Shown here piece after piece: positions 1 to 64,000 of a DNA stretch of 64,000 bases. Under the pieces are notes generated by a model. The model did no database searches, was not told where the DNA came from, and was given only the letters and a program-made list of their open reading frames with translations. The translations under genes and the position numbers were made by a program. The stretch is from Deltaproteobacteria bacterium (GTDB taxonomy: Bacteria; Desulfobacterota; Binatia; UBA9968), in NCBI GenBank assembly GCA_005879605.1, contig VBKE01000004.1, positions 1-64,000 on the forward strand, written 5' to 3'. The stretch's first letter is position 1. Every line of letters begins with the position of its first letter.

Positions 1-328
1 CCGGCGTTGTGATGGCTTTCAGCTCTGTACAGCCCTGAATGAGGGCGAACCTCACAAAATGATCGTAGAGGCGACGCGCCAGGCCTCGCCGCCGGTACCG
101 CTCTCTGACTCCTACGAGATGGACGTAGGCAGTAGGCTCCGTCTGTGAGATGAAGCCAAAGAGGTAGGCGGCAACCTGGTTGTCATCTTTGATGATGTAG
201 GCCGAGTTACCGAACTCGTACACAAACATGGGATGGTGAAGGTTGAGCGTGCGGTCGCTGCCCCAGAATTCCTGGATGTGGGTAACAATCTGATCGTAGT
301 CAGCCTTGGTGCAGCTCGTAATATCCAT
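1..328 (-). CDS. GNAT-family N-acetyltransferase, C-terminus cut by the window edge
   Basis: The minus strand reads a coherent protein from an ATG at 328 to the window edge, about 109 residues without a stop. It starts MDITSCTKADYDQIV and contains YRRRGLARRLYDHF, which fits the acetyl-CoA-binding Q/RxxGxG/A loop and following helix of GNAT acetyltransferases. These enzymes move an acetyl group from acetyl-CoA to an amine, often on a drug, amino acid or protein. The substrate cannot be told from this fragment. No earlier ATG, GTG or TTG is in frame for at least 50 bases upstream. The start lies 34 bases downstream of a GTTAGGC motif that resembles an integron recombination core, and the gene has the same direction as the integrase upstream of it. 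It may therefore be a captured gene cassette. GNAT genes are common integron cargo; that link is an inference here. Confidence 0.75.
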   Translation of the reverse strand, partial: MDITSCTKADYDQIVTHIQEFWGSDRTLNLHHPMFVYEFGNSAYIIKDDNQVAAYLFGFISQTEPTAYVHLVGVRERYRRRGLARRLYDHFVRFALIQGCTELKAITTP

Positions 329-361
329 ACGGAAAGACTCAATCTCGATTCGTGATGTGAT

Positions 362-368
362 GCCTAAC
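362..368 (-). other. integron-type recombination core site (GTTAGGC), possible attI/cassette junction
   Basis: On the minus strand the seven bases GTTAGGC match the GTTRRRY core at which integron integrases cut (between G and TT). The bases that follow, ATCACATCACG, resemble the start of many known cassettes. The site lies between the 3' end of the integrase gene (522) and the start of the GNAT gene (328). I could not find the partner RYYYAAC core that would make this a full folded attC, so an attI-like simple site is the better guess. A 7-base match alone is weak; the position between integrase and candidate cassette is what supports it. Confidence 0.4.
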
Positions 369-521
369 CAAGATTATCTAGTTCCGTATAGAACTGCATT
401 ACTTCTGTATATTACGGTTCGCGTCGCTGTCACTTGGACTGCTTTTACAATGGGGACGATGATTTGTAAAGTCTCCTGTGATGACCCAATCCGACAAAGG
501 CCGAAAGCTGCTTCCGTATAT

Positions 522-1614
522 TCAGAATCCTCTGAGTCCGGAGTCTAGTACCGACCCCAAACTGTCAGCTGGGCTACGTACTCCCCGTCCACCTCGATTC
601 AATACATGGGTGTAGACCATCGTCGTACTGACATCGCTATGACCCAGTAGCTCTTGGACGGTTCTAATATCGTATCCATCCTCAAGTAGATGGGTCGCAA
701 AAGAATGCCGAAACGTGTGCGGGCTTGCCGGCTTGGGTATCCCCGCTTTCTGTACGGCGTCTTTAACCGCCTTCTGCAACACGGATTCGTGAAGATGGTG
801 CCGGCGCTTCTCGCCAGTAACCCGATCGGTGTAGGGAATGGGGAGCGGGAAAAACCCACTGCCATGTCCATTCTCGACCCGCGTTCGGGTATTTGCGGTC
901 CAAAGCATTCGTCAAAGCGACGCGACCAAGTCCTTTCTTAATATCTTCTTGATGTTGGCCTCGATTCGACTCGATATGTCTGCGAAGGGACTCCTTGATC
1001 GCGATCGGCAGCATCGTGTGACGATCTTTATCACCTTTGCCGGCTCGAACGACGATCTCGTTGCGTGAAAAGTCGATATCTTTGACCCGGAGATGACAGC
1101 ACTCCATCAGCCGCAATCCACCGCCGTAGAGGAGAAACGCCATCAAACGTGGCAAACCGTTCATGTGATCGATCACTTTCTTGACTTCTTCTTTCGTGAG
1201 CACGACCGGCAGTCTCTGCGGACTCTTTGCGCGCACGACCCCGTCGATAAGTCCGATCTTTTTGCCCAGTACTTCTTTATAAAGAAATAAAAGCGCGTTA
1301 AATGCCTGGTTCTGCGTGGATGCGCTGACGTGGCCATCGCTGGCCAAGCTTGAAAGAAACCGTGCGACCTCCGGTTCTCCCATCTCAATTGGGTGTCGTT
1401 TGTTGTGGAAGAAGATGAACCGTTTGATCCAATGCACGTACGCCTTCTCCGTGCGGTAGCTGTAATGCCGCGTCCGGATCGCGTCGCGCACGCGGTCGAG
1501 CAACTTTGGTTTCGGTGCGCTTGAAAGAGAGGAGATTAGTACGGCCCCTTGCGAGGCTCGGTTCGGCCCCTTCAACACGTAGTCAGCTAACCTTCTTGCA
1601 GTGGAATTCTCCAT
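522..1614 (-). pseudogene. intI: integron integrase (tyrosine recombinase, IntI family) with one frameshift
   Basis: Two overlapping minus-strand reading frames together make one integron integrase of about 360 residues. The first (from ATG 1614, preceded by AAGGAGGG) carries the N-terminal SAM-like domain, the first catalytic Arg (GGGLRLMECCHLR) and the Lys region (KGDKDRHTMLP). It also carries the segment [16 protein letters not shown] that is specific to IntI. The second carries [26 protein letters not shown] with the catalytic Tyr, and the IntI-typical ending GGRGVRSP. The frame breaks between WVFPAP and IPYTDR. Removing one G from the GGGG run at 840-843 restores a continuous protein, so a one-base insertion or a sequencing error explains it. 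A 9-base tandem repeat and a good promoter lie upstream. The GNAT gene and GTTAGGC site are downstream of its 3' end, which is the reversed layout known from some spirochaete and planctomycete integrons. Confidence 0.85.
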
Positions 1615-1636
1615 AGAGCCCTCCTTTTTCTGCGAC

Positions 1637-1672
1637 CTTTGAACGTCTTGAACGATTTAAACGGTTTGAACC
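1637..1672. repeat. four imperfect 9-nt tandem units (NTTTGAACG type)
   Basis: Four consecutive units read CTTTGAACG, TCTTGAACG, ATTTAAACG and GTTTGAACC. They lie in the leader of the integrase gene between its promoter and ribosome binding site. This is a simple-sequence microrepeat with no visible coding content; it may have arisen by slippage. Confidence 0.6.
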
Positions 1673-1742
1673 TCCTCTTGAAATATCTACGACGAACCGT
1701 AGTCATAGATCTTTTCGCCGGGCGGTCAGCGCAGCAAGCACG

Positions 1743-1774
1743 CTGTATATACTGAAACTATTTTCAGGTGTCAA
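1743..1774 (-). promoter_or_regulatory. sigma-70 promoter for the integrase with an overlapping LexA-like half-site
   Basis: On the minus strand TTGACA (1774-1769) is followed after exactly 17 bases by TATATA (1751-1746), a near-consensus sigma-70 promoter pointing at the integrase gene. The predicted transcript would start near 1739 and carry a leader of about 125 nt. The -10 box runs into TATATACAG, the perfect right half of the Escherichia coli LexA operator consensus; the left half is poorly conserved. LexA control of intI promoters is established for several integrons; here only the half-site is seen. The rest of 1675-1935 holds nothing I recognise. Confidence 0.55.
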
Positions 1775-1935
1775 CAGCAGTTACAAGGTTTCTAAAGCGG
1801 AGAGCGTGGGCTGCGGGTGTCGCTGGGAGGATCTAGGGACGCGGTCCCGATGGCGTCGGCGCAAAGAAGTAGGTGGAAATTCCTATTGGCGATCGGCACT
1901 CCCGCCCTCACCACAGGTGAGCGAGAACTTGCCGT

Positions 1936-3966
1936 CTACTTAGAGACCTGATCGAGCACGATATCGACGTTTTTCGAGCCAACATCGACGGGATTTTTTT
2001 TATATTCGCCGGTCAGGTCTCCGGGCTGACGCGTGGTCGGATTGCCGTCCTTGTCGAGGCGGACGGTGATCGTCACTTTGCCCGAGAAAGGTCTTCCTTG
2101 CATCATGACGTTCTCCGCGCTGAGGGAGTAGGAGAGCGGAAAAACCGGCCGATCGATTTTCTTTACAGCGAGCGGCGGACCGACAGCCGCTCCTGCGGAA
2201 CGAGCAATAATAAAGAGAGCAGCTTGGCTATCAATATTTGCCTTTAACTTTGGATCGAGCGTAATCTTTCCGGTTATCTGGTCGGAGTCGTTGGTCGCGG
2301 ATGACGCAGTTTGCTGCGCGGGTCGTCCTTTCTGACCGGCCTCCGGAATCTCCGCTAAGACCTTTTCAATCTCGCCTCTTTCCTGACCGGCTGGCATGAT
2401 CTGAAGGAGTTTCTCCAGCACCGGTCTGGCGGCGGCGTAGTCCTGTTTCGCTTGGTAGAGCGTCATGCCCTTACCCCAAAGTGCCATGGGCATATTAGGC
2501 GCTACCGAAAGAGCTTTATCGAAAGCCATCAGTGCACCGTCGGCGTGGCCCGCTTGAACGAGTATGAAGCCCATGTAGGCATGCGCTTCGGGTTGATTCG
2601 GATCTGCAGCAAGTACATTCTTGAACGCTTCGATCGCTTTGGGCCAGTCTTGTTTTGCAAAGGCGGCCTTTCCTTGTTGAAGTTGCGAGGAAGCCTCACT
2701 CCCGCTAGTTCCTGTACCGGTAAGAAAATCGCCCGTGACGGTATCCTGCTCTGAACTGCGCGGGCGCAACGATTTCGTCAGAGCAATACCGAGGACTAGA
2801 CCGAAAATCAGTAAAAAAGCGCCGCCGGCAACAAGCTGCCATCCGCGCGAGCTCCCGCCTTGCCCGCCTGCGGGCGTAGCCGATCGGGAAGGCGATTTTC
2901 TTTTTTCCACAGCTTTGACCGGAGGTGTTTTCTGAGATAACTCATCCATTTGTTGTAAGACCGTAGCGGCTTTGAGTTCGATGTCCTGACGCAATCCCGT
3001 GTAGTCGGTCTCGGAAAGTTTGCCTGCCTGATAATCGAATTCGAGTTCTCTCAGGTCAGCGTACAATCGAGCTCGCTCTTGGAGCAATTGAGATGCGGGG
3101 GTGGAGTCTTCGAGATCCAATGCCACCGTATCGGTCATCGTGGCTTCATTGCGCACTCGCGCCAGCAAAGCTGAATCGATGGGCTTGGCTTCAGGCTTGC
3201 CTTTGTTCGTGGACCACCGGCGCATGAATAATATTCCGAGCAGGAGCCCGGCAATCAAAACCACAAACGGTACGACCCAAACCAAGAGACTGAATCCCGA
3301 TTTTTCCGGCTTCAGGAGGACCCATTCGCCGTACTTGGAGACGAAATAGTTTTTGATCTCTTGCGGTGTCTTACCCTCGCGAAGTTGGTCGCGAACCACC
3401 CCGCGCATTTGCTGCGCCATCTCGGACGGGGAGTCGGCGACGGAAAGGTTTTGACAGACGACGCAGCGAAGCTCCGTCGCGATGGCTCGGGTTTGTTCCT
3501 CCAGGTCAGGCGCCGGGGCCGCGAAGATCGGTTTCCCGAGGACAAGCAGCCACGCGATAATTAGTCCTAATGCGATGGTCTTTTGATAGTGGCGACGCAG
3601 GCAATGTGCTGTCGTTCTGGCACCAGGCGATAAGGAAAAGTCAGTGAGCCTTCCGCCCGCGGTTAGGTTTTCTGCCCCCTCTCCCTGGAAAGACCGTATC
3701 GTAGTAATTGAGGACGTAGAAGCGCGAGCAGAAGTTTCCCCCTTTGGAAAAGGGGGATTGAGGGGGATTTTTTCGGGGATGTGAAACCGTGGGCGACTGC
3801 GAAAATCTCCCCTAGCCCCTCTTTTCCAAAGAGGAGAAATCAATTCTCTGCCATCGACGGGAGACAATTCAGGTGAGCGTGACGGGCTCTCATTCAAAAG
3901 GACACGGAGTCGCTGTCGGATGCGTCGTTTAAGAAGCAGCAGGTTTTGTCGAAACAGCATTAGCAT
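1936..3966 (-). CDS. ccmH: cytochrome c maturation protein CcmH fused to a CcmI-type TPR domain (start uncertain)
   Basis: The core is a CcmH domain after a signal-like hydrophobic segment (TIALGLIIAWLLVLGKPIFA). It carries the thiol pair RCVVCQ, which reduces and presents the apocytochrome c haem-binding cysteines. Next come a transmembrane segment, a cytoplasmic stretch, a second transmembrane segment (VAGGAFLLIFGLVLGIAL), TPR repeats and the C-terminal CcmI domain ending KNVDIVLDQVSK. A CcmH-CcmI fusion is known from other bacteria. The start is a problem: no ATG, GTG or TTG is in frame close to the signal segment, where only a CTG at 3600 fits. The frame stays open upstream through a palindromic repeat to ATG codons at 3966 and 3960, just after the ccmG stop. 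I give the ATG at 3966; the repeat may have displaced the original start. It is the last gene of the ccm operon. Confidence 0.85.
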   Translation of the reverse strand: MLMLFRQNLLLLKRRIRQRLRVLLNESPSRSPELSPVDGRELISPLWKRGARGDFRSRPRFHIPEKIPLNPPFPKGETSARASTSSITTIRSFQGEGAENLTAGGRLTDFSLSPGARTTAHCLRRHYQKTIALGLIIAWLLVLGKPIFAAPAPDLEEQTRAIATELRCVVCQNLSVADSPSEMAQQMRGVVRDQLREGKTPQEIKNYFVSKYGEWVLLKPEKSGFSLLVWVVPFVVLIAGLLLGILFMRRWSTNKGKPEAKPIDSALLARVRNEATMTDTVALDLEDSTPASQLLQERARLYADLRELEFDYQAGKLSETDYTGLRQDIELKAATVLQQMDELSQKTPPVKAVEKRKSPSRSATPAGGQGGSSRGWQLVAGGAFLLIFGLVLGIALTKSLRPRSSEQDTVTGDFLTGTGTSGSEASSQLQQGKAAFAKQDWPKAIEAFKNVLAADPNQPEAHAYMGFILVQAGHADGALMAFDKALSVAPNMPMALWGKGMTLYQAKQDYAAARPVLEKLLQIMPAGQERGEIEKVLAEIPEAGQKGRPAQQTASSATNDSDQITGKITLDPKLKANIDSQAALFIIARSAGAAVGPPLAVKKIDRPVFPLSYSLSAENVMMQGRPFSGKVTITVRLDKDGNPTTRQPGDLTGEYKKNPVDVGSKNVDIVLDQVSK
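3735..3839. repeat. inverted pair of about 37-nt palindromic repeats inside the 5' part of ccmH
   Basis: The left unit (3735-3772) begins TTTCCCCCTTTGGAAAAGGG. The right unit (3802-3839) is its imperfect inverse, ending TTTTCCAAAGAGGAGAAA, with about 29 bases between them. Each unit is itself partly palindromic. In translation it gives the peptide patterns PLWKRGARGD and NPPFPKGE, which I know as signs of dispersed repeats in many environmental bacterial genomes. It is probably a MITE- or REP-like element that landed between ccmG and the conserved part of ccmH without closing the reading frame. Confidence 0.7.
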
Positions 3967-3974
3967 GTTTTGTC

Positions 3975-4541
3975 TCAATGGATCGACTGATAGTCGCCTT
4001 TTCCTTCCTGCGCGCTCACAATGCCCTTTAGAGCTTCCTCTAGTTTTGCCGCGGCGACCTGGGCCTTGATCCCGCCAACGTGCTTGTACGTAATGCGGCC
4101 CTGGGGGTCGATGAAAAAGCTCTCGGGAATGCCCCAGACGCCGAAATCGACGGCCATTTTTCCAGACGCGTCGGTGCCGTTGGGGTACGTGATGCCGAAT
4201 TCCTCGAGAAAGGCACGCGAGTCCTTTTCCGTGTCTTGCAGCGCGACGCCGAGAAAGATCATGTTTTTGTCTTTGACCTTTTGCCATCCGACTTCCAAAT
4301 CTCTCGCTTCCGCGCGGCAGGGTGGGCACCAGGAAGCCCAGAAGTTCAGAAATACCGCTTTGCCGCGTAAATCGTTGAGCGTGATCTTCCGCCCGTCAAA
4401 GAGAGTCACGGCGAACGGCGATGCCGGTTTGGCGAGCAACGGTGACTTGATGTAGCGTGAGTCGCGAGTAAAACCGTAAGCCAGCAGCCAAAGAAAGGGC
4501 GCAATGATGAGAATCGTTAGGATGAGACGGCGCCAAGCCAT
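3975..4541 (-). CDS. ccmG: CcmG/DsbE thiol:disulfide oxidoreductase of cytochrome c maturation
   Basis: This is a 188-residue membrane-anchored thioredoxin. An N-terminal transmembrane anchor (about residues 5-22) is followed by a periplasmic thioredoxin fold with WCPPC at residues 71-75 and the cis-proline region WGIPESFFID. CcmG passes electrons from CcdA or DsbD to keep the haem-attachment cysteines of apocytochrome c reduced, working with CcmH. The start ATG lies one base after the ccmF stop, so the two are probably translationally coupled. Length and domain order are normal for the family. Confidence 0.93.
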   Translation of the reverse strand: MAWRRLILTILIIAPFLWLLAYGFTRDSRYIKSPLLAKPASPFAVTLFDGRKITLNDLRGKAVFLNFWASWCPPCRAEARDLEVGWQKVKDKNMIFLGVALQDTEKDSRAFLEEFGITYPNGTDASGKMAVDFGVWGIPESFFIDPQGRITYKHVGGIKAQVAAAKLEEALKGIVSAQEGKGDYQSIH

Positions 4542-4542
4542 T

Positions 4543-6504
4543 TCATGTTTCCTGCGGGGATATTTTTCCCAGCGGGGAGATCGAGATCAGCGTCCCCAAA
4601 ATGATGACGAAACCGCCGATCCAGATCCAGATCACCAAAGGACGAACCAGCACCTTGAGCGTCGCCTGGTTCTTGTCCAGATCGCTGAATCCTGAAAGGA
4701 TGAGATAGAGATCATCGCTGATGGTGCTTCGGTGGACCGCCCGCCCCACCGGTGATTGCTGGGTTGGGAAAAATTTAAGAGCGGGAGATAATACGCCCAC
4801 TTCATCGCCGCCGTTAAAAACTCTGAATGCGCCCTCGACGCGAAAGTGAGTGGGCTGCTGCGCCCCCTTGAGACCTTCGAATTGAACGAGATAATGGCCA
4901 ATCGCCAAACGTTCCTTCAGGCCAAGTGTTGCTTCACGCTCGAGGCTGTATGACATGGAACCCGCAATCCCCATGATAATCAGCACCACCCCGAGATGGA
5001 CGACGAGTCCGCCGTAGCGGCGCTGGTTGCGACGCGCCAGAGTGATTAACCCGCCCAGGATGCCTTCGCCGGCGATGCGGCGACGGGCACGCAAGGCCAA
5101 GGTGGTGTCGTAGATAATCGTCAGGACCACGAAGGACAGCAGGGTAAAACCGAGGAGCGGCAAAAAGTCGCGAACCTTCCACCCGAACAAAATCCCGGAA
5201 ATGACCAGCGACCCGGCCGCGGGCCAGAGAAAGTTGCGTTTGAAATTATCCCATGACGCTTTGCGCCACGCGATGATGGGCCCGACACCCATGAGAAAGA
5301 CCAATAAGAGAAAGAGCGGCACGGTGACCGAATTAAAATAGGGGGCGCCGACACTCACCTGGACGCCGGCCACCGCTTCCGAGAGTAACGGGAAGATCGT
5401 GCCGAGAAAAATAGTGAACAACGCGGAGACCAGAACGATGTTGTTCAAGAGAAATGCCGACTCGCGGCTCACCATCGAATCGAGTTCCGGCTGTCCTTTG
5501 AGTTGGTCGGAGCGATAGGCGAGCAAACCGAATGAACACAGCAGAACCAAGGAGAGAAAAGCCAGAAAGACACCGCCCACCGGTCCGGAGGAAAAGGCAT
5601 GGATGGAAGAAAGAATTCCAGAGCGAGTTAAAAAAGTGCCGAAGATGGTCAGGCTGAAGGCGATTATGATTAGCGAGAGGTTCCAAACCTTGAGCATGCG
5701 ACGGCGCTCTTGCACTTGCACGGAGTGGAGAAACGCGGTCGCCGGCAGCCAAGGCATAAACGCGGCGTTTTCCACCGGATCCCAGGCCCAGTAACCGCCC
5801 CAACCCAGGACATGATAAGACCACCAGGCGCCGACGAGATTGCCCATGGTTAGAAAAAACCATGCGGTAATGGTCCAGCGGCGCGTGGTGACGATCCACG
5901 CTTCATCCAGTTTTCCCTTGATCAGGGCGGCCATGGCGAAAGCGTAGGGAACCGTGAGCCCGACGAAACCCGTATACAAGAGCGGCGGATGGGTCATCAT
6001 GTTCGCGTCTTCCAGCAAGGGGTTCAGGCCGCGACCATCCACGGGTACGGGGAAAATTGTTTCAAAGGGATTCGAGACGAAACTGACCACGCCGAGAAAA
6101 AAGGCCGAGACGATTGAAAAGATCATCAGCACCCACGGCATCAGCTCGCGGTGCCGGTCGCGATAGATCCACGCGACGATCCAGGAAAAGATAATCAGCA
6201 GCCACTCCCATAAAAGCAGCGAGCCTTCCAAGGCGCCCCATAAGCCCGTGATCCGGTAATAGACCGGGGTCGCGCGGGTGGTATTGAAGGCGACATACTT
6301 GATGGAAAAATCGGTTGTTACCAAACCGTAGATCAATGCCGACGCGGCCAAGGTGACGAGAACGAACTGTCCCAAAATAGCTAGCCGAGTGAATGCAAAA
6401 TATCGATCATCGTCGCTGCGCGAGCCGATGATCGGAATGATGACCCCCAAGAGCGCCAGCAAAAGGGCCAGGAGGATGCTGGTATGGCCGATAAGTGAGG
6501 TCAC
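4543..6504 (-). CDS. ccmF: cytochrome c haem lyase subunit CcmF
   Basis: The 653-residue polytopic membrane protein has the tryptophan-rich haem-handling motif WWSYHVLGWGGYWAWDP at about residues 230-245. It also has the periplasmic loop and C-terminal transmembrane segments typical of CcmF. CcmF receives haem from holo-CcmE and, with CcmH, attaches it to the CxxCH motif of apocytochromes. The start is a GTG at 6504 that overlaps the ccmE stop (GTGA), which indicates translational coupling. Length is normal for CcmF. Confidence 0.95.
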   Translation of the reverse strand: MTSLIGHTSILLALLLALLGVIIPIIGSRSDDDRYFAFTRLAILGQFVLVTLAASALIYGLVTTDFSIKYVAFNTTRATPVYYRITGLWGALEGSLLLWEWLLIIFSWIVAWIYRDRHRELMPWVLMIFSIVSAFFLGVVSFVSNPFETIFPVPVDGRGLNPLLEDANMMTHPPLLYTGFVGLTVPYAFAMAALIKGKLDEAWIVTTRRWTITAWFFLTMGNLVGAWWSYHVLGWGGYWAWDPVENAAFMPWLPATAFLHSVQVQERRRMLKVWNLSLIIIAFSLTIFGTFLTRSGILSSIHAFSSGPVGGVFLAFLSLVLLCSFGLLAYRSDQLKGQPELDSMVSRESAFLLNNIVLVSALFTIFLGTIFPLLSEAVAGVQVSVGAPYFNSVTVPLFLLLVFLMGVGPIIAWRKASWDNFKRNFLWPAAGSLVISGILFGWKVRDFLPLLGFTLLSFVVLTIIYDTTLALRARRRIAGEGILGGLITLARRNQRRYGGLVVHLGVVLIIMGIAGSMSYSLEREATLGLKERLAIGHYLVQFEGLKGAQQPTHFRVEGAFRVFNGGDEVGVLSPALKFFPTQQSPVGRAVHRSTISDDLYLILSGFSDLDKNQATLKVLVRPLVIWIWIGGFVIILGTLISISPLGKISPQET

Positions 6505-6947
6505 TTCGATTGCGGTTCCTTGCCGGGAACGAAACTGTGCGGATAGGCGACTTTACTGTCCGGAGGCGGGCTGTATTCTTCGGAATGTTTGGCCATGATC
6601 GTCGTTGCCTGGAAGACACCGTCGCCGCCGATTCTACCTTCGACCACCGCTCCTTTGCCGTCGGCAAAAAGATCCGGCGGCACGCCGCGGAAAAAAACCG
6701 GAATGGAAGCGGTGCCATCGGTGAGCTCAAAGCGGTAGGTAAGGTTCTTAGCGTCCTTCTGGAGGGAGCCTTTGACGACCATGCCTCCCATTCGTAAGAA
6801 TTGGTTCGTGAAAGTGTTGCCGCTCGCTTTTACTTCCGAGGGAGTCCGAAAGTATACGATCGCTTCCTTCGCGCCGCCGTAAATGATGTAGGACAGCGCG
6901 CCGAGAATGATCAGCCCACCGATAAGAAAACGTCTATTTCTTCGCAT
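6501..6947 (-). CDS. ccmE: periplasmic haem chaperone CcmE
   Basis: The 148-residue protein has an N-terminal membrane anchor (residues 7-24) and an OB-fold domain. It ends in a flexible tail carrying AKHSEEYSPP. His121 is the residue expected to bind haem covalently and Tyr125 the axial ligand, in the conserved HxxxY pattern. CcmE accepts haem from the CcmABCD complex and carries it to CcmF. The gene overlaps ccmD by 14 bases and ccmF by 4. Confidence 0.94.
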   Translation of the reverse strand: MRRNRRFLIGGLIILGALSYIIYGGAKEAIVYFRTPSEVKASGNTFTNQFLRMGGMVVKGSLQKDAKNLTYRFELTDGTASIPVFFRGVPPDLFADGKGAVVEGRIGGDGVFQATTIMAKHSEEYSPPPDSKVAYPHSFVPGKEPQSK

Positions 6948-7089
6948 GACTCTGTGATTCCTCGGCGGAACGTAACTGGGTGAGCTCGGTTTCCGCTCGG
7001 CGAAAGCGTCGCTTTAACGAAAAGAGGTACAACAACAGCGCGCCCCAGACGATTCCATAAGCCAGAAAAACAAATCCCCATCTACCCAT
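6934..7089 (-). CDS. ccmD: small haem-exporter accessory membrane protein CcmD
   Basis: A 51-residue protein starting MGRWGFVFLAYGIVWG has one transmembrane helix followed by a basic stretch (LKRRFRRAE) and an acidic, polar tail. This is the usual build of CcmD, which helps release holo-CcmE from CcmC and CcmAB. The ATG (7089-7087) overlaps the ccmC stop as ATGA. The reading frame extends further upstream, but the ATGA overlap, the size and the position between ccmC and ccmE support this start. Confidence 0.88.
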   Translation of the reverse strand: MGRWGFVFLAYGIVWGALLLYLFSLKRRFRRAETELTQLRSAEESQSHAKK

Positions 7090-7790
7090 CAGTCGACTCG
7101 ATTCATCCGTCGGGTCTTGATCTCCTCCGTGATCTCGCCGAGGCGAAAACGGAGCGAAAGGAGATAAAAATAGAAGAGAAAGAATGCGACAACGTTGATT
7201 AAGAGAGGCGTTAACAAGGGCCACTGGATATTCTCCCAGGGCGCCTTGTCCGGTCTTAAAATAGACGGTGGCTGATGCAACGTGCGCCACCAATAGACCG
7301 ACATATGGATCAGTGGAATATCCAGAAAACCGATGATCCCCAAGATGGCGGCCGACGAGGCCGCGCGATTTTCTTCCTCAACCAGAGAACGGAGCATGAG
7401 ATAACCCACAAAAATCAACAGTAATATTGCCGTCAGCGTTAACCGAGCATCCCAAGTCCACCAGACGCCCCAGGTAGGCCGCCCCCATATGGAGCCCTCG
7501 GTGATCGTGAGGGCGGTAAAAAGAACGCCGATCTCAGCTGCGGAGTAAGCGAGAATATCATCCCGTTTTTCTCTTTTCCATAAGTACAGGCAGCTGCCGA
7601 CAAAGACGAGAAAAAAAGAGAGATAAGCGGTAAGGATACTCGGGATGTGCAGATACATGATGCGTTGCACTTCGCCTTGATAGGCATCCGGGGGAGCTTG
7701 GATGAGTCCCCAGTAGAGACCGACGATGACCAGAATTAAAGCGAGCGCTCCCAAATAGCCTTTTCTTTCTCTTGCCATGCTTTGCTGCAT
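7089..7790 (-). CDS. ccmC: haem-handling membrane protein CcmC
   Basis: About 233 residues with six transmembrane segments and the WWD haem motif WGVWWTWDARLT. Conserved histidines lie in the MYLHIPS and PLIHMSVYWW loops. CcmC loads haem onto CcmE. I chose the ATG at 7790 (MQQSMARERKGY); a GTG at 7847 and an ATG at 7778 are alternatives, and no strong ribosome binding site decides between them. The 194 bases between this gene and ccmB are unusually long for the operon and contain an 8-nt microrepeat. Confidence 0.92.
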   Translation of the reverse strand: MQQSMARERKGYLGALALILVIVGLYWGLIQAPPDAYQGEVQRIMYLHIPSILTAYLSFFLVFVGSCLYLWKREKRDDILAYSAAEIGVLFTALTITEGSIWGRPTWGVWWTWDARLTLTAILLLIFVGYLMLRSLVEEENRAASSAAILGIIGFLDIPLIHMSVYWWRTLHQPPSILRPDKAPWENIQWPLLTPLLINVVAFFLFYFYLLSLRFRLGEITEEIKTRRMNRVD

Positions 7791-7898
7791 GTTCGTGATT
7801 ATTAACGCGGAATCTTCCGAAAGGGGTCCTACGGAGTGCTGCGGCACTGGGGTATGGGAGTGGTGGCTTTGAGACTATCGCGTATCCCATTCGGCCGA

Positions 7899-7922
7899 TA
7901 CTCCTTCACTCCAATACTCCAA
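7899..7922. repeat. three 8-nt tandem units (TACTCCTT, CACTCCAA, TACTCCAA)
   Basis: Three units lie head to tail in the ccmB-ccmC gap. The same 8-nt family in the other orientation (TGGAGTGA) occurs at 29912-29935 at the end of lhr. Apart from this the gap 7791-7984 shows nothing recognisable. Confidence 0.5.
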
Positions 7923-7984
7923 CTCGCGATCTTCTCGTTCGAACAGGATGTCCCGGCCTTTCCTCGATTCATGAATTCTTCCGG

Positions 7985-8662
7985 CTAGACGTCGATGACC
8001 CAATCGAAAATCAAAACGCCCAAAGTCAGAAATATCACATCAAATCCTATCAAAAGACGCAACCATGGGGCGGCATCGCCGATTGCTCCGGCGCGCAGGA
8101 CGCTTTCCATGCAACGTATCGTTGCCAAGATGACCGGAACCATCAGCGGAAAAAGAATCAGCGGGAGCAAGAGCTCCCGGGCCCGGGCTTTCAAAGTCAC
8201 AGCGGAAAGCAATGTCCCCAAAACGCAGAATCCGATGGTGCCTAACAACGCCATCAAGAAGAGCAGCGGGATCAGCTCCCATGATCGCAAGTTGAAGAGA
8301 ATCCAGAAGAGGGGAATGACGACGATTTCGACCAGAACCATCAAAGTAATATTGAAACAGACTTTGGCGAGAAAAAGCGCGCCCCGGTCCATGGGGGACA
8401 ACAAAAGGGCGTCAAGACAGTGATTGCTTCGTTCGGCTTCGAAGAGTTGGGCCAGACCCAGGGTTCCGGTGAAAAGAAATGCCAACCAGAGCAGCGCGGG
8501 CGCCATTTCGGCAACTCTCTCCGGGGTGAGGTCGAAGGAAAAGTGAAAAACGAAAAGGAGCAAGGTGCCAAAAAAGAACATCGTCAGCAGGCTCTCTCGG
8601 CGGCGCGTTTCCAAGAGGAGATCTTTCCGCAGCAGCAAAAAGGTTTGTTTCAAGATTCTCAT
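7985..8662 (-). CDS. ccmB: haem exporter permease CcmB
   Basis: The 225-residue protein starts [15 protein letters not shown] and has six hydrophobic segments. The family pattern includes [12 protein letters not shown] in the second cytoplasmic loop. CcmB is the permease half of the CcmAB ABC transporter, whose ATPase activity releases haem-loaded CcmE from CcmC. The start ATG overlaps the ccmA stop (ATGA, 8662-8659). A longer frame beginning at 8713 exists, but it would overlap ccmA by 55 bases and adds nothing conserved. Confidence 0.92.
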
Positions 8663-9366
8663 GACGGTCCGCGCGGTAAAAATTCGCTGAAGGCGCGATG
8701 GAAACTGTCCCACGGTTGCTGGCGCGGCTCGTCAAAAGTGAGTTTTCCCTGATGCAGTATGAGGGCGCGGTCGCAGAGTTGCATAACGCGTGAGATGTGA
8801 TGCGATGCGATCACGACGACGCTGCCCTTGCGGCACTGTGCTTGTAGAAAATTCTCCAGCAGATCGATGCCGCTTCCATCCAGAACGCCGTAGGGTTCAT
8901 CCAAGAGCAAAAGCCCGGGTTCGAGCAGTTGCCATTTGGCGATGGACAGCCGAAACTTCATGCCGCTGGAGAGCGCGGCGACATATGCTCCCGACCACCG
9001 CTGCAGTCCGACGGCATTCAACGTGCTTGCGATAGCGGAGCCCTCGATGTTCTTATCGTAGAGAGCGGTAAAGAAATCCAAGTTCTCACGCACCGTGAGA
9101 GTATCGTAAAGATGCTCGCCGGGAGCCAAAAATCCGATGGTGGACCGGAGCGTGGTGGATGTCCGGGAAAGGGCTGTGCCATTTATTTGGATCTCGCCGG
9201 ACGTTGGATAGATAAGGCCTGCTAGAAGTTTGAGAAGGGTCGTCTTGCCTGCGCCATTGGGTCCGAGCAACGCTACGCATTCACCCGCGGCTATATTCAA
9301 ATTGACATCCCTGAGCGCCCAAAAATATCCGTAGGCTTTAGACAGATGACGAGCCGCTAGTTGCAA
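8659..9366 (-). CDS. ccmA: haem exporter ATP-binding protein CcmA
   Basis: An ABC ATPase with Walker [10 protein letters not shown] (residues 35-43 from the chosen start), Walker B LLLLDEP and the H-loop IASHH. The signature is [13 protein letters not shown] rather than LSGGQ, as is common in CcmA proteins. I chose TTG 9366 as the start because AGGAAG lies six bases before it and the protein then begins [10 protein letters not shown]. The ATG at 9453 would add 29 unconserved residues and run into the promoter region of the divergent gene. It is the first gene of ccmABCDEFGH, which is complete. Confidence 0.92.
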
Positions 9367-9476
9367 TGTGTGCTTCCTAAGAACGCAAAGTCTTTTGAAG
9401 TGATGCCGAATATAGTTGTCGATGAATGCGGATTCAAGGCCGGCTGCGCGCAATTTGTTCGCCGTCGGTCATAAGG

Positions 9477-9506
9477 TTGACAATCTAGACACCGGTCCCC
9501 TATGTA
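9477..9506 (+). promoter_or_regulatory. sigma-70-like promoter for the membrane protein gene at 9545
   Basis: TTGACA (9477-9482), an 18-base spacer and TATGTA (9501-9506) lie just upstream of a strong ribosome binding site (AAGGAGGAATT) and the ATG at 9545. Confidence 0.5.
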
Positions 9507-9544
9507 TATTGCTCAACCATTCGACAATCGACCAAGGAGGAATT

Positions 9545-10234
9545 ATGAATCCCGTGGTTACTGTCACCGGATTTTGGGACGCGTTTGTAACAAAAATAGC
9601 GGTCTTCTTGCCAAATCTCTTGTTTTCAGTCGCCATCATTTTGGTCGGCTGGGTCCTATGCAACGTCATCAAGAGAATTGTCGTTCGCATTCTCAAGGTT
9701 TGTCAGTTCGATCTGCTCGCCGATCGTGTAGGGATCAAGCAGGTGCTTGAGCGCGGCGGCATCAAACAGACACCCTCAGACATACTTGGACTTCTGGTTT
9801 TTTGGTTTCTCTTCTTGATCGCCATTGTGACCACGTTGGAGACGCTTAACCTCAGCGGCGCTACGGATACGCTGCACACCATTTATTTATATATTCCAAA
9901 AATTGTCGCCGCCCTGGTCGTGCTGATTCTTGGACTCTATTTCGCGAATTTTCTCGAGACGGTTACCCGGACTTCCTGTGCCAATGCGGGATTGCAACAA
10001 GCGACCGCCATCGGTCGCGCGGCCTACGTGGGGACCGTCATTTTTGTGGTCGCGGGCATCTTTGAAATCTTGGACATCGCCTCTGAAATCGTCATATGGG
10101 CGTTCATTTTGGTCTTCGGCGCGGTTTGCCTGGCGCTCGCCTTGGCGTTTGGTTTGGGAGGGCGCGATGTGGCGGCGCGTTACCTGGAGAAGTGGTTGGA
10201 ACCAAAGAAGAATGATGAAATAACTCCTCCTTGA
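9545..10234 (+). CDS. MscS-related conserved transmembrane-helix protein
   Basis: A 229-residue integral membrane protein. It starts MNPVVTVTGFWDAFVTKIAV and has about five transmembrane helices, ending in GLGGRDVAARYLEKWL. The start follows AAGGAGG directly. The pattern (FLPNLLFSVAIILVGWVLCN and a second, related helix pair) is that of the conserved TM-helix repeat found beside or within mechanosensitive-channel proteins. The MscS beta-domain is missing, so a gated channel cannot be claimed. It stands alone, divergent from ccm and before the icd promoter. Confidence 0.75.
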   Translation: MNPVVTVTGFWDAFVTKIAVFLPNLLFSVAIILVGWVLCNVIKRIVVRILKVCQFDLLADRVGIKQVLERGGIKQTPSDILGLLVFWFLFLIAIVTTLETLNLSGATDTLHTIYLYIPKIVAALVVLILGLYFANFLETVTRTSCANAGLQQATAIGRAAYVGTVIFVVAGIFEILDIASEIVIWAFILVFGAVCLALALAFGLGGRDVAARYLEKWLEPKKNDEITPP

Positions 10235-10259
10235 CTCTCCCTGGTTAATCGGCTAAATT
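10231..10259 (+). promoter_or_regulatory. sigma-70-like promoter for icd
   Basis: TTGACT (10231-10236), a 17-base spacer and TAAATT (10254-10259). The -35 box overlaps the last codon and stop of the preceding gene. Transcription would start near 10266, upstream of the hairpin at 10288. Confidence 0.5.
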
Positions 10260-10287
10260 TCAACGAGTTCAAACAATTTTGTTGAAG

Positions 10288-10339
10288 AAATAGCCTAAGG
10301 GCAGAGAGAAATTTCTGACAGGCCCTTAGGCTATTTTTA
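10288..10339 (+). terminator. perfect 15-bp hairpin with T-run; terminator or attenuator in the icd leader
   Basis: AAATAGCCTAAGGGC (10288-10302) pairs perfectly with GCCCTTAGGCTATTT (10322-10336), and the second arm runs into TTTTTAC. This is an intrinsic terminator by form. It ends only 14 bases before the icd ATG, so no promoter fits between them. A smaller upstream pair, TTCAAC (10259-10264) and GTTGAA (10281-10286), could compete with it. Either it terminates the upstream gene with heavy readthrough, or it attenuates icd. Confidence 0.75.
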
Positions 10340-10353
10340 CACGTGAGGAGGCT

Positions 10354-11760
<1,407 letters not shown>

Positions 11761-11780
11761 TGAAGGAAAGGGGGATAACA

Positions 11781-12725
11781 GTGGCACGGAAGAAGATCGC
11801 CTTAATTGGAGCGGGTAATATCGGCGGCACCATGGCCCATCTATGTTTGCTTAAAGGTTTGGGAGACGTGGTCCTTTACGACGTAATTGACGGTCTGCCA
11901 CAGGGAAAGGCGTTGGATTTGTTGCAATCCGGGCCCATTGAGAATTTCGACGGCAAGTGCCTTGGAACGACCCAATATGAAGACATCGCTGGCGCCGATG
12001 TTTGCATCGTCACGGCCGGCATCGCGCGTAAACCCGGCATGAGCCGGGATGATCTGCTAGGAACCAACGCGAAAATCCTTGGCCAGGTAGGCGAGGGCAT
12101 TAAGAAGTACGCGCCCGATTCCTTGGTCATCGTGATCACCAACCCGTTAGACGCAATGGTCACTTTGATGAAGCGAGTCACCGGGTTTCCCAAGAATCGA
12201 GTTGTCGGTCAATCGGGGATCTTGGACTCCTCTCGCTATCGCACTTTTGTCGCGCAGGAGCTGAACGTTTCCGTGTCGAGCGTGGCGGCGCTTGTTCTCG
12301 GCGGGCACGGCGACGATATGGTGCCGGTGCGCAGCAGTTGTCTGATCTCCGGCGTGCCGGTAGAGAAATTGATTCCCGCAAAACGGCTCGATGAGATCGA
12401 AGCGCGGGTGCGAAATGCCGGCGGTGAGATCGTGGCGCTACTTAAGACCGGGTCCGCCTATTACTCGCCGGCGTCGGCTGCCGTGCGCATGGCTGAAGCT
12501 TACTTGTTCGACAAAAAAGAAATTCTTCCCTGCGCCGCCCTGCTGGAGGGTGAATATGGAGTCAACGGCTATTATTTCTGCGTTCCCGTGATGATCGGAG
12601 CCGGCGGCGTCGAGAAAATTATCGACATCCATCTTAGTGCCACCGACAAGAAAGCGTTCGATGAATCGCTCAATCATGTCAAAGACATAGTTCAGTCGAT
12701 GGACCGAATTTTGGGCGTTGCGTAA
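11781..12725 (+). CDS. mdh: malate dehydrogenase, LDH-like type
   Basis: About 314 residues. It has the NAD-binding IALIGAGNIGGTMAHL, the substrate Arg loop ARKPGMSRDDLL, ITNPLDAM and the catalytic His in LGGHGDDMVP. It oxidises malate to oxaloacetate with NAD in the TCA cycle. I chose GTG 11781 because AAAGGGGG lies six bases before it and the protein then begins MARKKIALIG. The ATG at 11760, overlapping the icd stop, would add seven unconserved residues. It is co-transcribed with icd. Confidence 0.94.
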   Translation: MARKKIALIGAGNIGGTMAHLCLLKGLGDVVLYDVIDGLPQGKALDLLQSGPIENFDGKCLGTTQYEDIAGADVCIVTAGIARKPGMSRDDLLGTNAKILGQVGEGIKKYAPDSLVIVITNPLDAMVTLMKRVTGFPKNRVVGQSGILDSSRYRTFVAQELNVSVSSVAALVLGGHGDDMVPVRSSCLISGVPVEKLIPAKRLDEIEARVRNAGGEIVALLKTGSAYYSPASAAVRMAEAYLFDKKEILPCAALLEGEYGVNGYYFCVPVMIGAGGVEKIIDIHLSATDKKAFDESLNHVKDIVQSMDRILGVA

Positions 12726-12748
12726 GCCATTTTCAGTTGCGGAAACCT

Positions 12749-12793
12749 TGAGACCCTGAGGCTAATGGTTTAGTCTCAGGGTCTCACTTTATT
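12749..12793 (+). terminator. 12-bp perfect hairpin between mdh and sucC
   Basis: TGAGACCCTGAG (12749-12760) pairs with CTCAGGGTCTCA (12775-12786), followed by CTTTATT. It ends about 20 bases before the sucC ATG. It may lower transcription of sucCD relative to icd-mdh, or protect the upstream mRNA end. I see no clear promoter between it and sucC. Confidence 0.55.
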
Positions 12794-12807
12794 ATGGCTA
12801 AGACAGC

Positions 12808-13974
12808 ATGAACATTCACGAATACCAGGCCAAGGAGCTGCTCAAGCGCTACGGCGTTCCCGTGCCACTGGGAAAGGTTGTGTCCACGCCGCAAGAGGCG
12901 CGAGGCGCCGCCGTTGAACTTGGCGGCCGTTGCGTCGTGAAGGCGCAGATTCATGCGGGCGGGCGCGGGAAGGCGGGCGGAGTCAAGCTCGCCCGTGATC
13001 CTGCGGATGCCGAGAAAAAAGCCGCGGAAATTTTGGGCAAGAACCTGGTGACGCACCAGACCGGACCCGAGGGGCGCCAGGTCAGAAAAGTCTTGATCGA
13101 ACAGGGCTTGAACATCGACCGCGAGCTTTACTTAGGCATGGTTCTGGACCGCGCCCAATCGCGGATAGCGGTGATCTGCTCTGCCGAGGGCGGCGTGGAA
13201 ATCGAAGAGGTCGCCGCCAAAAACCCCGAGAAAATTCTCAAGGAACTGATCGATCCCGCCGTGGGCCTGTTGCCGTTTCAGTGCCGTAAGCTCGCCTTTG
13301 CCCTGGGCATGCCCGCCGAGTCGGTCGGCAAGCTTACCGCGATGATGCAGGCGTTATACCGCGCCTTCGACGAATGTGACTGCTCGCTTGCCGAGATCAA
13401 TCCGCTCGTCCTGACCAAAGAAGGTCAGGTGATCGCGCTCGACGCCAAGATGAATTTCGACAGCAACGCTTTTTTCCGGCAGAAGGAGATTTTGGCCCTG
13501 CGCGATCTTCATGAGGAGGACCCGCGCGAGATCGAGGCGAGCAAATATGATCTCTCGTATATATCGCTCGATGGCAACATTGCGTGCATGGTCAACGGCG
13601 CCGGGCTGGCGATGGCGACCATGGACATCATTAAACTTTGCGGCGGAGAGCCGGCCAACTTTCTAGATGTCGGCGGCGGGGCGAACCAGGAAAAAGTCGC
13701 GCAGGCTTTCAAGATCCTGCTCGCCGACGCCCGCGTCCGGGGAGTTCTGATCAACATCTTTGGCGGCATCATGCGCTGCGATGTTCTGGCCCAAGGTGTC
13801 GTAGACGCAGCCCGCGAGTTGAAAGTCAACGTTCCGTTAGTCGTCAGAATGCAGGGAACCAACGTCGATATCGGGAAAAAGATTCTTGCGGATTCCGGTT
13901 TGCCGATCATTTCTGCGGAGACGATGGCGGAAGCGGCGGAAAAAATCGTCGGAGCAATAAAATCAAAAATGTAA
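12808..13974 (+). CDS. sucC: succinyl-CoA synthetase beta subunit
   Basis: The 388-residue ATP-grasp protein begins [20 protein letters not shown]. It has the nucleotide region [18 protein letters not shown] and the conserved GGGANQEKV and [10 protein letters not shown] segments. With SucD it couples succinyl-CoA breakdown to ATP or GTP formation in the TCA cycle. Length equals the usual 385-390. sucD starts one base after its stop. Confidence 0.96.
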
Positions 13975-13975
13975 T

Positions 13976-14851
13976 ATGGCGGTTCTAGTTAACCAAGAAA
14001 CTCGCGTTTTGACCCAGGGTATCACCGGCGCCACGGGCCAATTCCACACGCGGGCATGCAAAGAATACGGCACGCAAATGGTCGCCGGCGTAACACCCGG
14101 GAAAGGCGGCAGCTCGTTTGACGCCATTCCGATCTTCGACACGGTTGGGCGCGCGGTTGCCGAAACCGGCGCGAACGCCACGGTCATTTACGTGCCGCCG
14201 CCGTTTGCTGCGGATGCGATCATGGAAGCGGCGGATGCGGGTCTCCCGCTGATCATCTGCATCACGGAGGGAATCCCGGTTCGGGACATGGTTCGCGTGA
14301 AGGAGTATCTCGCGGCAAAGAGTTCCCGGCTGCTCGGACCTAACTGTCCGGGCGTGATCACTCCCGGAGAGTGCAAGATCGGCATTATGCCGGGGCACAT
14401 CCACCGTCCGGGAAGCATCGGCGTTGTTTCCCGCAGCGGAACCTTGACCTACGAGGCGGTGGACCAGTTGACCCGTCTCGGGTTGGGGCAGTCCAGTTGC
14501 GTGGGAATCGGCGGCGATCCGGTGCACGGGTTGGAGTTTGTTGATGTGCTGGAGCTGTTCAACCGTGATGCGGCGACTGAAGCTGTGGTGATGATCGGCG
14601 AAATCGGCGGCAGCGCTGAAGAGGAAGCGGCAGCCTGGATCAAGGCAAATATGAAAAAACCCGTCGTCGGATTTATCGCCGGCCAGACCGCTCCGCCCGG
14701 CAAAAGAATGGGACATGCCGGGGCGATCATATCCGGAGGGAAAGGAACCGCACGCGAAAAGATTGAGGCAATGAAACAGGCCGGAATTCGAATGGCGACC
14801 TCGCCAGCGTTGATCGGCCGCACGTTGCAGGAGGCTCTGGGAAAGTCATGA
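13976..14851 (+). CDS. sucD: succinyl-CoA synthetase alpha subunit
   Basis: The 291-residue protein has the CoA-binding Rossmann start ([17 protein letters not shown]), [20 protein letters not shown] and the phospho-histidine region [17 protein letters not shown]. It is the CoA-binding, phosphorylated subunit of succinyl-CoA synthetase. It sits tightly after sucC and overlaps ndk by 4 bases (ATGA). Confidence 0.96.
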
Positions 14852-15273
14852 GTGTCGAGAGAACCTTGTCCATTATTAAACCCGACGCGGTTTCACGCGG
14901 CCTTATCGGAGAAATTCTCAAACGCTTTGAATCCGCCGGGCTGAAGATTGCGGCAGGCAAACTGCTGCGGCTCACGCGGGAGCGGGCCCAATCGTTCTAC
15001 GCGGTGCACAAAGAAAGACCTTTCTATGCAAGCTTGTGCGCTTACATGTCCTCCGGCCCCATTTTTGTTTCGGTGTTGGAGGGGCAGGGGGCGATCATGA
15101 GAAACCGGGAAATTATGGGAGCCACGGACCCTGCCAAGGCGGCGCCCGGTACGATTCGTCGCGATTGCGGCAAAGACGTTGAACAGAACGCCGTGCATGG
15201 ATCCGATGGCCCGGAAACCGCGGCCACCGAAATCGCCTTCTTCTTTCGGCCGGACGAGATTTTTCGGTATTGA
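14848..15273 (+). CDS. ndk: nucleoside diphosphate kinase
   Basis: The 141-residue protein starts [18 protein letters not shown] and has the active-site His in [12 protein letters not shown]. It moves the gamma phosphate of ATP to other nucleoside diphosphates. The segment before the active site reads [12 protein letters not shown], slightly different from the usual RADFG pattern, but no catalytic residue is lost. It overlaps the sucD stop as ATGA. Confidence 0.94.
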
Positions 15274-15304
15274 TTGCACACTAGGGTATTTTACCGCGGG
15301 ACGA

Positions 15305-16378
15305 ATGATGAAGCCCAATATCAAAGATCTGAGTTTGCAGGAATGCGAGGCCCGGCTCGTTGGGCTTCAGCAGCCCGCCTACCGCGCCAGACAGATCTGG
15401 CAATGGTTGTTTCACAAGCGTGCCACGGCCTTCGCCGAGATGACTAATTTGTCCGCTTCGTTGCGCGGGCAGCTGGATGAAGAGTTCTCAATCAGCCGTC
15501 CCCAAATCGTGCGCAAGGAGGAATCGCTCGACGGGACGGAAAAATTTCTGTTCGGCCTTGCCGACGGCGAAAGTATCGAAAGCGTGCTAATTCCGGAAAC
15601 AAAACGGCTTACCTTGTGTGTCTCGACCCAAGCGGGCTGTGGATTTGGCTGCGCGTTTTGTGCGACGGCGCTGTTGGGTCTGAAGAGAAACCTCAGCGCC
15701 AGCGAGATTCTCGACCAGATCCTGGAGGCGAGTCGAACGTTAGCGGGTGAGCGGCGGATCACGCACATTGTGCTGATGGGGATGGGGGAGCCACTGGCGA
15801 ATTACACGCAGACTTTGCGGGCGCTGGAAATTATGACCGATACCAGCTGGGGCATGGGCATCTCACCGAGGAGAATCACGCTCTCCACCGTCGGCCTGGT
15901 GCCGCAAATCCAAAGACTGATGGAGGAGACGCGGGTCAATCTGGCCATTTCGCTTCACGCCGCCAATGACGAGCTTCGCGGCAAGCTCATGCCGGTCAAC
16001 CGCAAATACTCTCTACGAGAGCTTATGGATGCTTGCCGCGCGCTGCCCATCCCGCGGCGCAAGCGCGTCACTTTCGAATACGTATTGCTACGCGGCGTCA
16101 ATGACTCGGTCGAGGATGCGCGGCAGTTGTGCCAACTGCTTCAAGGCATCCGCTGTAAAGTCAACTTGATTCCTTTTAACCCCCATCCCGGGAGCCGCTT
16201 TCAAAGACCCACCGACTTGGAAGTCGAACGCTTCCAGCAGGTCTTGCATCAACAAAACATCCAGACCAATATCCGCCGGCCAAGGGGAGACGATATCCAG
16301 GCGGCGTGTGGGCAACTACAGGGCGAAGAGTTTCGGAACCCCCAGGTTCAGTCTTTGTTTACAGCCGAGGCGCGTTAG
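15305..16378 (+). CDS. rlmN: 23S rRNA (adenine-2503) / tRNA methyltransferase RlmN
   Basis: A radical SAM enzyme of about 357 residues. The cluster motif is CGFGCAFC, the SAM motif MGMGEPLANY follows, and the conserved C-terminal Cys lies in QAACGQL. It methylates C2 of A2503 in 23S rRNA and A37 in some tRNAs. I chose ATG 15305 (MMKPNIKDLSLQEC), which matches the family N-terminus. The frame extends back to 15179 only inside ndk. Confidence 0.93.
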   Translation: MMKPNIKDLSLQECEARLVGLQQPAYRARQIWQWLFHKRATAFAEMTNLSASLRGQLDEEFSISRPQIVRKEESLDGTEKFLFGLADGESIESVLIPETKRLTLCVSTQAGCGFGCAFCATALLGLKRNLSASEILDQILEASRTLAGERRITHIVLMGMGEPLANYTQTLRALEIMTDTSWGMGISPRRITLSTVGLVPQIQRLMEETRVNLAISLHAANDELRGKLMPVNRKYSLRELMDACRALPIPRRKRVTFEYVLLRGVNDSVEDARQLCQLLQGIRCKVNLIPFNPHPGSRFQRPTDLEVERFQQVLHQQNIQTNIRRPRGDDIQAACGQLQGEEFRNPQVQSLFTAEAR

Positions 16379-16384
16379 CGGAAG

Positions 16385-17245
16385 ATGGCTCGATCAATCA
16401 TCGGCGTCATCGGCGGAAGCGGTCTGTACCAGATGGCGGGGCTGGAAAATGTCCGCGAGGTAGAGGTCAAGACCCCTTTCGGCAAGCCTTCGGATAAATT
16501 CGTCAGAGGCGTCTTGGATGGAGTGGGATTCCTCTTTTTGCCCCGCCACGGCAAAGGCCATCGTTGGTTGCCCACCGAAGTGAATTCCCGCGCCAACATC
16601 TTTGCTATGAAAAAACTCGGCGTCGAGCGGATCATCTCGGTGAGCGCGGTGGGCAGCCTGCGCGAAGAGATTGCGCCCGGCCACGTCGTCGTGCCCGATC
16701 AATTTATCGACCGGACCACGCAGCGTCCCAGCACGTTCTTCGGCAAAGGCATCGTGGGGCATGTGAGCTTGGCTGATCCTTTCTGCAAGGATCTCGCGGC
16801 GAAGCTTGCCAATGCCGCGACTCAAGAGGGTGCCAAAGTCCATGCTCGGGGCACTTATCTATGCATGGAAGGGCCGCAGTTCTCGACGCGGGCGGAATCT
16901 CACCTCTACCGTGGTTGGGGGGCCGCCGTGATCGGCATGACGAATATCCAGGAGGCCAAATTGGCCCGCGAAGCGGAGATTTGCTTCGCTACCTTAGCGT
17001 TGGCGACGGATTACGACTGCTGGAACGAAGCGGTCGGAAACGTCGAGATCGAGCAGGTCTTGAAAGTCTTGCAGCAAAACGTCGAGCTGGCGCAGAGGAC
17101 GATCCGCCGTGTGGTGACGGCGCTGTCGGATGCTCGATCCTGCGGCTGTGAGTCGTCGCTCAAGGATGCTATCATCACGGAGCGGACGCGCATTCCCAAG
17201 AACGTTCGTGCTAATCTGAAACCCATTATCGGTAAGTATCTATGA
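16385..17245 (+). CDS. mtnP: S-methyl-5'-thioadenosine phosphorylase
   Basis: The 286-residue protein begins MARSIIGVIGGSGLYQMAGL and has PRHGKGHRWLPTEVNSRAN, the phosphate and base loops YLCMEGPQFSTRAES and GMTNIQEAKLAREAE. It splits methylthioadenosine with phosphate in methionine salvage. A purine nucleoside phosphorylase role is possible, because the two families are close. It overlaps the next gene, a PfkB kinase, by 4 bases. Confidence 0.88.
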   Translation: MARSIIGVIGGSGLYQMAGLENVREVEVKTPFGKPSDKFVRGVLDGVGFLFLPRHGKGHRWLPTEVNSRANIFAMKKLGVERIISVSAVGSLREEIAPGHVVVPDQFIDRTTQRPSTFFGKGIVGHVSLADPFCKDLAAKLANAATQEGAKVHARGTYLCMEGPQFSTRAESHLYRGWGAAVIGMTNIQEAKLAREAEICFATLALATDYDCWNEAVGNVEIEQVLKVLQQNVELAQRTIRRVVTALSDARSCGCESSLKDAIITERTRIPKNVRANLKPIIGKYL

Positions 17246-18147
17246 GCGTTTTGGTCGTCGGCACGGTGGCATTCGATTCCATCGAAACTCCCTTCGGCTC
17301 CGCAGAGCGGATCCTGGGCGGTTCGGCTTCCTACTTCGCGCTGGCGGCGAGTTTTTTTACTCCGGTTCGTATCGTCGGGGTCATCGGTCAGGATTTTCCC
17401 GAGGAGCACCTCGATCTTTTTTCCCAGCGCGGGATCGATCTCGAAGGAATCAAACGCGAACGGGGCGATACTTTTCACTGGCGCGGGCGATATCACGAGG
17501 ACATCAACGTGCGCGACACCTTGGAGTTGCACCTGAACGTCCTTTCTGGTTTTGTGCCGCAACTGCCGGATCGCTACCGCGATGCGGAGTACGTTTTTTT
17601 AGGAAATATCGACCCGGTCATGCAAATGGAGGTGTTGAATCAGATTCGGCGCATGCGGCTGGTGGTTTGCGACACCATGGATCACTGGATTCGCGAAAGT
17701 TCGACGGAGCTCAGTAAGGTGCTTCAGCGGATCGAGATGCTGGTGATCAACGATTCGGAGGCGCGCCTGCTCAGTGGGTACAACAATATCGTTCGCGCCG
17801 CGAGAGCGATTCTCAAGATGGGGCCCAAGGTCGTGCTCATCAAGCGCGGCGAGTACGGCGTGCTGCAATTCTCAGACTCTTCCGTCTTCGCCACGCCCGC
17901 CTATCCGTTGGAAGAAGTCTTTGATCCCACGGGCGCCGGCGATTCCTTCGCCGGGGGATTTTTGGGCCAACTGGCTCGCTCCGGAGACCAGAGCCAACGT
18001 GGAATACGCCGCGCCATCGTGTATGGCTGCGTGGTCGCGTCGTTTACCGTGGAAGACTTCGGCGTGAAACGATTGACCACGGCATCGTTGCCGGAGATCG
18101 AGGAACGCTACCAGCGCTTTGTCCAGTTGACGGATTTTCACACCTGA
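17242..18147 (+). CDS. PfkB-family carbohydrate/nucleoside kinase
   Basis: The 301-residue protein has an N-terminal GGSASYFALAA substrate motif and the C-terminal DPTGAGDSFAGGF motif with the catalytic Asp and anion hole. It is a ribokinase-fold kinase that phosphorylates a sugar or nucleoside. The 4-base overlap with mtnP suggests linked function: mtnP releases methylthioribose-1-phosphate and adenine, so salvage of a nucleoside or ribose product is a reasonable guess. The substrate cannot be read from the sequence. Confidence 0.82.
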   Translation: MSVLVVGTVAFDSIETPFGSAERILGGSASYFALAASFFTPVRIVGVIGQDFPEEHLDLFSQRGIDLEGIKRERGDTFHWRGRYHEDINVRDTLELHLNVLSGFVPQLPDRYRDAEYVFLGNIDPVMQMEVLNQIRRMRLVVCDTMDHWIRESSTELSKVLQRIEMLVINDSEARLLSGYNNIVRAARAILKMGPKVVLIKRGEYGVLQFSDSSVFATPAYPLEEVFDPTGAGDSFAGGFLGQLARSGDQSQRGIRRAIVYGCVVASFTVEDFGVKRLTTASLPEIEERYQRFVQLTDFHT

Positions 18148-18151
18148 GCCG

Positions 18152-19105
18152 ATGGAGCTTTCCGTAGTCATCCCGGTATACAACGAGGAAGAAAACGTCG
18201 AACCGTTGATCTGCGAAATCAACGGCGTGCTGCAGCCCCTGCGAAAGAATTACGAAATGGTCGTCGTTGACGATGGCAGCCAAGACGGGACTTTTTTCCA
18301 GTTGTCTCGGCTTCACGCTCAGCACACCTGGCTTAAAGTTGTGCGTTTGAAACGAAATTTCGGCCAAACCGCGGCGATCGCCGCCGGACTGGCCTATGCT
18401 GAAGGCGATATCGTTGCTATGATGGACGGAGATGCGCAAAACGATCCTCGGGACATCCCTGCCCTGCTGGCGAAACTGGACGAGGGCAACGACTTGGTGG
18501 CGGGCTGGCGCTTTAATCGCCAAGACCCGTTCCTGAGCCGCCGTTTGCCTTCGGTGATCGCCAATCGGTTGATCTCCTGGACGACACAAGTGAAGCTGCA
18601 TGATTACGGCTGCACGTTAAAGGTGATGCGGAAGGACGTCGCGAAGAATCTAAAGCTCTACGGCGAAATGCACCGCTTTATTCCCGCGATTGCCTACGAG
18701 CGCGGCGCCCGGGTTGCCGAGCTCAAGGTCAATCATCGGGCGCGCCTGCGCGGTAAGTCGAAATACGGTATGATGCGAACCTTGCGGGTGATATTGGATC
18801 TTTTGACGGTGAAATTCTTGATCAGCTATTCCACGCGGCCATCGCACATTTTCGGCCCGATTGGCATTGTCAGCGGCGGCGTGGGATTCTTGTTCGCCGC
18901 CTATCTCAGCTTCGAAAAGCTGGTCTACGGCACGGCCATTGGAGGTCGACCGTTGCTCTTGCTGGCGGTGCTGCTTATCTTCAGCGGTTTTCAATTCATC
19001 ACCATGGGGCTTTTGGGGGAAATGCTGGCCCGAACCTATCACGAATCCCAAGACCGGCCGGTTTTTGTGGTCGGCGAAATTTTGGACGGGGGTGAACGCG
19101 CATGA
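18152..19105 (+). CDS. polyprenyl-phosphate glycosyltransferase, GT2 family
   Basis: The 317-residue protein starts MELSVVIPVYNEEENVEPL and has the GT-A nucleotide and metal motifs VVVDDGSQDGT and MMDGDAQNDP. Two transmembrane helices near the C-terminus (about residues 230-250 and 262-283) complete it. The build matches GtrB/ArnC/DPM1-like enzymes that move a sugar from a nucleotide to undecaprenyl phosphate on the inner face of the membrane. It overlaps ugd by 4 bases, so the donor is probably a UDP-glucuronate-derived sugar made by the next three genes. Confidence 0.87.
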   Translation: MELSVVIPVYNEEENVEPLICEINGVLQPLRKNYEMVVVDDGSQDGTFFQLSRLHAQHTWLKVVRLKRNFGQTAAIAAGLAYAEGDIVAMMDGDAQNDPRDIPALLAKLDEGNDLVAGWRFNRQDPFLSRRLPSVIANRLISWTTQVKLHDYGCTLKVMRKDVAKNLKLYGEMHRFIPAIAYERGARVAELKVNHRARLRGKSKYGMMRTLRVILDLLTVKFLISYSTRPSHIFGPIGIVSGGVGFLFAAYLSFEKLVYGTAIGGRPLLLLAVLLIFSGFQFITMGLLGEMLARTYHESQDRPVFVVGEILDGGERA

Positions 19106-20406
19106 ATCTTGCTGTCGTCGGGACAGGGTACGTGGGTTTGGTCGCCGGAACTTGTTTCGCTGAGACCGGCAACGACGTCATCTGCGTCGATATCGATGAG
19201 CGGAAGATCGCCATGCTCAAAGAAAGGAAAGTGCCGATTTACGAGCCGGGTTTGGAGGAAATGGTCCAGCGGAACGCCGAGGAGCAGCGACTATCCTTTA
19301 CGACCGAACTGAACTCCGCTGTCAAAAGGTCCGCCATCGTTTTCATTGCCGTCGGGACGCCGCAAGGAGCCAACGGAAAAGCAAACCTCGAGTACGTGCG
19401 GGCGACGGCGAAGGAAATCGCCCGCGTCATGGATTCCCGTAAAATCATCGTGACCAAGAGCACGGTGCCCGTCGGTACAGCCGATCAGATCAAACGGTGG
19501 ATATCGGAGGAAACGTCCCATCCGTTTGCGGTTATTTCTAATCCGGAGTTTCTCAAAGAAGGCGCGGCCATCGATGACTTCATGAAGCCTGACCGCGTGG
19601 TGTTAGGGGGCGACGACGCGGAAGCCATGGAGTCCGTTAAGGAGCTTTATGAGCCTTTCGTGCGCACCGGTAATCCGATTCTCGTGATGGACAGCCGGAG
19701 CGCAGAGATGAGTAAATATGCCGCCAACGCCATGCTCGCCACGAAAATTTCTTTCATCAACGAAGTGTCACGCCTGTGCGAGAAGACCGGGGCCGACATA
19801 TCGGAAGTGCGGCGAGCCATCGGATTGGATCGTCGCATCGGTGCGCATTTCATCTTTCCCGGTGTCGGCTATGGCGGCTCGTGTTTTCCCAAGGACGTTC
19901 GCGCCATGATCAGCATGGGCGGAGACGCGCCCGAGATGCTGTTGCTCAAGGCGGTGGAGCAAGTGAATGAGCGGCAGAAGGGGATATTGGTGGAGAAGGT
20001 GCAACGCCATTTTGGCGCGAATCTTTCGGGTTTGACGTTTGCGGTTTGGGGGCTTGCCTTTAAGCCGCGGACGGACGACATGAGAGACGCGCCGTCGATC
20101 ACGGTCATCGAGGAGCTTCTGAAGGCCGGCGCCCGAGTCCAAGCGTTTGACCCGGAGGCGACGGAAGAGGCGAGGAAAGTCTTTGGCGATCGAATTCACT
20201 ACACCGACCGAAATTACGATGCGCTCGCCGGAGCGTCGGCTCTGCTGATTCTCACCGAGTGGAATGAATTTCGCCGGCCGGATTTTCGGCGCATCAAACA
20301 GCTGCTGAAAAATCCTGTCATATTCGACGGGCGCAATATTTATGATTCAGCAGACCTGCAAAAGGTCGGCTTTAAATACTATTCGATAGGACGGAATCAT
20401 GGCTAG
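19102..20406 (+). CDS. ugd: UDP-glucose 6-dehydrogenase
   Basis: The 434-residue protein has the N-terminal NAD fold ([19 protein letters not shown]), the catalytic Cys in [10 protein letters not shown] and the C-terminal UDP-binding domain ([14 protein letters not shown]). It oxidises UDP-glucose twice to UDP-glucuronate. It overlaps the neighbours on both sides (4 bases with the GT2 gene, 8 with the next gene), as expected for a single pathway operon. Confidence 0.94.
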
Positions 20407-21346
20407 ATACTTGATTACCGGCGGCGCGGGCTTTATCGGCTCTCACCTTTGCGAGAGTTTTCTTAAGAAAGGGCACGAGGTTATCTGCATGGATAACTTT
20501 TCGACCGGCGCCAAAGAAAACATCGCGAGCTTCGCCAGAAATGCTCGCTTCCGCTTCATGGATCACAACGTGAGCCGTTATATCGAAGTGCGAGAACCTT
20601 TGGACTACGTTCTTCATTTTGCCTCGCCGGCCAGTCCGGTGGATTACCTCGAGCTTCCCATTCCCACGCTCAAGGTGGGCTCGCTCGGCACCCACAACGC
20701 TCTGGGATTGGCCAAAGCCAAGAACGCGGCTTTTCTCCTCGCGTCGACGTCCGAGGTTTACGGCGATCCGCTGATACGGCCACAGCATGAAGAGTACTGG
20801 GGAAACGTGAACCCCGTGGGTCCGCGCGGCGTCTACGATGAAGCCAAGCGTTTCGCCGAGGCCATGACGATGGCCTATCACCGATATCACGACTTGAATA
20901 CCCGCATCGCCCGAATCTTCAACACCTACGGACCTCGAATGCGTATGCAGGACGGCCGGGTCGTGCCGAATTTCATCACTCAGGCTTTGAAAGGGGAGCC
21001 CTTAACGGTATACGGCGAAGGGGAACAAACCCGGAGCTTTCAGTATATCGACGACCTGGTCGAAGGGATCCACCGGCTGCTGGAGTCTGAAGAGCACTTA
21101 CCGGTCAACATCGGCAACCCCTATGAGATGACCGTCCTGCAATTTGCCAAGAAAATTCTCGATCTCACCGGTTCCCAGAGTTCCATCGTATACAAGCCCC
21201 TGCCGCAGGATGATCCGCAGGTTCGGCAGCCCGATATCACCAAAGCAAAAAAAATTCTCGCTTGGGAACCGCAAGTAAAGCTCGAAGACGGGTTGCAAAA
21301 GACCATCGAATACTTTCGTGCCCGCCTGAAGGAGTCGAAGGCGTGA
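20399..21346 (+). CDS. UDP-glucuronate decarboxylase (UDP-xylose synthase), SDR family
   Basis: The 315-residue extended SDR protein has the Rossmann start [16 protein letters not shown]. The signature [10 protein letters not shown], the catalytic YDEAK and NTYGPRM follow the UXS pattern of UDP-glucuronate decarboxylases rather than that of simple epimerases. It should turn UDP-glucuronate from Ugd into UDP-xylose. A different 4-epimerase or dehydratase role is possible. It overlaps the next gene by 4 bases (GTGA). Confidence 0.85.
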
Positions 21347-22269
21347 AAATCGTTGTTACCGGCGGTGCGGGGTTCATTGCTTCGCATATTGTCGACGCTT
21401 ACATCAACGAGAGACACGAGGTTCATGTCATTGATGATTTTTCGACGGGTCAGGAAAAGAATCTCAATCATCGGGCCACGGTTCACTCTTTGGATATCGC
21501 AGAGCCTAAAACCGCCCGGTTGATCCGGCAGATCAAACCCGACATATTGAACCATCACGGGGCGCAAATGGACGTGCGTCGTTCCGTGGCCGATCCAACG
21601 TTTGACGCGCGGGTCAATATTCTCGGCTTCATCAATCTGCTTGAGACCGCGAAAGATGTAGGGGTTCAGAAAGTTATTTTTTCATCGTCCGGTGGAGCCG
21701 TGTACGGCGACCGCGAGCCCATCCCGGCCAACGAGGAGCATCCGACGATTCCATTGAGCCCTTACGGGGTCAGCAAGCTAACCGGAGAACTGTATTTGGG
21801 CTACTACCATCTGAACTTCGGGTTGCCGTTTGTCGCCCTGCGATACGCGAACGTGTACGGTCCCCGGCAAAACAGTAAAGGCGAAGCAGGGGTGGTGGCG
21901 ATTTTTATCTCGCAGTTGCTTGCCGGGAAGAGTCCGATCATCAATGGCGACGGTAAACAGACCCGGGATTACGTTTTCGTGGGCGACGTCGTTCGGGCCA
22001 ATGTCGCCGCGCTTGATGCCTCGTACGTCGGTCCGATCAACATCGGCACCGGCCGGGAGACTGATGTCGTGACGATTTGCGAATTGCTGCGACAAGGCTT
22101 GGAATCGAAGATCAAGGCGGTCCATGGGCCGGCGAAGCTCGGTGAGCAGCGACGGAGCTGTTTGGATGTTTCTCTCGCAGGCAAAGTTTTGCGCTGGCGA
22201 CCGGAAGTTACGCTCCAGTCGGGGTTGAAGAAAACCATCGCCTATTGTCGGGAAGCCGGCGCTTCATGA
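21343..22269 (+). CDS. NAD-dependent nucleotide-sugar 4-epimerase (GalE-like)
   Basis: The 308-residue extended SDR starts at GTG 21343 ([20 protein letters not shown]), overlapping the previous stop. GGAG lies upstream. It has [12 protein letters not shown] and the catalytic YGVSK. GalE-like epimerases flip the 4-hydroxyl of UDP-sugars. Beside Ugd and a UDP-xylose synthase, a UDP-xylose to UDP-arabinose epimerase is plausible; UDP-glucose/galactose is the other option. The frame extends back to 21262 only inside the previous gene. Confidence 0.83.
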
Positions 22270-24059
22270 ATCCGGAACAGATCCGAAATTTTTCCATCAT
22301 CGCCCACATCGATCATGGAAAGTCCACTCTGGCCGATCGACTTTTGGAATTCACGGGAGCGGTGAGCGCGAGAGAGAAAACCGATCAAATTCTCGACAGC
22401 ATGGACCTGGAGAGGGAGCGGGGAATTACGATCAAAGCGAGCCCGGTCTGTTTGCGCTACCGCGCGAAGAACGGCCAAGAGTACAAGCTCAATCTGATCG
22501 ACACGCCGGGCCACGTCGACTTTACCTACGAAGTGTCGCGCAGTCTGGGAGCTTGCGAAGGCGCATTACTGGTCGTCGATGCGGCCCAAGGGGTCGAGGC
22601 GCAAACGGTGGCCAACGTTCATATGGCGTTGGACCACAACTTGGAAATTCTTCCGGTCATCAACAAGATCGATTTGCCCAGCGCGGAGCCGGAACGGGTC
22701 AAGAAGGAGATTGAGGACGTCATTGGACTGGATGCCTCGAATGCCGTTCTTGCCAGCGCCAAGGAAGGGATCGGCACGGAAGCGATTCTCGAAGGGATCG
22801 TCAACTGGTTCCCTCCGCCGAAGGGGAACCCGGAAGGGCCGCTGCGGGCGTTGATTATCGATAGTTGGTTCGATCCCTATCATGGCGCCGTAGTCATGAT
22901 GCGTATCTTTGACGGATCGGTGCGCAAGGGTTCTCGCATCCGCATGATGTTCAGCGGCAACGCATTCGAAGTCACCCGCCTTGGAGTCTTTTCCCCGGGG
23001 CCGGTGGAAGTGGCGGAGATGAACGCGGGAGAAGTCGGCTTTCTGATGGCGGGCATCAAAGAAGTCGCGGAAACACGGATCGGCGACACGATTACGGCGG
23101 AGGATCGGCCCGCGAATGAGCCGTTGCCCGGCTTCAAGCCGATGAAGCCCATGGTTTTCAGTGGCCTCTATCCGACCGACTCCGGTCAATACCAGAATCT
23201 GCGCGACGCTTTGGAAAAGCTCCGTCTCAACGATTCGTCGTTTACTTACGAACCGGAAACCTCCCAGGCGTTGGGCTTCGGATTTCGCTGCGGCTTTTTG
23301 GGTCTGCTGCACATGGACATCGTGCGCGAGCGGCTCGAGCGCGAGTTCGCGCTGAGTCTGATCACCACGGCCGCCACGGTGATTTACCGAGTGACCAAAA
23401 CTACTGGCGAGACAATGCAAATCGATAACCCGGTGAGAATGCCGTCCGAAGGGGACATCGAACAGATCGAAGAACCGGTCATTGAGGCGTCCATTCATCT
23501 TCCTCAAGAGTTCCTCGGCAGTGTGCTCAATCTCTGCGAAGAAAAGCGCGGCAGCCAGAAAGAGATTCGCTATCTGGGTCCGACTAGGGTATTGTTAATT
23601 TATGAGTTGCCGTTGAACGAGATCGTCGTCGATTTCTACGACCGGCTGAAATCGGTGAGCCGCGGCTATGCTTCCATGGATTACGAGATAGCCGGTTACC
23701 GGCCGGCGGATCTCGTGAAATTGGACGTTCGGATCAACGGCGACTTGGTGGATGCGATGTCGATGATCGTGCATCGCGACAAGGCGCATTATCGGGGCCG
23801 TGATCTGGTGCAGCGCATGCGCCAATTGATTCCCCGTCAGCTCTTCGAAGTGGTCGTTCAGGCCGCCATCGGTAGCCGAGTGATCGCGCGCGAGTCGGTG
23901 AAGCCGCTGCGGAAGAACGTAACCGCGAAGTGCTACGGCGGCGATATAACGCGCAAACGCAAGCTCCTGGAGCGGCAGAAAGAAGGGAAAAAAAGAATGA
24001 AGCAGGTCGGCAAAGTGGAAATTCCCCAAGAGGCGTTTCTTGCGGCCTTGAAAGTGTAA
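22266..24059 (+). CDS. lepA: elongation factor 4 (back-translocating GTPase LepA)
   Basis: The 597-residue translational GTPase has P-loop AHIDHGKST, the DTPGHVDF motif and NKIDLPSA. The LepA-specific C-terminal domain includes [23 protein letters not shown]. It acts on stalled ribosomes or during 30S assembly. I chose ATG 22266 ([18 protein letters not shown]), which overlaps the preceding stop by 4 bases and gives the usual length. lepB follows after 13 bases, the classical lepA-lepB order. Confidence 0.97.
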
Positions 24060-24072
24060 ACGGAGAGTAGGT

Positions 24073-24741
24073 ATGTCTATAGACAAGGTGTCGAAAGCCA
24101 AACAACAGACGACGATGGAAGCCCAAGAAAACGTCAAAAGCAAGTCGACTTTTCGAGAATATGCCGAAGCGATCATCATGGCCCTGGTTTTGGCGCTGTT
24201 CATCCGAACCTTTATCGTTCAGGCGTTCAAGATTCCATCCGGCTCGATGATCCCGACCCTCCAGATCGGCGACCATATTCTCGTCAACAAATTGGCCTAT
24301 GGTGTTCGCATCCCGTTTTTGGAAGATTACGCGGTGGATTTCGCCAAACCTCAGCGGGGCGATGTCGTCGTTTTTATATTTCCGGAAGATCGTTCAAAAG
24401 ATTTTATCAAGCGGGTGATCGGAGTCGCCGGCGACTCCGTCGAAGTCCGAGGTAAAAAAATCTATATCAACGGCAAACAAATCGACGACTCTCACGCCTA
24501 TTTCGCAGGAGACGATCCGCAGACAGCCGGACTTTTAAGTCGTGACGATTACGGTCCTAGAACGGTTCCGGCGAACCATATTTTTGTCATGGGCGACAAC
24601 CGAGACCGAAGTTACGACAGTCGATTCTGGGGTTTTGTCGATTTGAACGACGTGCGCGGCAAAGCCTTTTTGATCTACTGGTCGTGGGATGGCGGCGATC
24701 GGTGGGTGCGCTGGGAGCGGATCGGCAACTTGATCCACTAA
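24073..24741 (+). CDS. lepB: signal peptidase I
   Basis: The 222-residue protein has one N-terminal transmembrane helix (about residues 34-50), the catalytic Ser58 in PSGSMIPTL and the Lys113 in KDFIKRVIGV. The MGDNRDRSYDSRFWG box is also present. It removes signal peptides from exported proteins at the outer face of the inner membrane. An alternative start at Met15 would shorten only the cytoplasmic tail. Confidence 0.95.
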   Translation: MSIDKVSKAKQQTTMEAQENVKSKSTFREYAEAIIMALVLALFIRTFIVQAFKIPSGSMIPTLQIGDHILVNKLAYGVRIPFLEDYAVDFAKPQRGDVVVFIFPEDRSKDFIKRVIGVAGDSVEVRGKKIYINGKQIDDSHAYFAGDDPQTAGLLSRDDYGPRTVPANHIFVMGDNRDRSYDSRFWGFVDLNDVRGKAFLIYWSWDGGDRWVRWERIGNLIH

Positions 24742-24783
24742 GGGATTGTGGATTTACAGTTACGGCCAAGTTTTTAATTCAAT

Positions 24784-24815
24784 GCCTCTCGCAACCTCGA
24801 GGCGCGCCCTTTTAT
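24784..24815 (+). terminator. weak hairpin after lepB
   Basis: GCCTC (24784-24788) pairs with GAGGC (24799-24803), followed by GCGCCCTTTTATT. The stem is short and the T-run is spaced away, so this is only a possible terminator before the small membrane protein gene at 24831. Confidence 0.25.
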
Positions 24816-24830
24816 TAACGGAAAATCAAA

Positions 24831-25118
24831 ATGATTTACAAAGGAAAAACTGTATTCACCATTTTGGCGGGGTTGACGCTTATCCTAGTAGCGGTGAATA
24901 TTTTGTTGAGTCTCGGCAACGAATCGCTGCGCGTCGATGTGAGCCAGCGCCAACAGTTCATTGCGCAAAGCATGCAGCTGGAAGGCCTGCATCGGGAGAT
25001 CGTCACGGCTTTGGCGAGCATCGCCGTGAGAAACAATGACGAGCAACTCAAGAGTCTCCTGGCTTCTCAAGGCATCAATCTTGGCGCCAATCCTGGGCCG
25101 GCGGGCAAAGCAAAGTGA
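24831..25118 (+). CDS. small single-span membrane protein, unknown function
   Basis: A 95-residue protein with a transmembrane helix at residues 8-27 (FTILAGLTLILVAVNILL) and then an outward-facing polar part. That part is likely alpha-helical (QRQQFIAQSMQLEGLHREIV, then VRNNDEQLKSLLASQGI). I do not recognise a family. It is followed after 6 bases by another small single-span protein with the same layout, so the two probably work as a membrane pair. lepB lies upstream and lhr downstream. The reading frame has coding character and a sensible start. Confidence 0.65.
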   Translation: MIYKGKTVFTILAGLTLILVAVNILLSLGNESLRVDVSQRQQFIAQSMQLEGLHREIVTALASIAVRNNDEQLKSLLASQGINLGANPGPAGKAK

Positions 25119-25124
25119 AAATCG

Positions 25125-25478
25125 ATGGAAAATGAAGTGCCGGCAGTAGAGGAGACCGAACAGCAAGACGTGACCGCAGCCGAACCCACCGAGAGAAGCG
25201 GCTCGGCTCTTCCTCTGATATTGACGATCGTTTCCGTATTTATCTGGTTCGCGTTTCAGACCGTGCAACTGGTTCTCGAACGAAATAATCTCGGTGCGTT
25301 GACGGCCAACCTCGAAACACCGATGCAAGAGTCGCGGAAAATGCAAACACAACTTCAGTCGCTGGTAACCAAAACCGCAGAACTGGCAAACCAGGGCAAT
25401 GCGGGCGCCAAGGCGGTGGTCGAAGAGCTTGAGAGGCGGGGAATTCCAATCCAAGGCGCCGCGCAGCCTTCGAAGTGA
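25125..25478 (+). CDS. small single-span membrane protein, unknown function, partner of the preceding gene
   Basis: A 117-residue protein with an acidic N-terminal tail (about 25 residues), one transmembrane helix (ALPLILTIVSVFIWFAF) and a helical C-terminal part (MQESRKMQTQLQSLVTKTA, then AVVEELERRGIPIQG). The upstream neighbour ends just 6 bases before it and has a matching topology. Both C-terminal parts carry a pattern of charged helix plus a short segment of the type L.S.GI or LERRGI. I do not recognise either family; a two-component membrane assembly is an inference from order and shape. Confidence 0.65.
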   Translation: MENEVPAVEETEQQDVTAAEPTERSGSALPLILTIVSVFIWFAFQTVQLVLERNNLGALTANLETPMQESRKMQTQLQSLVTKTAELANQGNAGAKAVVEELERRGIPIQGAAQPSK

Positions 25479-25567
25479 GTAAATCTCGATTCGCTTTTGG
25501 CCCGTCTGTTGAACCGTTAAAACTTTAACTTTACGCTTAGTCTCTCCGCCCGATTGGAGAAACATCC

Positions 25568-28500
25568 TTGAAAGTTGAATTCCATCCGTTAGTTTGGCGC
25601 TGGTTTGTCGAGCGCTTCCAAAAGCCTACGCCTCCCCAGGAAAGAGGCTGGCAATCGATCGCTGCCGGCAGGTCGACCTTGATCGCCGCGCCCACCGGCT
25701 CGGGCAAAACCTTAGCCGCATTTCTTTGGTCCATCGACCGCTTGATTCAGCGGGCGTTGAGCGGGCAGCTCGATGAAACGACGAAGGTCGTCTATATCTC
25801 CCCCCTGAAGGCGCTGGGCAATGACATTGCGAAAAATCTTCAAACGCCGCTGGCAGAGATCTATCGGTTGGCCGACTCGGAGGGAATTCTCTTGCCCGGC
25901 ATCAGAGTCGCCGTGCGTTCCGGGGATACCCCGGCCCATGAGCGGCAATCGATGGTCCGCAACCCGCCTCATATTCTCATCACCACGCCGGAGTCGCTCT
26001 ATATCCTGCTGACGGCCGAAAGAAGTCGGCGATTCCTGAAAAACGCCGAGACCGTTATTGTCGATGAAATTCACGCCGTAGCCCAAGATAAGCGGGGAGC
26101 GCATTTGGCGCTGTCCCTCGAACGCTTGCAGGAGCTCACGGAGCGACCTCTCCAGCGCATCGGTCTCAGCGCAACCCAAAAGCCCGTCGAAGATGTAGCC
26201 CGGCTGCTGGTCGGGACGGAACGCGTTCTGCCGAATGGCCAACCCGACTGTGAAATCGTCGATGCGGGCCATCAACGGGATTTGGACCTCCGGATCGAGC
26301 TTCCGGAGCAAGAGCTGGGCGCCATCGTCACCCACGACATCTGGGGCGAGGTTTACGACAAGCTCGTGGCGCAGGTAAAGGCCCATCGAACCAGCCTCGT
26401 GTTTGTCAACACCCGCCGGTTGGTGGAGCGGGTTGCCCATCAACTCAGCGAGCGGCTCGGCGAAGACAAGGTGGGCGCGCACCACGGCAGCCTCTCGCGC
26501 AAGGGCCGCCTCGAGGTCGAGGAGAAGCTCAAATCAGGCGCGCTCCCGGTGGTTGTCGCCACCGCGTCGCTGGAACTCGGTATCGATATCGGCCATGTCG
26601 ACGTCGTCTGCCACATCGGCTCGCCGCGGACGCTGAACATCCTGCTCCAGCGAGTGGGTCGCTCCGGACACTGGCTCGGAGCGCTACCTAAAGGGATCTT
26701 CTATCCGCTGACGCGCGACGATTTAATGCAATGCGCGGCGGGGATTCGTGCGGTGCGAGACGGACAATTGGACCGGCTAACGATTCCGGAAAAGCCGCTG
26801 GATATCCTGGCTCAGCAGATGGTGGCCACGGTGGCGAGTGTGGCGTCAAGCAGCGACGCGACGGCAAACCAAAAGCGTTCGACGGATTCAGGAATCAGCG
26901 AACAGGCGCTCTGGCGCTCGGTTCGGCGGGCCTATCAGTACCGCAATTTGACTTCGGAGGAGTTTGAACAGGTCTTGCAGATGCTTTCCGAAGGGGTGTC
27001 CACCCGCAAGGGACGGCGCAGCGCCTATCTTCATCGGGATCGAATCCATGGCGTGTTGCGCGCGCGGCGCGGCGCCCGTCTCACTGCCATCACCAACGGC
27101 GGCGCGATTCCCGACACGGCCGACTACGACGTGATTGAGTTTCCCGACGAAACCCTGGTCGGGAAAGTCAATGAGGATTTCGCCATCGAGAGTTTAGCGG
27201 GGGATATTTTTCTCCTGGGCAATCGTTCTTGGCGCATCCGCCGGGTGGCGTCGGGTAAAGTGTGGGTGGAAGACGCCAAAGGCTTGCCGCCGAGCATTCC
27301 TTTTTGGCTCGCCGAAGCGCCCGCCCGCACCCGCGAATTATCAGCCGCGGTTTCCGATTTGCGAAAAGAGGTGGCGGCTCGTCGCGACGGCGCTGACGCC
27401 ATCGCTTGGTTGACGCGGGAGGTCGGCCTGCCCGACGCCGGCGCCGATCAGATCGTCCAGTATGTGAACCAGACCCACGCGCTCTTGGGCTGTGTGCCGA
27501 CCCAGGATCGGATTGTCGCGGAGCGATTTTTCGATGAAGCCGGAGGGATGCAGCTGGTGATTCACTCTCCGTGGGGCGGGAGGATTAACCGGGCCTGGGG
27601 CTTGGCCCTCAGGAAACGCTTTTGCGTGAGCTTCGACCGGGAGTTGCAGGCGGCTGCCACCGACGATGGTATCGTGCTTTCACTCGTCGAGCAGCATTCA
27701 TTTCCGATCGACGACGTTTTCCAGATGCTGCGACCCGCTATCGTAGAGCGCGAGTTGACCCAAGCCGTGCTGGCCTCGCCGTTTTTCACCAACCGATGGC
27801 GGTGGAATGCCACGCGGGCATTGGCGGTCATGCGCCACAGCGGCGGCAAGAAGGTTCCGGTGGTGCTGCAGCGCATGCGGGCCGAGGACTTGTTGGCTGC
27901 GGTTTTTCCCGAACAGGTCATGTGTCAGGACAATCGCCCGGGGCCGGTCGAGATTCCGGACCATCCGCTGGTGAATGAAACCTTGCGCGATTGTCTGCAC
28001 GAGGCGATGGACTTGGGAGGATTATTGGAAATCCTCACGATGATCGACTCTGGCAAGATCCGAACGGTGGCGATTGATACCCCAGTGCCGTCGCCAATGG
28101 CGCACGAGATTCTCAATGCCAATCCCTACGCCTTCCTCGATGACGCGCCGCTGGAGGAGAGGCGCGCGCGGGCGGTGTCGTTGCGACGGTTGGATCCGTC
28201 CATGGACCGCGAATGGGGTGCTTTGGATCCGGCGGCGATCCAAGAGGTCTGTAACCAGGCATGGCCCGATGTGCGCGACCCGGAGGAGCTGCACGACTTG
28301 CTCCTGGGGATCTACATTTTGCCGGTGGAAGAGCAGCAGGACTGGCGTGATTGGGCCGATCAATTGATCGATCGTGGCCGCGCAACGGTTTTAGTTTGGC
28401 GTCCCGACGAGAGTCAGCAGATTCGGCGGGCTTATGTCGCTGCCGAGCGTTGGGACGTCGTCCGAACGGCGATTCCGGGAGGAAAAGCGGAACCGCCTGT

Positions 28501-29935
28501 GGCATTGCCATTGGGGTTCAAGCCGGAAACGCTTCCGGAAGAAGAGGCGTTGCGCAGAATCGTGGGCGGTTGGCTCGATGTTTTAGGCCCGACGACGGTC
28601 AACGCCTTGTCGAAAAAGCTCGGCCTCGCGCCGAATAAAATCGAGACTGCGCTCATCGGGCTTGAGGCAAGCGGCGCCGTGCTGCGCGGCGAGTTCACCG
28701 CGCGAGCGATCGGCGCTGAAATAGAATGGTGTGAGCGCGGTCTGCTGGCGCGCATCCATCGGCTGACACTCGGGCGCAGGCGTAAAGAGATCGAGCCGGT
28801 TTCGCCGGCGGACTTCATGAGGTTCCTGTTTGCCTGGCAACATGTATCGCCCGACAGCCGGATGCGGGGCCGTGACGGCGTTCTCGCAGTGATCCGGCAA
28901 TTGCAGGGATTAGAGCTGCCGGCGCCGGCGTGGGAACAACACGTTTTGCCTGCGCGAGTTAAGGATTACGATCCGTCGGATCTCGAGCATCTCTGCCTTG
29001 GGGGGGTGATCGCCTGGGGCCGGTTACGCTTGAATGCCGAGCTGCCGGAAACGGATGACGAAAACGTAAAGTCCAAACGACGGCGGCGGGTGCTTGCGCC
29101 GACGCGAACCGCGCCGATTGCCTTCCTGCTTCGCGATGAGCTGGAGTTTTTTCTTGAAGGCGGGCTTCCTTCATGGGAAGAGGCGGAGAATTTGTCCGAG
29201 ATGGCGCGAGAAGTCGGTCGTTATTTGGATCAGCGCGGAGCTTCTTTTCTCGCGGATATCGCCCGCGGCACCGGTCTACTCAAGGTCAAGGCGGAAGAGG
29301 CTTTGTGGCAACTGGTGGCGCACGGCTTTGCCACGGGCGATGGCATTGCGGGGCTGCGCGTGCTGCTGACCCCTGAAACAAAAAGGGGCGGACGGCGGCG
29401 CGGCCTTCGAGTCATCAGCGGCGGCCGAGCGGCGGAGCGATTGATGCCCGTCGGAAGGTGGTCTCTGTGGCGGGAGAAAGTCGAAACGCCGCCGGCAAGC
29501 GAAAAGGTGGCTGAGCACCGGGCGTGGCAACTCTTGCGGCGCTACGGCGTTGTATTCCGGGACGTGCTCGCCCGTGAATCCTGCGCGCCATCGTGGAGAA
29601 ATTTGCTGGCCATTTACCGCCGGCTGGAAGCCAGAGGCGAGATTCGCGGCGGCCGCTTCATCAATGGCTTTGTCGGGGAGCAGTTTGCGTTAGCGGAAGC
29701 GGTGGACCTGCTACGAGCGGTGCGCCGAAGCCAAGATAGACAAGAGCCCATTTTGGTTGCCAGTGGAGATCCGCTTAACCTGGTGGGTATCTTGACTCCG
29801 GGCCCTCGCCTATCTCCCTACTCGAACCAGGTGGTGGCGTTTAATAATGGGATGCCCGTGGATAGCGGTCTGTTGGGCGCGGTCTTGAGCCGGACCCAGC
29901 AACTGCAAAAATGGAGTGATGGAGTGGTGGAGTGA
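25568..29935 (+). CDS. lhr: large Lhr-type ATP-dependent helicase
   Basis: The 1455-residue protein has the superfamily 2 helicase core: Walker A APTGSGKTLAAF, motif II VDEIH, SATQK, and motif VI QRVGRSGHW. Next come the Lhr winged-helix and beta-barrel region and a long C-terminal domain as in E. coli Lhr. Lhr proteins unwind RNA:DNA hybrids and act in DNA repair; the C-terminal domain of the E. coli protein has uracil-DNA glycosylase activity. The start is TTG 25568 with GGAG upstream. The last residues WSDGVVE are written by an 8-nt tandem repeat that also supplies the stop. A metallo-beta-lactamase-fold hydrolase follows 70 bases later. Confidence 0.93.
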   Translation: MKVEFHPLVWRWFVERFQKPTPPQERGWQSIAAGRSTLIAAPTGSGKTLAAFLWSIDRLIQRALSGQLDETTKVVYISPLKALGNDIAKNLQTPLAEIYRLADSEGILLPGIRVAVRSGDTPAHERQSMVRNPPHILITTPESLYILLTAERSRRFLKNAETVIVDEIHAVAQDKRGAHLALSLERLQELTERPLQRIGLSATQKPVEDVARLLVGTERVLPNGQPDCEIVDAGHQRDLDLRIELPEQELGAIVTHDIWGEVYDKLVAQVKAHRTSLVFVNTRRLVERVAHQLSERLGEDKVGAHHGSLSRKGRLEVEEKLKSGALPVVVATASLELGIDIGHVDVVCHIGSPRTLNILLQRVGRSGHWLGALPKGIFYPLTRDDLMQCAAGIRAVRDGQLDRLTIPEKPLDILAQQMVATVASVASSSDATANQKRSTDSGISEQALWRSVRRAYQYRNLTSEEFEQVLQMLSEGVSTRKGRRSAYLHRDRIHGVLRARRGARLTAITNGGAIPDTADYDVIEFPDETLVGKVNEDFAIESLAGDIFLLGNRSWRIRRVASGKVWVEDAKGLPPSIPFWLAEAPARTRELSAAVSDLRKEVAARRDGADAIAWLTREVGLPDAGADQIVQYVNQTHALLGCVPTQDRIVAERFFDEAGGMQLVIHSPWGGRINRAWGLALRKRFCVSFDRELQAAATDDGIVLSLVEQHSFPIDDVFQMLRPAIVERELTQAVLASPFFTNRWRWNATRALAVMRHSGGKKVPVVLQRMRAEDLLAAVFPEQVMCQDNRPGPVEIPDHPLVNETLRDCLHEAMDLGGLLEILTMIDSGKIRTVAIDTPVPSPMAHEILNANPYAFLDDAPLEERRARAVSLRRLDPSMDREWGALDPAAIQEVCNQAWPDVRDPEELHDLLLGIYILPVEEQQDWRDWADQLIDRGRATVLVWRPDESQQIRRAYVAAERWDVVRTAIPGGKAEPPVALPLGFKPETLPEEEALRRIVGGWLDVLGPTTVNALSKKLGLAPNKIETALIGLEASGAVLRGEFTARAIGAEIEWCERGLLARIHRLTLGRRRKEIEPVSPADFMRFLFAWQHVSPDSRMRGRDGVLAVIRQLQGLELPAPAWEQHVLPARVKDYDPSDLEHLCLGGVIAWGRLRLNAELPETDDENVKSKRRRRVLAPTRTAPIAFLLRDELEFFLEGGLPSWEEAENLSEMAREVGRYLDQRGASFLADIARGTGLLKVKAEEALWQLVAHGFATGDGIAGLRVLLTPETKRGGRRRGLRVISGGRAAERLMPVGRWSLWREKVETPPASEKVAEHRAWQLLRRYGVVFRDVLARESCAPSWRNLLAIYRRLEARGEIRGGRFINGFVGEQFALAEAVDLLRAVRRSQDRQEPILVASGDPLNLVGILTPGPRLSPYSNQVVAFNNGMPVDSGLLGAVLSRTQQLQKWSDGVVE
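29912..29935. repeat. three 8-nt tandem units (TGGAGTGA type) at the end of lhr
   Basis: TGGAGTGA, TGGAGTGG and TGGAGTGA are head to tail and encode the last codons and stop of lhr. The same family in reverse orientation is at 7899-7922. A decayed unit (TCGGAGTGTTGG) and the palindrome GTAGTACTAC follow within 30 bases. Confidence 0.5.
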
Positions 29936-30005
29936 TGGGATCGGAGTGTTGGCACTCGTAGTACTACAGTACTCCAATATCCTGTTTTTGGAGGGAACTT
30001 TGACG

Positions 30006-30797
30006 ATGGAAATTTGTTTTCTCGGCACCGGCGCACCGTGGCCGGATCCGTTGCGCGGCAGTTCAGCTATCCTCGTCGATGTCGGCTCTGCGCGAATATT
30101 GTTGGATTGCGGCCGCGCATGCGTGCAGCAGATGGCCCGGCTCCAGATTGAGCCCGCCACCATCACTCACTGCTTTCTTACGCACGGTCATTACGACCAT
30201 GTGGCTGACTACGCCTTGTTGGTTCTCACATCGTGGCGCTTCGGCCGGCACCACTGTTTACAAGTGTATGGCCCGCCGGGCACCAAAGCGATGTCCGACG
30301 CTTTATTTCAGGAGGCTTATAAGATCGATATCGCGGCGCGCAAGAGTTTGAAAAAGTCGGACGCCGAGGCGGACATCAATATCAACGTGACTGAAATGCG
30401 CGGCGGCGCCGTCGCCGAGGGCGAGGGTTGGCGTCTTCGCGCCGTGGAAGTGGCGCACTGGCCGATCCCATTGTCTCTCGGCTTTCTCATCGAAGGGGAT
30501 GGCAAGCGGCTGTTTTTTACCGGCGATACTTCACCCTGTGATGCCGTGCGAGAAAGCGCCGCAGGCGTGGATCTCTTAATTCATGAAGCGATGTATTTTC
30601 CGGCGGACTCCGGGCATTACCGGAGCCATAGCCACCCGGAACAGGTGGGCGAGGTCGCGCATCAGACGGGAGCGCTCCAATTGGTTTTGACTCACCTCCA
30701 GCCCGAGACCCGGAAGGAAAGGTTGTTAAACGACGCGAGCAAGAAATTTACCCGACGGATCGTGATGGCTACAGATCAGATGCGTCTTGTGCTATAA
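30006..30797 (+). CDS. metallo-beta-lactamase-fold hydrolase, RNase Z-like
   Basis: About 263 residues, starting MEICFLGTGAPWPDP after GGAGGGA. It has the first metal motif THGHYDHVADY, the second His in EVAHWP and the Asp in FFTGDTS. A late His lies in VLTHLQPE. The layout follows the RNase Z / ElaC side of the family, but the long exosite arm of tRNase Z is not obvious, so a general phosphodiesterase or other hydrolase is safer. It may be co-transcribed with lhr. The next 278 bases up to 31076 contain only a short inverted repeat (TTTCATC/GATGAAA, 31031-31059). Confidence 0.8.
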   Translation: MEICFLGTGAPWPDPLRGSSAILVDVGSARILLDCGRACVQQMARLQIEPATITHCFLTHGHYDHVADYALLVLTSWRFGRHHCLQVYGPPGTKAMSDALFQEAYKIDIAARKSLKKSDAEADININVTEMRGGAVAEGEGWRLRAVEVAHWPIPLSLGFLIEGDGKRLFFTGDTSPCDAVRESAAGVDLLIHEAMYFPADSGHYRSHSHPEQVGEVAHQTGALQLVLTHLQPETRKERLLNDASKKFTRRIVMATDQMRLVL

Positions 30798-31075
30798 AAG
30801 GTCCGCGACCGTGGTCGGTGATCTTTTCGTCGAGCTGTTTTGTTGATAGAGGCGGGTTGCACCTTCCATTTGGCTTTCAACGTCGTCCAAAGCTGTCCTC
30901 CTTCACCTTTTCTCTTGCCGTAGGTGACATGTTTAGTGTAACTACCCGAGCCATGGTTGAGATAAGAAAACACGCAGAGTATGCGCGCTTTTTTGGAGCG
31001 TGAATAATTTCAAATACTTCTAACTTAAATTTTCATCCGTTGCTTGCGCGCAGATGAAATATTAGAGGTGAGCTC

Positions 31076-33301
31076 ATGGCGGAAAACCGAGTCTTAGGCG
31101 TTCCAAGTCCCCGAGTCGAAGGTGAACAAAAGGTCGGTGGTAAAGCCGTCTATGCCGTGGATGTGCTTTTGCCTGATATGCTTTGGGTCAAGGTCCTGCG
31201 CAGTGCCATCCCGCACGGCAGGATAAAACGGATCGACGTGACCAAGGCGCTTTCCGTTTCCGGCGTAAAAGTAGTGATGACCGGACAGGATGTTGCCGGC
31301 GCAAGGATCGGCAAGAGGATCATCGATATGCCGCTTTTGGCTGATGGCGTGGTGCGCTACATCGGTGAAAAAGTTGCCGCTGTGGCGGCGGAGACGGAAG
31401 CAGCGGCCGAACGAGCGGTTGACCAGATCGAAGTGGAATATGAGGAACTGCCCGCGGTGACGGATTCGCTGGCGGGGCTGGAACCGGACGCGCCGTTGCT
31501 CCATCCCAACGTGGCGGAGTACAAAGGGCTGCTGCACAGGATCGAGACTCCGAGCAATGTATTCGTTCACTTGACCTGGAACAAAGGAGACGTGGAGGAG
31601 GGATTTCGACAGTCCGACGTCGTGGTTGAAAATACTTTTCATGTGCCGGCGGTTCATCAGGCTTATATCGAGCCACATTCCTGCCTGGTGCAAGTAAAAC
31701 CCGATGGCGGAGCGGAGGTCTGGGCTTCGACCAAAAGCCCGTTCGCCATGCGCGAGCAAGTGGGAAGCGCGCTGCAGGTTTCACCCGCCGACCTGGTCAT
31801 TCACCCATGCTACGTTGGCGGCGATTTCGGAGGCAAGGGAGACGCGAACGAAGTCGCGCTTTGTTATGCCCTGTCCAAGAAGAGCGGCGGCCGGCCGGTG
31901 AAGTTTCTCGTCGACTATACCGAGGAATTGATCGCTGGGAATCCGCGCCACGCCGCCACGATCAAGGTCAAAACCGGCGTAAAAAAAAACGGCGTACTGA
32001 TCGCTCATCAGATGGAATATATTTTTGACAGCGGTGCTTACGGCGCTTACCGCCCGCAGGGTTTTCTCGTCGGCGCTCACGAAGCTTCGGGGCCGTACCG
32101 GATTCCCAACACCCACATCGAAGAAAAATACGTCTACACCAATAAATTCCCCTGCGGCTACATGCGCGCGCCGGGTCACCCTCAAGGTTCGTTTGCGAGC
32201 GAAAGCCAAGCGGACATCGTAGCCAAAAAATTGGGTATCGACCCGGCGGAATACCGGCGCATGAACTTTATGCAAGACGGCGATCATTTCCCTGTCGGAG
32301 AAAGCATTGCCCACGTCAAGGCGGCGGAAACGTTGAAGAAGGCATTGGAAGAGTCCGGCTATCGTGTCACGAAACCGAAGAACGTGGGACGCGGCTGCGG
32401 CGTGGGCAATTGGGTTTCGAAGGGCGGCGAATCCTACGCCTTCGTGAAAATTGACGACGCGGGCGAGGTGACGCTCTCCACTGCGGTCACGGATACCGGC
32501 CCGGGCGCGTATACGATCATGCGCCAGATCGTCGGCGAAGAACTAAAAGTCTCGCTGGATTCGATCAAAGTCGAGATCCTCGATACGACTAAAGTGCTCA
32601 AGGACACGGGGGTGCGCGGCAGCAGCAGTACCCGAGTCCACGGGGGATCGGCCTATGAAGCGGTGAAGAAGGCGCGCGAAGAGATTTTGCGCGTCGCCGC
32701 GCAAGCGATGAATGCTTTGCCGGATGAGTTGATATTGTATGACGGGGGCGTGACTCATGGCCGCGCCGAAAGGCGGATGAGTTTCGCTGAAATCGCGCGA
32801 GCGAACGGCGGGCCAATCATCGGGGAAGGTCATTACCTCAACATGAAAGAAGGACCCGAGACCTCCACGGTAGCCCAAGTTGCTGAAGTAGAAGTGGACA
32901 GGGAAACAGGGAAGGTAACCGTCAGACGGCTGACCACGGCTCATAACACTGGAACCATATTGAATCCTCTGACGCACCAGGGGCAGATCGACGGAGCTGT
33001 GATGATGGGGATGGGCTACGGAACGATCGAAGAGCTTGCAACGGATGACGGCGGCAAAGTGATGACCGCCAATCTGGGCGACTACAAAATTCCGAATATT
33101 AAAGATATCCCAAACTTGAAAACCGCGATCGTTCAATCCAAGACCGGCAGTGGCCCATACAATAGTATGAGCATCGGTGAGACGGCTATCATTCCCACGG
33201 CCGCCGCGATCGCCAATGCCGTCGAGGATGCCGTGGGCGTGCGGATCAAGTCGTTGCCGATTACGGCCGAGAAAGTGCTGATCGCGCTTAAAGACCGCTA
33301 A
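31076..33301 (+). CDS. xanthine dehydrogenase-family molybdopterin-binding subunit, stand-alone
   Basis: The 741-residue protein has the a/b hammerhead N-terminus and the molybdopterin motifs GGDFGGKGD, CGYMRAPGHPQ and DTGPGAYTIM. The SIGETAIIP region supplies the expected catalytic Glu. Enzymes of this family hydroxylate carbon in heterocycles or aldehydes, or oxidise CO. Unlike the locus at 39386, no iron-sulphur or FAD subunit lies beside it, so it must borrow partners or use another acceptor. GAGGTGAGCTC precedes the ATG. Substrate is unknown. Confidence 0.88.
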   Translation: MAENRVLGVPSPRVEGEQKVGGKAVYAVDVLLPDMLWVKVLRSAIPHGRIKRIDVTKALSVSGVKVVMTGQDVAGARIGKRIIDMPLLADGVVRYIGEKVAAVAAETEAAAERAVDQIEVEYEELPAVTDSLAGLEPDAPLLHPNVAEYKGLLHRIETPSNVFVHLTWNKGDVEEGFRQSDVVVENTFHVPAVHQAYIEPHSCLVQVKPDGGAEVWASTKSPFAMREQVGSALQVSPADLVIHPCYVGGDFGGKGDANEVALCYALSKKSGGRPVKFLVDYTEELIAGNPRHAATIKVKTGVKKNGVLIAHQMEYIFDSGAYGAYRPQGFLVGAHEASGPYRIPNTHIEEKYVYTNKFPCGYMRAPGHPQGSFASESQADIVAKKLGIDPAEYRRMNFMQDGDHFPVGESIAHVKAAETLKKALEESGYRVTKPKNVGRGCGVGNWVSKGGESYAFVKIDDAGEVTLSTAVTDTGPGAYTIMRQIVGEELKVSLDSIKVEILDTTKVLKDTGVRGSSSTRVHGGSAYEAVKKAREEILRVAAQAMNALPDELILYDGGVTHGRAERRMSFAEIARANGGPIIGEGHYLNMKEGPETSTVAQVAEVEVDRETGKVTVRRLTTAHNTGTILNPLTHQGQIDGAVMMGMGYGTIEELATDDGGKVMTANLGDYKIPNIKDIPNLKTAIVQSKTGSGPYNSMSIGETAIIPTAAAIANAVEDAVGVRIKSLPITAEKVLIALKDR

Positions 33302-33349
33302 CTGTTCCGTGAAAAATTCACAAACTTTGACAGGGAGGCGAACGGCATT

Positions 33350-33715
33350 ATGAGCTCCGAACGCGTCGCAGTTCCAGCACGTATCGTGCGAGCATTAGGC
33401 ATCTCCATCAACGGGCTGCGCACTGCGGTTCGCTTAGAAGAGGCATTTCGACTGGAGCTTCTGGTGCTGATTTTCGTCATACCTGCAGCTTGGATATTGA
33501 CGAGCGTCGGCATCCAGCGCGCTTTGCTGATCGGCAGCTGGCTGCTTGTGATGATTGTGGAAATTATCAATTCAGCAATTGAAACGGTGGTAGATCTGAT
33601 CGGCACGGAACGGCACGAGCTTTCCGGTCGCGCCAAAGATCTCGGTTCGGCCGCGGTGTTTTGCTCGATCTTATTGGCGGCAACCGTGTGGCTGGTCATT
33701 TTTTTCTCCGCGTAG
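33350..33715 (+). CDS. dgkA: diacylglycerol kinase, DgkA-type
   Basis: The 121-residue three-helix membrane protein has EEAFRLELL, the signature IVEIINSAIETVVDLIG and AKDLGSAAVFC. DgkA phosphorylates diacylglycerol, or undecaprenol in some Gram-positive bacteria, at the inner membrane. It lies 28 bases before mlaC, a lipid-transport gene, so a shared role in envelope lipid recycling is plausible. Confidence 0.92.
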   Translation: MSSERVAVPARIVRALGISINGLRTAVRLEEAFRLELLVLIFVIPAAWILTSVGIQRALLIGSWLLVMIVEIINSAIETVVDLIGTERHELSGRAKDLGSAAVFCSILLAATVWLVIFFSA

Positions 33716-33743
33716 TTGGTTATCTGTAGAAGAGGATGGGCAT

Positions 33744-34346
33744 ATGAAACGCGTTCGATATTTCAGAACCGCATCTTGTCTTTTCGTAGCACTCTGTCTC
33801 AGCTTTGCCGTATATGCGAAGGCCGGCGACCCCCTTGATGTGGTGAAAACAGCGATCGACAAGGCCATTCAGATCCTCAAAGATCCCAAGCTGCAAACCA
33901 AGGATAAGAAGCAGGAACGGATTGATCGCCTGAAAGAGGCGATCAATCCGATTTTTGATTACGAAGAGATGGCAAAACGGTCGCTCGGTTCCCACTGGCG
34001 GCGGCGCTCGCCGGCTGAGCAGGAAGAATTTGTCAAGCTGTTTCGTGATTTCCTGGAAAAGGTTTATTCGGATAAGGTGGATCTTTACAACGGCGAAAAG
34101 GTCATTTTCGGCCGGGAGATAGTCGATCAAGACTTTGCCCAGATAGAATCCAGCGTCGTTAATGCCAAAGGTGAAGAAACCGCTGTGGTTTACCGGCTGC
34201 GACGCGTGGACGGAAAATGGAAAGTCTATGACGCGGTTGTTGAAAACATCAGCATCGTCAACAACTACCGGTCCCAGTTTGATCGAGTGATTTCCAAGTC
34301 GTCCTACGATGAACTGAAGAGGATGCTAAAAGAGAAGGCCGGATGA
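33744..34346 (+). CDS. mlaC: MlaC-type periplasmic phospholipid-binding protein
   Basis: The 200-residue protein has a signal peptide (ASCLFVALCLSFAVYAKA, cut near residue 27). The MlaC/Ttg2D fold shows AINPIFDYEEMAKRSLGSHW, LFRDFLEKVY and a C-terminal YDELKRML. MlaC shuttles phospholipids between the outer and inner membrane complexes of the Mla system. The usual mlaFED permease genes are not next to it, so the gene is an orphan here, paired with dgkA. Confidence 0.9.
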   Translation: MKRVRYFRTASCLFVALCLSFAVYAKAGDPLDVVKTAIDKAIQILKDPKLQTKDKKQERIDRLKEAINPIFDYEEMAKRSLGSHWRRRSPAEQEEFVKLFRDFLEKVYSDKVDLYNGEKVIFGREIVDQDFAQIESSVVNAKGEETAVVYRLRRVDGKWKVYDAVVENISIVNNYRSQFDRVISKSSYDELKRMLKEKAG

Positions 34347-34399
34347 ACTCTCGTTGCTCCCCAGCCCACCTTGAAACGCCAGAGATCTCGCGGCTGGCG

Positions 34400-34660
34400 T
34401 TAGAATATAGCGCGGATCAGACCGCCGACGGCGCGGAACGGTAGCGAGATAACCTCGCCGATTACATTTACGGTTCCGCTCAGGACCCCGGTGTCTTCGG
34501 TAGAGCTGCTCGTCGTGGTGGTTGTTTCTCTTTCCACTCGTACAGGTTCGCCGGTGCGCTGATCGTATTGCACATCACGTGTAACCGTTCTTTGTGTTGA
34601 GCACGCCGCCAAGTTCGCTGCCAAGAATACACACAGAAACAAATTTGAAGTCCCACGCAT
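34400..34660 (-). CDS. small lipoprotein, unknown function
   Basis: An 86-residue protein starting MRGTSNLFLCVFLAANLAAC, where the lipobox LAAC gives the lipidated Cys20. The mature part is Thr/Ser rich and ends in a hydrophobic stretch (LPFRAVGGLIRAIF). The ATG at 34660 is preceded by GAAAGGAGAAAAGTC, which fixes the start; the longer frame back to 34768 has no support. A good sigma-54-like promoter lies 43-58 bases upstream. No family recognised. Confidence 0.75.
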   Translation of the reverse strand: MRGTSNLFLCVFLAANLAACSTQRTVTRDVQYDQRTGEPVRVERETTTTTSSSTEDTGVLSGTVNVIGEVISLPFRAVGGLIRAIF

Positions 34661-34702
34661 GACTTTTCTCCTTTCGTTGAAAGGCTCCAAAGGAAGTAAG
34701 AT

Positions 34703-34718
34703 AGCCAAACTCGTGCCA
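34703..34718 (-). promoter_or_regulatory. sigma-54-like promoter upstream of the lipoprotein gene
   Basis: On the minus strand TGGCACG, four bases, then TGGCT. The GG and GC pairs have the exact spacing of the -24/-12 consensus TGGCACG-N4-TTGCW, with one mismatch at the second T of the -12 element. The transcript would start near 34691 and leave a leader of about 30 nt. Confidence 0.4.
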
Positions 34719-35057
34719 CGGCTGTAGCCGCGATGTGCCAGGTACTGCGAGTCCCACAAGTGAGACATGATCTGACCGGTTATTTGTTAAAAACCGGCGG
34801 ATAATTCGACAGTTATATTATTTTGATTCGAAAACGAGACACTACGGCATTTTGGTTTCGCGGCCGTATCCGTCTGGATTTCCAATGGTAAAATAGTAGT
34901 TGTTCCAGTAGGTTTTTCCTATCACCGTGGTTAGTTTTACTATCCTCGCATTAATATCCGATTTGATCTTGTATTACGAAACTCGTCGATGAAGTTCGGA
35001 ATTTTACCAAACAGAAACGGTCGTTCGGTTGAGTTGGAAACGATCAGGGAAATAGCG
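34719..35057. other. AT-rich intergenic stretch, nothing recognised
   Basis: Between the lipoprotein promoter and the 3' end of the MFS gene. I see no open frame with coding character, no RNA gene and no strong terminator. Confidence 0.5.
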
Positions 35058-36314
35058 TTACTCGGCCGCGAACGCGAACAGCGTCACGGTAACCGCTAAG
35101 AGCGCCATGGCGCTGATCGCCAACGACCAGTGTATCCCAATCAGCCCGCCCACTACGCCTACCGTCACTCCGCTGAAGGCGCGCAGCCCGAAGGCCGACA
35201 TCGTAAAGAGACCAATAAGCCGTCCGCGGAGGTGACTAGGGGCGAGAATTTGCACGATGGCTTGGGCCGTCGAATAGAACGAGAGATTCAAAATCCCCGC
35301 GAAAAACAGGAGCGCCAATGACAGTAGGTAGTTGTTCGAGAAAGCAAACGCCGCAATCGCCATGCACCAAAGGATGGCGCAGGTAATCGCAGTCCGGGCA
35401 TCCGCCTTCAGCCAGCCTTTTCCTTCAAGGACGAACCCGCCAAAAACGGCGCCTGCCGCACTGGCGGTGAGCAATGAGCCATAGGCGAAATCGGCATTCG
35501 CGCCGAGGTCATGAGCGAATTCAGGCATCTGAGTGTGCACCGCGTTGCCGATGAGCAGCGACGCGCTGCCGCCTAAAAGCACCATCGTAATGATCGCCCG
35601 GTTGTGAGCGACCTCTCGGATAACATCTAGAGCATCGTTCCAGCCGATGGCTCGTTTCGGCGGCATCCCCTCCCGGAGATGTCCCGTGTAAGGAACGAAG
35701 AGCAACCAAAGGGTTAACGGCAGGTAGATGAGAACGTTGGCGAGCAGTCCCAGTGACGGGCCCAGTAACATCATCAATCCAGCGCCGACCGCCGGGCCGA
35801 AAAGTATTCCTAATTGACGGCTGGTGGCGTTGAGCCGTACGGCGCTCTGAATTTGCTCGATGCCGACAATATCGTGGATAAAGAGCTGTTCCGCGGGCGC
35901 CCATAAAACACCGGCAACGCCGTGAATGATCAGCAAAACCGACGCCTGCCACACTTGAATCGTATTGGTATAGAAGAGCACCGCCCAAGCGGCCGACACG
36001 CCCATGTACATCACTTGCGCCACTTGAATGACCTTCCGGCAGTCGTAGCGATCAGCGATGCCACCAAAATAAACGGACAAGAGCAGAAACGGAGTCCAAT
36101 GACTGATATCGGCAAACCCGGCCAATACCGGCGAGTGAAACTTCTGAAACAGCAGCCAATAACTGATGACGTGCTCGATATTGTCCGCCATCATGGCGAG
36201 CATGGTGGTGACGAAGAAGAAGCGGAAATCGCGGTCATGCAGAGCCGCGAAGGCAGGCTTTTTTGTCGAACTCGCGGAGCTGTTACTTTGAAGGGCCGGA
36301 GTGTTGGAAGCCAA
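35058..36314 (-). CDS. MFS transporter, EntS-like exporter type
   Basis: A 418-residue protein with about twelve transmembrane helices. The loop between helices 2 and 3 reads GGIADRYDCRKVIQ, the MFS motif A region, and RLNATSRQLGILFGPAVGAG matches the enterobactin-exporter-like subfamily. These use the proton gradient to export small molecules. The cytoplasmic N-terminus (LQSNSSASSTKKP) is Ser-rich. No biosynthetic partner is adjacent, so the cargo is unknown. Confidence 0.85.
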   Translation of the reverse strand: MASNTPALQSNSSASSTKKPAFAALHDRDFRFFFVTTMLAMMADNIEHVISYWLLFQKFHSPVLAGFADISHWTPFLLLSVYFGGIADRYDCRKVIQVAQVMYMGVSAAWAVLFYTNTIQVWQASVLLIIHGVAGVLWAPAEQLFIHDIVGIEQIQSAVRLNATSRQLGILFGPAVGAGLMMLLGPSLGLLANVLIYLPLTLWLLFVPYTGHLREGMPPKRAIGWNDALDVIREVAHNRAIITMVLLGGSASLLIGNAVHTQMPEFAHDLGANADFAYGSLLTASAAGAVFGGFVLEGKGWLKADARTAITCAILWCMAIAAFAFSNNYLLSLALLFFAGILNLSFYSTAQAIVQILAPSHLRGRLIGLFTMSAFGLRAFSGVTVGVVGGLIGIHWSLAISAMALLAVTVTLFAFAAE

Positions 36315-36585
36315 TGCTGTGGTCCCCAGGGAAGAAGTCTCGTATTAGACCGCGAAAGTAACGGATCTTGAGAGGCTATGCAAATAGATGATGAAAGAAG
36401 GCGAAGATATACACGCCTCGTCGAGTAAAGAAAAGACTGCCGAACCGCAATCAGCCTCTTGAGAAAAGTTTAAGGCTGCTTTCCCAGAACTTTTCCAGGA
36501 CGGCCGCGGCCTTGTTTGCTCGCGGGATCTAAGTCGAGATGAATTTTCCTGATCCAACGGGCCGTTCCTACTCGGCGACGCCGCG

Positions 36586-38868
36586 TCAGTTCTGGTCAAT
36601 CCTTACCGCTGCGTCTTGCCGTACGAAACCGGGCGGCCGGCCGTGCTTAGAACGAATTTCCAACCAGCCGCCGCGGGAGTCGACGACGTTGATTTTCATT
36701 CCCGGCGCGACGCTGGCGATCAGCGCTGAGTTTTCGCTTGGGCTACTGTAAATTTGGGTTGGACGAGTAATCCTAAATGTACCCTGGCGCTGTGGGGGAG
36801 GTTTTGCCTCCGCCGTTTGTTTGGAAAATTCTTTAGGGGCTTTTGCGGCGGTCTCCGTCGGAGTCGACGGTTCGCCGAAGTCGGTTTCGGACCCGACGGC
36901 AGGTTCTTTCGACCCGGACATTTTATCGGCGCTCTTGCCTAAGAATCCGACGGCGAGGGCGCCTGCGATGGCAAGGACGATGATGGCTGGAATGATTGCG
37001 ACGCGCGACCTTCGCTTGGCTGAAGTCGTGACGGCCGGTTTAGTTTCTTGATCGGTTGCTGCAGCGGTTGCCACCGGGTTGTTCGAAGTTAGATCCGTAT
37101 GATTGCCTGTGTTTTCGCCTGAACCGTTGCCCGGAAAATTTGCTTCGGAAGGTACGATGCCGAACGGAATCCGCTCAACCCGATGCTTGATTACAGACTC
37201 AGCCGATTGTGGACGTGCTTCGGCGGCAGTATTTGTCGGGCTTTGAAGGGCGTGTGAGATATCCGAATTGGGCGTCCCCGGCGACGATCCGTCGATGAGA
37301 TCACCGGCGGCAGCGGTTTCCGTTTGAAATTGGTGGTTTCTATCAAGGGGGGGTGGTTGCGTCGTTGGTAATTCATGGGCCTGCTGTAGCAGTGCGCTGA
37401 AGTGCTTTTGAGTCGCCTCACTATCTGCAAGGCGTTGCTGCCATCGCGCAATTTCTCCTTCGAGTTGATGTTTTTCCTCGCGCAGCTCCTGACAGACGCG
37501 CTCCGTTTCCGCTAAGCGTTTGTCGGTCGTGGCCAGTTCTTGAACTCTTTCCTTTTCCGCCGAGTGCTCTCGTTGTAATTCGACCATTTGCGCTTCCAGC
37601 TTCTGTTGCCGGTCTCTAAAGATCATCTCGCGAGATTCAGCGTTGGCTAGTTGTTGTTGTACGGCCTCTAATTCTCGAACCTTCGGCTGGCTTGCTTCCA
37701 GTTGCCGGTTGAGATCAGTGACTTCCATTTGCAGTCGCGCATAACGGTCGGCGGCCTCTTGGTTCTGCCTGGCCGATTCGCTGAGCCGGGCTTCGCTCGC
37801 GTGAAGTTGTCTTCGAAGACTGGCAATTTCCTTTTGCAGCTGTTGGTTTTCGGATTGAGCGTTCTCGAAGCGACGTAGTTCGGTATGAAGCTCCTCTATG
37901 GTTTCATGGCTCGCTTGCAGTTCCTGTTTCAACTGGGCGACTTCGGTTTGCAGCTTCGAATCGCGCTCGGCGGCGTCCTGATTCTGTCTCGTCGATTCGC
38001 TGAGTTTGGCTCCGTTCCATTGAAGCTCATGGCGCAGATTGGCGATCTCCTGTTGCAATTCCTGATTTTCGGCACGGAGCTGCTGATTCTCGGATTCTTT
38101 ATCACTCAGGCGACGTTGTATTATCTGAAGCTCCCCTAAGGTGTTATGGTTTGCCGCCACCTTGTTTGAAAGCGAGGCGGTTTCCTCGAGCAGCTCTTTG
38201 TTCTTGATCGTCACCGTATTTACTTGCTGTGTGGATTCGGCGAGATCGGATTTTAGTTGCGCATGGCGATCCGCGACCTCTTTTTGCTGACTGGCGGATG
38301 TAGCGAGCAGCGCCTGGCTCTTTTGCAGCTGGTTTTGGAGATTCTCGAGCTGCTGCTGTAGATGCCGGTTTTCAGCGTGCAGCTTTTGGTTTTCGGATTG
38401 AGCATCCAGCAAACGCCGCTGCCCCGTCTGCAGCTCGTCGATTGTTGTGTGAGTTGCTTCCAGTTGCTGTTTCAGTTCGCCGACTTGGCTGTGCAATTTT
38501 GCATTAAGATCGTTCGCTTCCTGATTCTGGCCGGCAGATTCGCTGAGCTGAGCTTCTTGGCTGACCAATCGACCTTGCTCGGTCTGCAGCTCGGCTATCG
38601 TTCTTTGACTTTCTTCCAGCTGACTTGAAAGGGAGGAGATCTTTTCCGCGAGCTCCTTGTTTCTGGCTAGCAGATCCGCCGATGAATGCGTTTCGGAGTG
38701 CTGCGCCTCGGCAGATCGATCGATGGTCTTGTCGGTTTGATTGCGTCTGACGCCTTCGAACTCGCGTTGTTTGTTCCTAAGCTCCCGCTCTGAGGCGAGA
38801 AGAAACGTCGCCAAGAGGCCGATGGTTCCACCGGCGAAAAGAAACAACCACACATGCAGATTTTCCAT
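36586..38868 (-). CDS. long membrane-anchored coiled-coil protein with C-terminal SH3 domain
   Basis: The 760-residue protein has an N-terminal transmembrane helix (LFLFAGGTIGLLATFLLA) and about 440 residues of coiled coil. A low-complexity linker, a second transmembrane helix (VAIIPAIIVLAIAGALAVGF) and a bacterial SH3 domain (PTQIYSSPSENSALIASVAP) complete it. The coiled coil holds repeats of roughly 80 residues marked by LSESARQNQEAADR, SENQQLQ and EVAQLKQELQASHETIEEL. Bacterial SH3 domains often bind peptidoglycan. Two membrane spans would put the coiled coil and the SH3 domain on different faces or form a large loop. I recognise no family; a structural or scaffolding role in the envelope is an inference. 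Confidence 0.8.
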   Translation of the reverse strand: MENLHVWLFLFAGGTIGLLATFLLASERELRNKQREFEGVRRNQTDKTIDRSAEAQHSETHSSADLLARNKELAEKISSLSSQLEESQRTIAELQTEQGRLVSQEAQLSESAGQNQEANDLNAKLHSQVGELKQQLEATHTTIDELQTGQRRLLDAQSENQKLHAENRHLQQQLENLQNQLQKSQALLATSASQQKEVADRHAQLKSDLAESTQQVNTVTIKNKELLEETASLSNKVAANHNTLGELQIIQRRLSDKESENQQLRAENQELQQEIANLRHELQWNGAKLSESTRQNQDAAERDSKLQTEVAQLKQELQASHETIEELHTELRRFENAQSENQQLQKEIASLRRQLHASEARLSESARQNQEAADRYARLQMEVTDLNRQLEASQPKVRELEAVQQQLANAESREMIFRDRQQKLEAQMVELQREHSAEKERVQELATTDKRLAETERVCQELREEKHQLEGEIARWQQRLADSEATQKHFSALLQQAHELPTTQPPPLDRNHQFQTETAAAGDLIDGSSPGTPNSDISHALQSPTNTAAEARPQSAESVIKHRVERIPFGIVPSEANFPGNGSGENTGNHTDLTSNNPVATAAATDQETKPAVTTSAKRRSRVAIIPAIIVLAIAGALAVGFLGKSADKMSGSKEPAVGSETDFGEPSTPTETAAKAPKEFSKQTAEAKPPPQRQGTFRITRPTQIYSSPSENSALIASVAPGMKINVVDSRGGWLEIRSKHGRPPGFVRQDAAVRIDQN

Positions 38869-39385
38869 AATATTCTCCTATGACAATTGCAGCAACACGT
38901 TTTTAATACTCCCTGGGCCGTTCCTTGAGCAGATGAGTTTCTGTCTCCGTCGTTCGAAGGGCCGGCTTTCACCGAGTGCAGCGTTCTGGGTAAATTTATA
39001 GATGTCGACGCCAAAGCTATGCCAACGGGCCTAAGTAGGCCTTGGATGACCTGAGTCATTAGCTAATAAGGAAGTTTTTGTGGCGAGGAAGAATTTATGG
39101 CAAGCGTTTGGCACAAGGAATTTTGCACAAAACCGTGAATCTTGGCAAAAATTGTAAGCCTTCGATTAATCGTAATTTTGTTGAGTTTTGCGGCGCCGAT
39201 GGGCGGACCGTGGCGATTGGCGAAAAAGTCAGACTTTTCTTTCGTGGGCACACGAGCGGCTTTGCTAATGGCATGCTGGGTTGCTGACCTTCGGCGTTAC
39301 CTGAAGGCGGCGTCGAGGAAAACGAAGAGAAAACTTGATCACGACGTGCCATTGGATATAGGTTAAATGGAGCAGAGACAAAGTC
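38869..39385. other. intergenic region upstream of the CODH-like operon, no gene seen
   Basis: 517 bases with no frame of coding character. It contains the short palindrome GGCCTAAGTAGGCC near 39029-39042 and several TTGGCA motifs between 39098 and 39145. These include TGGCAAGCGTTTGGCA at 39098-39113, a weak sigma-54-like match too far from the next start to call. Confidence 0.4.
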
Positions 39386-39880
39386 ATGGATGCGGCTACG
39401 AAGAAAAAGGTCTCTATCAGGATCAATGGCGTCGAGCACTCCCACGAGGTGGAGCCGCGGCTGCTGCTGGTTCATTTTCTTCGGGACGTCATAGGGCTAA
39501 CGGGCACTCACATCGGCTGCGAGACCAGTATCTGCGGGGCATGCACTATCATGCTCGACAACGCTGCGGTGAAATCCTGCACGGTGCTTGCGGTTCAGGC
39601 TGACGGCGCCGATCTTTTGACGATCGAGGGACTGGCTCAGGGGGAGAAACTCCATCCGCTCCAGGAGGCCTTTTGGGAATGTCACGGGCTTCAGTGCGGT
39701 TACTGCACTCCAGGGATGATTCTTTGCGCCCACCAGCTCCTGCTACGGAATCCGCAGCCGGCAGAGGACGAGATTCGTCACGCGCTTGACGGAAACCTCT
39801 GCCGCTGCACCGGCTATCAGCACATCGTGGACGCAGTCCAGCAGGCGGCAAAGAGAATGGGACAGAAGACGAAAAAATAA
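39386..39880 (+). CDS. 2Fe-2S subunit of a CO dehydrogenase/xanthine oxidase-family enzyme
   Basis: The 164-residue protein has the plant-type ferredoxin cluster CETSICGACTIMLD (Cys45, 50, 53) with a fourth Cys at 65. The all-helical second cluster is CGYCTPGM and CRCTGYQHI. This is the CoxS-type small subunit that passes electrons from the molybdenum site to FAD. The large and medium subunits follow, so this is a full three-subunit hydroxylase operon. Confidence 0.94.
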   Translation: MDAATKKKVSIRINGVEHSHEVEPRLLLVHFLRDVIGLTGTHIGCETSICGACTIMLDNAAVKSCTVLAVQADGADLLTIEGLAQGEKLHPLQEAFWECHGLQCGYCTPGMILCAHQLLLRNPQPAEDEIRHALDGNLCRCTGYQHIVDAVQQAAKRMGQKTKK

Positions 39881-39943
39881 GTCTGGAGTTTCGACCGAGT
39901 TGAAAGCCCAAGACCCGAAAAACCCGAAAATGGAGAACCCCCC

Positions 39944-42277
39944 ATGCCGGTAAGTAAGCTCGTTGGCGCTAAGGTGAAGCGGCGTGAAGATCCGAGATTG
40001 ATTCGTGGGCTTGGCCAGTACGTGGACGATATCAATCTTCCGAATACGCTCCATGTCGCGATTCTGAGAAGTCCCCACGCGCACGCGAGGATTAAAAGCA
40101 TCGAGACGGACGCTGCCCGCCGACATCCGGGTGTCGTCGCCGTCGTCACGGGAGCGGAGATCAAAGATCAGATCGGCACCCTGCCGACCAGCGGCGGCAA
40201 TGAGACGCTCAGGGTTCCCAAACACTACGTGCTCGCAGCCGATAAAGTCTGTCACGTCGGCGAGGGAATCGCAGCCGTAGTCGCCGAGGAGCGCTATACG
40301 GCTCCGGACGCGCTCGATCTGATTCGCGTGGAATATGAGCCTCTGCCGGTAGTCTCGGATCCGGAGAAGGCGCTGGCCCCAGGCTCTCCGGTGATTCATT
40401 CCGAGTGGCCCGACAACGTCGCCTTTCGCTCGGACCTCAAACATGGAAATTTAGCCAAGGCCTTTAAAGAAGCGGACAAAATCATCACGCAACGCCTCGT
40501 CCATCAGCGCCTGGCGCCCATCGCCATCGAACCGCGCGGGGTTTTGGCCCACTATCTCTCCTCTGACAAGGAGCTTACGGTATGGTCGTCGACCCAGATC
40601 CCACACATGCTCAAGAGCCATCTTTCTCAGATGCTCAAGCTGTCGGAGAAGCAGGTGCGAGTGATCGCGCCGGAAGTGGGCGGAGGATTCGGCAGCAAGC
40701 TCAACGTCTACGCCGAGGAAGGGCTGCTCGGTTACCTCGCTCTCAAGCTCAACTGTCCGGTAAAATGGACCGAGGGACGTAGAGAAAACATCCAAGCGAC
40801 TATTCATGGCAGGGGCCAAGTGGGTGACGTCGAGGCGGCGGTGAAAAAGGATGGGACGATCTTAGGATTGCGATACAAGGTCATCGCCGATATCGGCGCC
40901 TATCATCAGCTTTTCACGCCAGCCATTCCGCCCTTCACCGGCCTGATGCTTTCCGGCTGCTACAAGATCCCCGCGATCAGCATCGACTTGACGGCGGCTT
41001 TCACCAACAAGATGTCCACGGACGCTTATCGGGGCGCGGGCAGGCCCGAGGCCACCTATGTGATCGAGCGAATGGTGGATCGCATTGCTCAAGAGCTGCG
41101 GATCGATCCCGTGAAGGTGCGAAAGAAAAACTTTCCAAAACCTGCGGAGTTTCCGTTCAAGACCGCAACCGGCGTAGCTTATGACAGCGGCAATTATCAG
41201 CTCGCGCTGAATAAGGCGCTTAAAATTGTCGGCTATGAAAAGTTGCGCCGCGATCAGAAGAGACTCCGAAGTCAGCGCAGATACTTGGGCATCGGCCTAT
41301 CGACCTATGTCGAGATCTGCGCCATGGGACCCAAGGGAATGTGGGAGTACGGCAAGGTTGAGGTGGAACCCACCGGGAAAGTGAGGGTCTTGTCGGGCGC
41401 GTCGCCGCACGGGCAAGGACAGGAGACCTCCTTTGCGCAAATCGTCGCCGATCAACTGGGCGTCGAGATGGACGATATCACGGTCATTCATGGAGACACC
41501 GCTGCGGTAGCCAAAGGTATCGGCACTTTCGGCAGCCGGGCCACCGCGGTGGGCGGCATCGCCATCTATCAAGCGGCGGAGAAGGTTAAAGAGAAGGCGC
41601 GAGAGTTGGCCTCTCATTTCTTGGAAGTGGATGCGGACGATTTGGTATTTTCCGACGGGAGATTCAGCGTTAAGGGCGTGCCCAAAAAGGGGCTCACGGT
41701 TCAGCAAATCGCGCAGGAGGCGCACCGGGCTAAAAACTTACCCAAAAAGATGGAGCCCCGGCTTTCAGCGGAATCCACGTTTGAGCCGTCCAACTTCACC
41801 TTTCCCTTCGGCACCCACATCTGTGTGGTGGAAGTCGAGCCGCAAACTGGGAAAATCGGAATTAAAAAATACGTCGCGGTGGATGACTGCGGCAAAGTCA
41901 TCAATCCACTGCTCGTCGATGGACAGATCCAAGGAGGAATCGTCCAGGGCCTGGGACAGGCGCTTTACGAGGAAGTAGTTTACGACGAGAACGGCCAGCT
42001 CCTCACCGGCAGCTTGATGAATTATGCTTTGCCCAGAGCCGCGGATCTGCCGCGTTTGAATCTGACCCGCACGGAAACGCCGACCCCGGTCAATCCGCTG
42101 GGGATCAAAGGAATCGGCGAGGCGGGAACCATCGGCTCGACACCGGCCGTTGTGAACGCGGTGGTGGATGCGCTAGCTCCCTTTGGCGTCACGCATATCG
42201 ACATGCCGCTCACGCCTCAAAAGATCTGGAGCTTGTGTCAAGAAACGAAGGCAGCGGGTTCAGGAGGGCGACGATGA
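39944..42277 (+). CDS. molybdopterin large subunit of a CO dehydrogenase-like hydroxylase (form II motif)
   Basis: The 777-residue protein has GGGFGSKLN and the active-site loop AYRGAGRPEATY. It also has GQGQETSFAQI and the catalytic Glu region GIKGIGEAGTIG. AYRGAGR marks form II or related hydroxylases; true CO dehydrogenases of form I have AYRCSFR. CO oxidation is therefore not shown, and an aromatic, heterocyclic or aldehyde substrate is as likely. It overlaps the FAD subunit gene by 4 bases. Confidence 0.93.
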   Translation: MPVSKLVGAKVKRREDPRLIRGLGQYVDDINLPNTLHVAILRSPHAHARIKSIETDAARRHPGVVAVVTGAEIKDQIGTLPTSGGNETLRVPKHYVLAADKVCHVGEGIAAVVAEERYTAPDALDLIRVEYEPLPVVSDPEKALAPGSPVIHSEWPDNVAFRSDLKHGNLAKAFKEADKIITQRLVHQRLAPIAIEPRGVLAHYLSSDKELTVWSSTQIPHMLKSHLSQMLKLSEKQVRVIAPEVGGGFGSKLNVYAEEGLLGYLALKLNCPVKWTEGRRENIQATIHGRGQVGDVEAAVKKDGTILGLRYKVIADIGAYHQLFTPAIPPFTGLMLSGCYKIPAISIDLTAAFTNKMSTDAYRGAGRPEATYVIERMVDRIAQELRIDPVKVRKKNFPKPAEFPFKTATGVAYDSGNYQLALNKALKIVGYEKLRRDQKRLRSQRRYLGIGLSTYVEICAMGPKGMWEYGKVEVEPTGKVRVLSGASPHGQGQETSFAQIVADQLGVEMDDITVIHGDTAAVAKGIGTFGSRATAVGGIAIYQAAEKVKEKARELASHFLEVDADDLVFSDGRFSVKGVPKKGLTVQQIAQEAHRAKNLPKKMEPRLSAESTFEPSNFTFPFGTHICVVEVEPQTGKIGIKKYVAVDDCGKVINPLLVDGQIQGGIVQGLGQALYEEVVYDENGQLLTGSLMNYALPRAADLPRLNLTRTETPTPVNPLGIKGIGEAGTIGSTPAVVNAVVDALAPFGVTHIDMPLTPQKIWSLCQETKAAGSGGRR

Positions 42278-43143
42278 TCCCGGCTTCTTTTGATTACATC
42301 GCGCCGCAGAGTTTAGAGGAGGCCGTGCGCGCCTTGGCCGATCATGGAGAAGAGGCGAAGCTTCTGGCCGGCGGCCACAGCCTGTTGCCTCTAATGAAGC
42401 TCAGGCTCGCCAATCCAAAGTTGCTTATCGATCTCAGTAGAATTCCCGGGCTTCGCGGGATCAGGCATGAGGACGATAAAATCATCGTCGGCGCGCTCAC
42501 CACACATTATCAGATAGAAAGCTCGGAGCTGGTGAAGGAAAAGTGTCCCCTGCTGTCGCAGACAGCCGGCGCGATCGGCGATGTCCAGGTGCGCAATCGC
42601 GGAACCATCGGCGGCAGCCTGACCCACGCCGATCCCTCTGCCGATTGGCCGGCGGCGATCCTCGCGCTCGGAGGAGAGCTAAAACTCAGCGGGCCGAAAG
42701 GAGAGCGCCGGTCTGCGCCCGAGGATTTTTTTCTCGCTCCCATGACCACTGCGATCGAACCAACCGAGATCTTGACGGAGATCCGCGTGCCGGTGTTGTC
42801 CCAGCGGTGCGGAAGCGCATACCTCAAGATGGCTCAGCAGGCCTCCGGTTTCGCCCTGGTGGCCATCGCCGTGTGGCTGAGACTCGGCCGGAGCCGGCTC
42901 GTTGAGGAGATTGGCATCGGCGTGACCGGGTTAGGTGAGAAGCCTTTTCGCGCTCAGGCAGTCGAGCAATTCGTGCGAGGAAATAAGTTGACTCCCAAAT
43001 TGGTTGAGGCGAGCGCTTCTCAAGTCGCTGAGGGTATCGAGCCGCTGGAAGACCTTCACGCCGCCGCTAAATTTCGTGCTCACCTGGCGCGAGTCTATAC
43101 ATCCCGGGCCATTCAGGAAGCGGCGAAGAAAATTAAAAATTAA
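42274..43143 (+). CDS. FAD-binding medium subunit of the CO dehydrogenase-like hydroxylase
   Basis: The 289-residue protein has the FAD motifs LLAGGHSLLPLMKLRLANP and RNRGTIGGSLTHADPSADWP. It carries electrons from the iron-sulphur subunit to the acceptor. I chose the ATG at 42274, which overlaps the large subunit stop (ATGA) and gives the family N-terminus MIPASFDYIAP. The gene ends the operon; the next gene is on the opposite strand. Confidence 0.93.
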   Translation: MIPASFDYIAPQSLEEAVRALADHGEEAKLLAGGHSLLPLMKLRLANPKLLIDLSRIPGLRGIRHEDDKIIVGALTTHYQIESSELVKEKCPLLSQTAGAIGDVQVRNRGTIGGSLTHADPSADWPAAILALGGELKLSGPKGERRSAPEDFFLAPMTTAIEPTEILTEIRVPVLSQRCGSAYLKMAQQASGFALVAIAVWLRLGRSRLVEEIGIGVTGLGEKPFRAQAVEQFVRGNKLTPKLVEASASQVAEGIEPLEDLHAAAKFRAHLARVYTSRAIQEAAKKIKN

Positions 43144-43175
43144 AAGTTAGAAAGTAAAAATAGACCCGTTGGCTC

Positions 43176-44339
43176 CTACGCCTCCGCTGCGTGTGAATAT
43201 GCCGTATAGCCTTTGGGAATGAGGCGGATCACTTCGTCTTTTGCCGGGTCCCTGTTGATGCCTATAGGATCATCGCCGGTTTGGACTGCGTGGATCTGAT
43301 CGCGGAGCAGTTTTCGAAACATGATAATGCCGCGGTCCGATTCGCCGAGATGCTCCCTGGCGCGATCGGCTATCGGGCCTTGGGTTTCCCAGGCCATGTG
43401 GTCCTGGCTGGCAAAATTGTCCAGATGAAACTCGCCGCCGGCGTTTTTGGTGCCGACAAACTCAACCGGCACGTCTTCGGGTTGCGGCGCCACGCTGCCA
43501 TCTTTGGTTGGAGCGAAGCGGAACTGGAGAACCTGCGTATTAAAATCGTCGATGGGCGTGCGAAAATGCATGGCATACCCCATTCGCACAGGGACGAAAA
43601 GAATATTGGGGAAGATGAGCGGGTGGGGCGCCTCGACCGGGACGTCATCGCCGGCAAAGACCCGTTGCTTCTGGATTCCCGCCCAGGTGGGCTCAACCAC
43701 CAACTCGAACTCGATCTTGCTCAGCTGCTGATAGTGAAAGGGCACGTGGTCGGGGTTTCCCTTTAGCTTCAAGGTATGAGAGTGGAGATAATAAGTGTGA
43801 GTCGGATCGACGGAGTTCTCCATCGCTTGCAGCCAGTTGCACCGCAAGACCTCGCAGATATCCACTTTCTTCACTCCATCCTGCCGCACGAGAACATCCC
43901 ATTTGGGGAGAAGAGGCTTTTTCTCCGGCGGTCCCATGTAGGCGAACAGGAGCCCGCTTAACTTTGCGACTGGATAGGCTGGATGTGAGATTTTTGCTTT
44001 GAAGCCGGTCTCCGGGCTCTCAAAGGGCTGTTCCAGGCATTTGCCGCAAAGATCGTACTTCCATCCATGATAGGCGCAGCGGATGCCGTCCTCCTCGACG
44101 AATCCATAGTAGAGGGATGCCCCGCGGTGGGAGCAGTGCTCCCCGACGAGACCGTACGTTCCCCTGCGATCGCGGAACAGCACCAAATCTTCGCCCAGGA
44201 CCTTCACTCTCTTTTTTGGCTTTTCGTTGCTCAGCTCTGATGCTGCCCCGACAACGTGCCAGTAGCGCCTGAGGAGTTGGCCTGCCGGAGTCCCAGGACC
44301 TACGCGCGCGAGCCATTCGTTCTCTTCTTGACTGAGCAT
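43176..44339 (-). CDS. Rieske non-haem iron oxygenase, alpha subunit type
   Basis: The 387-residue protein has the Rieske cluster ligands C69-H71 (EHCSHRGASLYYG) and C88-H91 (RCAYHGW). The mononuclear iron site lies in ENSVDPTHTYYLHSH (His181, His186). The layout matches VanA/phthalate-4,5-dioxygenase-like enzymes that hydroxylate or O-demethylate aromatic rings. No reductase gene is adjacent. The promoter is well formed. The convergent CODH-like operon and divergent cupin genes suggest one catabolic cluster; the substrate is unknown. Confidence 0.88.
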   Translation of the reverse strand: MLSQEENEWLARVGPGTPAGQLLRRYWHVVGAASELSNEKPKKRVKVLGEDLVLFRDRRGTYGLVGEHCSHRGASLYYGFVEEDGIRCAYHGWKYDLCGKCLEQPFESPETGFKAKISHPAYPVAKLSGLLFAYMGPPEKKPLLPKWDVLVRQDGVKKVDICEVLRCNWLQAMENSVDPTHTYYLHSHTLKLKGNPDHVPFHYQQLSKIEFELVVEPTWAGIQKQRVFAGDDVPVEAPHPLIFPNILFVPVRMGYAMHFRTPIDDFNTQVLQFRFAPTKDGSVAPQPEDVPVEFVGTKNAGGEFHLDNFASQDHMAWETQGPIADRAREHLGESDRGIIMFRKLLRDQIHAVQTGDDPIGINRDPAKDEVIRLIPKGYTAYSHAAEA

Positions 44340-44408
44340 GGAGATAAGCTCCTTTCTCTCGATCGCCGCCGGTTTGAATGTCGGTATTATCCTTGACCTG
44401 TCGAAGTG

Positions 44409-44438
44409 ATGCTATTAGAAGTCCCGGCAGGGTGTCAA
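44409..44438 (-). promoter_or_regulatory. sigma-70 promoter for the Rieske oxygenase gene
   Basis: TTGACA (44438-44433), an 18-base spacer and TAGCAT (44414-44409), pointing at the gene whose ATG is at 44339. The remaining bases to 44673 hold nothing I can support. Confidence 0.5.
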
Positions 44439-44673
44439 CGGAAAGCGGGAGGCGAGACGACAATAGAGGAAAAGCCACGTGGAAGGAGCGCCGAGGTCAC
44501 GGCGAAGGAGCAAAACACCCAAGTATGACAACCGAATATAGAAAACTCCAGGAGAAGAAAGACTGACCTGATCGAAGCGCGAGCGGGCAATTGCGTTGTC
44601 GAATCAAGCGTTACAGTTCAGTCGTGAGACGGCTCCAAGGTTGACGAAGCGTTCGGCGACGCCGGAGGGAACG

Positions 44674-45804
44674 TCAGTTGTACGTCGGCATCTCGCAGGA
44701 CACGTTACTCTTACTCAATTCCTCTTCGTAGTGCCTGCGGATCGCGGGGTCTTCGTCTTCATACTGGATCAGGGTGCCGCCTTGCTTCACGTCGATGTAG
44801 ACGCCATCTTCACTCCGCTTATCGGCAGTCTTAAAGCCGATGGGGTAAAGCCGGCTGCCGTAGCGGATCGCCAGATGACGCGCCGGTGTCGGTCCGGTAT
44901 TAAAATGCTGATGAAACCAGCCGCCGGGAGGGCAATAGATGCTTCCCTTTTTCCATTTAATCTTTATTACCTCATCGCCGCGGCCACTCTCATAGGGCCG
45001 GGTGCCGAGCTCTTTGTTCCACAGCAAAACATATCCCGATGATTGCAATCCGCAAAGGATCGCCCCTGCGCCGTGATAATGGGCTTTGTGATAGCGTCCC
45101 GCCGGCCACTGGGCCAAATGGCCGATCAGAGAATTGCCCGACAGCTCGAATTGTGTGATGCGCACTCCGGAGCCCTTGACGTCTCTGGCGTCCAGATTCG
45201 CCGATTGAATGTCCGAGATGAAATTGGTTTCCCAAATATGTTGCATGCCGTTCTCGTAACGCTTCTGTCCCACCTTAAAGAAATCCTCCGCTCCCGAGTA
45301 GCGCTCTGAAAACACATACGGGCAGTTGAAGACGAACTTCTCGTCGTGAACGACATCCATCACCACGGGAGCGTTGGTTACGGCCAAAAACTTGATGGGC
45401 TCCCGACCGCCGTTGATCAGCCGGTGCCACGCGTTGAGCGGCGGAGCAAACAAGCTCCACGGGCCCCATTCGAAGGCCTGCTTTCGCGCCCCTTCCTGCC
45501 AGACTTCGGTAGCGCCGTGTCCATTGAGAATGCAGATGACTTCTTCGTAAAAATGTTTTTCCGGCTCTAAAGCGCCGCCGGCCGGGATCTCCGCCACGTA
45601 CATTCCGGTGACGCCTTCCATGCCGTAAAGATTGATGAACGCTGCTTGGCCTCCCAACTTGGGCCAGCGCGCCAGCTCCACGTCTCGCACGTCTTCCAGT
45701 CCATATCCGCCTACCACCGGTATGCCTTGACGCTTCATCCACTGGAAGTAGGGCGTTTTCTGAAACGCCGCCATCAGAGCTTTTACGCGATCATCGGGTG
45801 CCAT
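44674..45804 (-). CDS. double-cupin protein, dioxygenase-like, function unknown
   Basis: About 376 residues with two cupin barrels. The first has AGGALEPEKHFYEEVICIL and the second KAHYHGAGAILCGL with HQHFNTGPTPARH. The His/Glu pattern can hold a metal, as in gentisate-type dioxygenases, though I cannot assign activity. I chose ATG 45804 (MAPDDRVKALMAAF), which has AGGAG upstream. It is a clear paralogue of the protein at 49169 (shared GHGAT.VWQ.G, FEWGP, WETN and HFNTG). The Rieske oxygenase neighbour supports an aromatic breakdown role. Confidence 0.78.
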   Translation of the reverse strand: MAPDDRVKALMAAFQKTPYFQWMKRQGIPVVGGYGLEDVRDVELARWPKLGGQAAFINLYGMEGVTGMYVAEIPAGGALEPEKHFYEEVICILNGHGATEVWQEGARKQAFEWGPWSLFAPPLNAWHRLINGGREPIKFLAVTNAPVVMDVVHDEKFVFNCPYVFSERYSGAEDFFKVGQKRYENGMQHIWETNFISDIQSANLDARDVKGSGVRITQFELSGNSLIGHLAQWPAGRYHKAHYHGAGAILCGLQSSGYVLLWNKELGTRPYESGRGDEVIKIKWKKGSIYCPPGGWFHQHFNTGPTPARHLAIRYGSRLYPIGFKTADKRSEDGVYIDVKQGGTLIQYEDEDPAIRRHYEEELSKSNVSCEMPTYN

Positions 45805-46019
45805 AGGAAAGTCTCCTTTTGGTTCGGCAATCAAAAGTGCGGCAGAAATTTGCCGATCAGGTATTCGTAGACGGCAAATCCTAAAGGAGGTTCAAGCCAA
45901 TTTGTTGCTTTGCGAAAACCCTTTGGGCCGCGTTGTACGAGTTGCGAGCAACTTTGGGACCGGGACACACAAGGAATTACGCGCGATAAGAGAGAGCGCG
46001 GAAGCTTACTCCGTTCAGT

Positions 46020-47522
46020 TTACTGTAAGCGTTTCCCATCGCCGCCGTAGATTTCTATGCTGCCAAATTTTTCCAGAATCGATTTGATCTTCTCGCCGTC
46101 GCCGACCGCAACGATCTGCATCGCTTCCGGGTTGAGGTATTTACGCGCCACGCGCTGTACGTCTTCGGCGGTCACCGCGGCGATCTTGGCAGGATAGTTG
46201 TCCCAGTAGTCATCCGGTAAATTGTAGAGCTTGCGCGTGATCGCGAAGCCGACCAGTTGGGCCGGCTGTTCGAGGGCGAGAGCAAAGCGCGCAACCACCG
46301 ACCGTTTTGTTGCGGCCAATTCCGCTTCGCTCACTTGGGTGTCGCGGATGCGCCGAATCTCGTTGAAAAACTCCGTGAGAGCCCCGTCGGTGACTTCGGT
46401 ACGCACATCGGCGCCGGCGCTCCATGGTCCGGGATATTCGACGGCAGTAAAGTTGCTGTAGGCGCCATAGGTATATCCTTTCTCTTCGCGCAAATTCAGG
46501 AACAGTCGAGCGGCCGGGCCGCCGCCGAGCAAATGATTCATGACGACCATCGGGACGAAGTCTTCACTGCGGCGGTCGATGGCGATATTGCCTAACGCCA
46601 AAGTTGTCTGAACCGAGTTTGGACGATCGACGAGATAAACCTTGCGAGCTGACGCCGGAACCGGATTGGGAGGCATTTGTTCGTTGTCGGGTGTACCGTT
46701 CCAGTTCGCCAGCGACTTTTTCAACTTGGGAAGCAACTCGGACGGATAGACATCGCCGGCAAAGGCCAGCACGGAGTCCCGCGGTGAATACCGTTGCCTG
46801 TGCCATTGGGTAAGCAGCTCCGGCGTTAGCGCGTCAATGGAGTCTATCGTTGCAGTTACCACGGCCGCCGGATGACTGCCGAAGACGGCACGATTAAATC
46901 TCTCGCCGGCGAGGAACCCTGGCCTTGATCGCTGCTGGCGCAGTTGCACTTTAGCCCGCTCTTTGAGCTGATTCAGCTCCGCCACGGGAAAGCTAGGATG
47001 GAGCAGGATATCTAGCGCGACGGTAAACCAGTCGTCAAAATTCTCGCTTAGACCCGAGGCGGTGAACACGGTCTCGACCGAACCGAAATTTGCTCCGGCT
47101 CCCACCGAGGCCCCGAGGCGATCGAGCTCCTCGGCGATTTGCCTGCTGGTGCGCTTGTGGGTGCCTTCGCGCAGCATCTGCGCCGTGGCGGAAGCCAAGC
47201 CGGACAAGTTGGCCGGCTCAAAGAGAGCCCCGGCGTCGCGAATATGTAACTGGGCGAATACGCTGGGTAGACGGTGGTCTTCCAAGATCAAGACCGTAAG
47301 TCCGTTCGCGAGTTTGACCTCGACCGGTTTCGGCAGATGGACCCGAAGTGTTTCACTCGACACCGGCGCTTTGTTCTTGCGCTCGACTTGACTTGAAGGA
47401 ACGGCCGAAGAATCCTGTCCGGAAACAGTTCCAGGTCGCGCGATCAGAACGGCCGTTGTCAATGCCAGCAGCGAAATCAACCCCATGAGGCACGCGCTGG
47501 AAGCTTTTACACAAATCTTCAT
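46020..47522 (-). CDS. M16-family peptidase-like subunit lacking the zinc motif
   Basis: The 500-residue protein has a signal peptide (LMGLISLLALTTAVLIA) and two M16 domains (NGLTVLILEDHRLPSVFAQL at the start). At the place of HxxEH it reads LASATAQML, so the zinc site is missing. The C-terminal domain keeps EEKGYTYGAYS, the Arg/Tyr substrate loop typical of the non-catalytic partner. It follows an active M16 gene after 17 bases. Such pairs form periplasmic heterodimers like mitochondrial processing peptidase. Confidence 0.88.
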   Translation of the reverse strand: MKICVKASSACLMGLISLLALTTAVLIARPGTVSGQDSSAVPSSQVERKNKAPVSSETLRVHLPKPVEVKLANGLTVLILEDHRLPSVFAQLHIRDAGALFEPANLSGLASATAQMLREGTHKRTSRQIAEELDRLGASVGAGANFGSVETVFTASGLSENFDDWFTVALDILLHPSFPVAELNQLKERAKVQLRQQRSRPGFLAGERFNRAVFGSHPAAVVTATIDSIDALTPELLTQWHRQRYSPRDSVLAFAGDVYPSELLPKLKKSLANWNGTPDNEQMPPNPVPASARKVYLVDRPNSVQTTLALGNIAIDRRSEDFVPMVVMNHLLGGGPAARLFLNLREEKGYTYGAYSNFTAVEYPGPWSAGADVRTEVTDGALTEFFNEIRRIRDTQVSEAELAATKRSVVARFALALEQPAQLVGFAITRKLYNLPDDYWDNYPAKIAAVTAEDVQRVARKYLNPEAMQIVAVGDGEKIKSILEKFGSIEIYGGDGKRLQ

Positions 47523-47539
47523 CTTTTATGAGTCATGAA

Positions 47540-48934
47540 TCAGCCGTCCGCGGGCGCGGCAGTTGCCGTTTTGGACTTCGGCAAGGTTGTAACCACAGTT
47601 CTGCTGTCAGCTTTTAGATACGTGCGGGCAACTCGCTGCAAGTCGGCTTTGTTCACCTGCGCGATCTTGTCGAGGACCGTGTTAATCAGCTCCGGTTCGT
47701 TATAATAGACGGCATAATGGCCAAGCGCGTTGGCGCGCGCCCGCGTGCTGTAGAGGTTTTGCGCTTGTTGTAGCCGGAGCTTCATACGAACTTTGTCGAG
47801 CTCCCAATCGCTCACCGGTTGGTTCTTCAGGCTTTCGATCTCTTCATAGACGAGCCTTTCGACCTCGTGGAGATTTCGGTCAGGACGGACAACCAATGAT
47901 ACCGAGAACAAGGATCTCCCGCGGCGTTCATCCGGCCCGGCCGAAACCCGAACAACCATCTCCAGCTCTTTTACGAGCTTTTGATAGAGACGGGACGATA
48001 GGTCGCCGCCCATAATATGGCCCAGCGCCAGGAGCGCATACCAATCCGGTGTATTTCCCGGCGCGGTCTTGTAGACGAGGTCGAGGCGGGGCGCTTGGGC
48101 GAAGGCGTCTTCCATAGTCTTGCGCCGCTCGCCGCTCTGTTCCGGCTCGGTCATGTCGAGCGCTGGAGGAGATGTCTGGGACGGGATGCTTTCAAAGTAT
48201 TTCTTCACCAGCGTTAAAGCCGTGTCGCCCTGAAAATCGCCGACCAGTGACAGCACCGCGTTGTTAGGCGCATAGTAAGTCTTAAAAAACGCGCTTGCGT
48301 CTTCGATGCCGGCGGCGTTCAAATCTTTCATTGAGCCGATTGTCGAGTGTTTGTAGGCAAAATTGTCGTAGGCCGTTTCAATGATCGTTTCGAAGGTTCT
48401 GCCGTAGGGCCGGTTATCATAGTTTAGTCGGCGCTCTTCCTGTACCGCGTGGCGCTGGTTGGTGAAATTGGCTTCTGTGACGTTGAGCGCGCGCATCCGG
48501 TCCGCCTCCAGAAATATCCCCAGCTCCAGCTGATTCGCAGGCAACGTTTCGAAGTAGTTGGTCCGGTCGGCATTGGTGGTGCCGTTGGCGCTCCCGCCGT
48601 TATTCAAAATCAGAATGAAGTGTTCCCCTTTGCCGACGTTCGCCGACCCCTGAAACATCATATGCTCGAAAAGATGAGCGAACCCCGTCCGCCCTGGACG
48701 CTCATCCCGGGAGCCGACATTGTAAGTGACGCAGATCGAGTAGGTTGGAGCGGCGTGATCCTCCGAAAGAATGACTCTTAGCCCGTTCTTTAACGTGAAT
48801 TCCCGGAACGGAACGTATGGTTTGGCGGGTTGGCTCACCGGAACCTCGCCGGGCTCGCCGATCCGCGCCGGGGCAACCGCGCAGGCAAAAAGGAAGCTTA
48901 ATAGGCACAATAACGACGCGCGCGCTCTTGGCAA
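47540..48934 (-). CDS. M16-family zinc peptidase, catalytic subunit
   Basis: The 464-residue protein has a signal peptide (LLCLLSFLFACAVA) and the inverted zinc motif HLFEH (His87, Glu90, His91). A glutamate about 76 residues later lies in RHAVQEERR. It should cut exported peptides or protein fragments in the periplasm with its inactive partner encoded downstream. The start is TTG 48934, preceded by GGAGGA. The two genes form an operon on the minus strand, divergent from the cupin gene at 49169. Confidence 0.9.
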   Translation of the reverse strand: MPRARASLLCLLSFLFACAVAPARIGEPGEVPVSQPAKPYVPFREFTLKNGLRVILSEDHAAPTYSICVTYNVGSRDERPGRTGFAHLFEHMMFQGSANVGKGEHFILILNNGGSANGTTNADRTNYFETLPANQLELGIFLEADRMRALNVTEANFTNQRHAVQEERRLNYDNRPYGRTFETIIETAYDNFAYKHSTIGSMKDLNAAGIEDASAFFKTYYAPNNAVLSLVGDFQGDTALTLVKKYFESIPSQTSPPALDMTEPEQSGERRKTMEDAFAQAPRLDLVYKTAPGNTPDWYALLALGHIMGGDLSSRLYQKLVKELEMVVRVSAGPDERRGRSLFSVSLVVRPDRNLHEVERLVYEEIESLKNQPVSDWELDKVRMKLRLQQAQNLYSTRARANALGHYAVYYNEPELINTVLDKIAQVNKADLQRVARTYLKADSRTVVTTLPKSKTATAAPADG

Positions 48935-49168
48935 AAAATTTCCTCCGCTGTCGGCGAATTATTTGAACTCTTTGTTGCTCACTGGACTTACTGTGTCTCT
49001 GAATCCCGCTGCCGTCCAGATCATTAGTGTAAACTACGAGAGAGGAAACAGGAAGGCAATAGGCGGCCGGCATACAGCGGAGAGGCGGGATCAAAAGAGT
49101 GAGCCGCGCTCGTGATCGCGGATCGTATCCGTGATATGAAGTGAGAAATTCCAAAGGAGCTTTAAGTC

Positions 49169-50209
49169 ATGCTGTTACCTTTTCGCGAACATCTTGATTT
49201 CGGACCGACGCCTTATGACCAGTTGCAAGCCAGGGAAGGGATTCCCGTCGTCAAAGGCAACGTCGTGAGTGCCGTGCTCGCGCTGGAGCTTGCTCCGTGG
49301 AAAAGAATGGGCGCCCTGGGTTGCTATCTCAATCTTGCCGGTCAACAGCAAACGGATGCGTATGTTTGTGAGATCCCGCCCGGCGGCCAAACCCTGCCGC
49401 AGCGCCATCTATTTGAGGAGATCATTTATATTGTCAGAGGCCACGGCGCCACCTCGGTATGGCAAGACGGAACTTCCAAGCTGACCTTCGAGTGGGGGCC
49501 GGGGGCGATCTTTGCCATTCCTCTAAACGCTTCATATCAGCACTTCAACGGCTCCAACGCCGAGCCTGTCCGTATCTTTGCCGGTACGACCTGTCCCCGC
49601 ATGGTCAATATTTTTCACAATGACGATTTCATTTTTCGTAACCCTTTTAACTTTCGCGATCGCTTTCATGATAGCCAGGACTATTTGCGCTTCAATAAAC
49701 ACATGACGGATCGATATTGGGAAACCAATCTGGTCCCGGACGTGAATCAGTTCGTCCTGGACGATTTTCCAATGAAGGGCAAAGGGGTCAAGCACATGCG
49801 CTTCACCTTGGCGGACACCACCTATGGCTGTCATGTCTCGGAGTTTCCGCCGGGATGCCGCAGCACCTTCCACCGCCACGGCCCCGGAGCGGTCATTATC
49901 ATCACTCAGGGCGAAGGCTATGTGATGCTTTGGAAAGACGGCGAGGAAAGGAAGCGCTACGATTTCCGCGAGGGAACGGTCTATTCGCCGGATGATCTCA
50001 TGTGGCACGGTCACTTCAATACCGGCAGGGGAAGCATGCGCCACTTCGCCGTCCGGGGCGACAGTCCCAAGTACAGTCACGATCGTTTTCGTAATCCGCT
50101 ATGGACGATGATCCCTATGGACGAAGAGCCTCCCGAGATTCACCGCGAATACTTACAGGATCTCGCGAGAAAAGGAGTCAAAGCGGACGTGTCGGTGGTG
50201 GAGGATTAG
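49169..50209 (+). CDS. double-cupin protein, paralogue of the one at 44674
   Basis: A 346-residue protein with two cupin barrels: TLPQRHLFEEIIYIVRGHGA in the first and STFHRHGPGAVIIITQGEGY in the second, then WHGHFNTGRGSMRHFA. It shares the same block order as the cupin at 44674, so the two came from one ancestor by duplication or shared acquisition. A metal-dependent dioxygenase or isomerase role is possible, but no specific family is recognised. AAAGGAG lies upstream of the ATG. Confidence 0.78.
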   Translation: MLLPFREHLDFGPTPYDQLQAREGIPVVKGNVVSAVLALELAPWKRMGALGCYLNLAGQQQTDAYVCEIPPGGQTLPQRHLFEEIIYIVRGHGATSVWQDGTSKLTFEWGPGAIFAIPLNASYQHFNGSNAEPVRIFAGTTCPRMVNIFHNDDFIFRNPFNFRDRFHDSQDYLRFNKHMTDRYWETNLVPDVNQFVLDDFPMKGKGVKHMRFTLADTTYGCHVSEFPPGCRSTFHRHGPGAVIIITQGEGYVMLWKDGEERKRYDFREGTVYSPDDLMWHGHFNTGRGSMRHFAVRGDSPKYSHDRFRNPLWTMIPMDEEPPEIHREYLQDLARKGVKADVSVVED

Positions 50210-50259
50210 GCAATTAAAAAATGAAGTGCCCCGCAGCAAGCTGCGAGGTATAAAGTTCG

Positions 50260-51264
50260 CTACCGGCCACTGTCGATCCCGAGTTCTTGCTGGGCGCGGC
50301 GCAGATAGGTCATGTCCAGGTATTTCTCCGGCGCCGGGTATGGGCGCTGTTTGAAGACTCTCTCGCCCATGAGATCAATGAGCCGTTGAAATCCTTCTCG
50401 ATTCACCGAGCCGTCGCGGCTGATGATTCCTTGCGCGAGATACTCCTCGACCGTTGGGCGAGTATACTTGAGGGGAATGCCCGTTCGTTTCGTGGCCAAT
50501 TCCGCGGCTTCTTCTTTGTGCGCATGCACCCATTGCATAGCGCGCAGCATCGCCTTGAGATAGCGGACGGTGAGCTGGCTGTTCGTCTCGGCCCAGTGGC
50601 CGTCAACGATAAGGCTGTGAAACTGTAAATTTGGGATGTAGTCCTGCAGGCGAGCGATCTCAGTGAAACCGAGCTCACGCGCTCTTGGTAAATCTCCGCC
50701 CAAGATCATCGTCGCCGACGTATTGCAGCCCTTCAGGCTCAGGAGACGTTGCGTGGTCGGGCCGTTCTGGACGATCGAATAGTCGCGATTCGGTTCCAAT
50801 CCGTTAGCTTTGAGCATCTCTCTCAGAAAAATCGTGCTGCCGGAAACCAGACTCACAACGCCGATGGTTGTTCCTTTCAGTTCTTTGATGGTTTTGTATT
50901 TCGGACAGCCGACGAGCGTGTAGGCGGCGATGGGCACAGTGCCGCCGATGATCTTGAGCGCCGCACCTCGCTCGATGGCGTTGATCGCGGCGGACGGGTC
51001 GACGATGGCCACATTGACCTGGCCGGCGATGAGAGCTTGCACCAAGGTATCTGTAGAACCGATGAGCACGACGTCGCCCTGAATGCCTTCCTGGGGAAAG
51101 AAACCTTTATCAGTTGCGGCATAGTTCGGTAGTTGCTCGATCGTGCGTGAAACATTGCCGATGATCACGCGGTCCGCTGCTCTGGCGGCCGGAAAACACC
51201 AAATCAATAGAGCCGCCGTCAACAACAACCCGTTCGCAGTTAGACGCGAAAGCTCGGGTTTCAT
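50260..51264 (-). CDS. NMT1/SsuA/TauA-like ABC transporter substrate-binding protein
   Basis: The 334-residue protein has a signal peptide (LLLTAALLIWCFPAARA) and the NMT1-type start IEQLPNYAATDKGFFPQEGI. These periplasmic proteins bind nitrate, sulphonates, thiamine precursors or aromatic acids. No permease or ATPase gene is next to it, which is common for large families of such binding proteins. It lies 15 bases after a deacetylase gene and is probably in the same operon. Confidence 0.87.
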   Translation of the reverse strand: MKPELSRLTANGLLLTAALLIWCFPAARAADRVIIGNVSRTIEQLPNYAATDKGFFPQEGIQGDVVLIGSTDTLVQALIAGQVNVAIVDPSAAINAIERGAALKIIGGTVPIAAYTLVGCPKYKTIKELKGTTIGVVSLVSGSTIFLREMLKANGLEPNRDYSIVQNGPTTQRLLSLKGCNTSATMILGGDLPRARELGFTEIARLQDYIPNLQFHSLIVDGHWAETNSQLTVRYLKAMLRAMQWVHAHKEEAAELATKRTGIPLKYTRPTVEEYLAQGIISRDGSVNREGFQRLIDLMGERVFKQRPYPAPEKYLDMTYLRRAQQELGIDSGR

Positions 51265-51279
51265 AATTTTCCTCCGGTT

Positions 51280-52149
51280 TCACGGTTTTCGGTAATAACT
51301 TTTATAGAAATAATCCGCGATCTCTGAGCCCGTTGTCCTCCATACCCCTTCATGAGAGCAGATATAGTCGAGCGCCTTGTCGAGATATTTGACGCGAAAG
51401 GGCAGACCTATAACGAAGGGGTGCAGCGGCAGCGTCATGACCCTGCCGTTTGTCGCGCCTTCCGCATAAAGCGTGTCGAACTGGTCGCAGACCATTTGGC
51501 ACCAATCTTTTGGCGTATGACCGCCCTGGAAGATCACTCGAATATCGTTGAGTCCTTGTTGATACGGGACGGCGATCATGCGCCCCGACTCAACCCGCAT
51601 CGGAACCGGTTGGTCGTCGCAGCCCCAGTCGCAGAGATAATCAAACCCCTCGGCCGCCAGGTGATCCGGAGTGTTCGGACTCTCATCCCCTCCGCCTGGA
51701 CCGAGCCAACCGCGAGGAGCCTTCCCCGTGCCTCTCGTGATGGTCTCTCGGACCTGCCGAACGATCGCGCGCTCTTCGTCTAAAGCGTATTGATTCATTC
51801 GAATGTTATTGGTGATCCCATGCCCTAGCCATTCCCACTGGCGCTTGTTGCCTTCCTCGATAATGGCGGGATGATGCTGGCATACGTCGGCGTTGAGGAG
51901 CACGGTGGCCCGGATCCGGTGGTTGTCCAGAACCTCCATCATGCGAAAGACGCCGACCCTTGAACCATAATCTCTCAGCGCGTAGCCCGTTACGTCGGGC
52001 AACTGAGAGCTCGCGGCGCCCGGGATCGCTTTATCGATGTGGAAAAACTCGATGTTGGGCGCGACCATCAATGCGATTCGCGCATCATTCAGCCACTTCA
52101 GCAGCGCGCGTCTGATCATCGGTGAGTAGTCGTAGCGATCGGTTTGCAT
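51280..52149 (-). CDS. polysaccharide deacetylase-family protein (PuuE-like)
   Basis: A 289-residue NodB-like protein with the barrel strands IRATVLLNADVCQHHPAIIE, EWLGHGITNN and APRGWLGPGG. The metal pattern is not the full classical D-D/H-H set, and the overall form is closer to PuuE allantoinases and related amidohydrolases. It may release an acetyl or amide group from a small substrate. Its operon partner is the binding protein at 50260, so uptake and breakdown of the same compound is a reasonable idea. Confidence 0.78.
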   Translation of the reverse strand: MQTDRYDYSPMIRRALLKWLNDARIALMVAPNIEFFHIDKAIPGAASSQLPDVTGYALRDYGSRVGVFRMMEVLDNHRIRATVLLNADVCQHHPAIIEEGNKRQWEWLGHGITNNIRMNQYALDEERAIVRQVRETITRGTGKAPRGWLGPGGGDESPNTPDHLAAEGFDYLCDWGCDDQPVPMRVESGRMIAVPYQQGLNDIRVIFQGGHTPKDWCQMVCDQFDTLYAEGATNGRVMTLPLHPFVIGLPFRVKYLDKALDYICSHEGVWRTTGSEIADYFYKSYYRKP

Positions 52150-52190
52150 GCGGACACTCCTTTATGTTGGATGAGCAATGATTGAAACGG

Positions 52191-52219
52191 AAACTATGTC
52201 AGGAAAATGAAAGGGTCAA
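52191..52219 (-). promoter_or_regulatory. possible promoter for the deacetylase-binding-protein operon
   Basis: TTGACC (52219-52214), a 17-base spacer and TAGTTT (52196-52191), upstream of the ATG at 52149. The -10 box is a poor match. Confidence 0.3.
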
Positions 52220-52773
52220 GCGTTAACAAGGCCGGGTGAGGGCAGAGATACCCCCGCCGCGGAGATTCGGGTGGATTAGTCCGCTGACTTCATCCTGGGC
52301 CTCGTATCTGATTCTTTCGCGCGGTCATGAAGGATCTATTGAAGATCTGACCGGAAGGACGAGCTACTAAAATTGGTTACGCGTAAATAGGGCAAACCGA
52401 AGAGGGGAGTCGGAGAAAGCGTAAATGGTCAAGCACATGGTGCGGGATATTATGGAAATCGCGATTAATACATTGATATCTGCCTGATTCGAGTGGAGTG
52501 AAACACTCAAAAATAAGTTCCTGCTGGACTCATATAATAGGTTGACTTCAGGCCGGATAACACCTAGAGTCGTAACTGCCTTCTTCAGTATATGGCCTTC
52601 TGAAAGAGGAAGACACAAAGGTTGAAGGCCTTTAATCTGTCTCGCCTTGCGAACGAACCTAAAGGACAATCCGACCAGAGCGTGGTTTCAGTATTCAAGT
52701 GCCCCATGTTCTGCCATTGCCAGTCAAATTCACAGGGTCAAAGACGTTAAACATTCTCTCATAGGAGGAGAAC
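52220..52773. other. long AT-richer intergenic region before the RRM gene, with a possible promoter at 52543-52571
   Basis: No frame with coding character is seen in 554 bases. TTGACT (52543-52548), 17 bases, TAGAGT (52566-52571) is a possible plus-strand promoter. If used, it would give the RRM gene a leader of about 200 nt, which would be long enough for a structured 5' UTR or a small RNA. Confidence 0.35.
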
Positions 52774-53094
52774 ATGGGTAGTAAATTGTACGTTGGCGGT
52801 CTCCCTTACTCAGTAACCGAGGGGCGACTGCAGGAAATCTTTGCGGTGCACGGGACCGTGGAATCGGCCAATGTGATCTCGGACAAGTTTACGGGACAGT
52901 CACGGGGTTTCGGCTTCGTCGAGATGAGTTCGGGAGCTGAGGCTCAAAAAGCCATCGAGGCCTTGAACGGCACACAGCTGGATGGGCGCACCCTGACCGT
53001 TAATGAAGCCAAGCCTATGGCGAGGCGCGATAACAGAGGTGGAGGTGACCGAGGTGACCGAGGCGACCGAGGCGGCGGACGTAATCGCTGGTAG
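52774..53094 (+). CDS. RRM RNA-binding protein
   Basis: The 106-residue protein has a single RNA recognition motif, with RNP2 LYVGGLP at residues 4-10 and RNP1 SRGFGFVEM. A short Arg/Gly/Asp-rich tail (RGGGDRGDRGDRGGGRNRW) follows. Such bacterial proteins resemble cyanobacterial Rbp and cold-inducible glycine-rich proteins and may act as RNA chaperones. AGGAGGAG lies three bases before the ATG, a very strong ribosome binding site. A clear terminator follows, so it is a single-gene unit. Confidence 0.93.
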   Translation: MGSKLYVGGLPYSVTEGRLQEIFAVHGTVESANVISDKFTGQSRGFGFVEMSSGAEAQKAIEALNGTQLDGRTLTVNEAKPMARRDNRGGGDRGDRGDRGGGRNRW

Positions 53095-53114
53095 TTTTTC
53101 TTAAATAACCACAT

Positions 53115-53147
53115 GAGGGGCGACGGGTCGGGTCGCCCCTCTTTTTT
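53115..53147 (+). terminator. intrinsic terminator after the RRM gene
   Basis: GAGGGGCGAC (53115-53124) pairs with GTCGCCCCTC (53132-53141), followed by TTTTTTG. Confidence 0.88.
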
Positions 53148-53307
53148 GCGTTTCTTAGGCGCCTGCGATTTTTCTCCACGGCTGACCGGTCAGCACCGAG
53201 ATCAAACCGGTGGAGCGAGGCGAAACCCGCGTGCTTTTTCTTCAGGCGCTCGCCCAACGATAAACAGCTATTTGGTTCGCTAGCAAGTTGGTGAAAAACT
53301 CTGTTGG

Positions 53308-53406
53308 CAGGCTGCTCAAAAAGATCTCAGAGACGAGACGATTGAGCGCACCCTTCGACATGCTCAGGGCAATCGGCTAAGCCTATGAGGCTTTTTCGGC
53401 AGCCTG
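53308..53406. repeat. 99-bp terminal-inverted-repeat element, copy 1
   Basis: Begins CAGGCTGCTCAAAAAG and ends CTTTTTCGGCAGCCTG, an imperfect terminal inverted repeat (14 of 16 positions). Inside are the motifs CCCTTCGACATGCTCAGGG and AAGCCTATGAGGCTT. A copy differing at three positions is at 63160-63258 in the same orientation. Likely a non-autonomous mobile element or a REP-type repeat. Confidence 0.85.
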
Positions 53407-53443
53407 CTACAGTGGAAGGCGATCCGGAGAAAACATCAAAGAG

Positions 53444-56185
53444 ATGAAAAAAGGATCTCTCACACTTGCGGCATCAATCATCGCAATCCTGGTGATAGGC
53501 GCCACTTTGAGCCGCTTTTTTGTCGACCTATTATGGTTTGGTGCGCTGGGATTTAGAGCCGTCTTTATGACCACATGGCTCACCGAGCTCACCGTCTTTG
53601 TCGTCGCGACCGGATTCTCGTGCGCAATACTACTACTGAACGGGTTGATGGCTGCGAGAACCACTTCAACGGGAGCGCGCCGACCTGGATTCAGGGTTGT
53701 TGGTCGTGGCAGAGAAGGGCTACCCGAGGTCATTGAATTTTCCTTGGACAAGCTGCCGTTGCGGCTTATCATCTCGGCGATCGCTTTGTTGCTCGGCCTG
53801 TTCATCGGCTTCGCACAGACTGGTAACTGGGAGGCCGTGCTCAAGTGGCTCTATGCCGCCCCTTTCGGACGACCCGATCCTCTATTCGGACATGACCTGG
53901 GGTTTTATGTTTTTTCGCTTCCCGTTTATAACCTGACGCGGGATTGGGGACTTTTAATTGTCTTTTTGGCCGCCTTAATGGCAGTGATCATCTACTGGGT
54001 GCGCGGCGACATCAATTATCAGCCGGGAGAGTTTCCTACGCTGAGGCCCGCGGCAATCAGGCACCTTTCTGCTTTGCTTGCGATTTTTTTTCTCCTGAAA
54101 GCCGGTGGTTATGTTCTGCAGCGCTATGGCTTGATGACCAGCAATAATGGGGTCGTTTTTGGCGCGGCCTATACCGACGTCTATCTCCGCCTGCCGCTTC
54201 TAGTGGCGCTGGCTGGCGCATCACTTGTGGCGGCGGCTTTGTCTGCTGCCAATATTTGGCTTAGGGGTATCCGGTTGCCCGTTGCAGCTGTGGCTCTTGT
54301 TTTTGTCGTGTCCTTGGTGGAAACCGCCGTGCCGGGTCTGTTTCAAAGCTATTGGGTAAAACCGGACGAGTTGCGATTGGAGTCGCGCTACATTGCCAAT
54401 AACATCGCGTTTACCCGCTACGGTTTCGCTCTCGAGAACATCAGTGACGCGCCGTTTCCCGCAAAAGGCAAGCTTACTCCGCAAGTGACAGCGGCCAACG
54501 ACGTTACCATCCAGAATATTCGCTGGTGGGATCCACGTCCGCTGCTCGATACTTACCGCCAACTGCAGGAGATTCGTCTTTACTACGATTTTCACGACAT
54601 CGATATTGATCGTTACGTTATTGATGGGAGTTATCGGCAGGTTATGCTTTCCGGGCGGGAATTGAATCAATCCAAGATTCCGACCGACGCGCAAACCTGG
54701 ATCAATCAGCGCTTCAAGTTCACCCACGGCAACGGTATCGCCATGAACCCGGTGAATCGCTTCGATGAGGAAGGGCTACCCGTTTTTTACGTCAAAGATA
54801 TTCCCCCGGTGACGCCGCCGGGGCTGCGGCTTGACCGTCCCGAGATCTACTTCGGCGAACTGACCACCAATTACGTCGTCGTCGGCGGTGATACCAAAGA
54901 ATTCGATTATGCCAAGGGCCAGGAAAATGTGTACAATACTTATGAAGGCCGCGACGGCGTCTCTTTAAGCAGTCTTTGGCGCCGTGCTTTATTTGCCTGG
55001 TACTTCGGCGACCTCAAGTTGCTGATCAGCGACAACGTGACTAGATCCAGCCGGATTTTGTTTCGACGTCTGATTCAAGACCGCATCCAACGTATCGCGC
55101 CGTTCCTCCTCCTCGATCATGATCCATACCTGGTCGTCAGTGACGGGCGCCTGATCTGGATGCAGGATGCTTATACCGTGAGCGACTCGCTCCCTTATTC
55201 CCAACGAAATCAGCCTGGCGGCATCAACTATATTCGCAACTCGGTGAAAGTGGCGGTTGATGCCTACGATGGAAATCCGATCTTCTACGTCGCTGATCCG
55301 AAAGATCCCATCGTGCTAACCTACCAGCGCATCTTTCCCTCTTTGTTTCAGTCCATCGATTCCATGCCGGTTTCGCTGCGCCAGCACACGCGTTACCCGG
55401 AGGATTTTTTTATCCTTCAAGCGAGCATGTACGGGACCTATCACATGAAGGATCCGGAGGTGTTCTACAACAAAGAAGATCTGTGGAGCTTCCCTAAGGA
55501 GAAATACGCCGGGCAAACCGTTACCATGCAGCCCTACTACACCATTATGCGCTTGCCGGGCGAGTCCCGCGAGGAGTTCATTTTGATGCTGCCGATGGTG
55601 CCACGGAACCGCGACAATATGATCGCCTGGCTGGCCGCGCGCTGCGACGGTTCGAACTACGGCAAAGTGATCGAGTTTGCCTTTTCCAAGGAGAAGCTCA
55701 TTTATGGCCCGGCACAAGTCGAAGCGCGGATCGATCAGGATACCACGATCTCACAGCAGCTCTCCTTGTGGAACCAGACCGGGTCGCGGGTCATCCGCGG
55801 TAACCTGCTGGTCATTCCGATCGAGGACACCTTGCTCTATGTCGAGCCCCTCTACCTCAGCGCCGAGAGCCGCCAGTTGCCGGAGCTGAAGCGCCTGATC
55901 GCTTCCACCGGCGATCGCGTCGTCATGGCCACCGATGTTCAGAGCCTGCTGGCTGCCTTGTTCACCCCGGAGGGAAGACAACCGGCGGTTGTCACATCAA
56001 CATCTGCGCCGCCGCCCGGAGCGCGCGCAAGCGAATCGTCTCCTTCGGGCTCCAATTCGGAGGCCCTTAACCATTATCGTCGTGCGCTCGATTCCTTGAG
56101 CAAAGGCGATTGGCGAACGTTTGGTACGGAAATGGAAGCGATGCAAAAGGCGTTGCAGGGCGCCCCAGCGAAGCCGCCATCATAG
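53444..56185 (+). CDS. UPF0182-family large membrane protein
   Basis: The 913-residue protein has about seven N-terminal transmembrane helices (for example LTLAASIIAILVIGATL and LIISAIALLLGLFIGFA). A large outward domain has the family segments NIRWWDPRPLLDTYRQLQ, YIRNSVKVAVDAYDG and EFILMLPMVPRNRDNMIAWL. A Ser/Pro/Gly-rich linker and a short helical tail (EALNHYRRALDSLSKGDWR) end it. The family is widespread but its job is unknown. The 99-bp repeat ends 38 bases before the ATG. Confidence 0.92.
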   Translation: MKKGSLTLAASIIAILVIGATLSRFFVDLLWFGALGFRAVFMTTWLTELTVFVVATGFSCAILLLNGLMAARTTSTGARRPGFRVVGRGREGLPEVIEFSLDKLPLRLIISAIALLLGLFIGFAQTGNWEAVLKWLYAAPFGRPDPLFGHDLGFYVFSLPVYNLTRDWGLLIVFLAALMAVIIYWVRGDINYQPGEFPTLRPAAIRHLSALLAIFFLLKAGGYVLQRYGLMTSNNGVVFGAAYTDVYLRLPLLVALAGASLVAAALSAANIWLRGIRLPVAAVALVFVVSLVETAVPGLFQSYWVKPDELRLESRYIANNIAFTRYGFALENISDAPFPAKGKLTPQVTAANDVTIQNIRWWDPRPLLDTYRQLQEIRLYYDFHDIDIDRYVIDGSYRQVMLSGRELNQSKIPTDAQTWINQRFKFTHGNGIAMNPVNRFDEEGLPVFYVKDIPPVTPPGLRLDRPEIYFGELTTNYVVVGGDTKEFDYAKGQENVYNTYEGRDGVSLSSLWRRALFAWYFGDLKLLISDNVTRSSRILFRRLIQDRIQRIAPFLLLDHDPYLVVSDGRLIWMQDAYTVSDSLPYSQRNQPGGINYIRNSVKVAVDAYDGNPIFYVADPKDPIVLTYQRIFPSLFQSIDSMPVSLRQHTRYPEDFFILQASMYGTYHMKDPEVFYNKEDLWSFPKEKYAGQTVTMQPYYTIMRLPGESREEFILMLPMVPRNRDNMIAWLAARCDGSNYGKVIEFAFSKEKLIYGPAQVEARIDQDTTISQQLSLWNQTGSRVIRGNLLVIPIEDTLLYVEPLYLSAESRQLPELKRLIASTGDRVVMATDVQSLLAALFTPEGRQPAVVTSTSAPPPGARASESSPSGSNSEALNHYRRALDSLSKGDWRTFGTEMEAMQKALQGAPAKPPS

Positions 56186-56188
56186 AGA

Positions 56189-56430
56189 CAGTTTCAAAGG
56201 CACGCCAAAGGAGATCGAGGAGATCGCGCTCTCCCTTCCAACGCCGAACGCCACCATGGTCAATCGCCCCGGCCCCCAACCAACCGCGCCGCCACACTCG
56301 GCAGCGGCCAGTACGTCATGGCGGTCAGGCTCTCAGAAGCAAGATCGATTTGGCTTCTTTTGACTGCCCGGCTAGCACTCTCAGAGGCAATTTTTTTCAT
56401 GATGTAACCGGCGACTGCGAGTTCGCTTGT
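56189..56430 (+). pseudogene. remnant of an MmgE/PrpD-family gene, several frameshifts
   Basis: Reading across frames gives FKGTPKEIEEIALSLPTPNA, then TMVNRPGPQ, then LGSGQYVMAVRLSE, then KIDLASFD. This follows the C-terminal domain order of MmgE/PrpD proteins (2-methylcitrate dehydratase and relatives), where a GxFSxQYVxAxAL segment is typical. At least two frame changes are needed and no N-terminal part exists, because UPF0182 ends directly before it. It is best seen as a decayed 3' fragment left after a deletion or rearrangement. Confidence 0.55.
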
Positions 56431-56533
56431 TGGAAAGATCGCTACCTTGAATCCCTGAGGAGTCGTGGGCTATAAAAGATCGAATCGCCGGGAACTGACG
56501 AATTTCGAATTAATCTCCGGAGGTGCATCGCTC

Positions 56534-57316
56534 ATGGGCACGGAAACAACTGCAGGCTACGATCTGCTTTACGATGTCATCAGGCGCCGGTCGAGTATTC
56601 GAAAGCTAAAACCGGATCCGATTCCCGATGAATATATCAACAAGATTCTCGAAGCCGGCCGCTGGGCGATGTCCGGCGCCAATTCGCAACCCTGGGAATA
56701 CATTGTCGTTAAAGATCCGCAAGTGAAGAAGGATCTCTTCCGCTGCTACACGGAGGTCAATGCCGATTTTATTTACTGGATGGAACAGCAGCGCCTCTTC
56801 GAGCTGAGGCATCCCGCGTATCAGATGACCGCTGACAAAGCAGTGGAGCAGCAGCGGCGCGGCGCCGGTTGGTCCGCGGCACCGGCGCTGATCGTCGTCG
56901 TCGGCGATGGGCGGCGCCAGTGGGGCACGGTGCAAGGCGCCCATACTTTCGGGCGCGACCAGTCGCACCTCACGGACGGTCTGGCGAACACCTGTACGTT
57001 GATGCATCTAGCCGCGGTATCTCTCGGTCTTGGCACGCAGTGGGTCACGATTCATATTCAGGAGCCATTCAAGAAAGTCTTGGGCGTGCCGGATTTGATG
57101 ATGTTGTACCTCATTATTCCAATTGGCTATCCAGCGGTGGAGCCCTCGGAGGGCGTGCGGCGCCCCTTGGAGGAAATCGTTCACCATGATCACTATGACG
57201 AGTCCAAGTTTATGAGTAATGAACGAGTGATTCAGTTTCTTTTTGAGCTGCGCGGGAAAACGTTGCAAACTTACCGGCAGTCATATGTCGGCAAAGAAGA
57301 ACCGAAGGGCGGCTGA
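56534..57316 (+). CDS. nitroreductase-family FMN oxidoreductase
   Basis: The 260-residue protein has the FMN-binding RRRSSIRKLKPDPIPDEYI at its start. It also has EAGRWAMSGANSQPWEYIVV and the later LAAVSLGLGTQWVTI. Such enzymes reduce nitro groups, quinones or other electrophiles, or break down flavin or halogenated compounds. I chose ATG 56534 because GGAGGT lies before it; the longer frame starts at a GTG at 56465 without support. It is followed after 19 bases by a cupin gene, probably in one operon. Confidence 0.9.
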   Translation: MGTETTAGYDLLYDVIRRRSSIRKLKPDPIPDEYINKILEAGRWAMSGANSQPWEYIVVKDPQVKKDLFRCYTEVNADFIYWMEQQRLFELRHPAYQMTADKAVEQQRRGAGWSAAPALIVVVGDGRRQWGTVQGAHTFGRDQSHLTDGLANTCTLMHLAAVSLGLGTQWVTIHIQEPFKKVLGVPDLMMLYLIIPIGYPAVEPSEGVRRPLEEIVHHDHYDESKFMSNERVIQFLFELRGKTLQTYRQSYVGKEEPKGG

Positions 57317-57335
57317 TCCCGGAGGGAGCGTCAAT

Positions 57336-58394
57336 ATGTCGAGTGACATCCAACCCACGGTCTATGACCAGCTGATTGCGTTAAGAAATCGTCAGCGCAC
57401 GCTTCAGGCCGAGAGCCCCTTTGTAATTCGCGGCGCGGACGTCCCTTGGGAGACGAATCCGCAGGGAATCATAAAATGGTATCTGCATCCCGCAATGGAG
57501 CGGAGCTGTCACAAGGCGCTGATTTTTTCAGTCCAGAAAATTCCGCCAGAAAGTCATAGCGGTAAACAGCATTGCCAGGGCGGCGTCGTGCAATACGTTG
57601 TCCAAGGGAAGGGCAGAACCGTCATGAACGAAATCTCGCATCCCTGGGAGGCGGGCGATGTCGTGCAATTGCCGCTGCTTCCTGAAGGCGTGACCTTTCA
57701 GCACTTCAACGAAGATCGCTCCAAAGAAGCGGTGCTTACCGCCTGCATGCCAAACCTGTCGGAGCCGCTGGGAATCGATCGCGGAGCGGGCCTTTTCCAG
57801 CTGGAAGCCGCGCCGGAGTTTAAGGCCGCCTTTCGTTCCGAGCTGCCCGATCTCAAAACGCTCCAGGCCAAACTCAGCTCAGACTCAGGCAAAGCGATTC
57901 CAGTAAAAATCGATTCGCCGCGATCGACGTATGACCACAATTACGCGCGCACGCAGGAAATCCAGCAGCGCTCTCGAACGGCAAAGATCGTCGTGCGCCG
58001 CGATGAGCGCCGAGAGGAAATGACTCGTCAGGGGCGGTTGCGCTACTATCTTAACCGGACCGTCTTGCACGATACCGTGTTGAAAGATTGGAACGTGTTC
58101 ACGCATGAGCTGCGCACCCGTTCGGGCAAACATCGCCACCAGGGCGGGCTCGCGATTTACGTTGTCGAGGGAAAAGGTTACACAATCGTGGAAGGCCAGC
58201 GCCAGGATTGGGAAAGCGGCGATTTGATTCTTCTTCCCATTCAGCCGGGTGGCGTGGAACACCAACATTTCAATCTCAATGGCGAAACGCCCTCGCGCTG
58301 GATGGCGTACATCTACAAGCCGTTTCATGATGAAGTCGCCCACGGCATGGAGCAGCGAGAAGAAGCGCCGGAGTTCAAGGGATCGGATTGCTGA
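57336..58394 (+). CDS. double-cupin protein with tandem related barrels
   Basis: The 352-residue protein has two similar cupin domains. The first has HSGKQHCQGGVVQYVVQGKG and GVTFQHFNE; the second has SGKHRHQGGLAIYVVEGKGY and GVEHQHFNL. The match between the halves shows internal duplication. GGAGGG precedes the ATG at 57336; earlier in-frame ATGs at 57285 and 57243 overlap the nitroreductase gene or lack a good site. The His pattern suits a metal site, but no activity can be named. Confidence 0.8.
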   Translation: MSSDIQPTVYDQLIALRNRQRTLQAESPFVIRGADVPWETNPQGIIKWYLHPAMERSCHKALIFSVQKIPPESHSGKQHCQGGVVQYVVQGKGRTVMNEISHPWEAGDVVQLPLLPEGVTFQHFNEDRSKEAVLTACMPNLSEPLGIDRGAGLFQLEAAPEFKAAFRSELPDLKTLQAKLSSDSGKAIPVKIDSPRSTYDHNYARTQEIQQRSRTAKIVVRRDERREEMTRQGRLRYYLNRTVLHDTVLKDWNVFTHELRTRSGKHRHQGGLAIYVVEGKGYTIVEGQRQDWESGDLILLPIQPGGVEHQHFNLNGETPSRWMAYIYKPFHDEVAHGMEQREEAPEFKGSDC

Positions 58395-58449
58395 CTAATA
58401 TAGCTCGTATTTCTATCACCCTGGGTCATGACCCGTAGTTTCTTTTCGA

Positions 58450-58486
58450 TGTCATTCTGAGGAGCCGAAGGCGACGAAGAATGACA
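58450..58486. repeat. short palindromic dispersed repeat (TGTCATTCT ... AGAATGACA)
   Basis: TGTCATTCT (58450-58458) and AGAATGACA (58478-58486) form a perfect 9-bp inverted repeat around GAGGAGCCGAAGGCGACGA. I know this pattern as a repeat in many environmental bacterial genomes. An in-frame ATG of the next gene lies inside the right arm, so that start is less likely. Confidence 0.65.
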
Positions 58487-58537
58487 CCTCAAAATTTAAA
58501 TGATATTAAAACGCTGGAAAAGGGACCAGACGTAACC

Positions 58538-60193
58538 ATGTCCGTCGATCCGATCACCGTAGAAATTATTCGCTGCGCGCTTCGGGCGGCCGCCAACGAA
58601 ATGTCGGTGGTGTTAAAGAAAACCGCCTACAACATGATGATTTATGAAGTGCAGGATTACTGCGTCAGCATCGTCGATCACGAAGGGCGGACGATGTCGC
58701 AGAACGAAGGCGCCTTGCCGATTTTTCTCGCCGACCTCGGCGTGGCGGTGCAGGATGGCGTGGAGGTCTACGGTCTCGAGAATATCCATCCAGGCGATGT
58801 CTTCCTGGTCAATCATCCGGAGATCTGCGGGCAGCATCTCAACAACATGGTCGTCTACACGCCGTTTTTCTGGGAGTCCAAGTTGCTATGTTTTTTGGCG
58901 GTGCGGGCGCACTGGATCGACGTCGGCGGGGGGAGCACCGGGTTTGGCTCCAGCATGACGCGCGATGTCTATGAAGAGGGGCTGCAGATTCGCTCCGTGA
59001 AGATTTACGCCGACGGCAAGCCAAATACCGAGGTGTTGCGTTTGATCGAGGACAATATTCGATTCCCGGAGTCGTCGCTGGGAGATCTCCGCGCGCAGAT
59101 TGCATCCTGCCGCACGGGAGAAGAGCGGTTGGAGCAAATCTGCCGCAAGTATGGCGGCGCTGTATTTCAGGATTCGGTCGAAGTCATCTGGGATCAAACG
59201 GACAAAGTCGTGCGCGAGTCGGTGCGGGCGATTCCGGACGGCGTGTACGAGGCGTCTTCGTTTTTGGACGACGACGGAAGAGATTTAACCAAGACACTTC
59301 CCATCAAAGTGCGAGTCATCGTCCGTGACGACGAACTCACGATTGACTTTTCGGACATGTGCGACCAGGTGCCGGGCTTCATCAACTGCGGCTCGTCCGG
59401 CGGGATGGCCGCTGCTCGCGTGGCTTTCAAAGCGCTCACGCTACCCCATCGGGAAGTAAACGAAGGTTCATTTCGTGCGCTCAAGGTCATACTTCCGCCG
59501 GGAAAATTGCTAAGCGCGCGACGCCCCGCGCCCATCGGCGGCTGGAGTTTGTCCTTACCGACGGTTCTCGACACGATTTTTCGCGCGCTGGCGCCGGCCT
59601 TGCCTGACCGCATTCCCGCGGCGCATAAGGGAGACATGGGCGGCTACGCGATCTTTGGAACGCATCCAAAGAGCGGCCGGCGCTATGTCTGTCAGAACAT
59701 CATCGGCGGAGGTTGGGGTGGCCGTCCATTCGAAGACGGTGCATCGGCCGCAGTGTCCATGTGCCAGGGCGACGTGAAAAATACACCGATCGAACTTCAA
59801 GAATTGTATTACCCTTTGCTTTACGAGTGCCACGCTTTGCGCCCCGACAGCGGCGGCGCCGGCAGATTCCGCGGCGGTATCGGCGTCGAAGTCAAAGTGA
59901 AACCGTTGCACGACCTTTACGTCAGCCGCAACACGGACCGAATCCAGTGTCCGCCATGGGGGTTGTTGGGCGGAGAAGAGGGGAAGACGAATCAGACGCT
60001 GATTCGGCGTAACGGCAAGGAAGAAACTCTTCCTGGGAAGTTCAGCCATCTCTTGGTCCGGCCGGGCGACACTGTGACGTTCCTTACCGCCGGCGGCGGC
60101 GGGTATGGCAACCCTGCCGAGCGTGATGCTACCGCCCTAAAGCGCGATTTCGTCTTGGGGTACGTTTCGAAGGCTGATGGAAGCCCAGGCTAA
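58538..60193 (+). CDS. hydantoinase B / acetophenone carboxylase-type subunit
   Basis: A 551-residue HyuB-family protein with VDPITVEIIRCALRAAANEM at the start and the conserved NHPEICGQHLNNM and GGGWGGRPFEDG. It ends in a glycine-rich loop (FLTAGGGGYGNP). HyuB proteins pair with HyuA in ATP-dependent opening of hydantoins or carboxylation of ketones. No hyuA lies beside it, so it is an orphan subunit or uses a partner elsewhere. I chose ATG 58538 because the earlier ATG at 58481 falls inside a palindromic repeat. Confidence 0.87.
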   Translation: MSVDPITVEIIRCALRAAANEMSVVLKKTAYNMMIYEVQDYCVSIVDHEGRTMSQNEGALPIFLADLGVAVQDGVEVYGLENIHPGDVFLVNHPEICGQHLNNMVVYTPFFWESKLLCFLAVRAHWIDVGGGSTGFGSSMTRDVYEEGLQIRSVKIYADGKPNTEVLRLIEDNIRFPESSLGDLRAQIASCRTGEERLEQICRKYGGAVFQDSVEVIWDQTDKVVRESVRAIPDGVYEASSFLDDDGRDLTKTLPIKVRVIVRDDELTIDFSDMCDQVPGFINCGSSGGMAAARVAFKALTLPHREVNEGSFRALKVILPPGKLLSARRPAPIGGWSLSLPTVLDTIFRALAPALPDRIPAAHKGDMGGYAIFGTHPKSGRRYVCQNIIGGGWGGRPFEDGASAAVSMCQGDVKNTPIELQELYYPLLYECHALRPDSGGAGRFRGGIGVEVKVKPLHDLYVSRNTDRIQCPPWGLLGGEEGKTNQTLIRRNGKEETLPGKFSHLLVRPGDTVTFLTAGGGGYGNPAERDATALKRDFVLGYVSKADGSPG

Positions 60194-60392
60194 GCCGCAG
60201 TTTTCCGATCGAACTATTGATCCGCAGCCGTTGCTCGGATCCTGTTCACTCGTAATCTGATGGTTGCTTAAGCGAATGGCCCGATTGAGAGTGCCTTGCC
60301 CCTTCGTATTCATGCCGTTGCGCAATAAAAATTAAGGTTTAAACTAGAAGTATCTTTCTCGCATGGCGATATCATTAGAAAGGAGGCCCTCC

Positions 60393-60782
60393 ATGTTAGC
60401 CAGAGACATCATGACCAAACACGTTGTTGCCGTTTCTCCTCTGACTCCTGTTAAACAGGTGGCAAAAATCCTCAACAGGAATCACATCAGCGGAGTACCG
60501 GTGGTGGACAAGAGCGGCAAGCTCGTCGGTATTGTTTCCGAACGGGATTTGCTTGCGAGGAGAGGCGCCCAAGTCAAATCCATCATGAGCAAGAGCGTCA
60601 TCCGGGTGAAGGAAGATACGCCCGTAGAAGACATTGCATCCCTGATGGCCACCCGGAAAGTGAAGCGGGTACCGGTGATACGTGGCCAACACTTGGCTGG
60701 CATCGTAAGCAGGGCTGATATCATACGGGCCATTGCCCTGGGCGAACATATCGCCATGCTCACGCCCGTCTATGATCTCTAG
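60393..60782 (+). CDS. CBS-domain protein
   Basis: The 129-residue protein consists of two CBS domains (ARDIMTKHVVAVSPLTPVKQ with GIVSERDLLARRG, and IMSKSVIRVKEDTPVEDIAS with GIVSRADIIRAIA). Such pairs bind adenosine nucleotides and sense energy state. AAAGGAGG lies just before the ATG at 60393, which fixes the start; the longer frame has ten extra residues. It stands alone with no fused effector domain, so the partner is unknown. Confidence 0.92.
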   Translation: MLARDIMTKHVVAVSPLTPVKQVAKILNRNHISGVPVVDKSGKLVGIVSERDLLARRGAQVKSIMSKSVIRVKEDTPVEDIASLMATRKVKRVPVIRGQHLAGIVSRADIIRAIALGEHIAMLTPVYDL

Positions 60783-60844
60783 CAGTTTAGCGAACCCCCT
60801 GACCTAAGTCCGGGGCGTATGGCGAGGGCGAGGGACTTCGCCTA

Positions 60845-61666
60845 TCATCGTCCCAGATAAATTTTTCGGGCGGCGCGTAGATGGGCGATCGCTTTCGCTT
60901 TGTTGCCCATAGCTTCGAACAGCAGACCCAGATTACAATGCGCATCGGCAAATGACGGATCATTTCTGATCGCCTGAGTGTACGCGCGAATCGCTTTCGG
61001 GAAACTTTTAAGATCTTCCATCAAAACGCCCAGGTTAAAGTAGGGCGTCGGATCATGGGCGGCGTATTCGGCGGCGAAACGGTAATGCGCCTCGGCTTTC
61101 TCCCATTCTTTCGAATCATGATAGAGCCTGCCCAAGTTGAGGTGCGCGTCCGCCATTTTCGGGTCGAGTTCCAACGCCTGTCGATAAGCCCGCTTGGCGT
61201 CCTCTTCTGAACTCGTTTCTAACTCGAGCGCGAGGCTGAACCAGTATTCCGCTGTGAGCTTTTGCTTGGAAGACTTCGGAGCGGGACGAGAGATATTGAG
61301 CTTTTGCGCAATATCATGGGCCTCGAAATTGAAGACAAACTGTCCTGAATCCGGTTGCCAGCGGGCTCTTCCGTCCCACGCGACAACGCGACGCCCGTCG
61401 GCATAGATCTTGATTGTCGCAAGGTGGCGGTCATCCGGCAGCTGGCGCTTCAGAGAAGAAAGCATGCGGAGCACATTTTTGGCCGGGACGCGCGAGCTGA
61501 GCAAGCCCTTGGCGGTTTTCAAAAGGAGTAGATCTTGGAAGGTGAACTCGAGTTGCTTTCGTCGGCCCCGGCTTGGCGCAAGAAAACCGGCGCGTACGAA
61601 CGAGCGCACGCGAGCACCCGGCAGGTCCAGGATCTTCGCCACCTCGCCGGTGGTGAAAAACTTCAT
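60845..61666 (-). CDS. MerR-like HTH protein with C-terminal TPR repeats, coupled to ku
   Basis: The 273-residue protein starts MKFFTTGEVAKILDLPGARV, a MerR-type winged helix (about residues 1-70). A beta-rich middle part follows, then from about residue 140 four TPR units (ALELDPKMADAHLNLGRLYH, EYAAHDPTPYFNLGVLMEDL and others). Its ATG overlaps the ku stop by 4 bases, so the two are co-translated. A DNA-binding plus protein-binding build suits a regulator or a Ku accessory factor. The overlap suggests a shared role in end joining, but this is not shown. Confidence 0.83.
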   Translation of the reverse strand: MKFFTTGEVAKILDLPGARVRSFVRAGFLAPSRGRRKQLEFTFQDLLLLKTAKGLLSSRVPAKNVLRMLSSLKRQLPDDRHLATIKIYADGRRVVAWDGRARWQPDSGQFVFNFEAHDIAQKLNISRPAPKSSKQKLTAEYWFSLALELETSSEEDAKRAYRQALELDPKMADAHLNLGRLYHDSKEWEKAEAHYRFAAEYAAHDPTPYFNLGVLMEDLKSFPKAIRAYTQAIRNDPSFADAHCNLGLLFEAMGNKAKAIAHLRAARKIYLGR

Positions 61667-62520
61667 CTCTTTGTGGAGCGGGCTTTCCTTTGGGGTTTAT
61701 CGGCATCCGCGGCCTTGGCGCGAACCGCGGGTTTCTTTTCCTTTACGGTTTTCTTTCCCAAGCTTTCCTTGAGCGCCGACATCAGGTCAATCACCTGAGC
61801 GCGCGGCGCTTGAGGCGCAGCCACCGTGATTTGCTTGCCCTGAGCTTTTTGCTCCACCAGCTCCAGCACGCGCTGGCGGTACTCGTCTTCGAATTGTTCG
61901 GGACGAAACTCCTCGTTGGAAAGCTCGTCGATCAGGCGAATCGCGAGATTGGTTTCCGCTTCGTTGATCTTGGCTGATTCGCCTTTGGAAATCTCGTCGA
62001 AGTTCCGCACTTCGTCGGCGAAATACATGGTGTGCAGCATCAATCCGGCCATTGCCGGCCGGATCAGGACTAGATTTTCTTTGCCGCGCATTACGAACTT
62101 CGCCAGGGCGACTTTGCCGGCTTTGTTCATGGCTTCGGCAAGCAAACGATAAGGCTTCTCGCCTCCCTTGTCGGGTCCGAGATAGTAGCCTTTCTCGAAG
62201 TAAATGGGGTCCACCGTTGAAAGCGGCACGAATTCCGAAATTTCGATCGCCTGCGAGGCCTCGCCTTCGAGAGCCTCGAGTTCTTCATCTTTGAACCGGA
62301 CGTATTGGTCTTTCGCGAACTCGTATCCCCTGACCAAGCCATCCCGTTCCACCACCTCGTTGCATACCGGGCAAAAGCGCTGCTGTCTAATGCGGTTGCC
62401 GCATTTGGCATGAAGCAGATGAAAGCTGATAGACTGCGAAGAGGCCGCGGTATACAGATTCACGGGTATCGAAACCAAGCCAAAAGAAATCGTACCTGAG
62501 GCCACCGGCCGTGCAGCCAT
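61663..62520 (-). CDS. ku: Ku DNA end-binding protein (non-homologous end joining)
   Basis: The 285-residue bacterial Ku begins MAARPVASGTISFGLVSIPV. It has the core with KCGNRIRQQRFCPVC, YYLGPDKGGEKPYRLL, MRGKENLVLIRP and the arm FRPEQFEDEYRQRVLELVEQ. The C-terminal tail is basic. It forms a homodimer ring on DNA ends and recruits ligase D. No ligD is in the window. GGGAGGG lies before the ATG and a good promoter is upstream. It is the first gene of a two-gene operon. Confidence 0.95.
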   Translation of the reverse strand: MAARPVASGTISFGLVSIPVNLYTAASSQSISFHLLHAKCGNRIRQQRFCPVCNEVVERDGLVRGYEFAKDQYVRFKDEELEALEGEASQAIEISEFVPLSTVDPIYFEKGYYLGPDKGGEKPYRLLAEAMNKAGKVALAKFVMRGKENLVLIRPAMAGLMLHTMYFADEVRNFDEISKGESAKINEAETNLAIRLIDELSNEEFRPEQFEDEYRQRVLELVEQKAQGKQITVAAPQAPRAQVIDLMSALKESLGKKTVKEKKPAVRAKAADADKPQRKARSTKR

Positions 62521-62542
62521 AGAACCCTCCCAAAGAAATTAT

Positions 62543-62571
62543 CATATATCAATCCGAAGATCGTTCTTCAA
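62543..62571 (-). promoter_or_regulatory. sigma-70-like promoter for ku
   Basis: TTGAAG (62571-62566), a 17-base spacer and TATATG (62548-62543), just upstream of the ku ribosome binding site. From here to 62854 I see nothing else. Confidence 0.5.
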
Positions 62572-62854
62572 CACAATTCTATTCACCCGTTCAGGAGATC
62601 GGCGCTCGGTGTCGGCCGTACGCCGTAGCTCTTCTCCGCCTGCGACCCACCACGGTTTTGCGCGCAACTTTTAAATGCCGCAAGCGGTTTCGTACATCAG
62701 ATGTGCGCCAATTCCTACAGTTTGAGTGGGCTCTAAATATCTACCTAATGCGGAACTATCAGTAAAACCGAGCCAATTGCGAATTGGCCCCAGGCTTGCT
62801 CCAACCAACTTGTCAGTCTGTGTTCAGCCAACTTCACGATCATGGGGACCGGAA

Positions 62855-63133
62855 ATGGCTCGAATTACAAATAAGAAGACTCGTTCTTTTCGCAGCGGCA
62901 AGCAGACGTGTAAAGTATGCGGCTGTACGGACAAGTTCGATTTCAAGGTTCCTAACAGACTGTGGAAAAAAGTGGTGCCGGTCAAATGTCAGAACAAGGT
63001 CGTCTGCTTAGAATGTTTTGACGAGCTGGCTTTTGAAAAGGGCGTGGACTATTGCGATTTCATCGACGTTCTCTATTTCGCCGGGGATCAGGCGACGTTT
63101 AAGTTTCAAGCCGTTGAAGCGCACCGTGTCTAG
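62855..63133 (+). CDS. small four-to-six-Cys zinc-ribbon-like protein, unknown function
   Basis: A 92-residue protein starting MARITNKKTRSFRSGKQTC. Two metal-type knuckles, CKVCGC and CQNKVVCLECF, are 26 residues apart, followed by an acidic C-terminal part (EKGVDYCDFIDVLYFAGDQA). This looks like a zinc ribbon that may bind nucleic acid or protein. A short GGA-rich stretch lies before the ATG at 62855; the longer frame to 62726 shows no support. I do not recognise a family. Confidence 0.65.
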   Translation: MARITNKKTRSFRSGKQTCKVCGCTDKFDFKVPNRLWKKVVPVKCQNKVVCLECFDELAFEKGVDYCDFIDVLYFAGDQATFKFQAVEAHRV

Positions 63134-63159
63134 TAGGTTGCTGGAAAACACTTTGTTGG

Positions 63160-63258
63160 CAGGCTGCTCAAAAAGATCTCAGAGGCGAGATGATTGAGCG
63201 CACCCTTCGACATGCTCAGGGCAATCGGCTAAGCCTATGAGGCTTTTTCAGCAGCCTG
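63160..63258. repeat. 99-bp terminal-inverted-repeat element, copy 2
   Basis: Same length and orientation as 53308-53406, differing at three positions. The ends CAGGCTGCTCAAAAAG and CTTTTTCAGCAGCCTG form the terminal inverted repeat. Its right end abuts the stop codon of the small gene at 63259. Confidence 0.85.
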
Positions 63259-63422
63259 TTAATCGCACTTTCCTTGACGCCGCTTACATGTGCACTCGTT
63301 GCACATTTCCCGGTACTCGGAGGCAGCCGCTGCTCGACAAAATCTGTTGTTGGCCAATTAGAACAGTTAGAGCAAAAGTGCCAGGTGTCGCCATCGCGTG
63401 TTCGTCTGTACGCAGATGCCAT
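63259..63422 (-). pseudogene. small CxxC-CxxC protein with a one-base frameshift
   Basis: From ATG 63422 the minus strand reads MASAYRRTRDGDTWHFCSNC and SNWPTTDFVEQRLPPSTG. At the CCC run 63309-63311 (GGG on the coding strand) the frame must shift by one base to give EMCNECTCKRRQGKCD and a stop at 63259. Adding one G restores a 54-residue protein with paired CxxC motifs, in which the first is followed by SNWP. I recall a widespread small protein of this shape, but the family has no known job. The gene is either frameshifted by decay or by a sequencing error. The stop touches the 99-bp repeat. Confidence 0.6.
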
Positions 63423-63538
63423 AGGAAGCTTTCCAAGGCGAAAGTCTGACCATCATCCTACTTCAGACGAAAGAATGATCAAGGGCGTTGACTAAAAGAT
63501 ATTTGGCTGTCCGGAGCTAACGGCTGCTGCTTTTCCGG

Positions 63539-63854
63539 ATGGCGCATACGGACAGTTTGCGGATCTTCGTCAACCTGCCGCGAAGTTTTGTGACCGCGGT
63601 TACCCCCGGCCTGAGCGTCGAACCCGCCGCTTATTATTCCCGTGAGCGCGCTGATCGTTCGCTCGGGAGCACCGCGCGTCGGCACAGTCGGAGCCGACAG
63701 TGCGGTTCCAAGTCGCCCAGCTCGGAAGAACTACGGAACCACCGTCGAGGTTATGGATGGCTTGAGCGAAAGGGAGCGACTTCGGACGCCGTCGGACGGC
63801 TTGCAAGACGATCAGGTGATCCGAACCGTTGCGCCCGCGCCTGTTCCATGACTA
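63539..63854 (+). pseudogene. remnant of an RND efflux periplasmic adaptor (membrane fusion protein)
   Basis: One frame gives DSLRIFVNLPRSFVTAVTPG, which fits the barrel domain of HlyD/MexA-type adaptors. A second frame, starting about 63642, gives VSALIVRSGAPRVGTVGADS, then YGTTVEVMDGLSERERLRTP and a Pro/Ala-rich end at PAPVP. This is the usual adaptor C-terminus. About 60 residues that should lie between the two parts are missing. So the gene is internally deleted and frameshifted. No pump gene follows before the window end; 63855-64000 shows nothing I recognise. Confidence 0.5.
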
Positions 63855-64000
63855 TTTGGCTTGGCCAAGTGTCCAAGGAATGGTGCCGTCAAATTGAACC
63901 TAGTTGAGTCAATAATCACGGGCAGTTTTCTTTCGGAGTGTCGCGTGCAGGAAGTCGCCGTAGCCCGAACCATCGATTATTAGAAAACACGGCTTCAACA

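Follow-up and report, generated by a model that had tools for sequence, protein, structure and literature searches.

The DNA analysed here, referred to below as the window, comes from an uncultured bacterium, is 64,000 nucleotides long and carries on its minus strand a ccm locus with the gene order ccmF-ccmG-ccmH(-ccmI). The assignment of ccmH relies on a match to PF03918 (E 9e-35), on an LRCxxC motif and on the position of the gene downstream of ccmF-ccmG, CcmF_C and ccmG (AhpC-TSA/DsbE) adjoining it. The ccmH frame is open over 819 codons, from within ccmG down to position 1936, and the matches to the CcmH, TPR and Ig_CycH domains cover residues 145-680 of the ORF without any stop codon. The distance from the ccmG stop to the CxxC motif is 509 bp, and the frame of this junction stays open in only 1.1% of 1000 dinucleotide shuffles (P 0.011). 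The features of the locus are collected in Table 1. Beside the operon, a frameshifted integron integrase occupies positions 522-1614 of the same strand; its portion at 763-1614 matches TIGR02249 with 298.9 bits (cut-off 265) and the remainder lies in another frame at 522-908 (model 223-315).

Table 1. Features of the ccmG-ccmH region, in window coordinates
Feature	Position	Strand	Basis or remark
ccmG (DsbE/ResA-like thioredoxin)	3975..4541	-	TGA stop 3977-3975
ccmH-ccmI fusion ORF (CcmH, TPR, Ig_CycH domains)	1936..3966	-	Pfam domains
Proposed ccmH start ATG, +9 from ccmG stop	3964..3966	-	usual start position in relatives
Second ccmH ATG, +15 from ccmG stop	3960-3958	-	frame scan
Pre-sequence, 122 codons in frame, 5' of CTG 3600	3601..3966	-	21 K/R, 10 D/E
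Core palindromic (REPIN/MITE-like) repeat, imperfect, ~105 bp, predicted translation ISPLWKRGARGDFRSRPRFHIPEKIPLNPPFPKGET	3735..3839	-	fold, genome matches
Extended element common to copies such as L002 and L211	about 3701..3841		sequence similarity
CTG, alternative start, in frame	3598..3600	-	candidate of the initial annotation
Signal-peptide h- and c-region IALGLIIAWLLVLGKPIFA	3520..3576	-	hydropathy; putative cleavage between IFA and AP, by eye
CVVC (CxxC) motif of CcmH	3454..3465	-	PF03918

The palindrome in the 5' part of ccmH has arms of 33 nt (3739-3771 and 3802-3834) that are 79% complementary and separated by a 30-nt spacer, and the RNA of the ccmH strand folds at -45.2 kcal/mol (z -3.98), none of 200 shuffles folding as well. 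The initial annotation had claimed that inverted repeats at 3735-3839 keep the ccmH frame open, which is borne out by these arms and by the long open frame around them. The element slightly exceeds those limits, since several copies in the genomes G000 and G001 share up to about 35 bp of additional similarity on one side, and the similarity to the L211 copy reaches 3883. The flanks 3590-3738 and 3835-3980 gave no second copy in the window's genome at E < 0.4, but the later comparison with sister copies shows that similarity does extend to about 3701, inside the first of these flanks.

A frame scan placed six standard start codons near the ccmG stop: TTG 3978, which overlaps this stop, ATG 3966, ATG 3960, TTG 3897, TTG 3867 and TTG 3843. 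The last of them is the final standard start ahead of the signal peptide, no ATG, GTG or TTG being found at the window locus between the repeat and the signal peptide; the earlier statement that the frame offers only TTGs up to the repeat and ATGs just after ccmG is thus confirmed. ATG 3966 is preceded by a weak SD-like sequence, CCATTGAGA (-2.7 kcal/mol, spacing 6), TTG 3843 by a match of -2.6 kcal/mol with spacing 3, and upstream of CTG 3600 no SD-like match was found (0.2 kcal/mol). From ATG 3966 to CTG 3600 the frame encodes 122 residues, and the signal sequence would be internal in the extended form of CcmH (residues 131-149), with a hydropathy maximum of 2.21 at residue 131. The ATG pair is flanked by two 13-nt near-copies (92% identical, 24 bp apart, at 3938-3974), whose offset of eight codons would be frame-preserving if they arose by duplication.

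To place this arrangement among relatives, the ccmG-ccmH junction was compared in 74 loci where it was measurable (24 from Binatia, 50 from other lineages, mostly Rokubacteria); 11 of 66 contig loci judged to be duplicate contigs (L039-L049) and five loci without a ccmG match were left out. The relatives matched by CcmH are MAGs, mostly Candidatus Binatia or Deltaproteobacteria. Of the 23 other Binatia loci, 20 have an in-frame ATG, GTG or TTG between -3 and +23 relative to the ccmG stop (21 of 24 with the window), the exceptions being L013, L015 and L017, and in L014 this ccmG-adjacent start is a TTG only. The junction is short in 17 of these 23 loci, with the CxxC motif 109-164 bp past ccmG, so that an extended ccmH without the repeat, an outcome that would have refuted the initial annotation, is not the rule. 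In the genome with the closest CcmH (G024, 78% identity over a partial match), the start ATG overlaps the stop of ccmG, with the signal peptide directly after it. Among the six longer Binatia junctions, two hold dispersed repeats of another kind. The insert of G020 is a different dispersed repeat with at least 42 matches in its genome (its own place included; 40 of 85 candidates scored) and that of G030 another one with at least 68 (40 of 480 candidates scored), both in frame, and the junction therefore hosts three different repeat families in three genomes.

Across the whole sample, the CxxC motif lies at most 179 bp past ccmG in 54 of the 74 loci, and the 20 longer junctions (at least 180 bp from ccmG to CxxC) were treated as expanded. 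Seventeen of them are open from +26 onward, where dinucleotide shuffles would give 8.4 (P 5e-6); 16 of the 20 combine the open frame with an in-frame start within -27 to +25. When one locus was retained per look-alike group, the groups being drawn by eye, 13 of 16 were open against 6.2 expected (P 6e-5); the result was 12 of 16 with L015 counted as closed (P 7e-4), 12 of 15 without the window's locus (P 6e-4), and 5 of 7 against 1.3 for the Binatia alone (P 1e-3). Two points count against translation across the junction: four expanded junctions (L013, L015, L017, L066) lack a frame that runs open from a start beside ccmG, and the open Rokubacteria junctions are mostly GC-rich, where open frames come easily. 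As a control, the ccmF-ccmG junction was considered in the 25 loci that have ccmF and ccmG. The distance to the WCxPC motif exceeds 240 bp in ten of them. In four of these expanded junctions (L012, L016, L023, L032) the ccmG frame is closed before it reaches ccmF, and ccmG starts after the expansion; the other six are open, which indicates that expanded junctions can be open ahead of genes other than ccmH as well. Six Rokubacteria loci (L056, L079, L083, L084, L087, L091) have ccmG-ccmH junctions of 397-578 bp that are open in the ccmH frame, and some of the long Rokubacteria junctions encode repeated peptides such as GNPGRVPPSP.

The 105-bp core of the repeat has 29 matches at E<=1e-3 in the window's genome, where the 30 loci fetched correspond to 23 distinct elements, and matches were found in 13 of the 35 genomes of the order, all within one family (f1). 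Full-length copies consist of two hairpin units facing each other, and this inverted arrangement, together with the dispersal, recalls REP doublets and REPINs. Unlike these, the Binatia repeat has a GTAG/CTAC tag within 10 bp of just 26 of 412 inner hairpins (both strands counted), so that the tag is not usual in it. Mobilisation by a RAYT was considered and rejected: Y1_Tnp genes were matched in 34 of the 35 genomes, and the flanks fetched around the five of G000, the window's genome, were without the repeat (best E 2.1; L133 clipped by a contig end), again unlike a REPIN with a linked RAYT. Terminal inverted repeats and a length of about 100-200 bp are shared with MITEs; unlike a MITE, the repeat showed no target-site duplication in 26 full-length copies, for which the flank match averaged 2.15 against 2.10 in shuffled flanks (sd 0.24), the ends of the element being uncertain. 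A known RNA element was likewise rejected, as no Rfam match was obtained at E <= 0.1 in 3400-4700. Over repeats of at least 60 bp, 242 of 612 frames are open (39.5%), which we used as the chance level.

The neighbourhoods of the copies were then classified for 151 distinct elements, according to whether a frame is open through the repeat with no ATG, GTG or TTG between repeat and h-region (class A), open with a start after the repeat (B), blocked with a start after it (C), blocked with a start inside it (R), or neither (D). A signal-like h-region ORF lies within 45 codons downstream of 30 of these copies (A 14, B 4, C 10, R 1, D 1). Among the h-region ORFs that have no start after the repeat, 14 of 16 are open through it, against 39.5% by chance (P 1e-4), and 12 of 14 remain so without L229, a shadow ORF, and the ambiguous L169 (P 5e-4). 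With 0.6 taken as the probability that a frame is open, the two values rise to P 0.018 and P 0.04, which counts against the pattern. In the other two repeat families, family B (21 copies; A 2, B 2, C 5, D 1) and family C (24 copies; A 2, B 3, C 2), the n-region pattern is weak, class A including the ccmH case in each.

Removing L229 and L169 from class A and adding ccmH, L190, L228, L234 and L237 from other scans gives 17 exported genes whose start must fall in or before the repeat; nine of them also have an in-frame ATG, GTG or TTG inside the repeat, where their starts could be. Sixteen have Pfam support, the seventeenth (L212) being cut by a contig end and without a Pfam match, and the encoded proteins include CcmH, COX2, DUF5329 (twice), NMT1-like and SBP_bac receptors, a trypsin-like protease, an AhpC/TSA protein and a TPM-domain protein. 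For 21 other exported neighbours the start lies in or after the repeat or the frame is blocked, and an upstream start is not needed. Among 48 neighbours with a Pfam match that were not classed as exported, none needs a start before the repeat, L320 relying on a TTG. In this table, whose classes were drawn partly by hand, the contrast of 17 and 21 exported with 0 and 48 not-exported genes gives Fisher 7e-8; the value is 2e-10 when only the Pfam-supported exported genes are taken (16 and 8), and 3e-6 when three doubtful rows are removed and one is counted against.

The composition of the table was as follows. Of 84 long ORFs, 70 were scanned with Pfam, 48 with a match being placed in the not-exported class and seven in the exported class; 13 had no match, of which 12 were excluded and one (L176 minus) was retained in the exported class on visual judgement. 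Two mid-gene insertions (L219, L327) were excluded, together with L229 plus (class A, no Pfam match), L107 minus (C) and L205 plus (D, with a MobA-like start by eye). L169, whose repeat ends in ATG, and L202, blocked with a GTG inside the repeat, were grouped with the 21 exported rows, eight of which have a Pfam match and 12 of which were unscanned, L176 being without match. The not-exported class includes the membrane proteins L188, L191, L294 and L326 as well as L297 (NMT1-like, with no evident signal). A comparison of CoxB (L125, G000:C357) with repeat-free orthologs was tried and set aside, its relatives sharing at most 48% identity.

The DUF5329 genes allow the repeat to be followed between genomes. 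In G009, G020 and G023 it lies in frame ahead of the h-region, the 400 bp upstream of the DUF5329 orthologs or homologs of nine other genomes gave no repeat, and several of these genes start at an ATG 24-36 codons ahead of the mature part. The three repeat-bearing genes remain open between an upstream ATG and the mature part, whose dS is 0.65-1.16, which implies that net length changes have been multiples of three, although compensated frameshifts would be missed in sequences aligned as protein. Constraint on the repeat peptide itself was not seen, pN/pS being 3.0, 1.17 and 2.1 in the DUF5329 pairs and 0.77 for L187/L230. At most, the frame would be kept in the repeat segment, and the lack of apparent constraint is consistent with a passive segment that is discarded and argues against the peptide having a function. 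In the three DUF5329 loci (L170, L228 and L329), the repeat DNA is more alike than the synonymous sites of the mature part; this low divergence suggests either conversion between copies or a constraint at the DNA or RNA level.

Given the repeat family, its position, the open frame, the lack of later starts and the repeat-free orthologs of ccmH and DUF5329, ccmH probably starts at ATG 3966 (or 3960), with the repeat translated inside a basic pre-sequence of about 122 residues that is expected to be lost with the signal peptide. A dispersed, non-autonomous palindrome (REPIN/MITE-like) would have inserted downstream of the ccmH start codon, itself adjacent to the ccmG stop, and upstream of the hydrophobic core of the Sec signal peptide, and the insertion would have kept the frame. 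Ribosomes finishing ccmG would then re-initiate at one of the two ATGs and, the frame being kept, read through the repeat. The resulting CcmH would carry the basic pre-sequence ahead of its signal peptide; the internal signal sequence would export the protein while the pre-sequence remained cytoplasmic, and signal peptidase would cut after IFA. Since the pre-sequence would be lost at this cleavage, mature CcmH would be unchanged and the insertion nearly neutral.

Several other explanations could be issued. The repeat could be an untranslated spacer, with ccmH starting near its signal peptide, either at CTG 3600 or at an ATG that an assembly error conceals. The n-region LRRHYQKT read from the CTG would give an ordinary short signal peptide, and the draft of the window's genome comprises 581 contigs and has an estimated contamination of 7.36%. 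Against this stand the lack of an SD-like site at the CTG and the frame open over the whole junction, and neither a spacer, a CTG start nor a hidden ATG predicts that nearly all h-region ORFs without a later start should be open through the repeat. We consider this explanation unlikely, and a CTG start or hidden ATG less likely than an upstream start. Between the two options left by the initial annotation, an extension or an unusual start at CTG 3600, the start position of the relatives and the open-frame statistics thus favour the extension of about 120 residues.

It is quite unlikely that ccmH starts at TTG 3843 (or 3867 or 3897), before the repeat, which would still leave an extension of about 80-100 residues with the repeat: the SD-like match of TTG 3843 is about equal to that of ATG 3966, but ATGs are present at the start position used by the relatives, and TTG starts are rarer. 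Similarly unlikely is a role of the hairpin in RNA control, by processing or translation of the ccm transcript, its own translation being incidental. The strength of the hairpin favours this role, as does the lower divergence of the repeat in the DUF5329 pairs relative to mature-part synonymous sites; the lack of an Rfam match, the dispersal of the repeat beside unrelated genes and the three different families at the same junction argue against it. That the frame is open by chance in a decaying ccmH is hardly credible, since, although the repeat is open in 242 of 612 frames, the stop-free domain matches and the expanded-junction statistics speak against it.

The preferred reading, a translated and tolerated insertion, resembles the palindromic elements of Rickettsia and their Wolbachia counterparts, which two papers describe as dispersed palindromes of about 100-150 bp in frame inside protein-coding genes (PMC10969869, PMC2229807). 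The Binatia repeat is likewise a dispersed palindrome of 100-150 bp. It differs by its host, Binatia and not Rickettsia. In 17 exported genes it lies in frame with no start codon following it, its translation being predicted from sequence. The R. conorii elements carry a CGTC tag at one end, according to PMC3733652; in the Binatia repeat this tag is not usual, CGTC/GACG occurring within 10 bp of only 7 among the 412 inner hairpins, counted on both strands. The position also differs, as the 17 in-frame cases of the Binatia scan precede a signal peptide and two lie mid-gene: one in a UvrD/RecB-like helicase (L219:1001-1044, G001:C127) and, as a single arm, one in a multihaem cytochrome (L327:1001-1035, G021:C577), where the peptide of the second arm, KKGGERGF, was recognised by eye just ahead of the first. 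The helicase insertion recalls the REPs reported inside genes, recB included, in PMC3733652. In-frame fusions of bacterial MITEs (ERIC, YPAL/RU-2 and the 107-bp Correia element) are described in PMC2229807, which also presents Yersinia YPO1552, with a signal peptide partly formed by a MITE, as a proposed new exported protein; the Binatia repeat instead adds, in several genes, to the length of the n-region of an exported protein that is itself conserved. In a literature search with most subscription journals outside its scope, the matches listed included no paper in which palindromic repeats favour signal-peptide n-regions and none with strings of the Binatia repeat.

Taken together, the ccmH locus is best explained as a tolerated insertion of the Rickettsia type with a preference for signal-peptide n-regions, belonging to a pattern of more interest than the single locus. 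The copies in related genomes probably sit before other exported proteins because the n-region stretch is cut off during export. We tentatively propose, as a possibility that we hold with less than even confidence, that Sec signal-peptide n-regions are a standing niche for palindromic mobile repeats, with exported proteins as a reservoir of which ccmH is one instance. The repeat would be tolerated there because this segment tolerates changes in length, favours positive charge, which the repeat would supply in several frames, and is discarded after export. Palindromic repeats inside genes have been described chiefly in Rickettsia and as a possible source of new proteins; such a safe harbour, if true, accounts for how a translated repeat can stay neutral, and if n-regions are a general one, the start sites of some exported proteins would be wrongly annotated.
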